Part shown: positions 1 to 64,000 of the stretch, piece by piece | Layout: each line of letters starts with the position of its first letter | How positions within the stretch are numbered: the first letter of the stretch is position 1 | Assembly: GCF_029867415.1 (NCBI RefSeq) | Contig: NC_081182.1 | Span: forward strand, 41,713,462 to 41,777,461 | DNA: 64,000 nucleotides | From: Vicia villosa | Lineage: Eukaryota; Streptophyta; Magnoliopsida; Fabales; Fabaceae | Direction of reading: 5' to 3' | Notes under the pieces: generated by a model | What the model saw: the letters and a program-made list of their open reading frames with translations, nothing else | Databases searched by the model: none | Told to the model about the DNA's origin: nothing | Made by a program: the position numbers and the translations under genes

Positions 1-249
1 AACTTTCCTCTATTGATTTTTAAGCAACTTGTGGAAGCTGTCTCTTTGACTGCCTCTCGTCAAGGAATGGTGACTTGTCTTCCTTATGGAAGATTCTTAT
101 CCTACCTATTCCTCAAGCAAGGTGTGGTGAGGAAAATGCGCAAGACTGGACGTATGGATATGTTCGAAGCCGAAAGTCTGCCTCTACTATCCTCTACTAT
201 CTTTATGACTATTTTTGTAATAGTTGGCTACTTTTATAGCCATCTTTAA
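1..249 (+). CDS. Antisense ORF of Tat-lineage retroelement, C-terminal part
   Basis: An open frame enters from the left window edge and stops at 247-249, giving about 82 residues. It lies just beyond the pol stop (259-261) of the Gypsy element but on the opposite strand. It contains LPYGRFLSYLF, which resembles the LPYG-type motif of 'putative plant transposon' proteins, and ends in a hydrophobic stretch (IFMTIFVIVGYF). Antisense ORFs downstream of pol are known in some Tat-lineage elements such as Grande. No start codon can be assigned because the N-terminus is outside the window. The identity is inferred from position and one motif; it could be a chance frame. Confidence 0.42.
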   Translation, partial: NFPLLIFKQLVEAVSLTASRQGMVTCLPYGRFLSYLFLKQGVVRKMRKTGRMDMFEAESLPLLSSTIFMTIFVIVGYFYSHL

Positions 250-258
250 TCTAATATT

Positions 259-3200
259 TCAGCTTCGGTCTATTATGCGTATTTCTTGAAGTGTAGGTTT
301 ATATTTTTTCAAATATTTACCATTCACCCTCAAAATTCGACCATCTGAATTTAATTCTTCAATTTCATATGCATTGTTTGAAAACACTTGCAAAATTTTA
401 AACGGTCCTTCCTAACTTGGGGACCATTTACCTAATAACTTATTCCTTTGATCCATGGGTAGGATAACTTTCCATACATAATTACCTACCATGAATGTCT
501 TCTCTTTGACTTTCTTGTTGTAAGCCTTCGCTACTTTTTCCTTTTGTCTTATTAACCTATCCAACGCTATTAGCCTTTCTTCGTCTAATTCTACTAATTC
601 ATCTAACATCATATTCCAGTATTCGTCAGACGAGAGACTGTTTTGTCGTTGAATTCTTGTCGACTGTAGGTGAATTTATGCAGGCAATACAGCATCATGC
701 CCAAATGTCAAACGAAATAGGGTAGTCTTTATTGCTTCCTTTGGTGACGTCCGACAAGCCCAAAGGATTTGGTCGAGCGTTTGATGCCAATTTCTTGGCT
801 TTTTCCCCACATGCTTCTTTATCAAATTTATAATAACTTTATTAGCAGCTTCGACCTGACCATTGGCCTGAGCGTAATATGGAGTGGATGTTAGCAATTT
901 AAATCATGTCTCTGCTGCAAAAGCTTGCATCTTTCGACCAACAAAAACTGATCCTTGATCAGTAGTAATAGTTTCTGGAATCCCATATCTGTAGATAATG
1001 TGTTTTTGTATGAAACTAATCACTGCTTCTTGATCAGCATTAACTAGTGGGATTGCCTCTATCCATTTAGTAAAATAATATATTCCTACTAAAATGAATC
1101 TTTGTTGCTTAGAAGATGCAGGTTTGATTTCTCCTATTAAATCCAAAGCCCATCCTCTAAAAGGCCAAGGTTTGACAATGGCATGCAATTCACTGGCTGG
1201 AACATGTTGAATGCCTGAAAATTTCTGGCACTCTTGGCATCCTCTTGCATATTCAATACAGTCTTTTAGAATTGTCGGCCAATATAAACCTTGTCTAAAC
1301 AACAGCCATTTCATCTTATGGCCTGACTGATGAGCTCCACAAACACCACTATGAACCTCTGACACAACCAAATATGCTTCAGCTTCACTTAAGCATTTCA
1401 ACAATACACCTTCAGCTGTTTTCTTGTATAAATCATTTCCTAATATCACATAGTTTAGAACTCTATATTTAATCTTTCGATCAGTTCCTCCGACTGGATT
1501 ATTTAGGTATTGGACCAATAGGTTTCTCCAATCAGCATCAGTCATATTGTCAATGGCAAAAATTTCCAAGGCATACAAATCTTTACTTTCAACTTTACTT
1601 TCAACATTATCACCTACCCCCTCGAATTTTGACGTCGACAATTGACCTAACTTGTCTAATACTTCATGGGTTTCTTTATTCTTGATCTCGACAATATCTT
1701 CTAACTTGTCTTTAGAAACTCTATACCCAGAAGCAATTTGTGCCAATTCATTGGCAATGTAATTGTTAGATCTTGGTACATGCAAGATCTCAACATGTTC
1801 GAATTTTTCTAATAAGCGTATCACAATTGCATAATACATTATTAGATTTTCTTTGATGCATTTATACTCTTTTTTGATTTGTCGAATTATTAGCTCAGAA
1901 TCACCTCGAATCTCAACTCGTGTTGCCCCTAAATCTATTAGGGCCTTCAAACCAGTTATCAAGGCTTCATATTCGACCTCATTGTTAGAGCATATTTCTT
2001 TCATTTTATAATGGAACTTTGTTGGAAGTCCTTTGGGAGAAATAATCAAGACTCCAATGCCTGATCCATTTTTGTGACTAGAGCCGTCAAAAAACAATTT
2101 CCAGTTGGTTCGTTCGACTTGATTTACAAACAATTCGACTAACCCATGGTCGACTATAAAATCAGCCACAACTTGTCCTTTCATAGCTTTTAAAGGAACA
2201 TATGTTAAGGAAAATTCAGTTAGCGCTAAAGCCCACTTACCAATTCGACTATGCAAAATTGGTTTAGACAACATATGTTTAATAACATCAAAATGAGAGG
2301 ACACATACACATCAACAGGCTTTATATATTGCTTAAGTTTGTTACATGAGAAATACAAGCATAAGCATAATTTTTCAATATCATTATACCTAGTTTCAGC
2401 ATCTACTAGGGTTCGATTTAGATAATATATAGCTCTTTCGACGCCATTATCATCCTCTTGGGCTAACATACTCCCAATTGTCGAGCCTGATGCAGCTATG
2501 TACAATTTCATACTTTTTGTCCTATTGGGGGGTAACAAAATAGGAGGCTTAGTTAAATAAGCTTTTATTTGGTCGAATGCCTGTTGATGTTCTTGCTCCC
2601 ATTTGAATTGATCTTGGTTCTTGAGCTTCACAAGTGGTGAAAATATCTTCGTTTTGCCACTTAGATTTGAGATGAATCTCCTCAAGAAATTAATCTTCCC
2701 CAACAATGACTGGAGTTGTTTCTTTGTTTCTGGCGCCTTTAGCTCCAAGATTGCTTTCGTCTTATTTTGGTTTATCTCAATGCCTTTCTTGTGAACCACG
2801 AAGCCCAGGAAATCCCCTGCATGTACACCAAAAGTACATTTTAAAGAGTTCATTTTGAGTCCATATTTCCTCATTCGTTCAAAAGATTGTCTAAGATGGT
2901 CTAAGTGACCATTTTCAGAGTTAGATTTTATTACAATATCATCAATATAAACCTGCATAAACTTGTCAATAAAATCATGAAACATGGAATTCATGGCTCG
3001 TTGGTATGTAGCTCCAGCATTTTTTAAACCAAAGGGCATTACTACCCATTCATAAGTTCCTAAAGCACCTGGGCATCGAAACGCCGTCTTAGGTACATCT
3101 TCGTCAGTTATAAAAATTTGGTTATAACCTGAATATCCATCCAATAAGCTGAGATATTCAAATCCGGCTGCAGAGTCGACTAACATTTCAGCAACCGGCA

Positions 3201-3894
3201 TGGGATATTCATCTTTAGGGGTAGCCTTATTTTAATCTCTGAAATCTATGCATATACGAAGGCTACCATTTTTCTTTATGACAGGCACTATATTAGCTAA
3301 CCATTCGACATACCTCGCAGTTCGAATAAACTTGCTTCTCAGCAATCTTTCAATTTCTACTTTGATTTTTTCCATAACCTCTGGCGCAAACCTTCTAGGA
3401 AGCTGCTTGATAGGTTTTTTACCTGGGTTTAAAGGTAGTCGATGTTCCACCACCTGTCGACCCAAACTAGGCATTTCGTGATAATCCCAAGCAAAACAAT
3501 CTTTGTATTCTCTTAGGAGTCGAATCAACTTGGTTTTTAAACAACTTGCAAGCTTCGTGCTCACATATGTAGGCCTTTTAATGATCCCATCACCCAAATC
3601 GACTTCTTCCAGGGGATCTTGAGCTTGCATTCTTTTGACTGATCCTAATGGATCCATTTCGAAACCTAAAGGTTCATCATCGTATATCCCATCAAGTCGT
3701 TCGACTTGGTGATCGACTTCAGGACTGTCCTCATTTTTTACCAACATGGCCTCAATAGCCATATTTTTCTCTAATTCGGCTTCTAAAGCCGTTCTTTCTT
3801 TGTTTTCGGCCAAATAAGCCGTTATTCGAGCCAGGTATTCTAACTCAGTGGTCATCATCTTTGACTGATGTCCTCTGCTCTGGTGGACTTTCAT
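259..3894 (-). pseudogene. Gypsy pol pseudogene (RT, RNase H x2, integrase)
   Basis: One continuous minus-strand frame runs from about 3894 to a final TGA at 259-261, broken by four nonsense codons: TAA at 3232-3234 after CIDFRD, TGA at 904-906, TAA at 676-678 and TAG at 412-414. Each looks like a one-base change of an expected residue (L, W, E, W). RT motifs are MPFGLKNAGATYQRAM and VYIDDIVIKS. The first RNase H reads LYIAASGSTIGS, lacking the usual first Asp. It is followed by a second, archaeal-type RNase H (LFFDGSSHKNGSGIG, NNEVEYEAL). Integrase shows the His/Cys zinc region (HQSGHK, CQECQKF) and catalytic DLIGE and TTDQGS; the Glu lies in ANGQVEAANK. The C-terminal tail includes VWKVILPMDQRN. 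Confidence 0.88.
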
Positions 3895-6800
3895 GGTTCA
3901 ATGGTTCATTAGGGTCTTCTTTATTCCAAATGAAACCATAATTTGGGTCTAAGTTCAGATACTTAGACACACTTTCATCAGAAGAATACACCTCTTCTGC
4001 TTTGTAGCAAGGAGCTACATTTGCCAGATGTTGGTCGAAGTGTCTACGACCACTTTCAGTTTTGTAATAACTTTGGTCAGCTTCGATATTCTCCACTATA
4101 CCATCTGGTCTCCAAATAGCCACACGCTGATGTAAGGTCGAAGGAACTGCCCCTATTCCATGGATCCATTCTCGACCCAACAGCAGTTTAAAATTTGCCT
4201 GCGATGCAATCACCATAAAGATGGTTGACCTGACAGTCGAACCAACATCTAGTTTTACTTGAATTACTCCAAGTATTCCACTTGTATTGCCCTCATAATT
4301 AGACAACACCATATTACGGGGCCTTAAATCTTTGTCAGATTTACCCACTTTCTGAAGTGAGGAATAAGGCATTAAGTTTACAGCAGCCCCACCATCGACA
4401 AACACTTTGTTTATTGGAACATCATCCACTATCGCCCTTATGAATAAAGGCTTCAAATGATACATCATTCCTCGACCTGGCCTCTCAAACACAGCCTTTT
4501 GCTCTTCTACCACTCCTTTTCCCATTACATAGTAACAGATAGGAGTTTCTTCCACGTTCTCGTCAGGAAGAAAATCATCTTCGTTCTCAGATACCACAGA
4601 TACTCTGTCGAACTCTGCTGGAAGTACAGAGACAATTCCACAGTCGATTAGCAACTCATCTGACTCTATGTCAAAGTTGTCGTCGACCTCTTCGTCCGAC
4701 AGTGGAGAATACTCAGGCTCTTTTTCTGTATTAAGGATCGGAGCATCATCGTCAACCAATTCTTTAATCAGTTTCTTTCCTAGGATCATTCCTGCAGCCA
4801 GTCTTTCATTTGCTATTTTAGCCTGCTCTTCAGTCAACTTCCTGTGAAAAGGCTTTGGCTGATAGTGAGAAAATCCTGCCTGCACCATTTTCAAATTTTC
4901 CTGTCCATTCTTATGGCTTCTTTGGTAACGCCTCCACTGCGTTCGAGTCATGGGGTTCTTTCCTTTGTAGTTTGGCGATATGTAATCTTTTCTTTTAGAT
5001 CCACTATCCGTCCAAGAGCCTTCAACATTGGTTCCATCGCCTTGAATCTGCCATTCTGGGCGTTTACCTCTGAAGTTAATGGGTTTCACCCATTTGTCTT
5101 CAGGGACATCCGTCTTGGGACGGAAAGTCCTTGGTTTTTCAAACATCTTCCTGTATTCTCCAGCCCTTCGACCACTGTTTTCTCTTGTGTACATGAATTG
5201 ACGATTCTTGCCTCGACGAGGATCGAACCTCACTTTGTTTGCAGCATCGACATTGAAAACAGCATCACACCTTGGGCATAATCCAACTTGAGAGTTGTTA
5301 TTGTGGCATCTCTCAAGGAATTTCAAAAGACTTTCTTTTGGTTCAGGATAAACCATGTTCAAAACTTTGCCATCAGTAGCGCCGTTTTGCTTTCTAACGA
5401 AACCATCAGTAGTCTCGACCATCATCACATCAGCAAGCTCAGTATAGTGAGCCTCTTCGACTTGCAAAGGATCAATATCAACTTGCATTGATGACTTTGG
5501 CTTTTCTCCAAACTGTAACCTTCCTTCTTTCAAAGTTGTTTGCACCAATTCCCTGAAAAGGACACATTGAGAAGTTTTATGACCCAAGAAATTATGAAAT
5601 TTACAAAATCCTCTTTTTTTCATTTGTTCAAGAGGAGGATTTTTAAGTCCTGGGGGTACTATGATTTGCCCATCAGAAACCAACAAATCAAATATTTCAT
5701 CACATTTTGTTATATCAAATGAATACGTTTTACTAGAAAATTTTTCATTTTTACTTTCAATCAGATTTTTATCTTTTGAGGGCTTGAGCAATTTACAGAT
5801 ATATGGTGGCCCTGGCTTTAATTCAGCCACGTTGACCTCTCCCTCTTCGTATTCACTGTCGCTATTAGAGTCGAACTCACTTGTAGTAACATAAGCTATC
5901 TTTTCTTTCTTATAATATTTACTAGCTCTGGCTTTTTCAGCTTTTAGCCTTTCGACCTGGCGTACTCTATCTGCCAGTTGTGCCATATCTCTCAAATGTT
6001 GGGTGTCTAATTTCTTCCTTATGGAATAATCTAACCCACCTGCAGCCATTTCGACTAACTCATGTTCAGGAATTTGTGTGAAACATCTAGCTTTCAGTAA
6101 CCTAAAACGGTTTAGATAATCATCGACTGGTTCTGTACCCTTTCGCCTAACTCCAGCCAATTCTTTCAAACTAATTTTCGACTGTCCCATATAAAATTGT
6201 TCATGGAACAATCGTTCTAATTGGTTCCATGAGAACTAAGATTGTGGAGATAAGGTCGTGAACCAAGTAAATGCATTTTTTGTTAAAGAACTTGGAAAAT
6301 ACTTCATCTTTAGATTTTCATTGTTTGCTATTTCTCCAGCCTCTGTCTGGAACCTAGCAATATGTTCGACTGTCGACTCGCCAGTCTCACCAGCAAATTT
6401 GGTGAATTTTGGGACTTTCCACCCCCTAGGCAATTCTGTTTGCCTTACATATTCTGACAACGGGGAAACGAAATTTGGTCTATGCAAACCTACATTTATT
6501 CCATTCTGAACTAAAATTTGTTCGACTACATTAGAGATATTATTGTGTCCAACATTGACATCTTGCTGGATGTTCCTAAGAACCTGGTCAGCATCTTGAT
6601 GCCTTTGTACTATTCTAGGGATCTCTTGCTCAATTTGATCTCCTTGTCCTATAGGTTTGACCCCTCTCACTTTCAACCCTTGAGTAGTTGAAAGGTTTGG
6701 TTGTGGGGGCGCTCCAAAGAAATCTGCAATTCTGGCCATTTGTCCGGCCAATATCTCATAACTTTGGTTCGTGTTATTTATCATGGGAGTAAAAACAGTT

Positions 6801-7285
6801 CCCATTTGTTGAGTAAGGGCATTCACCATTTCATGATTACTTTCGTCTATTTGTTATCGAATTGACAACATTGACGTAGTACTTAAAGATGGCAAAGCCT
6901 GGTGATTATATCCTATGCCTATAGGTCGACCCCCTGGATTTGATGTGCTTGTAGCCATCATGCTGTCAGAATATAATGAAGGATTTGTGTGCAAACCTTG
7001 CATCATAGACGTGGGCATTCCAAACTGAGGGTTAAAACCTGGTGGAGGCATCATTCCATGAAATGGCGGTCGTAACGGATTAAACGGTGACCGTACATTC
7101 GTTGGTGATGATACCAATATTGCTGCCGTCGATCCACCAGTATTTGTTGTTCTAACTGGGGATGAATCTGCGGCACTTTGTGGTGTTGTTCCCGTCAGAA
7201 CAACCCCTTGATTTCCAGAAAGATCAGAATTATTTGTATTAACTTCAGCCATGTTAGTTAATTTTCGACCACTTCTTAATATCAT
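3845..7285 (-). pseudogene. Gypsy gag-protease pseudogene
   Basis: One minus-strand frame starts at ATG 7285 (MILRSGRKLTN) and ends at TGA or equivalent at 3845, interrupted by TAA at 6854-6856 and TAG at 6236-6238. The middle shows a retrotransposon gag domain (NAFTWFTTL, then LFHEQFYMGQ, VDDYLNRFRLLKARC) and a variant zinc knuckle with His replacing the second Cys (CKFHNFLGHKTSQC). The protease region follows, with active-site-like VFVDGGAAVNLMP and ILLGREWIHGIGAVPS-type sequence. The frame overlaps pol by about 50 bp; pol is in the +1 frame relative to it. Confidence 0.85.
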
Positions 7286-7331
7286 ACATAACTATTATAC
7301 TAACAAATATAAAACAAACAGCAATTGACGT

Positions 7332-7349
7332 GTCCCATCAGGTGTGCCA
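7332..7349 (-). promoter_or_regulatory. Primer binding site of Gypsy element
   Basis: On the minus strand the sequence directly after the LTR, separated by three bases, reads TGGCACACCTGATGGGAC. Starting with TGG next to an LTR ending in CA is the normal form of a tRNA primer site. I could not assign the primer tRNA from memory. Confidence 0.55.
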
Positions 7350-7352
7350 ATT

Positions 7353-8139
7353 TGTTTACCCAGAAAAATGGTAAACAAGCGCTAGTTTCCTTTTTAAAGG
7401 TTACTTTTGCGGAGTCAACTAGAATACTCCAGGACTAATTGCTTTATTTTGTTATTTTATGTGTATCTGGTTTGTATTAAATGCAACAGTGGCTTTAAAG
7501 TAAAAGTAAACACTGAAATTAAAGGTTTTCAAGTAAATCAAAACAATAAAAAAGCAGTAAATGTGCACTGAAAGATGAAATATAACGTAAAATGATTGCA
7601 TTAATTAAACTGGTACGCATACGTACATTACAAGGTTGCACTCTTTACTCATTATTGCACAGAGATTTGAGTTTACTTGTGTTTATGTAGAAAATGCGGA
7701 CCCCCTACTATTCCTATTGAACTTGCTTAAATAGTAAAAATAAGATAACTACTACTAACGGTTGACTGTCATCAGCCGACACGTGTCTTCGACATGCAGC
7801 ATCTTCGATGTATAAGGCCTCCACGCGTCTCTTGTAACTGCTGAAAACCGTCTCCTTTTAACTTCTAATACCTCTCGACTTCCACTTCAGTTTCTGCAGC
7901 AAAATTCTTAAGTCTTCGCATACTTTTGGTCGAACGCTGAAGCCTCTGATAATCTTTCTATTCGAACGGCTTCGACTACTAAGCATTACTTAGTCGAACC
8001 GCTTTGACCCAAATGGCAATGTAGTTATTTAATTGAGGCCCAATTACCAATTTAGGGCCTTTCTACCAAATTGAAGCCCAATTACCAATTTTGAGTCCCA
8101 GTTGCCCATTTATTGGTAAGTCGAAATCCTAGGGTAACA
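7353..8139 (-). repeat. 5' LTR of Gypsy element
   Basis: The LTR-like segment of about 787 bp carries matching short inverted ends: on the minus strand it begins TGTTACCC (8139 downward) and ends GGGTAAACA (7353), next to the primer site. The right boundary is chosen from the terminal inverted repeat alone, because the partner LTR is outside the window. Confidence 0.6.
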
Positions 8140-8189
8140 CAACCTTATACACCAAGGGTTTTTCACTTATTATACTTGTTTTATACTTG

Positions 8190-8529
8190 TCGACCTCAAG
8201 TTTGCGCCACTGCGGATATGAGGTGTTGTCTGCTTTGGGTGTTAGAACCCTCACGACTTTTTTCTTTAGAAAAGGCGCCTCTTTGAATTGAGAAGTATGT
8301 GTGTTGTATATAAACTACTCTTAGTCTCGATTTCCAAAAAATGAGAGACTATTTTGGACAACCCAGAATTTTTCCCTTAGTCACGGCTAAGGGGCACATT
8401 GTAAACGTGGAGTTCCCACTAACGTCCCCAATACTTTAAACTGGTTAACCTTAAGTCCTCACCACTTTGACTATGAGGTATTGTTCACTTTGCATGTAAA
8501 ATTCCTCATGACTTTGTCTGTAGAAAAGG
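8190..8529. repeat. Two diverged copies of an unclassified repeat, interrupted by Copia element
   Basis: Copy one (about 8190-8400) and copy two (about 8450-8529 continued at 12857-12960) share blocks such as TATGAGGT.TTGT, GTAGAAAAGGTG and TTGTATATAAACTAC. The Copia element at 8530-12856 split copy two. Family not recognised. Confidence 0.5.
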
Positions 8530-8866
8530 TGATATCAATGGGACATATAAATATATAAACTAAAATAACTAAGAGGAAGGATTTTTCTTAACATTCTTTT
8601 TCTTATAATTTTGATGAATAATACAATTACATAAAACATGCCTTTTATAGGCTTTGGATACACATATACTTACTTATTAAGTAACTTAATACAAAAGCAT
8701 TTTATGCGGTGGTGATTAGGCGGTGGTGATTACTTAATCCACTTGGTTTCTTGTAAGTTTTATTTTACTTAATGAGTAAGCTAGCTTCCAAACTCTTCTA
8801 GCAGTAATTAATTAATTGACCAACTTCTCTCAAAGCTTCTACATCATACTTGATTTAATTCCAACA
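8530..8866 (-). repeat. 3' LTR of Copia element 1
   Basis: 337 bp, starting TGATATCAATGG and ending TTCCAACA on the plus strand. It is 14 bp longer than the partner because GGCGGTGGTGATTA-like sequence is tandemly duplicated near 8706-8733. Confidence 0.93.
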
Positions 8867-8877
8867 TTGCCTCCCTT
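8867..8877 (-). other. Polypurine tract of Copia element 1
   Basis: Directly next to the 3' LTR the minus strand reads AAGGGAGGCAA, the usual plus-strand primer for reverse transcription. Confidence 0.75.
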
Positions 8878-8880
8878 AAA

Positions 8881-11390
8881 TCAAGTGTGTATCATTCCAA
8901 GCATCATCTTCAACTTGTAAAATAGTTCAATCTTTAAAGGTTTCGTAAATATATCTGCAATTTGTTCTTCAGTGGGACAATACTCGATCACCACTTCTTT
9001 TTCAGCTATCAACTCTCTTATCTTATGAAACCGAATATCAATATGCTTGGACCGTCCATGGAAAACCGGATTCTTACTCAGTGCAATTGCCGACTTGTTG
9101 TCGCAATATATCTTTTTAGGACTATTTTGTTTCTGATGTATCACTTCTAAAATTCTTCTCATCCATACTATTTGAGTAGCACAACTGGTTGCTGCAATAT
9201 ATTCAGCTTCAGCTGTAGAAAGTGCAACAAAGGTTTTTTCTTTGAAGACCATGAAATTGCACCTGTGCCCAAATGAAATGCGTACCCTGACGTGCTTTTT
9301 CTTGTTTCTATATCTCCAACCCAATCACTATCTGTGTATCCAACAAGCTCCACTTCATTATTACTAGCATAAAAAATTCCATCAGTCAGTGTACCTTTGA
9401 TATATCGAAGAATCCTCCTAGCTCCTTGCAAATGGCTAACACATGGTTCTTCCATGAATCTGCTGAGCAATCCAACTCCATATACTATACCTGGTCTTGT
9501 CGCAGTCAGATATCTTAAGCTTCCAATCAAACTTTTATAATGGGTTGAGTCTACCCTCTTTCCATCATTTTCTCTTATCAGCTTTAACTTTTCTTCAACG
9601 GGTGTGTAAACTGGCTTTGAATGCTCCATCTTGAACTTCTTCAAAATATCACTTGCATACTTCTTTTGAGATATGAAAATTCCATCATATTGTTGGACGA
9701 CCTCAATGCTAAGGAAATAGGACATTAGGCTCAAATCTGTCATTTCAAAATGTTGAATCATAGCCTCCCTGAATTTTGTAATCATCTCTAAATTATTTCC
9801 AGTGAAAATCAAGTCATCAACATATAGGCACACAATAAGGACATCTCCAGGATCAAAGTTGATAATCTCCTCATCAGATGGATCATTATCATTGCCCAAA
9901 ACACAATCTTGCAGTCTGGCTGGTAATCTACGCAGCCTTTGTTGTCTGTTGGATGTTTCTGGCTCATCAGGCGTTGTATGTTGTCTGTTGGATGTCTCTG
10001 GCTCATCAGGTGTTAGATTATATTCATTCACCTCTTCGTAATCATTTGAAGTCACTATTGGATCTTTTTGTGACTTTGAGGACCAATCCCACATTCCTCC
10101 TTCATCAAAAGTCACATCTCGACTAATAATCACCTTCTTTGTCTCTGGATTGTAAAGCTTATAGGCTTTTGAGTTTGAACTATAACCAACAAAGATACAT
10201 CTTTCTTCTTTGTCATCTAACTTCTTTCTCAATTGATCTGGTACATGAGCATATGCAACACATGCAAAAACTCTAAGATGTCGAATTGAGGGTCTTCTTC
10301 CATTCCAAGCTCCTTCGGGCGTCTTTTCTTGGACGCTCTTTGTAGGACACCTGTTTAAAATATAAACTGCAGTAGCAACAACTTCTGCCCAAAACTCCTT
10401 AGGCATTTGTTTAGCCTTCAACTTGCATCTCACCATATCCATGATCGTTCTATTCTTTCTTTCAGCAACACCATTCTGTTGAGGTGTGTACCTTGTTGTT
10501 AATTGATGCTCAATTCCATGTTGCTCAAAGAAACGTGTACCAGCGAGGTATTCTTGGCCTCTATCTGTTCTCAATGCTTTGATTCTACAACCACTTTGTT
10601 TTTTCACATATGCCTTGAATGCCTTAAAGGCATCACATGCTTCTGATTTCTGTTTCAAGAAATACACCCAAGTCTTTCTACTAAAATCATCAATAAAAGT
10701 AATAAAGTACTTACAGCCACCAGGTGTTGGTATTTCCACTGAACACAAATCTGAATGAATTATCTCTAGCAGCTTCTTTGCTCGCCAAGACATTCCAGTT
10801 GGGAATGAATCTCTATGCTTCTTTCCAATCTGACAAGTCTCACATACTCCTTTTGGAATATTCACAACAGGCAATCCAGAAACATATTCTTTTCTCGACA
10901 GGTAATTCAAGCTAGAAAAATGAAAGTGACCAAATCTCATGTGCCACAACCAATCATCATTTGGAATAATAGAACTCAAGCAAGGAATTTTTTCATGTTG
11001 AATTTTCAAAGTAAATAAGCGGTTTGGTGTCATTTTTACCTTTGTGATGAATATGCCATTTCTATCGATCAACGTGCAAAAACCATTGTGAATCTGCATG
11101 TTGTAACCTTTCTCCGACAGTTGTCCCATACTCAGGAGATTGTGATGAAGACCAGGAGCATAGAAAACATCACCAATAAAGTTTTGAGTTCCATCTTTCA
11201 ACCTAATAGCAATTCGGTCTTTCCCCAAAATTGGAATATTTGAATTGTTTCCAAACTTCACGGTAGATTTTACCGTTTCGTTTAGAGAAGAAAATAATTC
11301 CTTTTTCCCACACATATGATTACTACATCCAGTATCCAGATACCATATATCCTCTTCCTCAGAAAATGTATTACTGGCCAAAATTAAATT
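8881..11390 (-). pseudogene. Copia pol pseudogene with RT deletion
   Basis: From about 11390 the frame encodes protease (DTGCSNHMCG), the GAG-pre-integrase domain (LWHMRFGHFHFSSL) and integrase (HSDLCSVEIP, LRTDRGQEYL, NGVAERKNRT). A linker with a duplicated TPDEPETSNRQ unit follows. The frame then jumps directly to CLYVDDLIFTGN, so the N-terminal half of reverse transcriptase is missing although the frame is kept. The RT C-terminus and RNase H follow. Near 9231 one T appears missing in CCTTTGTTGCA, which shifts VALSTAEAEYIAATS and the rest to the frame that stops at 8881. The product would lack polymerase activity. Confidence 0.88.
9940..10016 (-). repeat. Tandem duplication in Copia pol linker
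   Basis: Two copies of a unit containing GTTGTCTGTTGGATGT and CTGGCTCATCAGG follow one another and encode TPDEPETSNRQ twice. They lie just before the junction of the RT deletion. Confidence 0.7.
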
Positions 11391-12476
11391 TTATGGATTT
11401 TCAAAGTACTCACCTGTATTTTGATACGAACTTTCTGCCACATTTGCCTGATGTTTGTATCTGCAATCAGCTGCTTTGTGTCCACACTTTCCACAGTGAT
11501 AACAACTATAATTCGTCCTTTCTTGGTTGTAGTTACCTCTTCCTCGACCACGATTGTTGAATCCAAAATTGTTTCCTCGACCATGATTGTTGTATCCAAA
11601 ATTATTTCCACCTCTTCCTTGATTGGATGGATTGAAATTATTGTCTCTCCATTGGTTAAAGTTGTCACGTCCTATTCCTCCATAATTTCCTCGGCCTATG
11701 CCTCTATAATTTCCTCTTCCTCTGTTGAAAGTATTTTGACATCTTTCTTCTACAATATGACTTGACTCAGAAGTGTTGTTGAAATTCACCTGACTCTTTA
11801 AAGTTTCTTCTTTTACCACTTTTTCAGTCTTTTCTAATATTCTATTGATATGACTTTCAATGCTTCCCTGTAATTCTGCTACAGACAGAGTATCTGTATC
11901 GTGGGAGTCAATTATTGTAGTCACCACATGGTCAAACTTCATCCACATCGTACGTAGAATTTTTTCTACCACTTTGGTATCTGGAATATCTTCTCCATAT
12001 ACTCGCATCTTGTTGACGAGATTTATAACACGAGAAAAATATTGTTCTACTGTTTCTGAATTAGACATTTCGTACCTTTCGTATTCTCTACGCAGCGATT
12101 GTAATTTGGACTTCTGAGCTTTCTCTACTCCTTTATGTGACAGCTTCAATATGTCCCATGCTTCTTTAGCAGTTTTGACATTTGCTATTTTTCCAAGTAT
12201 TGAGTAATCAATTCCTTGATGAATTTGTGAAAGTGCCAATTGGTCCCTCCTACGAGCGACATCATCAGCTCCTTGTTGTAAACCAGGATCCACAAAGCTC
12301 CAAACATTGTGAGCTTTTAGATGTGTTGTCATCAATAATTCCCAGTAACTGAAGTCTAACTCTGAAGTTAATTTTGGACCGGACCAGACAAAATTGTAAT
12401 TGTTTGCCATATCTTTCTCAACAAAATACCCACAATAATTTTTGACACAATGAGAACTCTTTTGTTCCTCACACAC
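11391..12476 (-). CDS. Copia gag
   Basis: The open frame spans 361 codons; the likely true start is the internal ATG at about 12409 (MANNYNFVW), since upstream residues lie in the leader. It contains the UBN2-type gag domain (YWELLMTTHLKAHNVW, KEAWDILKLSHKG, EYERYEMSNSETVEQYFSR), a Gly/Arg/Asn-rich region of repeated RGNYGGIGR and NNFG units, and a CCHC zinc knuckle (CYHCGKCGHKAADC) that binds RNA. It ends at TAA 11391-11393 in frame with pol. Whether that stop is original or a nonsense change cannot be told. Confidence 0.9.
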   Translation of the reverse strand: MCEEQKSSHCVKNYCGYFVEKDMANNYNFVWSGPKLTSELDFSYWELLMTTHLKAHNVWSFVDPGLQQGADDVARRRDQLALSQIHQGIDYSILGKIANVKTAKEAWDILKLSHKGVEKAQKSKLQSLRREYERYEMSNSETVEQYFSRVINLVNKMRVYGEDIPDTKVVEKILRTMWMKFDHVVTTIIDSHDTDTLSVAELQGSIESHINRILEKTEKVVKEETLKSQVNFNNTSESSHIVEERCQNTFNRGRGNYRGIGRGNYGGIGRDNFNQWRDNNFNPSNQGRGGNNFGYNNHGRGNNFGFNNRGRGRGNYNQERTNYSCYHCGKCGHKAADCRYKHQANVAESSYQNTGEYFENP

Positions 12477-12520
12477 TCAAAAAATATTTTTGACACTCAC
12501 ACTAGCAGGACCTAACCTAC

Positions 12521-12530
12521 TCTGATACCA
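12521..12530 (-). promoter_or_regulatory. Primer binding site of Copia element 1
   Basis: The minus strand reads TGGTATCAGA three bases inside the 5' LTR. This matches the 3' end complement of initiator methionine tRNA, the usual Copia primer. Confidence 0.85.
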
Positions 12531-12533
12531 ATT

Positions 12534-12856
12534 TGATATCAATGAGACATATAAATATATAAACTAAAATAACTAAGAGGAAAGATTTTTCTTAACATTC
12601 TTTTTCTTATAATTTTAATGAATAATACAATTACATAAAACATGCCTTTTATAGGCTTTGGATACACATATACTTACTTATTAAGTAACTTAATACAAAA
12701 GCATTTTAGGCGGTGGTGATTACTTAATCCACTTGGTTTCTTGTAAGTTTTATTTTACTTAATGAGTAAGCTAGCTTCCAAACTCTTCTAGCAGTAATAA
12801 ATTAATTGACCAACTTCTCTCAAAGCTTCTACATCATACTTGATTTAATTCCAACA
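12534..12856 (-). repeat. 5' LTR of Copia element 1
   Basis: 323 bp, TGATATCAATGA to TTCCAACA on the plus strand; partner of 8530-8866. Confidence 0.93.
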
Positions 12857-13124
12857 AAAGGTGCCCCATTGAACAGAGGTGTGTGGATATTGTATATAAA
12901 CTACCCTTAGCATCGATTTCTAAGTTATGTGGGACTATTTTGCAAGTTGGTGCTTCATTCCTGCCTCCTCACTAAACAAGGTTTTTTTTTTTTTGAAGTG
13001 TATTATGTACTATTATTAGATCTCAAAACTTAAATCTCGCAACCATTTTGCTTTTCAATCCAATGCTTAAATATCCAAAATTCTAATATGCGTTTTCTAA
13101 CTTGAATTTAAGAAAATAAATTAA

Positions 13125-13620
13125 TCACATTGTCATGTAATCATCTACAAAGACAATGTAATATTTGCTCTTTTTAAATGAAGTTGTCCTTTGAGGTTCA
13201 TTGAAATTTTCTTGAATCAGTTGCAGATTCTTTGTTGATCTTTGGGTCGCTTGTTTGCTTACCATACCAATATGCCTTCTAGCTTGTCAGATCAATATCT
13301 AAGTGTCTAAGCTTTGAACCAGCTCCTTTCGTTGCATATTCAATACCACTGCAGGATGAAAATCGCACAATCTTTTATGCCATATCTATGCAGTATTGAC
13401 AATAGCTCTATCAGTTGTTTTCTTGTTCTTCATTGGATCAAATGAAAAACTTTTGATTTTCATTTTAGTGTTGAAAAATTGCCTTATTATTAGCGTCTTT
13501 GATCAAACATTATTTATTTTTAAAGATGACTCTACAACCTTTCTCAATTAATTGACTCACACTTAGAAAGGTTTGATCAACCTCGTGTACTTACAGAACA
13601 TAGGAAATTAGCTTCATACA
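13125..13620 (-). pseudogene. Relic of Copia protease/GAG-pre-integrase/integrase
   Basis: On the minus strand a degraded frame reads VHEVDQTFLSVSQLIEKG, then LIKDANNKAIF, then IWHKRLCDFHPAVVLNMQ, and finally SKYYIVFVDDYMTM. This is the order protease tail, GAG-pre-integrase, start of integrase in Copia elements. At least three stops interrupt it and no LTRs are visible nearby. It is unrelated to the element at 8530-12856. The next 440 bp (13621-14064) show nothing recognisable. Confidence 0.68.
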
Positions 13621-14064
13621 TGTATAGTTATTTGAAGCAAGTGTCTTAAGGAGCTTCTGAAGACAAAAAAAAATAGCTTACACGTTAATTTTTTTCAAAA
13701 GGTATTTGAATAAGCTCACAGTCATTGACTAGTATTGATATAACTGTTGGAAGTTGCAATTGCAACCCTCAAAAAAACAATTAAGCAATACAAGGAATAT
13801 ATCAAACTGAATAACTAGATATAATCCCGTCATCATTTGGGTTGGGTTGGTGCCCCAATTACTTTCATCTTGAAACTATCAGTCAGAACTCTTAACATCA
13901 TGACACCAGGTACAACTTCAATGTTTGTTTGGCAAAGAAAAATTCATGCCATAATAACTAAAAGTCAACCTTTTCATCCACAACACACTATTTACATTAG
14001 TAACTTCAAGATTATGAACAAGAGATAGACACAAATGGTAATGAAAAAGACTAATGAACTTATT

Positions 14065-16716
<2,652 letters not shown>

Positions 16717-17104
16717 CTATAAGGCGCTATAATTCCTTTTCTACAAATCAAGCACAACAGATTGTAAACATTTGGAATCAACATTGCATCATGCATACAT
16801 GCATGCATGAAAATGGAAAATTGAGAAATTATAGTACCTTAAAATAGGAACAGGAGCTTCTGAGGTGAGTTTCTCGGGAGGAATCCCGTAGAGTTTAGAG
16901 AGAGAAAAGGGCATCAGAGTGTTGCTTGATGAATGGATGAATGAATGAATGGGTTATTACCAATTACCAATTACCAATCCATCACCCCTTCTTCTTCCAA
17001 CACAACAACATTACACCTTATCATTTCTTTCTCTAAAAACAGTTAAAACGTGCAAGACACTCATTTCTAATATTTTCTAAATCTAATATCTATCTATACT
17101 TTAT

Positions 17105-17106
<2 letters not shown>
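16717..17106 (-). promoter_or_regulatory. WNK 5' untranslated/promoter region
   Basis: No other gene is visible here. The segment includes a CATGCATG-type repeat (about 16789-16808, RY-like) and runs of GAATGAAT and ACCAATT repeats. Transcription start and any 5' UTR intron cannot be placed from sequence alone. Confidence 0.35.

Positions 17107-17107
<1 letters not shown>

Positions 17108-17143
<36 letters not shown>
17108..17143. repeat. (CT)n microsatellite
   Basis: About 17 uninterrupted CT units follow a short C run, roughly 400 bp upstream of the WNK start codon. Confidence 0.95.
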
Positions 17144-17146
<3 letters not shown>

Positions 17147-19348
17147 ATAATTGTCCCTCTCTCTCAATTCTAATATTTTCAAAATCCATACCCATGTTTA
17201 CCAAATCCATAATCTATTAATAAAGTGATCTAATTTAAACACTAAATGAGATAATTTACTCAAAATTTTATTTATCTTACACTTGAATTCCAAATTATCA
17301 AGTTACATTCTTTTGAAAATCGAAAGATAAAATACTAAGTCTTTTTATAGATTAATAAAACCTATTCACATATTTATTAGATGTTTTTAAATTTAACTAA
17401 TGATAAAACTTCAAAGCTAACTTAGATACAAATTTTCTTTTTTCATTGTTGTGGAATTAGAAATGTGTAATGAAGTCTTGATTTAGTGGAGTAAGTTTTT
17501 ATTATGGCGGAGAGGGGTGACCGACAAGGTTAGCACATTTAAGTTAGTTATTGAGTGAAAAGTCGTATAAGAGTAAGTTATGGTTAGAACACATATGAGG
17601 TCTTGCGTGGGATCCTCAAAGCAAGTTCCTTTTCCTTTGTGTGTAGAAGTGGAAAAAATTTAGATAGTAAGAGTGAATGACATTAGAAATAGGTGCATTA
17701 AATGCTAATCTCTAACACTTCGCAAGATTTTCCTAACATGTGGCCCAAGGTTCCTAGAGTAGGGTGTGACTCTCCCCTCTAGGATGTTCAAGTGTACTCG
17801 CGGGTACTGTGTTACTTTAAGGTAAACCTAATCGTTGTTTTTCATCGGCTTGTTTTTCTTCATTTTCGCCTATTGATCTAACTATCTCGCATATAAAGCC
17901 TATTTCACCTTTCAGGGAATGTTTCTATTTTTCATGCTAAATGTGACTTCTCCCTTATCTTTACAAACTCTGATTCTTTTTCCCTAAACCTCAGCGAATC
18001 CCATTTTACATGTCCTTCATTTCTTTGGATTTCACACACCTTTGATTAATCACACCTTTAAAGCAACCTTTCGTCGTGTTCTTTCATTCAAATTTCCTGT
18101 TTTTTCTAAGTACCACTTCTATCTTTCTCATTTATAGTTGTTTTCTCTCTTTTATTTTAGCCATGTCCAATGTAGGGTTGAACTAGTGAATGTCATAGAA
18201 ATATGTAGTGGCGGTGATATAAGTAATGCTTCATCTCACACTAGGGTAGTAGACCCATAAATGTTAAATGTCGCTCCTTGGTAGTTGTCCAACCCCTTCC
18301 AAACCTTGTTATTCTTAGTGGTAATTCTAAACTAGTGGGGTTCCATCGAAGATTGTGTGAAGCTATGTGCTTGCAGATACAATTATCTGCAAATGATCTT
18401 AATGGTAGATCATCTTGGTAGTTTTGATGCTGATAACACCTAATATCAAGAAACCTCTAATGACGGTGTCTATCAAATAAGTCATATCAAGCTTCGTCAA
18501 ATAGAAGAAGTCAAGTCTCGGATAAAGTGTCGAATTAAGGATATATATATATATAACAAGAGATCTTGAAGCTTCAAGGTTGTGAAAGAGAGAAAGTTTA
18601 AAAGCTAGTTTGATCCAATGTCTAAGTGATTAATATATTGTAAAGGTATATGACAAAGTTCTTAGATACTAAGGCAACACAGACACACACTTAAAAATAG
18701 TTTTAGACCCCTTTCTTTTTCTAAAACACCTTAAAATATCTTGAAAACCTATCAAGGCTTGTCTTAGATTGATTAAGAAGTATTTTAAATAAATTAAGGA
18801 GATTTTACAATGCCTAATCGAATGGCGACCTGTTCTAATATATTAGCGCAAGGAAAATGACTTCCTAATCGATTAGAAACACTTATAATCGATAAAGACA
18901 CTAGTCATTGTAGGTTTTACATTTTGGGAATAAGGGTTGTCATATTTTGAAGCTCATAATCGATTAATCATATGGCTTAATAGAATATGTCATTTAATTT
19001 GACCCATGGATCATTTCTTTTTTTTTTTCCAAATCATTTTCTATACAAATAAGGTTTCTCCTCTTTCCAAATCACATAAGAACACATGTTTCTACCATCT
19101 TTTTCTTATCTTCTACTATTCTTTACTCCTTTTTCATATTCTTTCACTAAAGTTGCCTTAGTGTCTTGTTACTGACAAATACTTGTGAGAGTTTGGTTGT
19201 ATTGGTGTTTAAGCTTAAGTGTTCTTCATGAAAAGTGTGATTTTCTTGTGAGGTAGATTTTGTTCTTAAGATTGTCTTGGTGAAAACACAAATGGTTCTA
19301 CATAAGGAATTGGAGGTATGAACCCGGATCATCCCATTATTAGGGAAG
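17144..19348. other. Intergenic, no gene recognised
   Basis: About 2.2 kb without a coding region I can defend. A short TA microsatellite lies near 18541-18556. The blocks around 17500-17800 and 18160-18480 look like decayed repeat DNA, but no family could be named. Confidence 0.4.
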
Positions 19349-20050
19349 TTGGTGTTTGGTCCCTCATCTTCAGTGTTGACCACGAAGGATCTTAAGTCTG
19401 TTGAGGCATATCGTGATGACTTGAGGGTTCACACTTTCGTTAATGTTTTTTCGTCTCTGAATGACCAAGAACGTAATGTTAATGAGGTTAGGAAGCATCT
19501 CAACGTCTGGGGTCATTCACAAATTCATAACAAACATTTTCTTTTTGTTAACAGTGGGGTAAACATGGTTCAAAAGGACCAACAAGGTCTTCTGTTGTTT
19601 GGCGGTGTTGCTCAGTAATTTTAGGCGGAGACCAAATTGGTAGGGGCAGCTTCTGCCCTTCATCAATTCTCAAAATTTGGAGGATGCTTATCCAGATGTA
19701 GAACCGTCTTTTATTGGCCTGTTTCTCCTATGACCCCAACATGAGGGTGTTTATCTCTTTTGGCGGATGTTTAATTCCTATTTATGAACATAAGTTTCTA
19801 AATTAAGGTTCAAAATACATTTTAACGGTTTTGAAGCAGAAGTATTAAATCATCTAAGGATTGCACTACCTTAACTCCACTCGATAGTTAGGGATTTTCT
19901 AAGTGTATTCAAATATTAGTGCGAATATTGTGGAGTAGTGTCAAATTTAAGATTATTCTTCAACCTCTTCAACGTGACACACACTTATGTTCGAGAGGAG
20001 CAGGGGGAGGGTTTCTCTAGTTATGTTAGTCGATGAAGGTGTTTAGCATT
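19349..20050 (+). pseudogene. Relic resembling 'putative gypsy-type transposon' protein
   Basis: An ORF at 19349-19618 (89 codons, KDLKSVEAYRDDLRVHTF) is followed in other frames by RVFISFGGCLIPIYEHKFL and then, near 19831-20030, EAEVLNHLRIALP-stop-LHSIVRDFLSVFKY and LRLFFNLFNVT. This order resembles the plant 'putative gypsy type transposon domain' (PF04195-like: fast-moving FEIAVLNHL..QLHPNSW..FF..F pattern). Several stops and frame changes make it non-functional. Identification is from motif memory only. Confidence 0.45.
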
Positions 20051-20099
20051 TATCTTAAAAGTTGCAAAATTTTAAAGATTATTACATATTGGTTGTTCC

Positions 20100-20220
20100 C
20101 AGAATCGAGAACCTCGTTCTTCTTACTGCGTTGCCTATGAAGATACACTCCCTGGGCCCCCTTTCTCGGAGCTAGCAAAATGTGAAAACGCAGTAAGAAG
20201 AACAAGATTCTCGATTCTAG
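20100..20220. repeat. Long hairpin (33-bp inverted repeat, 54-bp loop)
   Basis: The arm 20100-20132 (AGAATCGAGA...CTTACTGCGTT) pairs with 20187-20220 (AACGCAGTAAGAAGAAC...TCGATTCTAG). I count three mismatches in 33, each C against A on the plus strand, which would be G-U pairs in a minus-strand transcript. The loop contains CCCTGGGCCCC. It may be a foldback repeat, a small MITE or a hairpin RNA precursor. Confidence 0.85.
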
Positions 20221-20420
20221 GTATTAATAATTTGTATTTAACTTCTTTCTCTCACAAAAATTGTAATTATTAATACTCAAAGGAGTTTAACAAAATGTAT
20301 ACTGATAACTACAAAAATATCTATAAAATTTTTTTAAAACACAATACTGTATTTTAGAAATTCATTATAGTCTTTGGGTTCTCTTCCAACAACATTATAG
20401 TCATTTAGTTCTCTTCCAAC

Positions 20421-20536
20421 CAGTCTTATGAATCTTGTTTATCTATATGTTCAAGTTTTCATACAAGAAAGGAAGGAGCAGTCATATGAATCTTGTTTAT
20501 CCATATGTTCAAGTTTTCATACAAGAAAGGAAGGAG
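20421..20536. repeat. 58-bp tandem duplication
   Basis: Two adjacent copies of a 58-bp unit (20421-20478, 20479-20536), beginning CAGTC.TATGAATCTTG and ending AAGGAAGGAG, with only a few differences. Confidence 0.92.
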
Positions 20537-21672
20537 CAGTTTCTTCACTTTTAACCTCCTTAAAAAAAATTTCCAATTTTAATTTAGGAATTCGCAAAAA
20601 AAAAATTCCGACAGTAGCCCTACAATAAACTCTAAATGTCATTGCATTTAACAGAACATCTTTCTTCCAAATACTTCCAAAACAACAATGGTATAAAAAT
20701 GCATACAAATTATAACAAAAAATATGTCCTTCTAAAAAATTAACATCAAAACATGATATAAGAATGTCAAAGGCTCCAACAAACTTAACATTTTATTGAG
20801 ACTTAAGTATTCTCTTATCTCCTCTCATCAATGACTCATGACGCACAGATGCAATCTAAGTTTGTTAAATTTTTTACCATTATATTTCTAATTTATATAG
20901 TTTTTAATACATAAAGGATGATAGATAACTTACATAAAGTAAAAGAATTTGTAATTGAACTAAATCATTACAAAAATAATATGTTATGGTATTGTTATAA
21001 GAATTAACTTTTATTTTGTTTTCAACATGAGTAAATGAGATTTAACAACTTAAAGTAATTAAAATTTTAAAAGAGGGTCATAATAGAATGAATTAGATTG
21101 AAAAATAAATAAATCCAAATAATGGGGAAATAAGAAAGTCATGTGTGAATCCACATTTGGAATTCATTCAAAGTGATACTTTAAAATAAAATAAAAGATT
21201 TTATATCTAATCTAATCTTATTTTAAAATGAGACGTTAAAACAAAAAATCATAAATAAAAATAAAAAAGTTTCAAATTTTATGTTCAACTAATAAATAAT
21301 ACGTGGTTTTTTTTTTAATAATTTTTTCATAATTTAAGGATAAACTCTTAAAAGAAAAGGGTTTAGGATACAAACCGAATAGTATTATAGTTTAGTTGAG
21401 ATTGAAATACTTTAAGCAAAATGATATTATAACAAAAAAAATCGTAATTTTGTTCTTTTTAAAATGATAAATGAGACATAGTAAAATACTATAATAATTA
21501 GATAATAGAAAATTGGCTAGAATGAAATGGATTATGTAGAAAATATAATGGATTAGGTAGAAGGGATAAATAAATGAAAATGTTATGAAAAAAAAATCAT
21601 GTTTAGAATGGAATGGATTAGGTAGATAAGAGAAATAAATGAAGATATTGTGAAAATAAAAGATACATGTTA
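20537..21672. other. AT-rich intergenic DNA
   Basis: No gene or classified repeat recognised in this stretch; simple A/T runs dominate. A GGATTAGGTAGA-type motif recurs several times near 21530-21630. Confidence 0.4.
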
Positions 21673-21928
21673 GAGCATCTCCAATGGTGTAACCCATTTT
21701 TGGGTTCTTTATGAGTCCCACTAGTCACATCATCTTAAAATAATTTTTATAATTTTTATTTTAATTGTATAATTATAAAAAGTTATTATTGGGCCCACAA
21801 CTTTACCTCATAAACTAATTTGATTGGGTACCACAATTTTTTCATAGTTGCATTGCAATGCAATGGTACTATGATGTGGCATGTCTAGGTGGAGAACTCA
21901 AAAGAAAATACCACCATTGAAGATGCTC
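21673..21928. mobile_element. Tourist-like (PIF/Harbinger) MITE
   Basis: 256-bp element with inverted ends GAGCATCTCCAATGGTG and CACCATTGAAGATGCTC (16 of 17 matching) flanked by the trinucleotide TTA at 21670-21672 and 21929-21931, the usual PIF/Harbinger target duplication. It contains the perfect palindrome TTGCATTGCAATGCAA. A truncated inverted copy is at 45748-45912. Confidence 0.8.
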
Positions 21929-22205
21929 TTACTCCCTTCATCTCACAATGAGTGACTCAACACACCATTTCACACAAATTAAGAAAAATGTATAAAAGTA
22001 AGAGAGAGAATATTATTTTTACTATAGTATCCTTATCATGTATAGGGAATTGTGAAATTTTTATTAATTAGAGAGTCGAATTAAAAAAAATGTATTGAAA
22101 ATTGAAATAGATTATTCATGCCCATTGTTTCATTCTTTTTAGCATATTATTTGACTTATTTTGATTTACTTTGAATTTAAATCAATAAAAATCTAAAATA
22201 AATAA

Positions 22206-23123
22206 TATTGTAATGCACAAATGGGCCTATAGGTCATGGACCATGTTAGGAACAAATTTCAAACACAAAAACATAGGCCCATTTGGAAGAATTCCAAGAT
22301 TGTACCATATTTGCTTCACGCCCTTTCTCAAAATTGGTCAACTTCAACAAGTCATAACTCTCTCAATTTTTATTGTACGGAGGTGTTCTAGGACTTTTTG
22401 GAAAGTCCAAGATGTCCTCTACAATCCACTTTGGATTATATTTTGAATTTGGATATTTTATCTTGATGATATTGGTCCTAACAAAAAACAGCTTTTTGCG
22501 AGCTTCTAGAAGGACTTGTAATGTTTTGGCTCATATCTCTCAAATGGTGCATTTCTTGGTCTTGGGCCCAACATAACAGTTGTAGAGAATTGAATTTAAT
22601 TGAGAATTAGCTTTGGTTGGGGAATTTTTGATGAAGCATGTGAGAGTTATGGCTGGTCAAAGTTCAGTTGTCTTTCTCCTAGAAACCCTAATTTACAAAC
22701 TTGGACCTTTGATGATTTCTGAGCTTTCCTTGATGAATCATGATCAACCCTTGATAAAATGATGAATGTAACTTCAAAACCTTGATGTTGACAAAAAATC
22801 AGGAGTTTTGACTGTATATTGAACACAATTGACTTTTAGGTCAAACTAGTCGACTGTTGATCTTTTGAGCTTTTGTTTGAGCAATCTTATGAGTCAGAGC
22901 TTGAAACTTGGTATGAGGATCCTTTGATACATATGAGATGCTTTGGAGTCCACTTGAGGCTTCAGAACTTGGTTTTACCTTGAGAGAAACAAAAACCCTA
23001 GTCGGAGACTTGTTGCTTAGGAGGCAGGTAAACGTACCCAATTCTTGCATAGTCTTTAGCAGTAGAAGGTCATGAGAGTCAAAAATATCTTGAAATATGA
23101 TGGGAAAATTTTGGGATATGACA
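22206..23123 (-). repeat. Ogre-type LTR, 5' fragment
   Basis: On the minus strand the segment starts TGTCATATCCCAAAATTTTC at 23123 and continues with blocks typical of Ogre LTRs, including paired TTGACTTTTAGGTCAA-like motifs near 22830. The 3' part and internal region are missing. It is oriented opposite to the solo LTR at 24506. Confidence 0.6.
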
Positions 23124-24505
23124 GTTTTGTAACACTGCGGGAGAACTATGGTAGAAGCTAGTGTGAGAATGGAGTAAGAGAGCGAGACAGTGTGAGCAAG
23201 CAAATAAGCATAAGATTAATTAAGCTGCTCCATTAGAGACAACACACACAAAGTGTGTGATGAAACAAATATGTTGAAATACACATCAATAGCCTATGAA
23301 AAGAAAAAAAAAGAGTGAAAAAGAAAACTCTACATGTTCTGCAGTATGCTCCAATGGAGTTATAAGAAATTCATAAATACTTGATCAGTCCAATATTCCT
23401 CACATTGAATGACTAGAGAAACTGAATACACTGAGTTGCTGCTCGATAGTGTTTTATGTTTACTTATGATCATTATGTGTTATCAGCTGTAACAAGCTTC
23501 ATGATCAGTATTGAAGAAGAAGAAGAAGAAGATCAATGAACAAGAAGCAATTCATACTAGAATTGCTGCTCTTAATCTGCTTTCAGAAGAAGATGAAGAT
23601 CTCATCCAGAAGTTGAAGAAAAGAAGACTACAAGAATACGTTTCAATTCTTGTAATTATATGTAAAACACATAATAGAGTTGTTGATGGTATTGTGTTAT
23701 ATCTTAGGAAACTTCTGATAAATTGTTGAGGCACCATAAGTGACTTCTAGTCAGTGTGTTGTAAACATATGTACTTAGAATAAGCGAAAATCTTCTTGAC
23801 TAAGAAGCACACTTGTAATCTCCAGAAGAACAATTCTGATAGAATTGGTGTTCCTTGGGTATCCTCTGATATGGATATTTGAGAATTCCTTGAGATCTGG
23901 TTAGACTCTTGGAGGGTTCTAGGTCAATAAACGTTATATCACGTGGAGATCACTGAACGGTTTATTGTCTAGGGTTAGTCACGAGCAGTTGGCTTGTTCA
24001 GGGTTAGTCACAAGCAGTTGGCTTGTGCAGGAGTTACTAGGTTGATGAACGTTATATCTTGCAGAGATCACTGAATGATTCATCATCTAGGGTTAGTCAC
24101 TCGCGGGTAGCTTGTGCAGGAAGTTAGTCACGACGGTTGATCATGCAGTTGTAATCAGTTTGGTTATAGTGAATTAACTCCTCGATTGAGAGAGGCAAAA
24201 TCACCAGAGGAGGGTGAACTGGAGGTAGCCTTATCGAGAAGGTGAACCAAGATAAAAATGAATGTGCCTTTTATCTTCTGTATCTTTCATTTAACTCGGA
24301 ACATTCACACTGATTATCTTCAGAACTGTACCTGACTAAGTCAGAAGTTCTGATGAATTTAAGAAGTTAAATTGAATGTATATCTCATTGATTATGTCGT
24401 ACTTCCACAACAATGATCTAAGAAAATCAAGAAGATGAGATACAAGAAGAAAGAAAAAGATTTGTAGAAAGGGAAGTAAAATATGAAAGAACACAATTCA
24501 ACCCC

Positions 24506-27500
24506 TGTCATACCCCAAATTTGTCCTACCCTTATTTATCTGGCTTATAATTCATAAATGTACATCCATTTAGGTCATACCATCGCATGCATCCATATCA
24601 TTGGTCCTTGATCAGAAGAAGAAACTTGAAGCCTAATATGGGGTGTCATCATCTTGCCCAAGATCTTTTGAAATCAGAGTTTTCTCATTCTCAACTCAAG
24701 GCATTGGTTGAAAAGTACAAGCTTGATGTTCATCTGATTATCCTGAATTAGGGTTTCTTGACCAAAGTCAACGCAGTTGACTTTTTGGTCAAATACATTG
24801 ATCGAGAGCTGATTTTATGGAGAGAAGTGGCATGATGCTTGTTTGGAAGTGTTCAGTTGATTTCTAGGGGTCAGAAGGGGATTAATCGGGAACTTCATGG
24901 AAATCGGAAGAAAATCAGAACAGTTGACTTTTGGGTCAAAATCAGGTCAATCACTCAAATACTGACTTTTGCTGGAAATTCAACCAAGAAAAGTCAAAGA
25001 ATGCATAAAATCAGGAGTTTGACAAGAGTTGCCAAAAATAGAAATATAACAAAAGTGGAAAGTTTTGACACTTAGAAAATTTCTGAAGGCTATAAATCTT
25101 GATGAGCAGTCCACTTCAGCCCTGATTTACACGTGGCAAATGGTATTTTTGGGTAAATTTCCAACATCAAAGTTGTTCCTCTCATGGAGGAGAACAATTT
25201 TGTAGTTAGACACTTTTTTCATTTGAAGCTTTGTTAGAGAGTTATTGAGGTTTGAAGTTGCAGAAAAATCATTTGAGCCAAGTCACAATTCAAGTCATGG
25301 GCTAGGTCATGACCAGACATTTCATCAAGCAAGTGGCATGCCAAATGTCAAGCTGATTCTTGAGCTCTATAAAAATGTTATGAATGCAAAATTGGTATGC
25401 ATCTCTTCTCCTCCATGCCCTCTATGCAATGAACCAGGAATTGAGTCATTTGGGTAAATATTGGATCATTTATGAAGCTCCAAAGTGGCACCCTCACACT
25501 GGCCAAAATGCAGCATCAGGCAGGCCAAGACCCAGGTCACGCGCAAGGCATTTCTGCAAACACGTGGTGGGCTGAATTCAAGTGCTATTTTCTCCCTCCA
25601 CAAGTCTCCATATTGAACAAGCTTGGTCTCAAATGACTCCTTGCCATACCCTCTATCCATTGGGCTAATGATCATTAATTTTGGTAACATGATCAAGCTT
25701 TTGAGACCCTCTATCCTTGACCCTCTCATAAAGTTCCACTCAGGCTAAGACATGGGCCAATCTTTTGCTGCACGCGCGTATGTACCAACACAATGGAATG
25801 CTTTCATGTTCCAAACAAATTTGAGAGAGTTCCATGTATCATCTCTCAATAACTCCAACACCAAAGTTGATCTACTATATGCCATCTCTCCATTGATCAA
25901 AAGGCCATGATTTTTAGTTGTTTGGTTGGCAAGTTATAAGGCCTTAAAAAGAGCAACTTGAAACTGTTTCAATACTTAGCCATTGCCATATTATCCATCA
26001 CGTTACCACATAACCATCATATAGTAAAAATGAATAAATGCTGGAAGGAAATGAAAGTGAAATAAGTGGAATAATGGAACAAATAGATGGCAACATTGGG
26101 CCACGAAGTACCGGGCCTAGAATCGTTTCTGAAGCCATACCCCTACCCTACTAAGCGCACCACCATCTCTTGCAATTGGGCCCTGAGCGCTTTGCTCTTT
26201 CCACCCCCTGAACCAGGCCCAGTTTTCTGCTTTAATTGATTTTTAATTCATTTCCAAATTGCTGATGCACCCCTGGTATTTTAGTTTTCTTCTTCATTTT
26301 AATTTTGTTGTATTTTGCTTTTAATTCATAATTTCCTTTTGACTCAAATAAAAAATGCATAAAATTAATGTGTAGATAGTTTAGATATTGTGAATAATTG
26401 ACTTGATTTTTTATTTTTTGTTTTCATATAATAAATCTTCTTCTTTACAATATGTTTGAATTTCTTTGTTTCTAATACTTCCTTGTAAATAACTCTCTAA
26501 TAGACTTAGGAATTAATTTTAGTCTCAATTTTAGATTTAATTGATGTATGTGTGTTTGTGAATACCATTTATTTTTATAGTTCTCGATTTTATTTGTCGC
26601 ATATTGATTTTCCTTTACCTATTCCATGTATAGTTTTTTTAATAAACTGTATAGTTTTATTTAATTCCCTTGTATAGACAACTTAGACTAGAATTTAGGA
26701 ATAGTTCCCTCATCATTTTCTTTTTCTTTTCAACTTTTAAAATACTTAATAAATACCGATGAAGATCATACCGTTACTATATTTCATAGTAGGAAAGAAA
26801 TGATTGGGGTGTAGGCCCCGATGTATGTTCTTTCCTACTTAGCGGATAAGAAATGATTGGGGTGTGAAGCCTCGATGTATTTCTTAACCGTTATTTAGAG
26901 AAACGATTGTGGCGTAGGCCTCGATGTGCATTCTCTAAATATTCACAAAAAAACTTCTTTTTGTATTTCTTTTACTTAGCGGAGAAGAAATGATTGAGGT
27001 GTGAAGCCTCGATGTATTTCTTAACCGTTATTTAGAGAAACGATTGTGGCGTAGGCCTCGATGTGCGTTCTCTAAATATTCAAAACAAAAACTCTTTTTG
27101 GTATGATCTAAGTCACAAATTAAATCCCCCTAAAAAACACCAACCAAAAACACTTCAAAAAACCTAATAAATGTTCAGATTTAAAACAAAGTAAGGAAGT
27201 GGTGCGAAGCCTTGTAGTAGGTCTTCGTCATCATGGAATTACCCTAAAAGACACAAACCAATCATTTCTTTTTCTTTTGCCTCGTTGGCACCTAAGGGCA
27301 CTGTTATTTCCGCTCGAACGCATCGTAGGCGATCCCTTATGCAAGAGCGCGAACGTTAACTCCGCCCAACTAAAAAACACAAAAACAAACAGAAATTCGT
27401 GAGCCGAGCTACGGTAACTCTGATTCCTGAAAAGGATACGTAGGCAGCGGGGTAGGGCCCGTGCGAGTACAATTCTTTATTTTCCCTACATTTTTGCATT

Positions 27501-27744
27501 CATTCGCATGTAGACATAGACATAGTACACACCCTTTAGATAGAAACAAACATAGGTGGATACCATCGAGTACGATGGGCGTGAGGGGTGCTAATACCTT
27601 CCCCTTGCGTAACCGACTCCCGTACCTAGATTCTCTGGTCGCAAGACCCTGTTCCTTCCTTTGTTAGGTTTTCTGATATTCCTTTCCCTTATGGGATAAA
27701 TATATTGGTGGCGACTCTGTTCATTTTTTCGCGAGCGTGCGACA
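24506..27744 (+). mobile_element. Solo LTR of an Ogre-type Gypsy element
   Basis: 3239 bp from TGTCATACCCC to GTGCGACA, flanked by a perfect 5-bp duplication ACCCC at 24501-24505 and 27745-27749. Inside are motifs known from Ogre LTRs: alternating TTGACTTTTTGGTCAA-like blocks (about 24770-24930), the GATTCCTGAAAAGGATACG/CGTAGGCAGCGGG block near 27421-27450, and TTGGTGGCGACTCTG near 27702. No internal coding region exists between the duplications, so it arose by LTR-LTR recombination. Confidence 0.82.
26837..27110 (+). repeat. Tandem units inside Ogre-type LTR
   Basis: Two units with a 137-bp period (from ACTTAGCGGA at 26837 and 26974) share AAGCCTCGATGTATTTCTT and AGAGAAACGATTGTGGCGTA. A shorter related block precedes them at about 26790-26836. 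Confidence 0.8.
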
Positions 27745-27780
27745 ACCCCCCCCCCTTTCTTGTGTTTTTCTCCGCCTTCA

Positions 27781-29282
27781 ATGTATGCCACAATTGAACT
27801 CATAACGTCACCATAAGGCCATGGCGGACGCCATGGACTTTGTGCGCTGAAATACAGCAACATCATGACTGTTTCTTCTCCCACTTCCAATATTTTCTCA
27901 ATCACTTTCTACACGGATTTTGTTTCTACACGGATTTTGCTCCACTTGTTTGACCTCCCCCTCTCTTCCCCCTCCCCCCCTAAAATATTTCTTATTTAGA
28001 TTGGATTAATTCTAGATATTGTGAGTAATTTAAACATTAAACATCAATTGAAGGTGTATCTCTTAAACAATTCATTACAGTGCACGTAATAATCGGAATC
28101 TTTTGAACGAGTTGTTTTTTCCTTGAGACGTCGTCGAAACTCAACTGCTTTGCATGATTATTGGCAGTACGACGAAACATCTTAAAGAAAGTGACCTAGT
28201 GTGCGACTCGTCCCAATAATTTTCTCCGTGGCAAACTTTATAAACAACACTTACTTCCAAGTAAATAGATATATACTTTAAAAAATTTATCACTTCATGT
28301 TATCCACTTTGTTGCCTTCGTATTCGTATTCTCTGGATCCAACCTTAATTGTTTTTTACCACCAAAATATATACTCCTATATAATTTAACATGAGTAATA
28401 CCCAAAATCTTCACAGCAACAATATTTATGAAGTTACAAATTTACTGCTGGGTCTAGCTCAAGGAGATAATATTGAGTGAGTGAATGTCATAATACAGAA
28501 TTAACAAATTTGTTTTTTTTTTGTTGGTAAAACTGACAATTTTTTTTGTAAAATTACTCTCTCAGCTCTGCTCCAAGCAGCTAAGGAGCCAAGCACAGGT
28601 CATACTACTCAAAGAGTCAGCTTAGATTTTGCAAAAACCAATAGCACCCGCAGTCATGTAGAAGAAAAGAAACAATAAGCAAGTTAGATTCAGTATAAAC
28701 CAACTAAATAATCCAACATTAAAGTTTAAAGTTTATACATTATTTTCGACAAAATGTGCACAAGTTACTGATGCCTGTTAATTCCACTGGTCTGGTAATT
28801 CTGTGTTTTTTTTATCAAACTCAAAACAGCTAGCTACTACAGTCTACATGCACTACTTGAGAAAAACTGTGTCAAAAATGATGTGAAAGTAGCACTGTTA
28901 ATTCTTCTTATCCTCACTGATAAAGACATGTTCAGATCAAAGGATGAGATACCTGCAGAATGGTAATGTTTTGCAGTGGATTATTGTAAAGTAGCTATAT
29001 CAATAAGGGAGTAATGGATATCAAATCATTCTTATAATGTACACAATGAAAACTACCAATGTAAAAGCATATTACAAATAAAGGCCAACATTCATCAATA
29101 TATTATATAAGCAGCATAAATCGACATGCAATTGCACTACTAAATGCTGGTTTTATAGTATTAAGGGTGTTGATAGTTTTGTAACAGGAAAACAGGTGAT
29201 CGCATACTCTGCCTTCACTTCTTGAGAAGAATGAGCAGCGTGACGTCTCACCAAGAAAAACACATTTTCTCTCCTTTCATAA
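27781..29282. other. Intergenic region upstream of UPF0235 3' end
   Basis: No gene or classified element recognised. A GCCATGGCGGACGCCATGG near-palindrome is at about 27818-27836. The last few hundred bases probably include the UPF0235 3' UTR, but no poly(A) signal can be chosen confidently. Confidence 0.35.
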
Positions 29283-30197
<915 letters not shown>

Positions 30198-30534
30198 TTT
30201 TCAATTTCCGATAATCGTTACCGGAGACTTGCCGGTACGAAATATACTTTACTTGCGTACCAGAAACGCTGTCGTTTTCAATCAGATTAGTTAATTAGCA
30301 ATTAGTGTTGGATTTTTGTTGTGTTGGTCATGTGTGGGAGCACGGATATTTGGAGGCGGTTGCCACAGAGGATTTTGATTCTCTGAATGAATCGCAGTCG
30401 TTAGTTTAATCAAACGGCTTTTACTTGAACATTTGGAGATTGAGATTTCAGATTAACTCAATAATTATCTTACAATAAACTAATTAATAGAAGATTTGAG
30501 AAAATTCGATTTCCGCGACGACGTGAAACCGACA
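30198..30534. promoter_or_regulatory. Shared divergent promoter region
   Basis: 337 bp separate the start codons of the UPF0235 gene (minus) and the TLDc gene (plus). The gap must hold both 5' UTRs and both core promoters, so bidirectional transcription is likely. No convincing TATA box was seen on either strand. Confidence 0.6.
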
Positions 30535-33500
30535 ATGGGAGCGGCCACGTCATCGGAGCCGAGGGTTCCGGCGGAACAGCAGGAGGCGGAAAACGTCGCA
30601 GCCTCCACCGGAGCTCTTCCCATACTTCAAAAAGCTTTCTCCAAGTTCGCTAATTCCGAAACAAACGCAATTCCCTTAGAAAATCTTCAGGTACTCGTTG
30701 TAAACTTTAACAAATTGATCATAATCTGAATTGATATTTCTTAATTGTAATTGTGTATTCGTTATTTTCAGCAAGGCTTCGGTTTCGCTCGCGAAGGTCG
30801 AAGTTACTATGCAGAGAACGCGAAAGATTCGTTTCCGGTGTTGTTGGATCACATAGGCTCATCCTTAGTTGACCACTTTTTCATTTCTGGTAAAGGAGGA
30901 ATAAACTGGGTTGAATTTGTGAAAGGCTATAACAAGTGTTGTGCTAGGGTTTCTGCTTCCACTTTGCTGAACAAGTTTATTAGAGTATTCATTGATGTTA
31001 CTAGAAAAGCTGATGTGTCTATGAATTTGGAATTCGAATCAGAGGAGGATGATTGCAAGGCGAAGGGGTACCTTCTTCCCAACCATGTGTTTCTGCTTTT
31101 TTCTGTTTGTTGGGCTATGTCTTGGGATGGTAGGAATTTGAAAGGGAAAGGAAATGTGAGTGTACCTGATCTGAGTCATTTGGTATTGTCTGCTGTTACA
31201 GCGTGCGTTGAAGATAAAGATGGGTTTGATGTGTGGGATTGTGATATCGCGAGTTTGGAAGTGCAGCTTCCTGCTGGGAAGTTTGTTACATGGGTTATGA
31301 GTACAGTGCCATGCCTCCCTGATTGTTTGAAGCAGTATTTTCATGCAAGACTGCAAGTGCTAGTAACTGAAGGGGTAATCTATGTACTCATATTTTAAAT
31401 TGTTTTCAACTTGTTATCGTGTATGATATCCGGTATAGTATAGCTCCTCAAACAGGTGATTCAAAGCTTATGCAGATTTTGTCATTATTCCCTCTTCAGT
31501 TAAAGAAAACAATTTATGTGTAAACTTTTATATGACAAGCATTTAATAAATAAAAAAACTGAATTCAGTTGTTTATCCAAATGTACGGTTAGGAAAACTT
31601 AGATTTAACAGTTGGGAGTGATTAAAATTTGCGTTCTATAAAAGTTGTTGACTATGTGAACTTTACTAGCATTTAACCTTTGAATCAGATTTTGACCCCA
31701 AAATAAAACTTACACCCCACTTCAGTATGAGATTTTTTCCTCCTTTCTTCACTATATGTGTAAAATGATTAATATTTAGTATTTACCATTTTCATTGTGT
31801 CAGTAGTTCAATTATATATGTGTATTTTGGATTATATTATCATTATCATTTAAAACAATTGACAATGGCATTCTCTCTATATACTATTAGTTGTTTGTAT
31901 GAAAGAAAGTAAGTTCCGTGTGGTTTATAGGTTCTGTAAGGTCTGATCAAATAATTTCTTGATTGGTGGCAGGATGAATTGGCATCCTCTGATTCCTCCC
32001 CTGTTGAAGAAATCTCATCTACAACTGCATGTGATTATATTTTAACCCAAGGAAGGGTGTGGGCAATTTCTATCACACAGAGAAGTACAGTAAATGAAGA
32101 GATTTCTAGAGCCTTTATTAGCAGTGGAGCTGGAATGAATGATAACCTTATTTATCGGTTTGTATTTCTGATCCTTAAGAGTAGCTTCATCATGCTATTT
32201 TGGTTTACTAGTCTGACATACTTGTCAAATTTTCATTTTAAGTGTTAAAAAATGTGCACTTACTACCATGATGTTTTTCTGATTTGCTTATTATTGGCAA
32301 AGAGTTTGAATTTATTTGATCTGCAGCATTTGTAATTCTTTTAGTAAGCCTTATCACGCGGAAAACAAAATGCCTATTGATATAACTGTCTACTGTGTTA
32401 TATAGTTCATCAACCCATGGAAGAGGCCTCAACAGATTTTGGTCTCGTGTTGAAGGTTACCATGGTCCGTTGCTAATTTTGGTTGCTGCAAGTTCGGGAA
32501 GTGATCATGAGGGAAATTCTGCAATCAGGAAATTTGTTATAGGTGCCCAAACAAATGAAGGTCTTGAAAATAAAGATGTCTTCTATGGAACCGCTGGTTG
32601 TTTATATTCTTTAAACCCAGTGTTTCATGTATTTCCACCTACTGGTAAGAAATAATTATGAAAGTATTCTTTTAGTTGTTTCTGTTTTGCTCTCTCTCTT
32701 TTTGGGACTGTGATAGGATTGTCTGAAACTAGCCATTTTTATTGCCAGGCAAGGAAAAGAACTTTGTTTATAGCCACCTGCATCCTACCGGTAGAGCTTA
32801 CCAATCACATCCAAAGCCAGTTGGAGTTGCATTTGGAGGGACTCCGGGAAATGAAAGAATATATATTGATGAAGATTTTTCCAAATTGACCATTCGCCAC
32901 CATGCTGTTGACAAAACTTACCAGAGTGGTTCCCTCCTTCCAGATCAGGTGCAATTCTTTTGTGGAAAGTACTTACTGTACACAGCCTCTAACCATATAC
33001 TGATGAATGCATGCATCAAAAGTTTCTGATTCTATGTGTTCTTTGATGGAAGTATTTTTTGGAGATCCAGTGAATTCTTCTATGCTGTAAAATTTCCCTT
33101 ATTATATCAATTACCTAAGAGACATGAATATTTATTATGGAGAAAGCATATAGTAACTGGTTGAAATTATTGTGGCCATAGACGTCCTACAATTAATGAA
33201 CTGCACTGTCTCTCTGACTCGTTATTTCTAACTTCATGTTGGTATATCTTGTATTTCAGGGTTTCTTGCCTACTGAAGCTCTCATTTCAGAAGTTGAAGT
33301 TTGGGGACTCGGTGGGAAAGCAGCAAAGGAAGTGCAAGACTCATATAAGAAGAGAGAAGATCTTTTCACCGAGCAAAGACGAAAAGTATCCTACCCTATC
33401 CAATTAGTTGTTGCTAATATTAGTTAAATTTTGGTAAATCAATGAACATCAGTGACTAACATAACACTGTTGTCATGCTATTTTGTAGATTGACCTGAAG

Positions 33501-33587
33501 ACATTTTCGAATTGGGAGGATTCACCCGAGAAAATGATGATGAATATGATGTCCGATCCAAATGCTGCTCAAAGGGAAGATCGTTGA
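30535..33587 (+). CDS. TLDc-domain protein
   Basis: Seven exons: 30535-30690, 30772-31374, 31973-32157, 32406-32644, 32749-32948, 33260-33385 and 33489-33587. All junctions are GT-AG and the total is 536 codons, so 535 residues. I start at ATG 30535 (MGAATSSEPRVPAEQQ); there is no in-frame ATG just upstream. Residues 30-110 resemble a degenerate EF-hand-like region (LPILQKAFSKFAN, GGINWVEFVKGYNKCC). The TLDc domain spans about 270-490, with ACDYILTQGRVWAISITQR, HGRGLNRFWSRVEGYHGP, FVIGAQTNEG, GVAFGGTPGNERIYIDEDF and VEVWGLGGKAA. TLDc proteins are linked to oxidative-stress resistance and V-ATPase regulation; the role of this plant subgroup is inferred only. The C-terminus is Met-rich (EKMMMNMMSD). 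Confidence 0.95.
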
Positions 33588-33923
33588 GTGAGCATATAAT
33601 GTTGCTTTGCTAAGTGCAATCTTTTATCAGGCAGAAGCACGGTTTAACTTGTGATTGTTCATTACATTTCAGGCTTGAGATCCTCAAGTAGATGTACATG
33701 ATATATAAATTTTCTGTACATGATATATAAATATTTGTATGTAAGAAAAATATGTTATGTATGTGTGTGTATATATAGTAAGAGTAATACTATTATACAT
33801 AAGAAACATGGGATTGAGGCTTTACATTTTGGAAATGATGACATCCTTCTTCATGGTAATTTGAACGGAACCATTGTGTTGAACTAAACTGAATTGAAGT
33901 TAAAGTAACCGAATCATTGACTG
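33588..33923 (+). other. 3' flank of TLDc gene
   Basis: Probable 3' UTR with repeated GTACATGATATATAAAT blocks (two close copies near 33692-33732). Poly(A) site not assigned. Confidence 0.35.
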
Positions 33924-34021
33924 TTATGTTTGGTTAATGAATCGAATTTGTGTTTGTGGTTCTATAATTGAATTATGTTTGGTTAATGAATCGAATTTGT
34001 GTTTGTGGTTCTATAATTGAA
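33924..34021. repeat. 49-bp perfect tandem duplication
   Basis: Two copies (33924-33972 and 33973-34021) of a unit starting TTATGTTTGGTTAATGAATC; I see no differences between them. Confidence 0.93.
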
Positions 34022-34470
34022 CTGATTAGCAATTAACCAAACTTAAATTGATTTCGAACCAAACTGCCGTTATTTGTTACTTAAGTTTTTAAGTTCTAAA
34101 TTTTTAATAACTTTTTTTTTTTTTAACGTGAGTAGTGAATTACTGATTTGTGAACGATTAAATGATGGGAGTTTTGTAAGGTGGTTGAGAATCCAAAATC
34201 TCTAAATTGGAGGAGATCCGAAACTTTCAAATCACATTGAATTTATTAATTAAATCCAGAGTGGAAGTTCACTCTCATAATTTAAGTTTGTTATCACAAT
34301 AAAAAAAAAGTTTAAAATAGAAGATTTTATTCTTCGATTTTCTTCATCTTTCATTTTTCATATTTGGTAATGTTATACTTGTTAGCCCAATATTTTTCGT
34401 ATTTAATAATGGGTATAATTTAATTTCTTTCCCATTAACTCAATATTTAGTGATGTTATTATACAGTGAT

Positions 34471-35290
34471 TCGGAGTGAGAATAGACCAGACCAATTAAC
34501 AGAGATCTATAACCTAGCTATACAGGCACATACCAAACCATATTATTTATTTCTAAATAGAAAAGGCTTAAAATTTTATATAAAGTTTATTGGGAAGTGC
34601 TAACTAGTACTCTCAGGGCAATGACTAAGCATTTTAAAATAGTAAATTCATCTCAGTAATTTGCACATTTAATGTCTCGAAAATTGAAATATTAAATTTT
34701 CTAAAAAATATTTTTTTTTGGAATGCTTAACTATTGCCCTGAGGGCACTGGTTAGCAAGATCCAAGTTTATTTAGCTAAAAAGACTAAGTCACGAGTCAT
34801 GAAAAAAAAACCTTTTAAGTTTATCAAACCGGCCTATTTAAATAAAGATGAGTAAATTTATTATTATTATTATATTTTGTACTTTGAATTAATGCACGAC
34901 AATATAGTTTGGATATCTAGAAGAACTTATGAGAATAAGTTGAAAAAAATCTTATAAACAATGTCATAAGTTGTTTTCAGAAGTTATAGTATCACAAAAT
35001 TTATGCTAATAGATAAAATTCAGATGAGTAAATGGAAACAAACATTTACTCTCATCGTTCTTTTAATTTTTAAGTTTTTTTAATATTAGTTGAATTTCTT
35101 TTTTACAAATGTTCAAATGAAGTAAATTTTTAAGTAGGTCAGTAGGTTAATCAGGCCTTCAAAACTGCTAGACTCGGACCTAAAAATAAGTCTATGATAG
35201 GCTACAGATTAGAATTAAACTTTAAATTTTTTAGCAGGTCAAACTCAAACATGACAAAACCTAACTCGGATCAGTCTATTCTCACCTCTA
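34471..35290. mobile_element. hAT-type MITE hosting a second MITE
   Basis: Ends TCGGAGTGAGAATAGAC and GTCTATTCTCACCTCTA are inverted repeats with few mismatches. They are flanked by ACAGTGAT (34463-34470) and ACTGTGAC (35291-35298), a degraded 8-bp duplication matching at 6 of 8. The interior carries the Mutator-type MITE at 34592-34763. Confidence 0.55.
34592..34763. mobile_element. Mutator-type MITE
   Basis: 172 bp with long inverted ends (left GTGCTAACTAGTACTCTCAG, right complement TTGCTAACCAGTGCCCTCAG, both followed by GGCAAT and TAAGCAT). A perfect 9-bp duplication AAGTTTATT flanks it at 34583-34591 and 34764-34772. Nine bases is the Mutator hallmark. Confidence 0.82.
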
Positions 35291-35633
35291 ACTGTGACCA
35301 TGCTCTGGTTTCTATATTCTATGTTGTGTATGTGCATGTAATGGATCAAACGGTTAAAAGAGATTAAAATAAAAAACTATATACTTAACCCTATTTTAGT
35401 GAAAAAAATATGATCGTGGTTATTGTATTTATGTTTATATAATAGACTATAAACGTAGAGATTTTGAAGGCAATGACTTTTGTGTAATGTAAGTAGTTTG
35501 GTGGTATATTCAGTATTACATATTGTACTAGATAAGATTTTTGTGTCTGACAATAAGCAAAATCGAACCCTTGTTTTTAGAGATACCTTATTCAAACAGG
35601 CTTACCATCGTGGCAAGTATCATGCTTGCTGTG

Positions 35634-36504
35634 TTACATGCAATTCATGATACTTTGACACATGTGATAAGAGCAACATGAGTCAATGATCCAACTATCT
35701 TCAGTCTCCAAGCTCGATACCACTGGTGCACCAACATCCTTATAACCATCCTCATCTAAGGCAACTGCAACTTGAACAAAATCATCATTGACCTTTCTCT
35801 CAAGAAAATCCCTTTTAAAGTGACAAATTTTCTGACAATTAAAACAGTTTACCTTTGATTTGTCAAATCTCATTGATTTGGACACCCCTTTACGCTCACC
35901 TCCTCCTCTTGACACACTTAAGCCTTCACCACTATCTTCAATCTTCAAATGTTTCACCTTTGAAAAATCTTTGAATTTTACCGTCATCTGGAGTTCATCC
36001 AAAGTGCTAGTACCTTCTTTACCATTAAGAAGGACATCCTTAAAATGCTTAGAGGATTTGAGTAATGAACTCAAAAAGAGTAAAACCTATCCTTATCATT
36101 AATCTTCTTCAATATTCTCAAGATAATTTTGTGAAATTGTGTAACCTGCTCAACTATGGATTTGTTCTCCACCATTCGGAATAAATATAGTTGTTGTTTC
36201 AGACACAATTTGTGAGGCAAAGACTTGGTCATATACAATGATTCAAGTTTTGCCCACATAGCAACCGTAGTTAGCTCCCTGGCGGCTTCTCTTAGAACTT
36301 TATCCCCGAGGCACCAAATAATGGGACTCTTGCTCTTATCCACTATCTCGGTCTTCTGTGCTTGTGTAAGCGCTATAGGCATCAATGCTTCAGAGCATCA
36401 ATACACTTCTCTAAAATTAAAATGGCTCGAATCTTTATTTTCTACAATCCAACTTCGTTGTTTCCCGAAAATTTCTCGATTTCACATTTACACATAATGC
36501 TCAT
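35634..36504 (-). pseudogene. Copia gag and protease start, truncated
   Basis: Minus-strand remnants begin near 36504 with CEIEKFSGNNEVGL. They continue with KSPIIWCLGDKVLREAARE, AMWAKLESLYMTKSLPH and MVENKSIVEQVTQFHKI, then in the next piece DVLLNGKEGTSTLDELQ, a damaged zinc knuckle (CFNCQKICHFKRD, last Cys lost) and the protease start SWIIDSCCSYHMC. Stops and at least one frame change separate the pieces, and part of gag between them is deleted. The element ends abruptly near 35630; no integrase or RT follows. Confidence 0.82.
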
Positions 36505-36506
36505 TT

Positions 36507-36524
36507 GCCCCATGGTGGGCGCCA
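36507..36524 (-). promoter_or_regulatory. Primer binding site of truncated Copia
   Basis: Minus strand TGGCGCCCACCATGGGGC lies two bases from the LTR end. It begins with TGG as primer sites do; the tRNA is not assigned. Confidence 0.6.
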
Positions 36525-36526
36525 CT

Positions 36527-37195
36527 TGTTGTGATAATGACAACAAGGTTCAATTTCAATCAACAATTTGGTACGTGAGAAAAAGAAAAGTAGCAACCAA
36601 ATTAAATGACCTTCAACAATAATAACCAATAAATAGTAATTATAACAGAATAAGCGATAAAAGATGAAAGGTTTGTTTACCCAGTTCGATCAAAAGATCT
36701 ACTCTAGGGGAGAAAGCAACTCTTTTGTTCAGGGAGAGAGCAACTCTCCAATTCACTATACTCAGAAAGTTCTTACAGGAGATCACATACGAGTTATAAA
36801 AAAATAGCCTTCGCCTTAAGAGTTCCCAAGAAGAACCCTGAAGGCTCGCAAGAACAAACCCCTATTTTACCCAAATATTTACCAACTTCTCCAACTCTCA
36901 ATATATGAATTAGTCAAATCCAAGGTGTTTATAAGTATTTCCCAAACCCCTTAGATAACTCCAAATATTTCCCAAAACCTTTGTCTTTCTAAGTTTTCCC
37001 TTGAGAAGACCATAAACCCTAAGATTGTCACACTATAAAACACTAAAGAGATACATATTCATAATTACTAAAACCTAATATACAACGCCCAAAACACAAT
37101 CCATTAATTATTAAAATAAAATATTATAAATATTTATAATATATTTATATTAATTTAGACTATTTTTAAATTAGTATATATTCAATATTCTAACA
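36527..37195 (-). repeat. 5' LTR of truncated Copia
   Basis: 669 bp, minus strand starting TGTTAGAATATTG at 37195 and ending ATTATCACAACA at 36527, adjacent to the primer site. The partner LTR is absent. Confidence 0.65.
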
Positions 37196-38565
37196 TTAAA
37201 TAATAGATTCGCAAATATAACCGGTGAAATTCAAAATTTGCGAATCACTCAAACCAGACATTCTTGCTGCTTTTCAGCTTTTTGATTTTTGACAATCTCG
37301 AAATATGTTTTCTTTCTCTTCATCAACAAAGGTTTTAAAACATCCTTCAACAATTTTCTTAAAAATAAATTATACTTTTTATCAAAAAATGAGGTTAATA
37401 TCGTCAATATAATAAATTATATTCTAGCATCCCTTCCCTCCTATTCAAAAAACTCTAACTCATGGAACCCAAAATCACTCTACGAGAAATTTTGATCTTC
37501 TCCTCTTCTCTCTCATTCCCGGCTAAAATATCAAACCAACACTCTTCATTTTAAATATTCTCTCCTCTCCAAAAACCATCTACCAAACATTAGTAGAGGT
37601 GCAAATAGCTAACACTTTTTTAATTATGCTTATAAAAAATATCTAATTAAGTTGACTTTCCATCCATCTAACATGTCAAACTGAATTGTTTTAATGTAAG
37701 GAAGGTATCCACATTCTTTTTATAGATATGATATAATATCGGGCTTTTATGTCCAATTTTTTTCTCTAGTGATATAAAATGAAAAGTACATTGCATACAA
37801 ATGAAAAATTTCCTTTAAAAAATTCATAAGTATAAAGTACATGCAAATGCATTCATGTTTTTATTTATAGAAATTAACAAATAACAATTTCAATCCACTA
37901 ATAAAAAAATTCATTAAAACAACAAATTTCAATTTCGGTTGTTGTTTAGAGAAAGAAATAGCTAATCATAATTATAATTTCAATTCACTTAAAAAATAAT
38001 TGATTGAAACAACAAATTTCATTGATTATTATGATCTCAAACATTAAATATGTTTTGAAACTTTTGTTCAGGAGATATATGAAAAATTCAATTGTATATT
38101 TTTTATTTTCCATTAGAATGAACCAGATGCAAGGTAACTTTAGGCAAATTTACGTTTTTACAAGCGGAGAATGTATATTACATGAATGAATGGAAGGTAA
38201 GTCAGAGTTTGTCTACCAAGTTACAAAATGTGCACCGTGTGAATAGTTGGATTTGTATTAGGATGTATAGAATATGAGGCATGTGAATTATTTTGAGATG
38301 GATTGAAATGATAATTGCTCTCACTATGTCAAGAAGTGGAACATATATGTTTTTACTGATTTTTTATTTGGTTTTATCTAAAAATCGGCTATTAGATTGA
38401 GAGAATACAAATAAAATAGGAGTTGAGCTCGGGCGCGTGCTCATATTTGTTGAGCTATAAAACCGCGCATGGATAGAACAGCCGATGCGAATTGGAATTT
38501 TATTAACCATTTTCAATTAATTTCTTTTTTAAGGAATATTGTTTGTCTAAAAACTATAATATATA
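37196..38565. other. AT-rich intergenic DNA
   Basis: No gene recognised. An 11-bp perfect inverted repeat GATTCGCAAAT/ATTTGCGAATC is at 37206-37216 and 37236-37246. AACAACAAATTTCAATTTC-type blocks recur near 37917 and 38009. Confidence 0.4.
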
Positions 38566-38706
38566 CTCCCTCCGACCTTATTTATAAGCAAAATGTCTTT
38601 TTTAAGTTCATTGAGTAATGAATGTATATGGTCTATATAATAAACCAGATACATTTATTACTCAATGAACCTAAAAAAAAATATTTGCTTATAAATAAGG
38701 CCGGAG
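38566..38706. mobile_element. Stowaway-type MITE
   Basis: 141-bp foldback with CTCCCTCCGACCTTATTTAT at the left and ATAAATAAGGCCGGAG at the right, flanked by TA on both sides (38564-38565, 38707-38708). The arms pair almost along the full length through TTCATTGAGTAATGAATGTA and its complement, as in Stowaway (Tc1/mariner) MITEs. Confidence 0.88.
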
Positions 38707-39998
38707 TAGATATATACACTAAATCTGATAAAAAATCTCAACACTATAATGATTGTTCATGGACCAAAAAAATCTTGGGCCAAATTGCTGCTGAACCCCC
38801 GGTCAGGCCCACGCACTTCTCCGTGTTAGATCTGAACAAATAATAATGCATCTAGGCCACAATCATTTGGGTTTGCGCCCAGTTTACTAGCATACACCCT
38901 TTATTCTATGTTTTTTTAACTTTCTAGTATTAGTTTTTTAAATATTTTTTTAGGTAATAAAAATGAACAAAAATCATGTAAAATTTTGTTAGATTTTTGG
39001 ATGATTGTTAATATAAAACCTAATAAAAATACCTTAGATTTTTAGGTCATTTTACTCGTATTTTGTAAATCATTTCCATGACATTTTTCTATTTTTCTAT
39101 GCTTTTTTTATGTGAATTTTGTTTGATTTTGATATTTATAATTACTTTGAATTAGACCTATAATTTTGACTTCACTTTTGCATGTTTCCTTTGGTCTATT
39201 AGTCCATCAATACATGTTAACTAGGCTAGAATCTTTTTTCTTTAAAAATCCTATAACCACTTGGGTAGAAATCATTAACATAACAATTTTAGGCTAGAAT
39301 TCCCTTTCTTTTTCTTTTACAACTTTCAAAAATCTAATAAATACTCAAATTTCATTCCCATAAAAAACACTAATGCACTTAAAACACCTAATAAAGGTTG
39401 AAATTTCATAAAAAAGAAAATGAAATTCAAGTTTCGTTTGTTTAAGGAAGTTACTTAAAATTATTCTGCCAACCTTAAAAAACACAAGAGAAGTTCAAGT
39501 CTCGCTTGCTTAAGGGAGTCACTTGAGATTATCTTCCCAACCAAACAATTCTCTCTTTTCTCTCTCGCCTTCAGAGCTTTCTTTCTTAATCAGACATGTT
39601 ACTTCCTTTCGACCGTAGACAGGTAACGCATAAGACTTCACTCAGCGAGCAGCTATCCTAGTACTAGAATGCGAATGTAACTCCGTCCACTAAAAAACAC
39701 AAACAAACAAAAACATTTGAGCCGAACTACGGCGCTCTGATTCCTCGGAATACGTAGGCACTAGGCTGCGAGACCTAAGCGAGCACAACTATTTAAAAAC
39801 TATATTTTCCCGTATTTTTTTACAATTCTTTCTTTTTCCTATATTTTGCATGCATTCTAGTTCAAGTTAGTCATAGATTCCTTTACACACCCATAGACTA
39901 GACAACAAGCGCGGATCTCATCGAATACGATGGATGGCTACTCTACTTTCTTGTGCCACTTTCGCGTTGGTACTTAGATGAAAATCCCAGAAGCGACA
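38707..39998 (+). repeat. Ogre-type LTR, 3' fragment
   Basis: From about 39420 the segment has the conserved block GAGCCGAACTACGG, CGCTCTGATTCC, TACGTAGGCACTAGG and CGAGCACAAC found also in the solo LTR near 27400-27470. It ends AGAAGCGACA at 39998, like GTGCGACA at 27744. The 5' border is not determinable; 38707-39000 may be host DNA. No internal region follows. Confidence 0.6.
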
Positions 39999-41122
39999 GC
40001 TATATATTAGATTATTTAAAGATATTTATAAAATATATTTAACTCTAATTTAAAAAAAAAAACTTAAATGAGCTAAAACTATTGGGAGTAAAAACTTATG
40101 AAATTATCGATTAAATATGTTCATAAACCCGTTAAAATTCTAATATTTTTTCGTGTGAAAAGAAAAAATTAAAAATGAAAGATTAAATCTTATTTTTAAG
40201 AATTAAATATACTTATAAATAATTTGATAAAATCATAAACTAACATGTTATGTAAATATGAGGTTTCTATCTCGTAATTTTATAACATTTGAATCTATAA
40301 AACATAAATTTATAAAATTTGATTTTCATATTAAAGACCAACCTAAAACATAAATTTATAAAATTTGATTTACATATTAAAGACCAGAAAAAAAATTATT
40401 TTGACAAAGAATGAGAAATGAAACCATTGTAAAAATGAGTGTTTAGATCACATATCACCTACCATGCTCCACATGACTGGCATTATTGAATCGAAGTTCT
40501 TTGTAAATATCCTAACTTTCCTCTAACAAAAATCAACTCCAATATATGAAATTTACTTTAAATTTACCTCGTATTTTAATTGAAGAGGACATTTTTAATG
40601 TATACTTTTATTAAGGAAAATTTAGTGTTTATACTTAAATCATAAATTTCATATAAATTATTTTTTAAAGAGAAATTATTTTGATAAAAAAATAAAAATA
40701 GAGTAAGTTTACATTAATCACACATCCTAGTGTACGAAGAGCGCCTACATCAACTATTACTCTGCTCACATAGAGTCGACAGCTTCTTGAACACAGGTCT
40801 GTTGCAGCTCTTTTTTTATGGTGGCTATTAATTTGGCGAGGTTCTACTGGTTGGTGGGATCATATATAGTATTTCCTAGTCGGTTCTGTTTCTGTTGTTT
40901 TGTCATGTAACATGTTGTTTTGTCATGTAAGGTAACTGGGTTTTTCCTAGTATTGGGGTGGTTAGACAACAAGGTTTGAATGCAGCATGTGCTATTTGTT
41001 TAGTGACAATGGTTTGTATGAGTAACCCTGTTACTGCCTGTGTTTTGTATTTGTTAATATAATAATTAAATAGACATCAATATAATAATTAAATATTGAA
41101 TCAATTTGCCATGTTATAGTAG
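39999..41122. other. AT-rich intergenic DNA
   Basis: Contains a short direct repeat (AACATAAATTTATAAAATTTGATTT-type block near 40308 and 40348). No gene recognised. Confidence 0.4.
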
Positions 41123-41142
41123 AGTTGCATTGCAATGCAACT
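41123..41142. repeat. 20-bp perfect palindrome
   Basis: AGTTGCATTGCAATGCAACT is its own reverse complement. The central 16 bases also occur in the MITE at 21848-21863. Confidence 0.9.
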
Positions 41143-41145
41143 AGT

Positions 41146-41348
41146 TAGAGACCTGTGCTGTCTCCCGGGTGCATTATTTGTGGTGTAGTATTTTATGAAT
41201 AATACGACAAATCTGAAGTAAAGAAGTTTGACCAGATCGCATATATATAAAATGGAAATTAACATCTGAAATAATTTTTTACTAATAAAATATTAGTAGT
41301 ATGAAAATTAAGTTCTAAATTAAAAATAATGATCCACAAAAAAATTTA
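41146..41348. repeat. Dispersed repeat, copy 1
   Basis: Shares GTGCATTATTTGTGGTGTA-like sequence, AAGTTTGACCA.AT and AAATTAAGTTCTAAATTAAA...ATGATCCACAAAAAA with 54476-54668. Family not recognised. Confidence 0.65.
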
Positions 41349-41413
41349 AGGTAGGTCAAGAACACAACAGCAAAATAGGACCAAGTATTAAATTAAATAA
41401 TTCACGGTCAAAC

Positions 41414-41724
41414 CAGAGACGGACCTAGGTATTGAAGATTGTGGGCATGGGCCCCACTATTTGTGAAACATTGCTGGTAATATTATCTACCTGTGTTAAT
41501 TAACTACTATTTAGTAGTTTGCATTTCAATGTCTAATTCTTTGCTTTCATATTTATGGTAGTGCAATTGGAATTAAAAAAGAATTAATACCATATAAATT
41601 GAAATATATTATAAGCTTTAAAAATTATTATGATATCTTTTTATAAATAATATATTATGTTTTTAATATGATAAATTTATATGTAAAATTTGCCTACTGA
41701 ATAAAATATCTGGGTCCGTCCCTG
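41414..41724. mobile_element. hAT-type MITE
   Basis: 311 bp with ends CAGAGACGGACC and GGTCCGTCCCTG (11 of 12 pairing) and a perfect 8-bp duplication GGTCAAAC at 41406-41413 and 41725-41732. The interior is AT-rich and non-coding. Confidence 0.87.
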
Positions 41725-41732
41725 GGTCAAAC

Positions 41733-43500
41733 AACAATTAAAAGAAAGAGATGAGTCACTATAGATTAAAGAGTAAATAAAATTGAGAAAAATCATCAAA
41801 GATATAGTTACATGTGAACATTCTAGAAAGACATGAGATAATGATTAATTAAAATTAAAATAATATTTAAAAATAAAAGTTGTCTCTTAAATTAAGATAA
41901 TAATTAATTAAATTAAAATAAATATTGTGTTAACAGTGACTCGTGAAATAAATAAATTATTAATTTTATTAAAATTTATTTCAGAGACATGAAATAAATA
42001 AATTATTAATTATATAAAATGAAAAGAAAAGAAAAAAGACCCAATGAGATGGAAAAAGAAAAAAAAGAAAATTTTGAAATTTAAAAATAAATATTTTAAT
42101 TTTGAAATAAAAATCATTGTTGGTTAAAATAAAATAGTTCACTTAATACCATCCCACCCAAAATTAGTTCTCCAAAATCTACAACCATTATCAAAGTTGA
42201 ACGTAAATATAATATGTTATTATGTTACGAAGCACGTGTAACTCCTATCATAGCTTCCACACCATATCCAGATTCAGTTACAAACTCTACACTTACGCCT
42301 CTTGCATGAAATGTTGAACTACTGCAGTAAAAACCAAGTACAAAAGCTACTATGATGAGTGCATGGTTTTTCATATCAAATTAACTATTAACAAATGTCA
42401 TGACCCGATCTTAAAAGGGATTAAAATGCAAACCTGCAAACAACTAATAGAAATTCTATTATAGAACAACCACATTTTCAATTATTAAACCAAATAAAAT
42501 TTAAAAATAAAGTGGAAAGGAGATATAATATAACAATCAATTACCATCATTGTTCTTATGCAAAGACATGCCTATAATAAGGTTCCTTTTCACTTTCTAT
42601 AAACTAAACAACAACAAAAACAAAACAGAAATCATTTTGACAAATTGTAGAAAGTAGTGTCTCATAATAATCAATGAATTAAATCAGTTAAATATAACCA
42701 CTTAGTGACATGATCACATATTTTTCATTTTCCTCCAGCTATAAATAAAATGTTTACATCTTCTAATTTTAGAGTAAATTATATTTATTACCACTGAAAG
42801 TTAATGAATCAAACATAGCTTGCCTAAGCTTATCCATATGCACATAAGCCAACAAACTCCAATTAAGATTATATTTTATCAAACAACTAAGATGCATTTA
42901 GCTCTGTCAAACCATCTACCCACAAAACAACAGAGATTAATAACTAAAGTAGATTAATATATAAAATGGTTGATGATATTTGGTTTGCACATATGTTGAG
43001 CATCAAATACATTTTGTGATGTTTGTATCACATTTACTTTGCACTTGAATTAATATGAATTTCTGAGTTTAGCGCAAGGAAGATATGGCACCAGCATTAT
43101 TGAGATGACATTTGCTAGAAGTTGAGTCCAGAGTTGCTGGCTCAAAAACTACAATATACAATTTGAAATCAACCAAACTTCTACGGTCTTATCATATCAT
43201 AAATTGGATGGCATATTGCTCTCCGCCACTGCTATGGAGGTATCAGAAACACAAGAACCTATATTCACAAAAGTAGATTAATATATGGCATATTAGAAAG
43301 AGACCAGTGCACAGTTAATCAAATGAAGACCAGTAAACTGCAGAAATTGAATGATTGACAAAACAAAAGGAATTGAAAAATAAATATAACCTGCTCCCAA
43401 TAGGCACATTTTCGCAAATCATGGCTGAAAAAAATAAGTTCACATAAAAAAAATTAGTAAAGAAATTGAATAAGAGGAAATATTGAGAAACAATTAGCAA
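41733..43500. other. AT-rich intergenic DNA
   Basis: Contains GTGAAATAAATAAATTATTAATT blocks (41944, 41990) related to the tandem units at 54.8-55.8 kb. No gene recognised. Confidence 0.4.
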
Positions 43501-43506
43501 AACTCA

Positions 43507-45085
43507 CATCAAGAGCAATAGCTCCATCAGCTGGAGTGTTCTCAGCCGATTGACGAAACAACTTAGTTTTCTCATCTATTTTGGCTGCACTATAAGTTGT
43601 ACATTACATTAAAAACAAAAATTAAAGCGAAAAAGAAAATCAACTGAACAAAAAGGTGCATAAATTTTATTGTCAAAAGTTTAAATATTTAAAGAACCAA
43701 TCAACTGAAATAGAGGGAGTATATATAATAGTACTATTAGGTATATGCTAAAAGGTGCATAAATAATTGTCTATTAGGCATTGCATAATCATCCGAAAAT
43801 AGTAACCCGGTATCATTCTCCATCTTGTCTCTGGAGGACATGCATGATTCTCTTCCATCAGGCTGAAACTACTTGCTTTCTTTTTTGAATTCAGACTCCA
43901 TAGCCTCTAGATTTGCATTGATCTTGAGGGATGATGAAATGGGACTCAGGCTCCAAAACTTCAGTCTGATATAACATCTGGTTTGATATCAGAATTTGCT
44001 ATTGGCTCTAAAGTGGGTTGATTTTGCGGTGTTAGAATTCTGTTCCCATGGTCACAAATGGTTGCTAGTTCATGGAAATTCTCCATAGCATTTCAAGACA
44101 TTTGGATAGAAGTCGGTTAAAAACACTTGTGAACTTCCTCATGTGAGCAGAAATCGAGAAAGATGAGTTATTGTTAAATACTTTTGATGTCTGCAATACA
44201 GTACACATTCTTAACTGATGTAAATTTATCAGTTGAAACATTTTTACACATCTGTTTCATAACTTGTCGTAAATCATGTGCAGACATCCCAATAATGAAA
44301 CAATCCTCGTTCCAAAAGACGAAACAACCGACATCGTTGTCATATTCAATCTCCCTATCAATTTTATACCTAATAGATGATTTATGAATTGAATGTTACA
44401 TAAATGGAATTGCAATGGAAGAAAAAAATAGTTGTGAGAGTATAATAGGAATTATTACTTGGTGATTAGGGGCAGCATTGTTGCATACAAATGACGTCCC
44501 AGAAGACTTGTTAGTCTTGTTACACATTCTGAACAAAGTTCCTAGTACCAACCAAATATATTTGTCATGAACCTCTTAGTTGTTTCTATTGTGTTGTAGA
44601 ATGTTTGTTTCCTGTTGAAGAAATGAAGTGTTAATATGATAAATATAGAAGTTACATATACTGGTACATAAAAAGCAATGAAGTGTTAGTAGGATAAACA
44701 TAGAAGTTAGATATCCTGGTACATAAAAGTAATGTAGTGTTAGTGTGATAAAAAAAAGCATGTATAGTTAAAAACAACACTGACAACAAATAACATTAAA
44801 AAGAATAGAGGAAGCAAAGAAACCCCAAATAGCCTGATGGATTATGAACAAAATGAATGCAGTGTTGTAACCTTTGGGGTTATAAGGACCGACTCTTCCG
44901 ACTAAGTGAAAAAGTATTATTGAAAAATTTAAGTGATAGTAACATAATTGAGAAAAACAAACCTTCTCCTCGATAGTTTGATGAGTTAGCATAGTCTTCA
45001 GTACTTCATACAACATAGTGGCAATCTGAACATTCCTAACCATCACCGCCCTTCGAGAAACAACAGAAGAAGAATAATTAGACAT
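43507..45085 (-). pseudogene. Exon-like remnants including a replication protein A-like OB-fold segment
   Basis: Minus strand, from right to left. 45085-44963 reads MSNYSSSVVSRRAVMVRNVQ and TMLYEVLKTMLTHQTIEEK, ending at a GT donor-like site (not identified). 44560-44170 reads YIWLVLGTLFRMCNKTNKSS, then YKIDREIEYDNDVGCFVFWN, EDCFIIGMSAHDLRQVMKQM and VKNVYCIADI. The FVFWN-D-C...G.SAHDLR pattern resembles the C-terminal OB domain of plant RPA1-like proteins. 43595-43507 reads AKIDEKTKLFRQSAENTPAD and GAIALD before a GT (not identified). Stops separate the parts, so this is read as decayed. RPA-like genes are also carried by some plant Helitrons. The three parts may not belong to one gene. Confidence 0.4.
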
Positions 45086-45106
45086 GGTAAAATCACATGA
45101 TTCACA

Positions 45107-45264
45107 ATGCAGAGGAGCTGGATTAGAACCCGCAACAGAATATGTTTAAATAAAAACACCAGCAACAGAAGTGTATATTGTTTTTTTAAAAATTTATTAT
45201 ATATTAACAGGGAATATAATACTTTGTCGATCCCAACGCAGAGGAGCTGGATTAGAACCCGCAG
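45107..45264. repeat. 25-bp direct repeats
   Basis: GCAGAGGAGCTGGATTAGAA with ACCCGCA follows at 45110 and again near 45239, about 129 bp apart. The meaning is unknown. Confidence 0.85.
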
Positions 45265-45747
45265 TTGCAGATGTCCCAGAAGTTCTATTAGTATTAGATG
45301 ATCTTGCAGAAAAATCCAACGAATATAGTAAGACTCAACACAACATGAACCAAAGATCAAATGAATATGATAACCAAGATGTCACTGATAGCATTTCCCA
45401 GTAAAGTTCACGGAGAATGAGAAGCTCTGTTTTCATCATCAGATGATGACTTATCCTCACATTCACAATCTTATAATAAGTAATAAAAAAATAATCAATG
45501 AGAAGTCTTTTATCCTCGTCTTGGAAGCAATTGTGAGACAAGCGATAACAATCTCTTTCCACTTTTATAGTATCGATGTACCCTTCGACATCCTATTAAT
45601 CAAAAACCAAAGAGAAGCACACAAATGCCATTGAGCAATATTTATTTTGTTAATTACTTAGGTAGCCTTTTGTTAGTGTAAAAAATATTTGAAGGAAGGG
45701 TATATTAGTAAGATTGGGCAACATTATAGTATTGGGTAGATAGTTGA

Positions 45748-45912
45748 TTAGTAAAAAATTGTGGTACCCAATCAAATTAATTTATGAGGTAAAGTTGTGG
45801 GACTCATTTGAATTACACCAATAAAATAAATATTAAATAAATTATTTTGAGATGATATGGCTGGTAGGACCCATAAAAAAATCAAAAATGAGTTGCACCA
45901 TTGGAGATGGTC
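45748..45912. mobile_element. Truncated Tourist-like MITE
   Basis: Inverted relative to 21673-21928. The end CACCATTGGAGATGGTC at 45896-45912 and the block TTGTGGTACCCAATCAAATT match that element's sequence; the palindrome-containing end is missing. Confidence 0.75.
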
Positions 45913-46738
45913 TTTTTATTAAATGTATTAGTGACATGACATGCCTTGTGCCTCTTTTCTATATAATATAATGGGTGGTTTGTCTTTTAAAAAAAATTCT
46001 AGTATTTGTATATTTATTTTTAAAATTTTATGTTGGACGTAAATTAAAAAAAAAAAACTTGTACTTATCTTTAAAATTTAATGTTGGACAAAAATAAATA
46101 TAATCTTGGACTATAACTTGACATTAGACTTTGTGTTTAATAAAAACAGTCAATATACATAATTTTTAGACATTACAATAAAACTCATACTCGCGGATAC
46201 TCACCTGAACCTACTCTGAAGTTGACGGGAAAAATCCACTTTGACTGAATTTGGATTCGGATTTGGATTTTTCCCGATTATAAAATATGAGAAAGGATCG
46301 GGTAACAGAGACACTAGTACTCACTCGAACCCGCCTCATTTATTTCATTATATACATTATTATTTATATTTCATAATTTATATTATTAAATATGTGGCTG
46401 ATGTTTTAATAATTTGATTTGTATTTATTATTTAAAATATTTGAAATATATGTACTGGATTTTTTTTAGATTGTTTTATTTTATTATTTATAATGTAATT
46501 TGATTTTTGAAAAAGTAAATATTTTTATGGGTTTAATATACTTCACCCCCTGCCAATATAGCGAGTTTCGGTTTGGCCCCCTTGAATGTTTTTTTTAGCA
46601 AACGCCCCTTATAAAACCCAAAACCTGAATTTACCAAACCCTTTTACCATATTTGCTGACTGGGCTTTGACTTTGGATGATGTGGCAAATAGATTGTATA
46701 AATAATTAATTGAATTTAAAAGCATTAATGATAACACA

Positions 46739-47095
46739 TTAAAAAACCTGAAAATATTCATCTACCATCTTCCTCCAAAATACAACACAGTTTGGCTTAC
46801 AAACCAACAATGCAAAACTCATTTATTTGCTTCTGAAGTTGCTATCCATAAAGCTTTATCAACAAGCGATTCTCAAACTTTTGACCCTTACGATGCTGAC
46901 TTTTTCTTCATACCCGTTTACGTTTCCTGCAACTTCAGCACCATTAATGGCTTCCCTGCTATCGGCCACACGCGTTCGTTAATTTCTTCAGCAATTCATC
47001 TCATCTCCTCTGATTATCCTTTCTGGAACCGAAGCAGGGGCTCCGACCATGTTTTTGTAGCTTCCCATGGTTTCGGTTCTTGTTTCCATACCCTG
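46739..47095 (+). pseudogene. Captured exon of FRA8/F8H-like exostosin glycosyltransferase
   Basis: A clean 119-codon frame without stops reads LKIFIYHLPPKYN, WLTNQQCKTHLFASEVAIHK, FDPYDADFFFIPVYVSCNFS, TINGFPAIGHTRSLISSAIH and YPFWNRSRGSDHVFVASHGF, ending GSCFHTL. This matches the exostosin domain of the FRA8/F8H/PARVUS-region class of Golgi glucuronoxylan glycosyltransferases, with the N-terminal membrane anchor and C-terminal half absent. It lacks a start codon (an in-frame stop lies just upstream) and ends at a GT donor at 47096. Confidence 0.85.
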
Positions 47096-47245
47096 GTAAA
47101 GAAATAAACAACTCAATTACCAAAGTACAGGACCTGAGATTTATCAAAGTTTTGGGTCATTTTGTTTTTTTAGAGTCGTTGCTCTTTATTTATCACTAAT
47201 GTATGCCATTTGTTTCATCATGTTTCCTATGATTTAATTGAGCAG

Positions 47246-48092
47246 GCGTTAGAATCTAGGCAGCTACGTAAAGGTGGTATAGTCACTGAAGGGAGTGTCG
47301 GAAGCACTGCCATTAGTTTTGCTACCGTTGCTCCTGCTTATGGATGCAAATGCCATGTGGTTATTCCAGATGATGCTGCCATTGAGAAGGTATATATGTT
47401 CAATAATTATTATCAAATAACTCTATTATGCTTTGCTTACAGTCTAGCTATAGCCTGTAGTTTTTGTATATGATGATTATCTTTCGCAAGGAGCCAAGGA
47501 ATATTTTCTACAAAGCTGAACTTAAAATTCATTTGGATTTAAGACAAGCCAAAAGCTCCCCAGAGTATTGGTCTTCCTCGCCTACTGCCTCCTTGTTATT
47601 TTTTTCTTTTGTTTTGGTTGTAATTTATTGGTGGAACAAAATGATTGAACAAATCAACAGAAGGGTTAACACAACAACTATGTCTTATTTGGCAGCTTTA
47701 AAAATGTTTTCTGTTGTGGCTGTGAATTGTCTGTGTCGATATTGTGCTTTCCCTTGCTTTTCATATTTCCTTCTTAGTTTTTCCACATTATTTCTTTGTT
47801 TACTGAGGTGTTTCGTTTATTCTATTGGAACCATCCTTCAGTCTCAAATAATTGAAGCTCTTGGGGCAAATGTTGAAAGAGTACGACCAGTGTCAATCAC
47901 TCACAAAGACCATTTTGTTAATATTGCAAGAAGACGGGCATCTGAAGCAAATGAGATTGCATTTAAGCATAGAAAATCACAATCAAATGGAACAGACTCG
48001 CAACAAACAAATGGTTATAAATCTGACGGACACAACCACAACTCACCCTTTCCTAGATGCTTTTGTTTTACATGTTTTTGTTTTCAAATGTG
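47246..48092 (+). pseudogene. Captured exons of PLP-dependent cysteine-synthase-like enzyme
   Basis: Exon 47246-47389 (48 codons, after AG) reads ALESRQLRKGGIVTEGSVGS and TAISFATVAPAYGCKCHVVI, PDDAAIEK. After a GT-AG intron, exon 47842-48092 reads SQIIEALGANVERVRPVSIT, HKDHFVNIARRRASEANEIA and NGYKSDGHNHNSPF, then runs into foreign sequence to TGA 48090-48092. The GSVGSTA segment is the phosphate/substrate-binding loop region of the tryptophan-synthase-beta/cysteine-synthase fold. The PLP lysine exon and the C-terminal domain are absent, so no enzyme activity is expected. The intron frame 47464-47841 is open but is not coding. Confidence 0.85.
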
Positions 48093-48933
48093 AAGTGAGG
48101 ATCATGCATAAAATATTCATGCCAACTTTTTTAGAATTGTTCAAACACAATCTGTTACTGCAAATATCTTGTTTCTTTCATATTTTATCATAATTGTATG
48201 TTCTTTGTAGGTGGATTAATCTCTTTTGTTTCAAAATACAAGTTGTACAGTTTGCAAATAGTTTGCAAATATCTCGTCTCCTTTACATTTTTCGAAATTT
48301 ATACATGATAGCAACCTTGCTCATGGGATCACAGTATAAAAAGCATGCTAAAAGAAGAACTAATATTTTAATTAATATTTTAATTGAATATAAGGGATAA
48401 AAGGGTAAAAACCATGGTCATATACATTCATTAAGTCTTATTTTGCCACATCATCAAAGCCCAGTCAGCAAAGAGGGTAAAAGGGTGTGGTATATCCAGA
48501 TTTTGGATTTTATAAGGGGCGTTTGCTAAAAAAAAACATTTAAGGGGGCCAAACCAAAACTCGCTATATTGGCAGGGGGTGAAGTATATTAAACCCTATT
48601 TTTATTAAAAAAAATTGATTTTACTAAATGGATGGTGGTGGCGTGGATACCCGAACCCGTTTGGGATGAGTTTGAGTTTTAATTCTCCATCCCCATTTGA
48701 GTTTGAGGCGGGAAACGGGGATTGATTGAGGATTCAGGTTTGGGTTGGGAGGAGGTAAAAACCAACCCCGACCCGCCCCGTTGCCATGTCTATTAATTCT
48801 TCACATCTTCCTTTGACACTTAATGTAATGGTTGAAACACATTGGAGAAAAATATTAAATCGAACATGTCCTAACCGATTTATATCGAACAAATAAATGA
48901 TGTATAATGTATTAGGTAAAAAATTATAATGAA

Positions 48934-49154
48934 TGTTAGTGCACAAGGTTTAAGAAAGCAAGAGGAAAAATATTACTACTCTGCAATGACGACCACAAAA
49001 GTGTAAGAAAAATTGATTAGGTTTTAAATGACAACTACTACTAGTCTATTTATACACTGAAAAACTAGGGTCACATAGGCAACATACTAAAATATTAAAT
49101 TACCCTTCAATATCATCCTTTAATTTAGGATTTCCTATACAAAAACTAACAACA
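48934..49154 (-). repeat. 3' LTR of Copia element 3
   Basis: 221 bp, plus strand TGTTAGTGCACAAGG to ACTAACAACA, followed by polypurine-like minus-strand AAGGGATGAAATTGG at about 49155-49171. Confidence 0.8.
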
Positions 49155-49171
49155 CCAATTTCATCCCTTAA

Positions 49172-51060
49172 GCGAAGAAATTGATCTGTCTTGATTGCCT
49201 TCTTCGGAACGTCTGTCAGCTGCTTCTGACTTGACTTCTCATAAAATGATACTTTGTCTCAATATGTCTGCTTCTCCCGTGTAGTATTGGATTCTTGACA
49301 AGATTGATTGCAGTCTTGTTATCAATCATCAGATTCAGAGGCTTGTCTACTTTGATCTTCAAATCCTGCAATAGATTCAAAAGTTGCACAGCTTGACATG
49401 CAGCTACAACGCCTGCAATTTACTCAGCTTCACACGTTGATAGTGCAACAACAAGTTGCTTCTTGGAACACCAAGAAATAGGACCTCCCAGAAACTTAAA
49501 CAAGTATCCAGAAGTACTTCTTCTATCAACTCTATCTCCACACCAATCAGAATCAGAGTAAATCATCAACTCTATATTTGTCTTCCTTCCATAAGGAATA
49601 GTCCTCCAAACTTCAGAGTTTCCTTGATATACCTCATACTCCTGACAGCAGCTTGATAATAGGACCACTTAGGTTTACTCATGAACCTACTAATCATTCC
49701 AACTGCATAGCAAATATTAGGTCTGGTATTACACAAATACCTTAAAGAACCAACCAACTCTTTGAAAGTTGTAGCATCCACATCCTCACCATCAGAGCCA
49801 GAATCCAATTTATGGTTGGTTTCTGATGGAGCGATAACAGCCTTACAGTTCTTCAGCTTAAATCTCTTCAGAAGCTCAAGTTCATACTTCAATTGATGAA
49901 AAACTATACCTTCTCAGAGTACAATACCTCCATTCCTAGAAAGTATACCAGCTTTCCAAGGTAATTCATTTCAAACGCATTCATCATAATCTTCTTAAAC
50001 TTAACTACCTCTTCAGAACAGCTACCTGTCATCAATATATCATCAACATAGAGACACACCACAATTATATTGCCTTCAAAATGTTGTACATAAACTCCAT
50101 ATTCCATCTCACATTTCTGAAACCCCTGCTTCTTGAAAAATGAATCAATCTTCAAGTTCCAGGCTCTAGGTAGGGGTGTTCGCGGGCCGGTTTCGTTCGG
50201 TTTTGAGAGAATTCGATACCCAAACCGATTAAAATTAAATGGATTGGTTTGGATTGGACTTATAATTTTTTGCGATAAAGCCCAAACCGAACCGATCCGA
50301 GAAACAATAGATTGATTTAGGTTGGATTGATCGGGTAGATAAAAAATGCAAAAATATTTTTAAAAAATAACTTATTTACAAAAATTAATTTTTCATTATA
50401 TTATAAAAAATATAATATTAATAGTGTTCAAATTTAAATATTATACTAGAAATTTTTCTCAAATAGATTCAAAAATATCTAACAAGAAAAAGATCTAAGA
50501 TTAAGACTTTTGAATCTATAACTAGTCACTTGAATTAATATGATAATGAATGTGTTTCATAACTTTATGTTCATTTATCATATTACACTATCAATTTTCT
50601 AATAACAAACTAAAATAGCATAACTTGTCCACACACAACATTTAATTTTTTTTCTTATTGAAGTTGAATGCTTCGTAGTAATTTTCATGATAATTAATTA
50701 TGGTTGGTTTGGGTTGGGCTTGCGGGTAGAAAATTGAAAATCTGATGCCTGAACCGATTGTCATTGGATTTCATTGCTTTGGTTCGGTTCTTGCCCGAAT
50801 TGAAAAAATATCCAACCCAAACACTATAGTTTGGTTCAGATTATGGTTTGGTTTGGATTTACCCGAACCAATGAACACCCCTAGCTCTAGGCGCTTGCTT
50901 CAATCCATACGAGGCTCTATGTAACTTGTACACCACCCCTTCCTGATTCTTTTTCACAAATCTAGGAGGTTGTGACACATATACCTCTTCTTGTAACGGA
51001 CCATTCAGAAATGCAGACTTCACATCTAGATGCATCAGAGGCCAATTCCTATTTGTAGCT
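49172..51060 (-). pseudogene. Copia RT and RNase H pseudogene
   Basis: From right to left the minus strand reads [35 protein letters not shown], then the MITE, then WNLKIDSFFKKQGFQKCEME, CLYVDDILMTGSC, LGKLVYFLGMEVL, LRYLCNTRPNICYAVGMISR, DSDWCGDRVDRRSTSGYLFK and VVALSTCEAE. A TAA replaces the Tyr expected after CEAE, and the rest of RNase H follows (DNKTAINLV). Frames change at least twice. Confidence 0.83.
50171..50883. mobile_element. hAT-type MITE inserted in Copia RT
   Basis: 713 bp with perfect 11-bp inverted ends TAGGGGTGTTC/GAACACCCCTA and a perfect 8-bp duplication GCTCTAGG at 50163-50170 and 50884-50891. Subterminal AACCGAACCGA/GGTTTGGATT-type repeats are present. It splits the RT motif GLKQAPRAW. 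Confidence 0.93.
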
Positions 51061-51784
51061 AAAGCAAATCACCATTTTGATTGTTTCATGTCTAGCTACA
51101 CGCGCAAATACCTCCAAGTAATCTAGCATAGGTTTCTGAAGAAAACCTCTGGCCACTAGCCTTACTTTACGCTTGCCAATTGATCCATATGGCTTAAGCT
51201 TTATTTTGAAAACTCACCTGACGCTGATGGATTTCTTTTCCTTTGGAATCTTAATCAACTCTTAAGTCTTCTTTCTTTCTATAGCCTCAATTTCTTCTTT
51301 CATGGCATTTAGCATACTTTCTTCTTAAGAGCCTCTTCAATACCCATGGGTTTAGAGTCTACTAACATGACACACTGAAAAAAATTATCCTTCAGAGTCT
51401 ACTTTAGTGTACTACGATGTGTCAAATTCTACAAACCTTCTTTGTATTCGTATGATTATTTGTGGTCTCTAAACAATATGAGATACTTGACCACCTTCAG
51501 AAATTGGATCGCCTTCAGAAGCTCTTTCTTCAGAAGTTCCAACTTTAGAGTAATGACGGGCGTCAGAGGCTGGACTACCTTCAGAGGGTCCACCTCAGAG
51601 TCATGATTACCACCAGATTCAAAATCTGGATCAGAATTAGATTCATCATTGTCTCATCTTTAGAGTCTTTAGAATCATCTTCTGAATCTGACTCTTCTAC
51701 ATAACTTTCAAGTTTTGACTTATCTTCAGGAATGAATTCAGACTTGCTCCAATCCCATGCTTCTGACTCTTTTATAGTGACGTC

Positions 51785-52705
51785 TTAGTTGACTTCAACT
51801 TTATTAGTTTCTGGACAATAAAGCTTATAAGCACTTGTACTGTGGTACCCTACCATAATCATTACTTTATTTCTATCATTCAGCTTTTGTCTTCTAGCTT
51901 CTGGAACATGTTTGTAACATACAAAACCAAAAACCTTCAGATGGCTAACACTTTTCTTATCTCTAGTCCACTTCTCTAAAGGAACAATTTTCTTCATCTT
52001 CTTCGTTGGACACTTGTTCAGCAAATAAGTTTCTCCCCACAAGATGTTAGGAAGCTTATTTTCCTTCAGCATGCTTCTCGTCATATCAAGCAAAGAACGA
52101 TTTCTTCTTTCAGCAAGACCATTATGTTGAGGAGTATAGGGAGCAATAACCTCATGCTCAATTCCATTCTCATCATAGAACTTCTGGAATTCTCTAGAGG
52201 TATACTCACCTCCACCATCCGTTCTGAGAATTTTCAGCTTCTGGCCACTCTGTTTCTCATCCTTCACCTTGAACTTCTGGAAAACAATAAACACCTCATG
52301 TTTAAACTTAATGAGTGTTACCCACGTTATTCTTGTTAACTCGTCCAAAAAAGACACAAAATATTTATTTTCTCCAAGTGAAGATTCTGGAAATGGTCCA
52401 CACACGTTAGAATGCACTACTATCAAAGCATGTTTTGCTCTTGGGGCTACTTCTGACACAAATGGAAATCTGGGTTGCTTACCTTTCATGCATACCTCAC
52501 ATGACTTCTCAGGCTTCACAATCTTCGGAATGCCACGCACGAGCTTCTTAAAACTCATATGCCATAGGTTTATGTAGTTCAGATGCCCCAACCTCTTGTG
52601 CCATAACTTATTATCCTCTTCAGCGTCTTCTGTACTAAGACATTCTGTTTCAGCTGTCTCCACATTCACCTTGAATGTTCTGTTGCTTCCCTGATCAGAT
52701 TCCAT
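51785..52705 (-). pseudogene. Copia integrase region
   Basis: A 306-codon open piece holds the GAG-pre-integrase ([34 protein letters not shown]) and integrase core. DDE residues sit in [12 protein letters not shown] (expected D changed to N), [11 protein letters not shown] and [10 protein letters not shown]. The Asp to Asn change and the missing residues near [15 protein letters not shown] indicate decay. The stretch 51061-51784 is the degraded linker between integrase and RT; 52706-53004 holds protease remnants. Confidence 0.82.
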
Positions 52706-53004
52706 AATCAGCTTCTAATTGGAATCATACAACTTCAAGAGATTGTCCTTCATGACAACCGAGAAACCTTTCTCAATAAGCTGACCCACACTCATCAGAT
52801 TTCTCTTAATTCCAGAAACATACCAAAAGTAGAGGTTTTTGACTTCTGGAATCTATCACCGCGTCTACTCTTGGCTTCTGAACAAGAATGCTTCTGGTCC
52901 TTCTTGACAAACTAAAATTTCAGAGCTTGCTCAACCTCCCTCTCAAAGGTTCTTTCAGTCAGACGCAACTCTTGCGCCTCTAGACTGCTTTGCAGCTCTT
53001 CTAT

Positions 53005-53574
53005 TCACATGGTGTCCAGATCTTTAAAATGTTCAATTGCTACAACAATGTAATCAAATTGAGGAGTAAGAGACCTCAATACATTTTCTATGATTACTTG
53101 TTCAAAAAAGGTTTCTCCCCAAGCTTTCATCTCATTAGTGATTAGAATCACTCTGGAGATGTACTCAGATACCTTCTCGTTGTTCTTCATGTCGAGATTC
53201 TCATACTGCTTTCTCAGGGACTGAAGCTTCACCTTTTTCACTGATGTGTCACCACCGTAACATCTGACCAGTGTGTCCCACGCCTCCTTCTCCATCGTCG
53301 AATCAACTATTTTCTCAAACAAGTTCACATCCCACACATTGTGGATGAAGAACAACGCCTTCTGATATTTTTTCCCTTAGGTCACGCTGAGCATTTCTCT
53401 GTGCGTCATTTGCATCTTCTGGAAGTGCAACTGAGACATAACCATCGTCGACGAGATCAAGAGCATCTTGAGCGCCAAACAACACACGCATCTGAATCTT
53501 CCAACGTTCCAGTTCTTACCGTCGAACACTGGAAGTTTGGTACTCAGACCACCATTTCCGTTCATCCTCAACCT
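53005..53574 (-). pseudogene. Copia gag
   Basis: The N-terminus MNGNGGLSTKLPVFDGKNWN starts near 53565. A one-base loss just after NWN puts the next part (KIQMRVLFGAQDALDLVDDG) in another frame. The second piece reads VDSTMEKEAWDTLVRCYGGD, KLQSLRKQYENLDMKNNEKV and VSEYISRVILITNEMKAWGE. This is the UBN2-type gag domain; no zinc knuckle was found. Confidence 0.8.
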
Positions 53575-53766
53575 TGTGCAAGTGTCTCAGATCTCACCAA
53601 ACACAGTGTTCCCAATCCCGCAGAATCAGAAAATGTGATTCTGTTCCGATTTTGTTCAAGATTCTACACGAATACAAGAACTAAAGTCAATCACACAAGG
53701 CCTCACCGTTTCACTCGTGTTTCCCATGTTTTCCCGTGGATCTTAATCGGAGCTCTAGATATCAAT

Positions 53767-53962
53767 TGTTATTGCACAAGGTTTAAGAAAGCAAAAGGAA
53801 TAGTATTACTACTCTGTAATGACGACTACAAAAGTGTAAGAAAAAATGATTAGGTTTTAAACGACAACTGCTACTAATCTATTTATATATTGAAAAATTA
53901 GGGCTACATGGACAACCTACTAAAATACTAAATTATCCTTCAATAATTAACAACTAACAACG
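53767..53962 (-). repeat. 5' LTR of Copia element 3
   Basis: 196 bp, plus strand TGTTATTGCACAAGG to ACTAACAACG; the last A of CA appears mutated. The minus strand next to it reads TTGATATCTAGAGCTCCG, a worn primer site. Confidence 0.75.
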
Positions 53963-54475
53963 GGAAAATATAATTGACCATCCAACTGATCGTATACTTT
54001 TACTGTAAAAAAAAGAATATGGAAGAAAGAGTCATTGGTAAAAGTTAATATTGTAATGGCAGTTAAGTAAACTACTTGCCATATATTTTATCTAATAATT
54101 AATTAAGAGTTTAATTGGTATGTATTAGCAATGTAAAAAGTTTTACTTCATTGGTCCATCACAATTATTTAACACATTTAAGAAAAAGTTAAACACATAA
54201 AAAAAATGTAACGGTGGTTATACGGTAAAGAATAAAAAAATTAATTCATTAATTAATATAAGTAACAATTTAATTTTATGCAAATAGGAAGTAATTATAA
54301 AAATACTCATAATTATATATAAATAAATATATAATGACGTGTATTAGAGGAATAACATGATTAGGATAAATCTCAAGGCTAGAGGAGTATTAATAAAAAT
54401 ACTTAAAAACTCTTAGGTTGCTGCTTACAATTAACCCACTGAAAATGATCTCCTTTTTATTTTAAACTAGTCTGA
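53963..54475. other. AT-rich intergenic DNA
   Basis: No gene or classified repeat recognised. Confidence 0.4.
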
Positions 54476-54668
54476 GATCTGTGTTGTTGTCCGAGTACAT
54501 TATTTATGGTGTAATAATTTTTGAACGATATGAAAAAGTGAAGTAAAAAAGTTTGACCAAATTATATATATAAAATAGAAATTAACTATTTAATTTTTTT
54601 TATTTATAAGATATTAGTATTATAAAAATTAAGTTCTAAATTAAAATAATGATCCACAAAAAAGGCTT
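54476..54668. repeat. Dispersed repeat, copy 2
   Basis: Related to 41146-41348 in order and sequence (GTACATTATTTATGGTGTAA, AAGTTTGACCAAATTATATA, AATGATCCACAAAAAA). Confidence 0.65.
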
Positions 54669-54779
54669 AAGTGTATTGAATAATCCTAGAAGAAAAAAAA
54701 TATTTATAAATAAGAATTTTGTCTCTCAAACTAAAATAATGATTGATTAAATTAAAATCGATATTATGTTGATTGTGAC

Positions 54780-55830
54780 CCGTGAAATAAATAAAAAAAT
54801 TATTTAAATTAAAATTAAAATATCAATCATACTATTAAATAAGATGTGGGATTTTATTATAACCTTTTAAAACAAAACAATTGGCTTCACCTATAAAAGA
54901 ATATCATCGAGTTCACCAACAATTGACTGTATTGAAATGTTTAAATGGTGTAATTATTATTTATGTTATGTATATATTACTAAAAATAAAAATATATTTT
55001 ATCTGTTTTTTAAAGCCATGCTATTTATTAGAAAACATTACCAACAAAACATTATATATAATAATATTTATTTATGTCTAGAATGAATTAAAATTTATAT
55101 TATTTTAATGTATATAATAATAGTTACCTCACATTGAATTAAGATTTATATAATTTTAATGTATAGAATAATAGTCCATTAGAATTATTCACCCAGAATA
55201 AAAATAATAATAAATATCAATATTTAAATAGTTTAATTGTCATTATAGATCAATTTTGCCATTCTCTATGATCCGTGAAATAAATAAAAAATTTATTTAA
55301 ATTAAAATTAAAAAATAAATTATACTATTAAATAAGATTTGAGATTTTATTATAACCTTTTATAACAAAACAATTGGCTTCGCCTACAAAAGAATATCAT
55401 CATATTCTGAGTTCACCAACAATAATGCATTTGAAATGTTGAAATTATATCTTTTTCTCTATCAAAACAACCGTGGCCTTTTAAATAGTGTAATTATTAT
55501 TTATGTTATTATATATTATTAAGAATAAAAATATACTTTATCTGTTTTTTAAAGCCATGTTATCTATTAGCAAGAAAACAATACCAACAAAATATTATAT
55601 ATAATAATAATTATTTATGTCAGAATGAATTAAAATTTCTTTATTTTAATGTATATAATAATTATCAATTATCTCATATTGAATTAAGATTTATATAACT
55701 TTAATTTAATGTGTAGAATAATAGTCAATTAAAACATTATTGAATTATCCTACCCAGAATAAGAATAACAATAAAACCAATATCCAAATAGTTTAATTGT
55801 CATTGTAGATCAATTTTGCCACTCTCTACA
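54780..55830. repeat. Imperfect tandem duplication of about 0.5 kb
   Basis: Unit 1 (54780-55272) and unit 2 (55273-55830) both run from CCGTGAAATAAATAAA through AACAAAACAATTGGCTTC, TTTTTTAAAGCCATG and TTTAATTGTCATT.TAGATCA to ATTTTGCCA.TCTCTA. Small indels separate them. No coding content was recognised. Confidence 0.85.
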
Positions 55831-55889
55831 AGTGGCTTCCTTGGTTAATATGTGGCATTTCAACTACTAATATCCAAAAAGTAAAGACC

Positions 55890-56815
55890 TACTTTGTGCA
55901 TGCCAAAGCCATTGCAAACTTTTCCTTCTCAGGAGTTATTCAATTAATGAGTTTTCCATGGCATAGAAAAGTTAGAAGATTAACCAAGGGGGAGATGTGT
56001 TGTGAAGATTAACCATGGTTGTTGTTTTTTCAATCTAGCATTGCAAAACAATTTTCAATAAATTTGTATTGTTTTGATCTTCTCTCGAATCATGCTCGAT
56101 GTCTGTTATACAGAAACTAAACATCCCATTACATGTTGCATATTTGAGAGAAGAAAAATTTATTTACTAAAGCAGCTTAAACATAACTTACCAGCATTTG
56201 GCTTTGTTCTAAGTAAGAAAATAGTACATGGTTTTTTGATTCTCCAACAGAATCGAGAGTGTTGAATAATGATGGCAATCACGTTCATTTTCAATTTTGC
56301 CAGCCATTTTCCATTTCATATCAAAGATAACAAATATGTTTGGCCACCATATCTTAAAGAGTTACTTCTACTATGTTTGGCAATTATATTTTTACTTATT
56401 CACACATTGGTTTTGCATCATACACATTTGGTTAATTAGAAATGAAGAAAACTATAATAATGAAGTATTTTGTAATTTAATTTCAATGAAATGTGAGAAT
56501 AATATTATACCTGATAAACGGGGAATACTCTTTTATAGTTAGGACATGACCGCAAAATGTAATGTCTCTTTGTATCTCTGCCAAAGCCCTTGCAAACTTC
56601 CTCTTCCAATGGACTCTTCAAATGAGTCTTCCATGGCATACAAAGAGTTGGAAGATTAACCAATGAGGCAATGTGCTAAGAAGATTAACCATAATTGTTG
56701 TTTTTCATCTACCATTGCAAAACAATACTCACTAAATTTGTATTGTTCTGATCCTTCTATCTAGTCATGTTCATTGTCTTCTATACATAAACTAAGCATG
56801 CCATGATATGTTGCA
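55890..56815. repeat. Direct repeat pair of about 250 bp
   Basis: 55890-56140 and 56563-56815 share GCCAAAGCC.TTGCAAACTT, TTCCATGGCATA, GAAGATTAACCA and TTGTATTGTT.TGATC.TTCT. The spacer 56141-56562 is AT-rich. Identity unknown; no intact frame. Confidence 0.7.
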
Positions 56816-57162
56816 TACCTGCATAATTCCAACTTTTCCCCATTCATTTGAACCATATGGTGAAAATTTTAACTGTGAGAACAACAATTGCATGGTTACA
56901 AAAAAAAGTATATTAGTGAACACAAAGACTACATTTGTTGTTTTGCAGTGCACACATAAAAAACTAAGCACTGCCATGAATTAAATCCAAACAAAAAAAA
57001 TGCAAAGATACCATTTCTATACTAAACCCGACATTTTTAGCACTACCATAAATTAAATTCAAACAAAAAATATGCAAAGATAGCATTTTTACAAACGTAA
57101 ACAAAAACCCAAATGACAAGTTATTAAGAAAAATATGAGATGGAGTTATTAGAAAATAAGGG

Positions 57163-57249
57163 TATAATTGACAAGTTATAACATTAAATTATAAAACGAC
57201 ACTTAAATAGGGATATAATTGACAAGTTATAACATTAAATTATAAAACG
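57163..57249. repeat. 51-bp tandem repeat
   Basis: TATAATTGACAAGTTATAAC and the following ATTAAATTATAAAACGA occur at 57163 and again at 57214 with a 51-bp period. Confidence 0.9.
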
Positions 57250-57958
57250 AGGTACTGCTGGACATGACAACTTTTTTTGTACTCTGTTTGATGCAGAAAT
57301 TAATCATGGTACTGGACAAAAAATATGGCAAGGTACTGGACAAAATCATAATTTCTTGTCCCCCACTAAACCATGTGACAACTTTTTGTCCCAAGCACTA
57401 ATTATCAACAAAATATCAAAAAATTAATTTTAACTCTCTTTTAATATTTTAATTCATAAATATAATATGTTATATGTTATATATCAAAAAAATGTAATAA
57501 TAAAAATTATACTATTTTTATTCGGTTCATTGACATATAAAATAAAGTAGAGAAAAAAATCTCAATTTATTATTTTTCTTCTCTTCTCATTATTTAATAT
57601 TTTGATTCAAAAATATTAATAAAAAAATATTATATAAGAAATTATATTATTTTGTCTGCTGCATAAACATATTAAACAAAGTAGAGTAAAAGAATTATTT
57701 CTTCATCTTTTTTCCTCCTTATTATTTAATATTTTGATTCATCAATATTATATTTTATATATCAATAAATAATATTATATTAAAAATTGTATTATTTTGT
57801 CCGGTGCATGGACATATCAAGCAAAATCCAGAAAATAGTTGTCCAGTCCAGTAACCATCAAACACAGTACAATACAAAAAGTTGTCTTGTACTGTTCTGT
57901 ACTGTCTAGTACTGTTCTGTTCAGTACTTCATAATTTACAAATCAAACGCACCCTTAA
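57250..57958. repeat. Foldback-like repeat with GTACTG motifs
   Basis: The left part (GACAACTTTTTTTGTACTC, TGTTTGATG, GTACTGGACAAAA) is matched in inverse orientation by the right part (complement GACAACTTTTTGTATTGTAC, TGTTTGATGG, TACTGGACTGGACAA). Internally, short units such as ATTTAATATTTTGATTCA recur. The block TAAAACGA occurs on both sides (57241-57248 and about 57977), which could be an 8-bp duplication. Exact ends are not fixed. Confidence 0.5.
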
Positions 57959-58439
57959 ATAGGAAAAAAAAATTCCTCTAAAACGACACTTAAAAAGGAA
58001 TAGAGAGAGTAGTAGATAGTAGATAGTAGTCATAGTAGATAGTAGAAGATGTATTATTTTTAAGTTGAATTCCAACATGGTAGTAGAAAGTCTTGTGGTG
58101 GATTGTGATAACATTATATTATCGAGTTTGGTGCTTTGATTCAAAAGTGTAACAATTTGTTTTTATTTTTAAAAAATCTCTTACTGAGTTTTTAATTATT
58201 AATGAAATGCAGTGATTTATTCTGGTAAGAAAATAATAGATGCACTGATAGACATCATGTGCATAAGAGTAGACACCAACTATAAACATTTACAGTAGTA
58301 GGTGAAATGAATGGCAGTTGCATTACACTATCAACAAACTAGGGTTCCATAGCTGTCTATCTCAAAGAGATAAAACAAGACATAAAGTGTCAAAATAACA
58401 CAACCATCTTTCACGGCATCTTAATGTGTATACACGAAT

Positions 58440-59268
58440 TGCTCAAAAGTGGAATTTAAGATCCTCTCACCGCTGATCCACCAGATAGACAGAGAACAAT
58501 CATAACATCATAGCTCCATCTTGATCAGTTTCATATCCAAAAGAAATATATGAGGCTTATTTCTTCAACTAATACCTATTTATATCATTATTTCATCTGC
58601 ATCTGCTTATAAAGTATTCAAATTCCAAAACACTGGTCTAACGTGCAGACATGAGAAGTTATGCGTAAAAATCTCTGTTTGGTAGATATCCTTATCACCT
58701 AAAACAATGGAATCGCTGTCAAGGTACAATCGATTATCCTCTTGGAAAGCTATGCAAATAAAATTCATCAAAAGATAGGCGCTCCACTGCAACAGGATGC
58801 AAATACTTCATACGTCAGAAACAATTAGATTTCCACAAGAAAATGAGTGAACATAAATGTGAGTGTGTTCAATGCATAGCCTGGATTTAAGCACAATAGT
58901 CATGATCAAGAATGTAGGTTGGATAAGGAGATGTTGTTTCGCCATCTCTTCTTTAAGGAATGGTATCCTCAATGAAGGGGTTGCCAAAACAGACATTGGT
59001 CTTGCGCCCAGGAGAGAGGATGATGGAGCAGACACTGTGGTCGTCGTTGGGATTTGCCATAATGTGATTGATGAAAGTTGCTTTTGGTCAACATTCGCGA
59101 GAGGGAAGAAGACGGTGGTAGCAAGGGATTTCCCATAGGCGGTGCCACTGTACTGACCTGAGGATCAGAACCAAAAAAGGGGCCACTGGCGTCTTGCACA
59201 TTATTGATGATGAAGATGAGGGGGTGTACTTGCAAGGCACTCCGACGATCAAGTAAGTAGAAGAACAT
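58440..59268 (-). other. Possible unidentified transcribed region
   Basis: On the minus strand AAACCCTAAACACTAAATCG, typical of plant 5' leaders, precedes ATG at 59268. That frame reads MFFYLLDRRSALQVHPLIFI and NNVQDASGPFFGSDPQ, followed by a GTCAGT donor-like site. Farther on, at about 58745-58610, QEDNRLYLDSDSIVLGDKDI and YQTEIFTHNFSCLHV form another open piece. I recognise no family and cannot link the parts by splice sites. It may be a short gene, a non-coding RNA or a fragment. Confidence 0.22.
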
Positions 59269-59960
59269 ATACGATTTAGTGTTTAGGGTTTTAGAATTGT
59301 GTTACCTGCCCCTTTCGAGTGAGAGAGTTTATATAATACCCCCAGTGCATGGCCAATATTGGTTCGCGTTTTGGGCTAGATCGTGGACTTAGGCCAAAAA
59401 CACATGACTCAGGATTTTAGAAGTAAACCTAGGGATCTTGGGAGACCGCTTGAAATTAGCTGTCACGCGAGCAGAAGGGTGCTCCTGGTCGACTGGGGGT
59501 CTGACGGGCGAGATCTGGGGAGTCGAGTATTCAACCAAAAATGCGGGAGTTAATTTGGTCGACAGGATCGTTGCAAGCTCGGTAACGGGTAGAGGAGGTG
59601 ACGCTCCTTCTGCCTTTAAGCGATTGTGCCTAGGTCGTTGGTCCGCCCTATATATGGATTGGGTCGTCCCTATTGTCGGGCTAGTCCATAACACAAATAT
59701 TAAGTTATTTTATAGAGAATGCAAGATATTGCTTCTTAATAACTAATACTCATCTTAATTCATATTTATTAGATTTAGATTTAGAAATAAAATGAAAAAT
59801 AATAAGAAGACGAGTGTGCGATTTATTAGATTTAGATTTAGAAATAAAATGAAAAACAATAAGAAGACGAGTGTGAGATAATGGTTTTATTATTTGTAAT
59901 TGAAATAACCCAACTATTTTGGCTACCACAATTTATTTTACTTCTTTATCATTATTTAGC
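59269..59960. other. Intergenic; moderately GC-rich block
   Basis: 59350-59700 is richer in GC than its surroundings and includes a direct repeat further right (GATTTATTAGATTTAGATTT at 59761-59780 and 59820). No gene recognised. Confidence 0.35.
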
Positions 59961-60091
59961 ACCTTACCACTTGGCTGGAGTGAGCGTTTTGAAGTCGGAG
60001 TTGAACACACACCCTTTCTTTCATAGCTCCAATGCCTTACCACTGGACTAGAGTAAGAATTATGAAGTTATGATGCCTTTAAATCATGTTA
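59961..60091 (-). repeat. SINE-like tRNA-related repeat
   Basis: On the minus strand CCAGTGGTAAGGCATTGGAG resembles a Pol III box A region and GTGTTCAACTCC lies where box B would be. Related modules occur at 63250-63600. The Maximus-type LTR at 60092 starts within this repeat (AAATCATGTTA). Confidence 0.4.
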
Positions 60092-61289
60092 TGAAGGTAG
60101 AGAAAAACATAAGAAATGCGGGGGTTTAAATTGGGTTTTCTAAAAACTTTTCTTCTTTGGGAAAACTATTTGTAATAGTCAATGAGATAGTTCAAAGGAA
60201 GAAGAAAAATAACACTTCCGGTTATCTAGGTTCACCTTAGAAAAGGCTAATCTTGTCCACCTGCCAAGGTGATTTCGCTTTAGAAAAGGACTTAATCCAC
60301 TAATCTTGAAAGATTACAAACAACCTCTAATAGTCTAGAAAGACATCTTAGTTTTCTCAAGTATACAGACTAACAACCTAGTCACTTGAGGAATACAAAT
60401 CTCAACAGATTTACCAATGATAATGTTTACAAGATATTGCTTCTAAAAAGCATATTGAAACATAAATTGTTTGGCATAAATGTTAACACAATCTTATGAG
60501 AAACAAATCTTGTGTTCTAGAGATTCTTACAAACTAGATTTCTCATAATGGAATGTTTAGTACAGTTTCTCTAAGATCTTTCTTTCTCTTTTTCTCTTTG
60601 AAGTTTATTTGTTGAGTTTGAAATATAGCTTGAATAACTTTGTGAATTTATAACATCTTCCGATGAGATTGTCTCTTATATATAGTCCTAATAAAAATAT
60701 GATTGTTGAGATAGGACAAGACGTAGCTTTCCTTGACGGAATGGCTCAAAAAAGTCGTGGGGAACAAAGAACACATCAAAGACGAAATCGTGCAATACGT
60801 CCTGCAATGGTGGAAAAGGTGATGTACTATTGTACCATATTGCTTCTATTGCAAGTTTTTGATCATTCTTCATTTGAGATGTACTTCTTATTTGAAGTAG
60901 AGAGCAGTGAAGAAGTCTTCAGAGTTATAAATATCAGCTTATCTGAAAGACATTTTCTTAAATCTGAGCCGGAGGCGAAGAGCATATCTGAGTTGAATTC
61001 TGATCTTGAATAGTAGCTTCGCTTCAGAACAGTTGTAAATCCTTATTCTGATGAGTCATTCATTATTCTTCAGAACGGCTGATGTCACTTCAGAATTGAG
61101 ATGAATAGTTCTTCTAATGTATGATGACGCTGATTCTGATGATTTTTTGGACAATAATCCTAATCAACCAAAATAGTGAATCTGCACACTTAAGAAACTA
61201 TTAGAGTACAAAATTGTTACATAACAATTATATGTATTTTTATCTTCGAAGCATAAAGATTGAATGCATAACTAAATCTTGTTCTAACA
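60092..61289 (-). repeat. 3' LTR of SIRE/Maximus-type Copia element
   Basis: 1198 bp on the minus strand from TGTTAGAACAAGATTTAG at 61289 to CTCTACCTTCA at 60092. It has repeated TCAGAA/TTCTGAA-type motifs and ends similarly to the LTR at 27780. Confidence 0.75.
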
Positions 61290-61720
61290 ATCTCCCCCTT
61301 TTTGATGATGACAAAACCATGTATTTTGATGATTATCACAGAAATAAACAAATCAGAGTTTAGATAGGGAAAACTCCCCCTAAGATGTACAATCTCCCCC
61401 TGAGTCAAAGACATATAAATTTTAGAAGGAAAGGATATTTGAGCATTGTTTGGAAGACTCCATTTGAGTTAAACAATCTCCCCCTGAATCTAAAACTTAA
61501 AACATTTTTAGAACTGTAGGGTATTTTGAGCTTTGTTCGTATTTCATCTGATCTTGTTATAAGTATTCACTTAATGAGAGCATCAGATATCGGAGTGCTT
61601 AGATCATTAACTATCAAAACTCGTGAATGTTTGTAAGTCAGAGTACATATTTCTCATGTAACTCAGAACTCGGTAGCAATCAACTACCATATCCCATAAA
61701 TCAACATCATAACCAAGAAA
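61290..61720 (-). mobile_element. 3' internal end of Maximus-type element with polypurine tract
   Basis: Next to the LTR the minus strand reads ATCAAAAAGGGGGAGATTG, the SIRE/Maximus polypurine tract. Two further GGGGGAGATTG-like copies lie at about 61371-61402 and 61479-61489, a feature of this family. No pol sequence is present; the element is truncated somewhere near 61.6-61.7 kb. Confidence 0.7.
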
Positions 61721-62139
61721 GAAACTTTTTATTTTTTCCTTCTAGTAATCAAAACCATTGATACTATTTGATTGTTCCAAATGTTTTTTTTATCATAGTT
61801 AAATATCTTGTCAAATATTAAGTTGCGGTTGATTGGTTGCAATAGTTGAAAAGTCAAACTAATTTTTGTTAATATAATTTATTATTAAGTGCATCCTTAA
61901 AAAAATATGGAGAAATTAGCAAGTTAACGTGTATTTTTTTCTTTAATAAATAGAGTGTGTTTGTTTAAAGAATTAAATTTATAATTCTGGGAATATTGTT
62001 CCTTGAACATTAATATTAGGAATGAGGTTGGTAAGTAATCCAAGTTCCTTGGAATATGATAAAATATATTTAATTTAATTTTGTTAAAAAAAAATATAAA
62101 AGAGATAAATTAATTTAGATCGAGAAGTTAAGGATGGTC
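61721..62139. other. AT-rich intergenic DNA
   Basis: No feature recognised. Confidence 0.4.
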
Positions 62140-63225
62140 TCTAGGGATGACAAAACGGGTCGTCTGTCCCGCATCGGCCTGCCTTAAGCCCGCCAAAAAA
62201 AGAACGGGGAGGACATGTCCTCCAAGTTGAAATGGGACTACAAATCAAGTCCGCCCCGTCAAGGTGGCGGGTTGGTGGACGGCGGGTTTGCCCACTTATT
62301 TTTTTTTATTTTTAATAGATTAATAGACTTTTTTCATCTTTCGATTAAAATTTTGACTTATTTTTTAGAACATCTTTTTAATAAATTTTACTTAGTAAAA
62401 TGTTGCGTATATTCACAAATAAATGTATAAATTAAACCATAAAAAATTAAAGGGTTAAATATATTTTTGGTTCCTATAAAATTACCAAATTTTGTTTTTG
62501 ATCCCTATTAAAAAATGATAAATTTTAGTTCTCGCAAAATTATTATGCATGTAGTTTTAATCCATGTTGTTAAACCGATGTGTATTTTTGAATGATTATT
62601 TTACAGACAAGTTTAGAACGTTGTAAAAAGTTCCTCAAAGAAAAAGAACTCAAAATTTGATTTCTAAATCGAGATTTGCATTACTTTTATCATTATCTTT
62701 TGAAATTTAAAAAATTCATATTTAATTCTTCTCATTTTAAAAAATTCTAAAATTTAGTAAAAAAATTTTTATAGTATTCGAAAAACGTATGAAAAAAATT
62801 ATTAAAAGATTTTAAAGTTTAAAAATAATTAACAAAAATTCAAATTGTAATAAATAGCAGGGACTAAAACTGCACACATAAAAATTTTATAGGGACTAAA
62901 ATATATCAATTTTTATAAGGACTAATAATGAAATTTGAAATATTTATAGGGACTAAAAAGATACTTAACCCAAAATTAAAATGACTAGAATTAACTAAAA
63001 AAAAGGACGGATTTAAGGCGGGATAGGCCGAACGAATAGACGAAAGAATAGACGAAGCGGACTTTGGCAGAGCGGACTTTGGCAGACGGTGAGTTTTGAC
63101 AGAGAAGCATTGGCGGACAACTGATTTTAGCGGGAAGAACTTTGGTGGGTGGCGAACCCAAAATCTCAACCCAACCCGCCATTTAATGGCAGATGCGCGG
63201 GCCCCGCCCAATTTTAGTGTCATGT
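62140..63225. mobile_element. Possible hAT-like MITE hosting a Mutator MITE
   Basis: GC-rich subterminal blocks (GGGATGACAAAACGGG at left, complement AACATGACACTAAAATTGGG at right, with CCCGCC/GGCGGG repeats) enclose the element at 62452-62971. Ends and duplication are not certain. Confidence 0.4.
62452..62971. mobile_element. Mutator-type MITE
   Basis: 520 bp with inverted ends GGGTTAAATATATTTTTGG and complement GGGTTAAGTATCTTTTTAG, and a perfect 9-bp duplication AAAATTAAA at 62443-62451 and 62972-62980. The interior repeats TAGGGACTAAAA motifs, as in common legume elements of this sort. Confidence 0.9.
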
Positions 63226-63239
63226 TGGCATTTTGTTTT

Positions 63240-63600
63240 ATTTTCTTAGCTCCAACGGCTGGGTCGGAGTGAGTGTTTTGAAGTTGCGCCTTACCACTGA
63301 GGTGGAGTCCTTCATAGCTCCAACACCTTATCACTGGGCTATTTTGTGTTGAATATGCTTTCTTCCACATAGGCTAGCTTCCTCCTTGTGGCGAACCTTA
63401 TCACTGGGTTGGAGTGAGCGTTTTGAAGTTATGGTGCTTTTAATTTATCTTAATGTTTTAAGTTAATTTAATTGTAATTTGTTATGGTGTAAAAAGTTAT
63501 GGTGCTTTTAAGTTACGCCCTTTCTTTCATAGCTCCAATACCTTATCAGTGGATTAGAGTGAGCATTTTTAAATTCCGGTGCCTTTATATCATGTTAATG
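63240..63600. repeat. Repeated tRNA-related/SINE-like modules
   Basis: The modules CCTTA.CACTGGG.TGGAGTG and GAGCGTTTTGAAGTTATGGT recur at about 63257, 63290, 63397 and 63539, like those at 59961-60091. They may be rearranged copies of one SINE-like family. Confidence 0.4.
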
Positions 63601-64000
63601 CATGTTTATCTTATTAATAATTATATTAAATAAATTTTACTAACATCAGATTATAAATATTTTACTAATTAATATTAAATAATAAATTAATATCAAATAT
63701 AATTTTAATATATTTCAAATTGATATCAATTAATATTAAATATTTATTAAATAATTTGCAAACTATATAAGACCGTAAAAAATATTTAAATGTATTAAAT
63801 AATCAACTAAAGCAAATTTTTACAAATGAGAAATGTTTAAATAATCAACTATATAAATATTTATTATATAATTGATATATATCTTTACTTGATACATATT
63901 TATTATAAAACAAATTTGTTTATATTTTTTTATATGCAAATATTTAATTAATAAATATTATAAATTTACTCTGAAATATTCAAATATATTTATAGTATAA
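63601..64000. other. AT-rich terminal stretch
   Basis: Almost only A and T, with recurring AATATTAAATA motifs. No gene recognised. Confidence 0.5.

Follow-up and report, generated by a model that had tools for sequence, protein, structure and literature searches.

The window, a stretch of 64,000 nucleotides of Vicia villosa DNA (C3:41713462-41777461), contains a 2,068-bp element at positions 46529-48596 that is very probably a Pack-MULE, a non-autonomous Mutator-like element, belonging to a numerous vetch family and carrying the products of multiple capture. Its three internal segments have their closest matches at three separate loci (C64/C284, C7:89.65 Mb and C67), and we estimate from these matches that the donor loci number at least two and probably three. 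A sequence-only reading of the window had proposed a Pack-MULE with pieces of two unrelated genes. The Pack-MULE structure is borne out by the ends, the 9-bp duplication and host-gene fragments with likely parents elsewhere in the genome (exostosin at C64/C284; PLP at C7:89.65 Mb, 83-93%). One outcome that was to refute that reading, a lack of parental genes in the rest of the genome, did not come about. Both gene pieces also hold, but that count was too low, as C67 is probably a third source. Features beyond that reading are the third segment, a 27-bp filler, a 30-bp exostosin 5' flank and the element family itself.

Boundaries and insertion of the element

Elements of the MULE superfamily have long terminal inverted repeats and a target-site duplication of 8-11 bp, usually 9. 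The window element has a left terminal inverted repeat of 161 bp (46529-46689, plus strand; alignment to the right repeat and genome matches) and a right one of 155 bp (48442-48596, minus strand; alignment to the left repeat), which agree in 145 of 162 aligned columns, and its outermost letters are GGGTTTAATATAC...GTATATTAAACCC. It is flanked by a perfect 9-bp duplication, TATTTTTAT, at 46520-46528 and 48597-48605, and a sister element at C7:91.6 Mb also has a duplication of 9 bp. The long inverted repeats and perfect duplication of the sequence-only reading are thus confirmed by alignment and at both flanks, and its element coordinates are exact, as the repeats start and stop at those positions. 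The best other genome match of the right repeat is the right end of the sister (94%).

A dispersed repeat forms the left flank (best 40 of 1,100 candidate copies scored, itself included). This host repeat of ~500 bp occupies window positions 46231-46528 and 48606 to about 48793, and it supplied an empty-site comparison. All four fetched related copies are uninterrupted across the insertion point, carry a single TATTTTTAT each, and are 86-89% identical to the joined window flanks; these four empty sites are related repeat copies elsewhere rather than the other allele of the window locus. The uninterrupted copies with a single 9-mer indicate that the window element is a true insertion.

Captured segments

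The first captured gene encodes an exostosin. A 30-bp piece of its 5' flank (46713-46742, plus strand; 29 of 30 bases identical to L053rc 941-970) is followed by part of exon 1, to about 47095, and the start of intron 1 (46740-47117, plus strand), which is 93.7% identical to the C64 copy (L053) and 92.6% to the C284 copy (L054). Between these two pieces, 530 bp of the gene are lost, and the joint is a 3-bp overlap, TAA. The exostosin exon of the earlier reading is upheld by Pfam Exostosin_GT47 (PF03016, E 2.5e-27). Pfam gives GT47 exostosin only, and the placement within FRA8/F8H, proposed by the earlier reading, is an assumption. The assembled parental protein matches solved-structure exostosins (E 2.1e-6), all of them from animals, and a relative on C2 was found by genome search at 77% identity. 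Over 3.4 kb the C64 and C284 stretches share 95.1% identity and, judging from this similarity, could be the two haplotypes of a single locus. Their differences over 348 bp of coding sequence are 12 synonymous and none nonsynonymous, a number that is high for alleles even in a heterozygous species. In the parent genes, the captured exon-1 part and the later exons read open.

The second segment (47141-48059, plus strand) derives from a PLP cysteine-synthase-like gene, including intron sequence, and was defined by alignment to L056 (C7:89.65 Mb) and by Pfam and NCBIfam models. It matches L056 in three blocks of 92.9%, 83.2% and 91.9% identity; the only other match listed in the genome is 91 bp in the sister. 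Two PLP exons had been proposed and both are real (about 47246-47389 and about 47842-48054), but the second is only the 5' part of an exon and not a whole one. The joined, typed peptide matches PF00291 (E 7.5e-13) and cysteine-synthase models, the latter all below the NCBIfam whole-protein cut-offs, as expected for a fragment, and the frame with the first PLP exon alone scores 31.7 bits against a Pfam cut-off of 35. The assembled parental protein matches cysteine synthases with E 1.8e-32. Within the intron, the stretch 47463-47515 has no above-chance match among the donor loci and family stretches compared.

Between the exostosin and PLP parts lies a 27-bp filler (47116-47142, plus strand), with a 2-bp overlap on each side. 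It is an exact copy of L056rc 2492-2518, a match that 0 of 60 shuffles reach. Its source is in the same PLP exon that contributed its 5' part to the element, 57 bases past the end of the captured block. At the joint between the PLP part and the third source, 13 bp (48056-48068, plus strand) match L069 1517-1529, which lies further on in the third source. Here 0 of 60 shuffles of that target reach the match, with eight targets tried, so that this stretch is only suggestive of a second filler.

The third segment (48082-48265, plus strand) corresponds to C67:569381-569622 with a 58-bp internal deletion, and is 90% identical to this source over 136 bp and 96% over 48 bp. The putative source looks gene-like by eye, and the segment has a 77% relative at C7:102992590. 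A second, partial copy of third-source sequence (48263-48291, plus strand; L069 758-786) follows directly, such that a 29-bp stretch of the source is present twice in the element, with 26 of 29 positions identical.

Together, the terminal repeats, the donor segments and a right end shared with the sister account for most of the element. Both the start of exostosin intron 1 and the PLP intron sequence are kept, which indicates capture at the DNA level and rules out RNA-mediated capture. In agreement with the earlier statement that the element lacks a recognizable transposase, a Pfam scan found none in its ten open frames. Beyond the exostosin and PALP matches, these frames gave only three hits below threshold (E 0.07-0.09), all to unrelated families.

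A family of related elements

We searched 2,034,964,285 bases in 1,888 contigs with the repeats and the captured parts, and the sister copies that the earlier reading had anticipated were found as a family of elements that includes the one at C7:91.6 Mb. The best 40 of 892 left-repeat candidates scored, the window copy included, are 96-100% identical. In some cases both ends of a single element are among the 40. From these we chose 20 stretches. Paired repeats are present in 15 of the 20, delimiting elements of 1.8 to 4.3 kb. A perfect 9-bp duplication flanks all of these elements but one (14 of 15); the exception, L044, has an 8-bp duplication with a mismatch. With the window element included, 15 of 16 complete elements have a perfect duplication, and this, with left-repeat matches genome-wide, excludes a chance arrangement. 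The five stretches without a partner repeat are L035, L041, L046, L048 and L049; L035 and L041 contain Ty3-type retrotransposon frames and L048 a copia-type gag.

The interiors are mostly unlike one another, with some pairs having up to 525 bp in common. A Pfam scan of 20 chosen frames from 16 stretches gave five matches above the curated cut-offs: carbonic anhydrase (L033), protein kinase (L040), lipoxygenase (L045), Med26/TFIIS (L036) and, in an unpaired stretch, TOC159 (L049). The other 15 of the 20 chosen frames had no match above cut-off, and NmrA (L032) and a response regulator (L048) fell below it. The scan also covered 10 further frames, from four stretches plus L048, among them the Ty3-type and copia-type frames named above. 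Three other elements carry mixed-gene cargo: L045 (C4:29.78 Mb) has exostosin and lipoxygenase pieces, L033 (C7:62.58 Mb) the exostosin 5' flank and carbonic anhydrase, and the C7:91.6 Mb sister exostosin, PLP and seryl-tRNA synthetase pieces. The window element is therefore not a single rare double capture. A well-preserved double capture in a legume had been regarded as less usual, a view that does not stand here: several-gene cargo is unexceptional in this family, which suggests that such capture is no rarity in at least one family of legume transposons.

The L048 stretch (C425:443430-453429) has a separate peculiarity. Three same-direction copies of the left repeat lie about 4.2 kb apart, each followed by the same response-regulator-like fragment just below the Pfam cut-off, and two of the units have a copia-type gag frame. 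It seems that an element with a nested retrotransposon was tandemly duplicated.

No autonomous element with the ends of this family was found in a partial, by-eye comparison of transposase and repeat positions. MULE transposase matches are abundant in the genome (150 of 7,041 candidates scored) and none could be tied to these ends, the nearest pair noticed in that comparison being about 42 kb apart on C3. The ends are likewise absent from the single 1.7-kb stretch fetched upstream of one transposase copy on C6, whose score neighbours that of a group of matches at an equal 107 bits. This group has 852-codon open frames on C1, C4, C6 and other contigs; its uniform scores and intact frames suggest a recently active MULE family.

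Order of capture

Pieces of the same exostosin gene occur with these left ends at 12 loci, the window included. In 10 of the 12, again counting the window, the match starts at the same parental base (L053rc 941), and this base lies at element position 184-191 in the nine loci where it could be placed. The two that do not start at this founder base are L045 (C4:29.78 Mb) and L037 (C123), whose match is 30 bp only. Both ends are seen in 6 of the 12 loci; L058, L061 and L064-L067 show the left end only. Internal deletions vary among these loci, and some are common to several.

The C7:91.6 Mb sister spans 2,562 bp and has its own perfect 9-bp duplication, TTTCTAGAA. It shares with the window element positions 1-513 (96.9%), 1107-1197 (98.9%) and 1778-2068 (window 48306-48596, plus strand; 96.2% over 291 bp). 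Between 514 and 2183 the sister contains other DNA. One part of it is a seryl-tRNA synthetase fragment (6gir as best match, E 4.2e-29; in Pfam only below cut-off), and another, which Pfam matched to nothing, we take by eye to be EXO84-like. The presence of exostosin, PLP and right-end segments in an element with a duplication of its own points to mobility after capture. The shared segments make it probable that the exostosin and PLP pieces were together before the two elements parted, with exchange between elements as another possible route. Among the 42 matches listed (38 of 38 candidates scored), no PLP match falls in the ten other exostosin-bearing loci, which suggests that exostosin came first, although loss in each is possible. 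This order rests on few elements, and inter-element exchange could mimic it.

A founder would thus have captured the 5' end of the exostosin gene, and its copies, spread by a transposase from elsewhere, would have suffered differing internal deletions. DNA of the PLP gene would then have been added in the lineage of the window element and the C7 sister. The third piece might have been gained in the window element or lost by the sister.

Mechanism of capture

The additions could be explained by a break or gap inside the element that is repaired by synthesis jumping to unrelated templates. Such jumps would occur at short microhomologies and would leave short fillers from the incoming gene. We consider it probable that cargo was added by template-switching repair synthesis of this kind; the 27-bp filler, the twice-present 29-bp stretch and the 2-3-bp overlaps favour this mechanism over plain joining. 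The joints in the window overlap by 3, 2 and 2 bp. Among seven distinct joints tried, overlaps of 2-4 bp are present in five; of the other two, one, in the sister, reads as an insert of 6 bases and the second was tried with a misplaced anchor. At least two matching bases are found in 17.5-20.4% of random joints, so an overlap of 2 bp can readily arise by chance.

Plain end joining of broken DNA, without template-switching synthesis, would fit the overlaps of only 2-3 bp in the window element. However, both the filler, whose source lies farther on in the same incoming gene, and the duplicated third-source stretch are more simply accounted for by copying, and we regard end joining as unlikely. 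The cargo might also have been acquired in a single repair event, with the sister and other members later losing or replacing parts of it. Internal deletion is indeed seen across the family, and the sister has both exostosin and PLP pieces, probably joined before the split. On the other hand, the ten exostosin loci with no PLP match suggest that exostosin was first, even if each could have lost the PLP piece, and a single event appears to us unlikely.

An old degraded gene cluster, or an assembly artefact, lying between inverted repeats by chance has no supporting point that we found. It is contradicted by the empty related host-repeat sites, by the duplications and by a second insertion with common cargo, and we give it practically no credence. 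It is also very improbable that the captured pieces are kept as a functional chimeric gene or as a regulator of their parents. Compared with the nearest genome copies, changes are mostly synonymous in both the exostosin part (15 synonymous and 9 nonsynonymous against the C64 copy) and the PLP part (13 and 9), in a setting where about 74% of changes are nonsynonymous in a neutral simulation. But the two exostosin copies already differ by 12 to 0, so that the synonymous excess can predate capture. A diverged donor allele can account for it with no need of selection on the captured frames, an explanation that was set aside. Moreover, the window element and its sister differ by 4 synonymous and 4 nonsynonymous changes in the exostosin part, and the 133-residue exostosin frame has no methionine. 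If about 74% of neutral changes are nonsynonymous, the nine counted here correspond to some 12 neutral changes along the element branch, or about 3.5% of 348 bp. By the same comparison, the exact donor alleles probably differ from the nearest copies in the genome.

Within the template-switching mechanism, a more specific process of cargo exchange can be put forward tentatively. The ends would stay fixed and be used again, and the interior would undergo repeated breakage and refilling. Refilling would proceed by template switching, which would land first downstream in the incoming gene and then jump back upstream, leaving a short downstream filler as a diagnostic mark at the junction. This signature has one firm example (27 bp) and one suggestive one (13 bp). 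If true, cargo exchange would give plant Pack-MULEs a readable signature of mechanism together with the order of capture.

Relation to known elements

How plant Pack-MULEs take up gene pieces is an unsettled question that the vetch family addresses. It offers loci with a founder joint, parents in the same assembly, an exact 27-bp filler and a sister whose cargo is partly replaced, so that the sequence can reveal in which order and by what means the pieces were captured.

Rice Pack-MULEs have long repeats and 9-bp duplications. In legumes, Pack-MULEs were reportedly described in Lotus in a 2006 study. Among the listed titles and abstract openings of the Pack-MULE literature on legumes, Medicago truncatula, Lotus japonicus and Vicia, with few subscription journals covered, none describes a Vicia Pack-MULE family. 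The vetch family differs from the rice elements in having its own terminal sequence and a cargo turnover that is traceable across loci with one founder joint.

Rice Pack-MULEs are non-autonomous MULEs with host gene fragments (PMC13317346, PMC8903248), drawn in some cases from several loci (PMC8903248). The latter paper also describes frequent multi-locus cargo in maize Pack-TYPE elements, and non-autonomous Pack-CACTA elements of Arabidopsis, some with cargo from several loci (PMC8903248). These have CACTA ends, whereas the 9-bp duplications of the vetch element fit a MULE instead. Soybean Tgm-Express is a legume DNA transposon with host gene fragments (PMC1947982); it resembles the vetch element as a legume carrier of host genes but belongs to the CACTA superfamily. 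For animal Pack-TIRs, one study presents gap-filling and FoSTeST models, in which template switching is proposed, with a median microhomology of 2 bp, and its authors call the application of these models to plant Pack-MULEs worth exploring (PMC8277862). The elements in that study are from animals; the present case is a plant family with a filler and partly replaced cargo.

Neighbouring features

Direct repeats that are 89% alike (48934-49112 and 53767-53945) flank an integrase-like frame at 51785-52705. This feature beside the element, 48934-53945, is probably a copia-type retrotransposon, a name based on the look of the frame. Elsewhere in the window, long minus-strand frames at 904-6829 and 9168-12476 resemble retrotransposon polyproteins by eye.
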